Shown here in pieces: positions 1 to 8,031 of a DNA stretch of 8,031 nt. Every line of letters starts with the position of its first letter. Within the stretch, counting starts at the first letter, position 1. The notes under the pieces are model-generated. The model did no database searches. It was not told the origin of the DNA and was given only the letters and a program-made list of their open reading frames with translations. This DNA is from Weeksellaceae bacterium. GTDB lineage: Bacteria > Bacteroidota > Bacteroidia > Flavobacteriales > Weeksellaceae. Both the position numbers and the translations under genes were made by a program. The stretch is taken from contig JAQVDG010000079.1 of NCBI GenBank assembly GCA_028698395.1, positions 1 to 8,031 of the forward strand, read 5' to 3'.

Positions 1-2693
1 TTTAATTTTGAAATAATTTTATTTCCTCCTAGATAGTTATCCCATAATTGATTCTGAACATTTCTGTGACTTAATATTGTTATAGCTGTTGGCATTTGCA
101 CATCTTCAAATATTTTATCTCCTAAATCCTTAATTTCATGAATCTCTGTATTATTTAGCAAGAACTCTCTTAATTTCTCATATTGCATCCCTTTTATAAA
201 TAAACTCGGAGTGATATATCCAAATAAGCCATCAAGCTTTAATATTTTTATCCCCTTTTCAAAAAAGTAAGCATATAGATCGCCACAATTTTTAGTGAAA
301 TATTTTTCATATAATTGTTTATCAACTTGTACATAAGGGGGATTTCCAATGACCACATCAAAACCACCTTTGTATCTCTTTTTAAAGACTTCTTCAGGCG
401 TTTTCACAAACGAAGCAATTACTTCTTCCAACTTCTTACTTTGTGGTAATTGATGTTTGTGTCTGTTGTTTTCAATATATATCAAAGCATTTGAAAGATG
501 AGTAGCCTTGTACGGAAATCCACTTTCTTCTTCACTAATCCATTTCCAACTTTTAGTGTCAACCGAATAAAATTTTTGTGACCATAAGTGATTATTGTGT
601 TCATCGGGATGATAGGAATCGTGATTTTGATTTCTACCCAAGGCATCTCCTCCCAAGGCATCTTGATGCCTTGCCATAGTGTGCAATGGGTCAAGACCCA
701 TTGGGATGTCAGGAGTATCAGGATTCATTGGAGAAACAGATTCTGAACTTATCCATCGGTTTAATTCCTTGCTACTGATGGATTTCATGATTCGCACTTG
801 GTCGGTCAGTTCGTCTTCGGTACATACCAAAATAAGGTGAACATGGTCTTTACAAGCATTCCAAGCCAATACTTCAAGATTATAGTCTTTGATAATTTTC
901 CCGAAAATTTCAGCCAGTTTTATTTCCTGTTCGAGATTTAGATGAGCGGGTTTTCCGGGTACGATATTCAATTTCTTCATTCGTTCCGAAGTCCGGCTGT
1001 TGTGTGTAGTGAATACCAAATGATAGGCATTTTTTTCTTTGAAAATCTTTGGAAATTCTTTTTCCCAATTAAAAGCCAAATCTCCTGCTACTTCAGGGTC
1101 ATCTATAAGCGAATTTCCACATTTGAGGTTATTGTTTAAGCTATTGAGTTTTCTATTGGGTTCGGCAGTTCTGAGCCAAAGTGAAAGTTTGGCTATTTCT
1201 ACAGATTCTTCATTTAAGTCCACACCATAAAGGTTGTTTTCCAAAATGCTTTCTGAATGGTAAGAAAAAGCAATGGTAGAGTCAGTAAGTTTGGCTTCCA
1301 TTTCATCTATATGGGAGTGTTCTTCTATCAGAAAGTTCAAAGCTTCATTTAAAAAAGAACCGGAACCACAAGCAGGGTCTATAATAGTAATCTGATGTAA
1401 CCAAGTTCTGTAATCTTGTAGTTTTTTTAGAAGTATTTGTTTGGTTTTTAGCTGTCTGTTTTTATCAGTGTAATACTCCTCTTCATTAATTTCTAATTTT
1501 GCTTTTTTTTCCTCACAAAGCTTTCCTACCGTGTTTTCTACTATATATTTGGTGATGTATTTAGGAGTATAGAATACCCCATCTTTTTTGCGTTTTGTTT
1601 GTGTTTTATCAATTGCTTCACCTTCAATTTGCGCTTTGATTTCATCTATTTCATTGAGTGAGTGTTCAAAAATATGTCCAAGTATATTCACATCTACTTC
1701 ACTTTCAAAGTCATAGTCAGAAAGTTTTAGTGTGTGTTTGTATAATAGTTCATCATTGATTTTTGTATTGTCAAGTATTTCATCCGGTTTAAACAAACCA
1801 CCATTGTAGGCAAACACATCGAATTGTTTCCCTTTGAATCCTGTATTGAGATAGCCAAAGTATTTTCTAAATCGGTCATAAAGAGGAACATATTCATCGA
1901 GCTCTTTTAGTTTAATCCACTGGTCTAAAATCATCCTTACAGAATTGGGTGGCAACAAACCTCTATCTTCACCAAAGAATAGAAACAAAAGTCTATCGAG
2001 TAGTTTCTGTGATTTTTTAAAGAGTTCTAATTGATTGTACTCCGGATTTTCATCAATCAAATTTTGAAAAAGCTCTCTTTTAAAGACTGAATAATCTTTA
2101 TAGAGGTGTTTTGTGATTTCATCTTCTTTGCTGACTGATTCATTCTTGATTTTAGAAGCAATGTCATTTTTAATGTTCTCATAAGCAAGACAGAGATACA
2201 GCAATTTGAACTCATCTTCTGTAAGTTTAAACAGATTAAATTCTATATGTTCAATGGCATTATCAATATAGAATCTCAGTTTTTCAAAATTTGAAATAAC
2301 CACATATTTACAAGTAGGTTGGTTGTTTTTATAACCAAAAGCCTGTTCTTCCACTGTACCTAAATCTGTGGTGTCAGTACCTTTTAATTCTATTACAGCA
2401 GGAACTTTATCATCAATTATAATAGCACCATCAGCCTTTTTAGCATCTTTCACATTTTTGTATTCAGTGGTAAGATTAAAATCAGAAGTTGGATTGAGTG
2501 TATAGCCCAATACATTGACAAACAAATCTCTGAAAAAGCCTTCTTGATACTGCTCTTCTTTAGCTTTTTTGATGTTTTCTTGAATGGCAGGGTCATGAAA
2601 ATGAGAAGTAAACAAATTCCACTTTTCAGAAATAATTTCAGAATTTTGAGTTTTCAGGTATTTTGAAATGATTGTATTTTGAAATAATGCCAT
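1..2693 (-). CDS. Type IIG (Eco57I-like) restriction-modification enzyme with embedded HUH/Y1 transposase-like domain; 3' end beyond window
   Basis: A single open frame of 897 codons runs leftward from ATG at 2693 off the window edge. An in-frame TAA at 2712-2714 leaves this the only plausible start; there is no Shine-Dalgarno. The N-terminus carries a PD-(D/E)xK-type nuclease signature (D88, then VIELKG with E102 and K104). A helical region follows, then an adenine-N6 methyltransferase: motif X-like GVFYTPKYIT (372-381), SAM-binding DPACGSGSF (439-447), LYGVDLN (488-494), CGNSLI (525-530) and catalytic NPPY (784-787) within GGFDVVIGNPPYV. Nuclease plus methylase in one chain is the type IIG plan, cutting and methylating without partner subunits. 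Motif I to NPPY spans 345 residues, far more than usual, because residues of about 553-770 form a separate HUH/Y1-type domain. The target-recognition domain expected downstream of NPPY is mostly outside the window. No other defence gene is visible. Family assignment is firm; the cleavage specificity cannot be told. Confidence 0.93.
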   Translation of the reverse strand, partial: MALFQNTIISKYLKTQNSEIISEKWNLFTSHFHDPAIQENIKKAKEEQYQEGFFRDLFVNVLGYTLNPTSDFNLTTEYKNVKDAKKADGAIIIDDKVPAVIELKGTDTTDLGTVEEQAFGYKNNQPTCKYVVISNFEKLRFYIDNAIEHIEFNLFKLTEDEFKLLYLCLAYENIKNDIASKIKNESVSKEDEITKHLYKDYSVFKRELFQNLIDENPEYNQLELFKKSQKLLDRLLFLFFGEDRGLLPPNSVRMILDQWIKLKELDEYVPLYDRFRKYFGYLNTGFKGKQFDVFAYNGGLFKPDEILDNTKINDELLYKHTLKLSDYDFESEVDVNILGHIFEHSLNEIDEIKAQIEGEAIDKTQTKRKKDGVFYTPKYITKYIVENTVGKLCEEKKAKLEINEEEYYTDKNRQLKTKQILLKKLQDYRTWLHQITIIDPACGSGSFLNEALNFLIEEHSHIDEMEAKLTDSTIAFSYHSESILENNLYGVDLNEESVEIAKLSLWLRTAEPNRKLNSLNNNLKCGNSLIDDPEVAGDLAFNWEKEFPKIFKEKNAYHLVFTTHNSRTSERMKKLNIVPGKPAHLNLEQEIKLAEIFGKIIKDYNLEVLAWNACKDHVHLILVCTEDELTDQVRIMKSISSKELNRWISSESVSPMNPDTPDIPMGLDPLHTMARHQDALGGDALGRNQNHDSYHPDEHNNHLWSQKFYSVDTKSWKWISEEESGFPYKATHLSNALIYIENNRHKHQLPQSKKLEEVIASFVKTPEEVFKKRYKGGFDVVIGNPPYVQVDKQLYEKYFTKNCGDLYAYFFEKGIKILKLDGLFGYITPSLFIKGMQYEKLREFLLNNTEIHEIKDLGDKIFEDVQMPTAITILSHRNVQNQLWDNYLGGNKIISKL
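637..663. repeat. 12-bp direct repeat, 15-bp period
   Basis: CCCAAGGCATCT occurs at 637-648 and again at 652-663. The 15-bp period keeps the reading frame and encodes the repeated peptide DALGG / DALGR (residues 678-687) in the linker between the HUH motif and the tyrosine of the embedded domain. The second copy supplies the left arm of the palindrome at 654-673. Confidence 0.9.
654..673. repeat. Perfect 20-bp palindrome (9-bp arms, 2-nt centre), copy 1
   Basis: CAAGGCATC, centre TT, GATGCCTTG: nine perfect base pairs inside coding sequence. It shares the pattern CAAnGnnTC-nn-GAnnCnTTG with the palindrome at 684-703, 10 bp away. It encodes part of RHQDALG in the embedded domain's linker. The form resembles REP-type hairpins, the usual substrates of RAYT enzymes, but I see no GTAG or GGAG tetranucleotide at the hairpin foot. 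Confidence 0.9.
684..703. repeat. Perfect 20-bp palindrome (9-bp arms, 2-nt centre), copy 2
   Basis: CAATGGGTC, centre AA, GACCCATTG: nine perfect base pairs. Six of nine arm positions match the palindrome at 654-673, and both begin CAA and close on TC-nn-GA. It encodes PMGLDPLH in the linker. Two same-sized, same-patterned palindromes this close are unlikely to be chance. Confidence 0.9.
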
Positions 2694-2768
2694 GATTGGT
2701 TTTTGTAATGGTTAAAATTATGAAAATTCTTGGATTCTAAAAATTGTAACAATAGGTGAGGACGAGAC

Positions 2769-2794
2769 AAAGCACTTCGGAAATGAGGTGCTTT
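2769..2794. terminator. Hairpin resembling an intrinsic terminator, better T-tract on plus strand
   Basis: AAAGCACTTC pairs with GAGGTGCTTT (10 bp including one G-T) around the loop GGAAAT. The plus strand continues TCTTATT; the minus strand continues TTTGTCTCG, a poorer U-tract. The arm GAAGTGCTTT is identical to an arm of the terminator after tRNA-Phe (7367-7376). No plus-strand gene ends here, so it may be a relic or a second barrier between ppiD and the restriction gene. Confidence 0.5.
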
Positions 2795-2837
2795 TCTTAT
2801 TAAAATCAATTTAAATAGCTTCTTAGAATTTTACCAT

Positions 2838-2879
2838 AAAAAAAACACCTCACTTGAAACAATCGAGTGAGGTGTTTTT
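2838..2879 (-). terminator. Rho-independent terminator of ppiD
   Basis: Bases 2841-2856 pair with 2864-2879 in a 16-bp stem with one G-T pair and the loop AAACAAT. On the minus strand the stem is followed by a run of eight T (2838-2845, partly in the stem). It starts 18 bases after the ppiD stop codon and should insulate the downstream restriction gene from the ppiD transcript. Confidence 0.9.
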
Positions 2880-2897
2880 GATAAGTTGTTATTTTTA

Positions 2898-5087
2898 TTA
2901 TAACTGTTGTCGGTCTAATTTTTCCATTCTTGTATCCTTGATATTTGCGGATTGAATCATAGAAGGAAGTAATTGTTGTGTGATTTTTTGTTGTTGTTGC
3001 TGACTCAATTGGTCGATTAAAAAAGTTGCATCTTCAACAGCAGGAGGATTGCCCATGTTTTTTAAATTGATAACATAAACACCTTCTTTTCCTTTGATAG
3101 CTTTAGAGTTTTGCCCTACTTGCATTCCGAAAGCTGCTCCGGCAACAAGTGGTTCTGTTCCTCTATCCGCAATATTTGCAGAACCAAAAGTTAAAGACGA
3201 ACTTCCTCTTTGTGCTCCGAATTTAGATACAAAATCATCAATAGTTGGATTTTCACCTAATTCTACGTTCACTTTTTGAGTTAATTTTTCCTGAACTAAT
3301 AAAGGTTCGATTTGGTCTCTAACCATGCTGGCAGGAGCTAATCCTTTTGGAGTTCTTGAAGTAAGGTAAACAATGATTTGGTCTTCATGAGCAGTGGTAA
3401 ATAAAAATGAACTGCCTACTTTGGTTTTTTTGTTGAAAGCCCATTTTAAAATGGCATCATCTGCATCATTTCCAAATCCTGAACCCGGATCAATAATAGA
3501 ACGATTGTTATAACGGGTAATATTTTCAGCTGTATCGTAGTTGAATCCTTTTGTCTGAGCTAAATTGGCAAAATCATTCAAAGATTTTCCTTGTACTTCT
3601 TGTGCGAAATTTCGGGCATCGTTAAAGTTTTTGTCAGAAGTATTTTGAGAAGCACTTACTTCTTTTACAATGTTAGCAAATTGGTACCCGGTTTGTGTTT
3701 TAATCCCATCAATTTTAATGATATGGAATCCAAACTGAGATTCTGTAATTCCAATTTCACCGGTTTTGTGTTCATTTAAGAATTGTAAATAAGCCGGAGC
3801 TAATCCTTGCGTATTACGTGCTTGCCATCCGATATTTCCGTCTTTTTCTTTTGACCCGATATCTTCAGAATATTGTGCAACTAAAGCTTTGAAGTTTGAA
3901 GCATCTGCCATGTTTTTGATGCTGTCTGCTAAAACTTGTGCTTCTGCACGGGTACGGGTGATGTTTTCTCTTGAAGCCAAATCAGTTCCTGCATACGTAA
4001 TTAAAATATGGCTGGAATTGATAGAGTCTGAAATTTCTTTAGAACCTGAGATTTTGACTAATTGGTAAGCATCTCCGGTTTTAAACGGACCTCCGATTTC
4101 TCCTACAGAAGCCGTCATCAAGAAGTTGAAATAATCTTCTGGCAACTGGACTTTGAATTGTTCAATTTCTTTACGGCTAATGTATTCACTGTTAAACGGT
4201 CTTTCCGAATATTTTGTTACATAAGCCGAATCATCTGTTACATTAGCAAAAGAAGGAATAGTATCGGTAATATTGTTAACTTCATCGATTGAAATATGTC
4301 CATTTAATAACTGATTTAAGCTATTTTTTACGTTGTTTTCATCTTCTTCTGAAGCTTTATTTACAAAATAAACATAGCTTAAATTTACGCTAGCCTCTAC
4401 TTCATAAGCTTTAGGAAATTTCTTTATGTAAGCTTCAATTTCAGCATCGGTAACTTCAATTTTGTATTTTGCAGTTAAATCGTCATACGAAATGAATCCA
4501 TAATCAAGGGTTGCATTTTGGATATTTCCGGCTTGCTGGATTTTTGCTTCTTTGTGAGTGGCCAAAGTTCCCATATTAACCATTTCCATATATTTCTGAC
4601 GAAGTAAGTTGGGACGTGCATTTTCAAAATTCATGATGAAATTCTGGTAAGCTTCGGCAGTTCCGGGAACTCCTTGCTCAGCCTGACTTTTTAGTTTCCC
4701 AATTTCAATTTTCAATTCTTCTCCACTTGTCATACTGTATTGTTGTGCCATATAGTTCCAAAGTTCGCCATCGCTTACTTCTAAACCGGCTTTCTCAGCA
4801 TGAGACTGAATTAATTTTTGAGAAACCAACGAATTCCAAATTTGCTCTGTAATTTGGGCATCCGAAAAATTAGGGTTGGATCTAACTTGGGATTTAGCTG
4901 TGATAAATTCCGCAAGTGTAATTGATTCGTTGTTTATTTTTCCTACTTCGTTAGGGTCTCCGGTAAAAACTCTTTTTACTACTGAGTTTTCACTAAATAA
5001 ATCTCCCGCTACGAAAGCAAGCATCGCTACACCGATTACTACGATCAACAAGCCCGTTTGTTTACGAATTTGTCCTAAAATTGCCAT
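2898..5087 (-). CDS. ppiD: PpiD/SurA-like periplasmic peptidyl-prolyl cis-trans isomerase
   Basis: A 729-residue protein beginning MAILGQIRKQ. One N-terminal membrane anchor (about residues 12-29, LLIVVIGVAMLAFVAGDL) follows a short basic cytoplasmic end, so the bulk faces the periplasm. A SurA/PpiD-type helical chaperone region follows (about 45-225: VGKINNESITLAEF, then VSQKLIQSHAEKAGLEVSD). A parvulin domain lies at about 357-462, with SSHILITY, YSEDIGSKEKDGNIGW and ITESQFGFHIIKID as its usual landmarks. A further C-terminal parvulin-like or chaperone segment runs to about 680 and ends in a Gln-rich tail. It is expected to help newly exported outer-membrane proteins fold, which suits the upstream barrel protein and lptC. 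The 147-bp gap to lptC contains a possible promoter of its own, and a strong terminator follows. The name ppiD rests on architecture; the Bacteroidota members are longer and diverged from the E. coli protein. Confidence 0.9.
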   Translation of the reverse strand: MAILGQIRKQTGLLIVVIGVAMLAFVAGDLFSENSVVKRVFTGDPNEVGKINNESITLAEFITAKSQVRSNPNFSDAQITEQIWNSLVSQKLIQSHAEKAGLEVSDGELWNYMAQQYSMTSGEELKIEIGKLKSQAEQGVPGTAEAYQNFIMNFENARPNLLRQKYMEMVNMGTLATHKEAKIQQAGNIQNATLDYGFISYDDLTAKYKIEVTDAEIEAYIKKFPKAYEVEASVNLSYVYFVNKASEEDENNVKNSLNQLLNGHISIDEVNNITDTIPSFANVTDDSAYVTKYSERPFNSEYISRKEIEQFKVQLPEDYFNFLMTASVGEIGGPFKTGDAYQLVKISGSKEISDSINSSHILITYAGTDLASRENITRTRAEAQVLADSIKNMADASNFKALVAQYSEDIGSKEKDGNIGWQARNTQGLAPAYLQFLNEHKTGEIGITESQFGFHIIKIDGIKTQTGYQFANIVKEVSASQNTSDKNFNDARNFAQEVQGKSLNDFANLAQTKGFNYDTAENITRYNNRSIIDPGSGFGNDADDAILKWAFNKKTKVGSSFLFTTAHEDQIIVYLTSRTPKGLAPASMVRDQIEPLLVQEKLTQKVNVELGENPTIDDFVSKFGAQRGSSSLTFGSANIADRGTEPLVAGAAFGMQVGQNSKAIKGKEGVYVINLKNMGNPPAVEDATFLIDQLSQQQQQKITQQLLPSMIQSANIKDTRMEKLDRQQL

Positions 5088-5118
5088 CTTATGATTTTAT
5101 TAATTTTTTAATAGGTGG

Positions 5119-5126
5119 CGAAATTA
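5119..5126 (-). promoter_or_regulatory. Possible -7 element for ppiD
   Basis: On the minus strand TAATTTCG matches the Bacteroidota -7 box TAnnTTTG at all but one defined position, and would place transcription start about 25 bases before the ppiD ATG. No clear TTTG -33 box stands at the usual spacing, so this is weak. The rest of the lptC-ppiD gap (5088-5234) is AT-rich. It contains one imperfect inverted repeat just after the lptC stop, CTGT/ACAG with flanking AAATT arms, but no clear T-tract. Confidence 0.35.
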
Positions 5127-5234
5127 CAATATTTCTGTTAATTTGAAAATTGGAATGAGATAAAATTCATTATTATAGGTAGGAAAAGTGAAAATTGGTG
5201 TAATTTTCTGTAAATTATTGAGTTTTCACAGAAA

Positions 5235-5816
5235 TTAAAGTTCTTGTTCTCGATAAAATTTAGTTCCTTGGTTATTGAATAATCGGTATTCTGTTAAATC
5301 ATCTTTGGCTTCTAATCCATTATTGGCTTGTAGAGAATCTCCGGATTTAGAAATGATATAAACAGTATCTTTTGAGAAAACTTTTCTTTCTTTTTTATTC
5401 CAAAATAATTTTTCTGTTTTCAGCGTATCTCCTTTTTCACTGATAACGATTACGTTTCCACGACCTTCATACCAATCTTTTATTTCGCTCATATAAGCCC
5501 AGTCGGCCCGTAAATAGCCCGGCGAATCCAAGTTTTTGGTGTAAAAATTTAATTCAACTCCTTTTGGAAATTGAGTAAAAGGAGAATCTTGCATGGCATA
5601 TTCTTCTATTAAAGGAGACCATAGATTGATTTTAATGAATCCGGAATCTTTAAAAACAACATGTGCATTGGTTAGAGAGCGGCTGGGGAAATTCATTTTT
5701 TTGAAATCCATGTCCACATCCTCTAATTTGGCACAAGCGATGACTAAACCGGCAAAATAAAAAGGAATGATTCTTTTCCGAAAAAAAAAAGTGTATATGG
5801 AAAAGAGAAAATTCAT
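5235..5816 (-). CDS. lptC: LptC-like LPS-transport lipoprotein
   Basis: A 193-residue protein. In the LPS export machine, LptC passes lipopolysaccharide from the LptBFG inner-membrane transporter to the periplasmic bridge. Residues 16-27 are hydrophobic and end in VIA followed by Cys28, a lipobox; Bacteroidota LptC proteins are commonly lipoproteins where the E. coli protein has a membrane helix. The body is a beta-rich OstA/LptC-type fold: GVELNFYTKN (86-95), YLRADWAYM (101-109), EGRGNVIVISEKGDTLKTEKLFWNKK in part (117-142) and a final G-D-S-L repeat (159-162). It starts 6 bp after the stop of the barrel-protein gene, so the two are co-transcribed. The N-terminus is odd: codons 9-13 contain a run of ten T, giving FFF, ahead of the expected short Arg/Lys-plus-hydrophobic signal. 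No downstream ATG would preserve the signal peptide. Confidence 0.85.
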   Translation of the reverse strand: MNFLFSIYTFFFRKRIIPFYFAGLVIACAKLEDVDMDFKKMNFPSRSLTNAHVVFKDSGFIKINLWSPLIEEYAMQDSPFTQFPKGVELNFYTKNLDSPGYLRADWAYMSEIKDWYEGRGNVIVISEKGDTLKTEKLFWNKKERKVFSKDTVYIISKSGDSLQANNGLEAKDDLTEYRLFNNQGTKFYREQEL

Positions 5817-5822
5817 GTTATT

Positions 5823-7091
5823 TTAGTCAATTACACGTTTTCTGAACCAAAGGTCGTTGAGTGTGAAACCTATTCTTAAATTCGCAAAATCTTCTTTAAC
5901 TGCGAAGTTTTTGGTATTGCCCATACTTCCGAACTCACAAGAAATATTCAACATGGAAGCATCTCTGTCTTTACCTATCGGAAGTCCTAAACCTACGCTT
6001 AAACCATACATATTGATGGATTTATCGTTGATTTTCAATGGGGTTTTTTCATAAAAAGCTCCAAACCGGTACACGATTCGGTCAAAATAACTTTTGTAAC
6101 TGTTAAAATTAGGTATCCAATAACCACCTACACTTGTTCGGATTTGTGTGTCGTACAAGGAAGATTTTTCACCGTTTAATTTATAATTACTCCAGTCGCT
6201 CCAGTCCAATTGAGCACCAACCATCCATTTTAAATCTTTTTTATAGGAAGCGGCTAAGGAAATTTTTTGAGGAAGTTTTACATCACCATAGATTTTTTTA
6301 TACTGAACAGTGTCGATATTAATCGGAGTTAAGTCCGCTAAAGAATAAGTTGTGGTTAAATCTTCAGTTGTTGCATTTAGTTCAGAACCTAAAGTGTAAG
6401 TCAAACCTACGTCAATTCTTTTATTATCGGTCAAAGCTTTAGTGTACAACCCTCCTAAAGTGAATTGAAATCCGTGAATATTTGTTTTGTATGTATAATC
6501 GGTATTTAAAGCCAGACCTTGAGGTATTAAGGTTTGTGTCCGGTTAAAATCTCCAAATAAATAATTGACTCTCAATCCGGCAGAAAATTCAGGTGAAATA
6601 GTGTAAGCCCCCATGAGATGCATGGAATTTACTCCTCCATTTCCTTTAAAAAGTTTTGCATAGGTAATATCGGAATTTTGTCCTATTAAACCTAAATCAT
6701 AACTGGAAGAGGAATAAGGTGTAAATCCAAATCCGGCTCTAATTTTTGGTCCAATCGGGAAAGCTAATGAAAGATTAGAAATATAAGTTGTACTTTTTTT
6801 CAGAGAATAAGTATGGTCTTTTAAAGATTTCATATCTGTACTTGCACTTAAATCGAAAGAAGTAACTCTTAAATCACGGTTAACTGCCGGGTTATAAAAG
6901 TTGGCACTTCCATTAAAAGGGCTGGAGTTAACAGCTGAAAGACCACCCATTCCGGATTGTTCTATACTACCGCCAAAAAACAAAGTTCCTACTCCTACAG
7001 CAGAGTAGGGAGAGACTGAAGTGCTTTGTGCACTTGAAGAAACCGATAAAGATAAAATCCCTAAGAAGGTTAAAACGCTTTTTAATTTCAT
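5823..7091 (-). CDS. FadL/PorV-like outer-membrane beta-barrel protein
   Basis: A 422-residue protein from ATG at 7091. The frame stays open to a TTG at 7118, but MKLKSVLTFLGILSLSVSSSAQ is a textbook signal peptide with cleavage after SSA, so 7091 is preferred. The mature start SPYSAVGVGTLFFGG, followed by QSGMGGLSAVNSSPFNGSANFYNPAVNRDLRV in part, is typical of Bacteroidota FadL/OMPP1-like barrels, which open with a short Ser-Pro-Tyr-Ser element and an N-P-A motif. The remainder alternates polar and aromatic residues in likely strands (ISLAASYKKDLKWMVGAQLDW in part; VYRFGAFYEKTPL; YGLSVGLGLPIG) and ends in a strand-like LRIGFTLNDLWFRKRVID. It probably sits in the outer membrane; the substrate cannot be told. 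It is the first gene of an operon with lptC, which fits an envelope role. Confidence 0.8.
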   Translation of the reverse strand: MKLKSVLTFLGILSLSVSSSAQSTSVSPYSAVGVGTLFFGGSIEQSGMGGLSAVNSSPFNGSANFYNPAVNRDLRVTSFDLSASTDMKSLKDHTYSLKKSTTYISNLSLAFPIGPKIRAGFGFTPYSSSSYDLGLIGQNSDITYAKLFKGNGGVNSMHLMGAYTISPEFSAGLRVNYLFGDFNRTQTLIPQGLALNTDYTYKTNIHGFQFTLGGLYTKALTDNKRIDVGLTYTLGSELNATTEDLTTTYSLADLTPINIDTVQYKKIYGDVKLPQKISLAASYKKDLKWMVGAQLDWSDWSNYKLNGEKSSLYDTQIRTSVGGYWIPNFNSYKSYFDRIVYRFGAFYEKTPLKINDKSINMYGLSVGLGLPIGKDRDASMLNISCEFGSMGNTKNFAVKEDFANLRIGFTLNDLWFRKRVID

Positions 7092-7115
7092 GCGTATGAT
7101 TCTAATTTGAAGTTG

Positions 7116-7146
7116 CAAATATGATGATTAGATTGCAAATAGCAAA
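7116..7146 (-). promoter_or_regulatory. Likely promoter of the barrel-protein/lptC operon
   Basis: On the minus strand TTTG (7143-7146) is followed, after roughly 20 bases, by CATATTTG (7116-7123), one mismatch from the Bacteroidota -7 box TAnnTTTG. Transcription would begin near 7110, about 20 bases before the ATG at 7091. The plus-strand word TTGCAAATA occurs twice, at 7113-7121 and 7133-7141. Confidence 0.45.
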
Positions 7147-7225
7147 AAAGCATTCTGTGAATTCCTTGTTAAAACAGTTTTAAAAGTGAAAAAAGAATAA
7201 TTTTTCACGCAGATTGAAAAAAATT

Positions 7226-7254
7226 TTTGCAGTTCCAAAAAAGTTATATATTTG
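7226..7254 (+). promoter_or_regulatory. Promoter of tRNA-Phe
   Basis: TTTG at 7226-7229, a 17-base spacer, then TATATTTG at 7247-7254: an exact match to the Bacteroidota TTTG / TAnnTTTG pattern. The predicted start near 7260 leaves a 5' leader of about 10 bases before the tRNA. Confidence 0.8.
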
Positions 7255-7270
7255 CAGTCCCAAATGAGTC

Positions 7271-7343
7271 GGTGCCTTAGCTCAGTTGGTAGAGCAAAGG
7301 ACTGAAAATCCTTGTGTCCCTGGTTCGATTCCTGGAGGCACCA
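7271..7343 (+). tRNA. tRNA-Phe (anticodon GAA)
   Basis: A 73-base cloverleaf. The acceptor arms GGTGCCT and AGGCACC pair perfectly, with discriminator A at 7343. The D-arm is GCTC/GAGC, the anticodon stem AAGGA/TCCTT holds the loop CTGAAAA with anticodon GAA, and the T-loop is TTCGATT. The CCA end is not encoded (the sequence continues CTT), so it must be added after transcription. The T-stem CCTGG/CCTGG has a T-T mismatch in the middle (7321 with 7333). It is a single gene with its own promoter and terminator, convergent with pheS. Confidence 0.97.
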
Positions 7344-7348
7344 CTTTT

Positions 7349-7379
7349 AAAAAGTACTTCAATTTTGAAGTGCTTTTTT
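7349..7379. terminator. Bidirectional terminator between tRNA-Phe and pheS
   Basis: AAAAAGTACTTCAA pairs with TTGAAGTGCTTTTT (one G-T pair; the innermost A-T pairs probably open into the loop). A T-run of six closes it on the plus strand and the A-run gives T5 on the minus strand, so it can end both convergent transcripts. It starts 6 bases after the tRNA. Confidence 0.88.
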
Positions 7380-7441
7380 GTTTTATGACTTTTTAAGTAT
7401 AAATGATTGGTGTAAAATTCCACCAAAATTAACAACAGATT

Positions 7442-7468
7442 TTACTGTTTAACTTAGAAAAACAGTAA
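7442..7468. repeat. 9-bp inverted repeat downstream of pheS
   Basis: TTACTGTTT (7442-7450) and AAACAGTAA (7460-7468) are perfect inverted copies with a 9-nt loop. The stem is AT-rich and has no good T-tract on either side, so it is a poor terminator by itself. It may help to end or protect the pheS transcript. Confidence 0.4.
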
Positions 7469-7514
7469 TATAGAATCTTTTAAAGTGTTGTTAGGCAAAG
7501 AAAACGATAGAATT

Positions 7515-8031
7515 TTAAATAAAATCCGATTTGAATTGTTCTAAAAACCGAATGTCATTTTCAGTGTACATACGAATATCTCCGATTTGATACAGTAAAA
7601 GAGCGATTCGCTCAATTCCCATTCCAAATGCATAACCACTGTATCTTTCCGGGTCAATATTAACATTTTTCAGTACATTCGGATCAACCATTCCGCATCC
7701 CATAATTTCCAACCAACCGGTTCCTTTGGTAATCCGGTAATCGGTTTCGGTTTCTAATCCCCAATAGACATCTACTTCAGCACTGGGTTCAGTAAACGGA
7801 AAATAAGAAGGGCGCAGACGGATTTTGGATTTTCCAAAAAGAGCTTCGGTAAAATAGCTTAAAGTTTGTTTTAAATCAGCAAAAGAAACGTTTTTATCGA
7901 TGTATAAACCTTCAATCTGGTGAAACATCATGTGTGAACGTGCCGATATGGCTTCATTTCTATAAACTCTACCCGGTGAAAGGATTCGGATAGGTGGTTC
8001 ATTTTTTTCCATATAACGGATTTGTACGGAA
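7515..8031 (-). CDS. pheS: Phenylalanine--tRNA ligase alpha subunit, C-terminal part (5' end beyond window)
   Basis: The last 172 codons of a class II synthetase subunit, roughly half the usual 340 or so residues. The frame is open to the right edge, and the Met at 8012 is internal (preceded by VQIRY). It charges tRNA-Phe together with PheT as an alpha2-beta2 enzyme in the cytoplasm. Visible landmarks are motif 2 ([20 protein letters not shown]), the FHQIEG stretch of the substrate pocket, [13 protein letters not shown], and motif 3 in [23 protein letters not shown]. The Ala of GYAFGMG (codon 7629-7631) corresponds to the small pocket residue Ala294 of E. coli PheS, which sets discrimination among phenylalanine analogues. 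The gene ends convergently with tRNA-Phe. pheT is not in the window. Confidence 0.97.

Follow-up and report, generated by a model that had tools for sequence, protein, structure and literature searches.

The window, i.e. the whole 8,031-nt stretch analysed here, contains at its beginning a minus-strand open reading frame (positions 3–2693) that encodes 897 aa of a composite protein, a type IIG restriction-methylase with a nested RAYT-like domain; the C-terminal part lies beyond the window edge, and the database copy of the protein, P0001, is 1169 aa long. In PADLOC, this full copy matched the type IIG family profile REase_MTase_IIG (PDLC03609) with an E-value of 1.7e-284. The upstream genes (2898–8030) presumably encode a PpiD/SurA-type chaperone, an LptC-like protein, an outer-membrane protein and PheS. 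Along the composite chain, an AD..ELK block precedes a helical region; methylase motif I (DPACGSG) and CGNSLI come next, and then an insert of ~224 residues, GGFDVVIGNPPY and the recognition part. The N-terminal AD...ELK block (residues 88–104; 2382–2432, minus strand), recognised by eye, is what we take to be a putative PD-(D/E)XK nuclease core; its D88, E102 and K104 are kept at 90% or more among 61 aligned homologues. Motif I (residues 439–445; 1359–1379, minus strand) is invariant in all 61 rows, as is the NPP of motif IV (NPPY, residues 784–787; 333–344, minus strand), the Y of which is found in at least 90%. The best Pfam stretches around the insert are MmeI_Mtase (423–549) before it and Eco57I (738–862) after it, and a whole-protein structure model of moderate quality (pLDDT 75.7, pTM 0.50) supports a methylase fold on either side of the nested domain. 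The predicted fold is as in the type IIG enzyme MmeI (5hr4), in which a single chain holds both the methylase and the recognition part; type IIG BpuSI (3s1s) also aligns to the model, but at 21.4 Å. Assignment of the window protein to BREX-1 PglX is not supported (NCBIfam score of 140.6 versus a cut-off of 500 bits); the homologue P0020 from Chryseobacterium suipulveris, which carries that name at its source, scores 154.9 versus 500 bits and has type IIG as its best PADLOC match.

The earlier note had placed an HUH/Y1 transposase-like domain at 378–1037, in a frame continuous with the methylase. The frame is indeed open through both junctions and the position of the domain holds, and its limits are refined by comparison with insert-less relatives to 369–1040 on the minus strand (residues 552–775). 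The Pfam profile Y1_Tnp (PF01797) matches residues 585–646 with 30.3 bits, above the gathering cut-off of 23, and the best 30 PDB ranks of a Foldseek search with the domain model are all IS200/IS605-type transposases or TnpA_REP (4er8). The motifs noticed previously are all present on the minus strand: the HUH motif H617-V618-H619 (837–845), the LWSQKF strand of the HUH fold (residues 703–708; 570–587) and YIENNRHKH (453–479), including the candidate catalytic tyrosine Y739 (477–479). Throughout 44 full composite rows (29 after merging inserts at least 85% identical), both HUH histidines, W704, Q706, K707 and Y739 are invariant, as are the S and F of the strand, and the residue between the histidines is V, L or I; identity of the composite inserts to that of the window is as low as 36%. 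By motifs and predicted fold, the domain has the HUH motif and the single catalytic tyrosine within an HUH fold that are expected of RAYT/TnpA_REP proteins. Two NCBIfam models remain below their cut-offs on the nested domain, namely, REP_Tyr_transpos (18.5 versus 80 bits) and transpos_IS200 (33.6 versus 55 bits). Sequence comparison and modelling confirm residues 552–775 as a predicted HUH/Y1 transposase domain with conserved catalytic residues.

The insert is located between methylase motifs III and IV. Homologues with and without it were found, and the limits 552–775 derive from their comparison. Among the matches listed, the distance from CGNSLI to IGNPP is exactly 29 residues in all 114 insert-less relatives, as expected from the proposed in-frame insertion at a tolerant methylase loop, and 207–297 residues in the composites (n = 43); 5 of the 162 proteins deviated from this pattern. 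Between VF and GGFD, composites have about 170–270 residues where insert-less relatives have 2 (two codons in 12 of 13 insert-less genes), and the DNA junction is identical in all 14 filled genes readable by script. One insert-less gene, L100 (G019:C31), contains 11 in-frame codons with the palindrome CCCCCTTTGAAGGGGG exactly at the composite insert site, indicating that the loop accepts other small repeats too.

The impression that such proteins recur in Bacteroidota proved correct. A protein search with the insert only, confined to proteins of similar total length, yielded 48 matches (that of the window included), 46 of which have both Y1_Tnp (PF01797) and Eco57I (PF07669), and composites occur across many genomes. 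The automatic JGI names of P0016 and P0017 already mention both halves. The GTDB scan yielded 12 loci, eight composites and four stand-alone genes, mostly from Saprospiraceae or other Chitinophagales, with one from Algibacter; one further assignment, to Thermus/Deinococcus, possibly reflects a binning error. In the order of G009, the domain was detected in 4 of 395 genomes, always as a composite, and in the order of G003 in 11 of 396 (eight composites in seven genomes and four stand-alone genes), these two draws containing six genomes previously known to carry the domain. With a restriction enzyme as query, 298 genomes yielded 23 matched places, 7 of them composites, and 246 genomes yielded 14, including 2 composites, where a single gene can yield two places. 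A second subtype (ATHDSR/ATHNSR and LWTQKF/LWAQKY; L015, L016 and L026–L028) has the identical insertion site and intact motifs.

The analysis added a point that the reader behind the earlier note had missed, namely, REP-like palindromes lying in frame within the domain. In the window, a scan for arms of at least 8 nt, a loop of at most 6 nt and arm GC of at least 0.3 identified only two palindromes, each 9+2+9 and both in the domain linker, and none meeting these thresholds outside it: CAATGGGTC-TT-GACCCATTG (684–703) and CAAGGCATC-AA-GATGCCTTG (654–673), given as the coding (minus) strand and translated in frame as PMGLDPL and ARHQDAL, respectively. The linker is the most variable part of the composites, and the peptides PMGLDPL, ARHQDAL, PMGHDPL and SNGFKPIG are translated palindromes. 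Perfect palindromes with arms of at least 9 nt are present inside the domain in 15 of the 16 composite genes with available DNA (19 palindromes in total), with seven more elsewhere in the composite open frames, compared with 0.14 and 0.25, respectively, expected from synonymous shuffles. In the sixteenth gene, L027, the inner palindrome has one mismatch; L015 has three palindromes outside the domain, and one in-frame palindrome of L007 outside the domain probably lies before the true start. The location is the HUH-to-W linker in 13 of the 16 composites, that of the window among them, and follows the Y motif in the other three; thus, insertion in frame between HUH and Y, as in RAYT subclass 2.4, is seen in 13 of 16. 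In a like-for-like comparison, perfect palindromes occur inside the gene in 14 of 15 composite versus 0 of 14 insert-less genes, within 350 bp upstream in 7 of 15 versus 0 of 14, and within 350 bp downstream in 4 of 15 versus 2 of 14, with one of the latter two being that between the tandem insert-less and composite genes of L003, and with little or no flank available on one side of the composites L001, L002, L087, L089 and L092. About half of the composite genes have similar palindromes on their flanks; in L003, the flanking and inner palindromes differ. The GTAG foot of canonical REPs was not seen at the palindromes beyond loose matches within 14 nt in 7 of 46, without enrichment.

Copies of CAANGGRNNNNNNYCCNTTG are dispersed in the composite genomes G001 (65), G007 (67) and G003 (39) and are fewer in G005 (15) and G004 (14), against 0–1 for the reversed control; they are hardly or not dispersed in the composite genomes G002 (3), G008 (6) and G009 (0), and number 3–11 in four genomes with stand-alone genes. 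A looser pattern gave 45 occurrences versus 10 for the control in G453 but about the control number in G330 (8/5), G388 (6/5), G532 (8/10), G587 (14/15), G029 (3/0) and G009 (4/3). Dispersal is clear in G001, G003, G007 and G453. All 20 dispersed copies read in G453 fall outside open frames longer than 117 codons, and the consensus of 26 copies from this genome is TCCAATGGGTCATGACCCATTGGA, with little conservation beyond. The four members of the AAGGGGTTG[CG]AACCCCTT family in G587 all lie within 5 kb at the composite. In G001 (L029–L048), there is a dispersed unit in which a CAATGGAACAGGTTCCATTG palindrome is flanked by GTAGTAAA on one side and TTTACTAC on the other; this arrangement accounts for most of the 22 copies read, is conserved across the 80 bp compared, and differs in its centre from the palindrome in the gene. 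Each of 12 genomes has 2–9 Y1 matches, with a single gene of the nested-domain clade far above any other and the rest weak; therefore, other enzymes could have spread palindrome copies, and the longer G001 unit may belong to another enzyme.

The methylase and transposase parts appear to have different histories. On the tree of the methylase part, 35 composite and 32 insert-less rows interleave, requiring 17 changes, 13 of which are forced by well-supported branches, and forcing the composites into one group is rejected (p = 1e-55). By contrast, a single origin of the composites is not rejected on the RAYT tree (p = 0.21), although in the free RAYT tree stand-alone genes fall among the composites with weak support. 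Likewise, the second subtype is a single clade on the RAYT tree and scattered on the methylase tree (p = 2.6e-8). At least 13 changes on one tree and compatibility with one origin on the other suggest that the insert spreads from allele to allele at a single site. Inheritance is nonetheless partly joint, given that the insert clade of the window (eight rows) needs only two changes on the methylase tree of composites. Sequence identities also switch across the insert: P0002 is 98.6% identical to insert-less P0053 before it and 97% to insert-less P0049 after it, and P0006 and P0016 are 99.5% identical in the first part and 46% after the insert, suggesting reassortment of the first part, the insert and the recognition part. 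No new mechanism is needed to explain this, as homologous recombination between the conserved flanks would suffice. In P0006–P0017, a near-identical first part and insert are joined to several different recognition parts, a sign of rapid specificity change.

Among the closest known systems is RAYT/TnpA_REP subclass 2.4, which, in the survey by Quentin et al. (2018; PMC6006769), has an HUH-Y1 core, frame-keeping REP insertions between the HUH and Y motifs and REPs adjoining the gene, and is abundant in Bacteroidetes and Cyanobacteria. The motifs differ, being NH[IFV]H, WQ and YIxNNP in that survey (PMC6006769) and DHVH, WSQ and YIxxNRxKH in the nested domain. By its anatomy the domain appears RAYT-like, but its formal membership is tentative, given the low NCBIfam score, palindromes without a GTAG foot and motifs other than those of subclass 2.4. 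IS200/IS605 TnpA shares the fold and the HUH/Y1 residues; the nested domain differs from it in scoring below the NCBIfam IS200 cut-off and in the presence of one clade gene per genome (12 genomes, weak matches aside). The stand-alone ‘TTHNSR’ Y1 proteins of Bacteroidota (L006, L010–L012 and most of P0163–P0282) are the same domain from end to end. Many of them share the linker peptides PMGHDPL and NGFKPI with the composites, palindromes adjoin the gene in all four loci, and methylase sequence is lacking in 115 of the 120 listed, some of which may be pieces cut at contig ends. Other studies report that RAYTs of E. coli, S. maltophilia and Marinomonas cut single-stranded REP hairpins (PMC8266576) and that REPs occur inside other genes (PMC3733652). 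In-frame REPs within RAYT genes were known from the Quentin survey (PMC6006769), which discarded unexpectedly long proteins as fusions or annotation errors; what is new is a RAYT-like enzyme nested with its palindromes in a restriction enzyme, at one site and repeatedly. Full-text searches, covering mainly open-access papers and no bioRxiv preprints, listed no study that describes a RAYT or Y1 transposase embedded in a restriction enzyme.

Directly visible in the composites are the nested arrangement, the conservation of catalytic residues in both halves and the presence of palindromes within the domain. We consider it probable that this is a type IIG enzyme with a complete nested RAYT-like HUH/Y1 domain, the restriction gene being the vehicle of a REP transposase. 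The composite enzyme would still methylate and cleave double-stranded DNA, its C-terminal recognition part determining the site and the extra domain presumably being positioned outside the methylase core. Through Y739, the nested domain would cut and join single-stranded DNA, directed by hairpins similar to those found within its linker and beside the gene. Over time, such hairpins may have been seeded inside the gene, near it and, in certain hosts, throughout the genome. The domain might have entered the loop once or a few times; its later spread to other restriction-enzyme alleles, and its loss from them, would be due mostly to homologous recombination in the conserved sequences that border it. 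Several observations count against this explanation: the pairing of palindromes with the enzyme is imperfect (flank versus inner palindromes in L003, divergent centres in G001, and further Y1 matches that could account for the copies), the palindromes lack a canonical GTAG foot, some composite genomes show no dispersal, the insert clade of the window is largely inherited jointly with its methylase, the NCBIfam RAYT and IS200 scores are below cut-offs, and the whole-protein model is only moderate.

The earlier note had instead inferred domestication of the transposase as a domain of a defence enzyme. If the HUH domain served the restriction enzyme, for example, by nicking or joining invader single-stranded DNA or hairpins, with the palindromes as relics, one would understand why catalytic residues persist despite inserts diverging down to 36% from that of the window and why the architecture is present in many genomes. 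However, the 67 methylase rows call for no fewer than 13 gains or losses of the insert, which the enzyme therefore does not need; the palindromes are perfect while their sequence varies between loci, as live substrates would be, and the repeats are dispersed in some genomes. Palindromes in and beside the gene, dispersal and patchy presence on the methylase tree point to a RAYT-like enzyme still tied to its repeat system, so that a REP-linked passenger fits better and domestication for defence appears quite unlikely. That the nested RAYT moves the whole restriction gene, as an IS-like or REPtron-like REP-[restriction gene]-REP element, would agree with palindromes on both sides in L003, L004 (one side mismatched), L007 and L086 and with upstream palindromes in L008, L087 and L088. 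We regard it as very unlikely, because no second copy of the same composite exists in 12 genomes, no empty locus with a palindrome scar was found, three relatives of G007 carry other genes downstream of mnmE, and 8 of 15 genes lack a perfect palindrome within 350 bp upstream (L001 having no upstream sequence); G453 does have two composites, of different subtypes.

Tolerance of the loop to insertions, exemplified by the 11 codons of L100 instead of 2, would be compatible with a RAYT gene that fell into it in frame and persists as ballast, but the two His residues, W and Y are invariant throughout the 44 rows, the second subtype has intact motifs and 15 of 16 genes contain perfect palindromes, which makes a dead insertion highly improbable. 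Inteins with homing endonucleases are inserted in frame at a fixed site beside a conserved catalytic motif, have a patchy distribution and a phylogeny of their own. The nested domain resembles them in its in-frame position, fixed site near a catalytic motif, patchy presence and separate phylogeny; unlike inteins, it presumably remains in the product, and HUH enzymes are not known to splice proteins. An unlikely, more speculative extension is that the nested RAYT, via self-encoded hairpins, copies or exchanges its domain among restriction genes at the fixed loop, intein-like yet never excised and unspliced, and owes its persistence to an addictive restriction enzyme.

On the preferred reading of a REP transposase carried by a restriction gene, the composite joins two separately studied systems, restriction-modification and REP/RAYT repeats. 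RAYTs are mostly single-copy, and how they nonetheless persist is, to our knowledge, an open question, to which residence within a hard-to-lose restriction gene offers one possible answer. Alleles that carry or lack the insert while sharing nearly identical flanks constitute a natural experiment, and the acceptance of a large folded domain beside a methylase catalytic motif is useful to protein engineers. As for the neighbourhoods, L003 (5042–12073) contains two type IIG genes in tandem, one insert-less and one composite, with a palindrome between them, downstream of an mnmE-like gene, and in L007 the composite is directly downstream of a putative mnmE. Within mnmE of L007 (7761–7795), a TTGTCAA microsatellite is translated, and more than 20 similar stretches are found in that genome.
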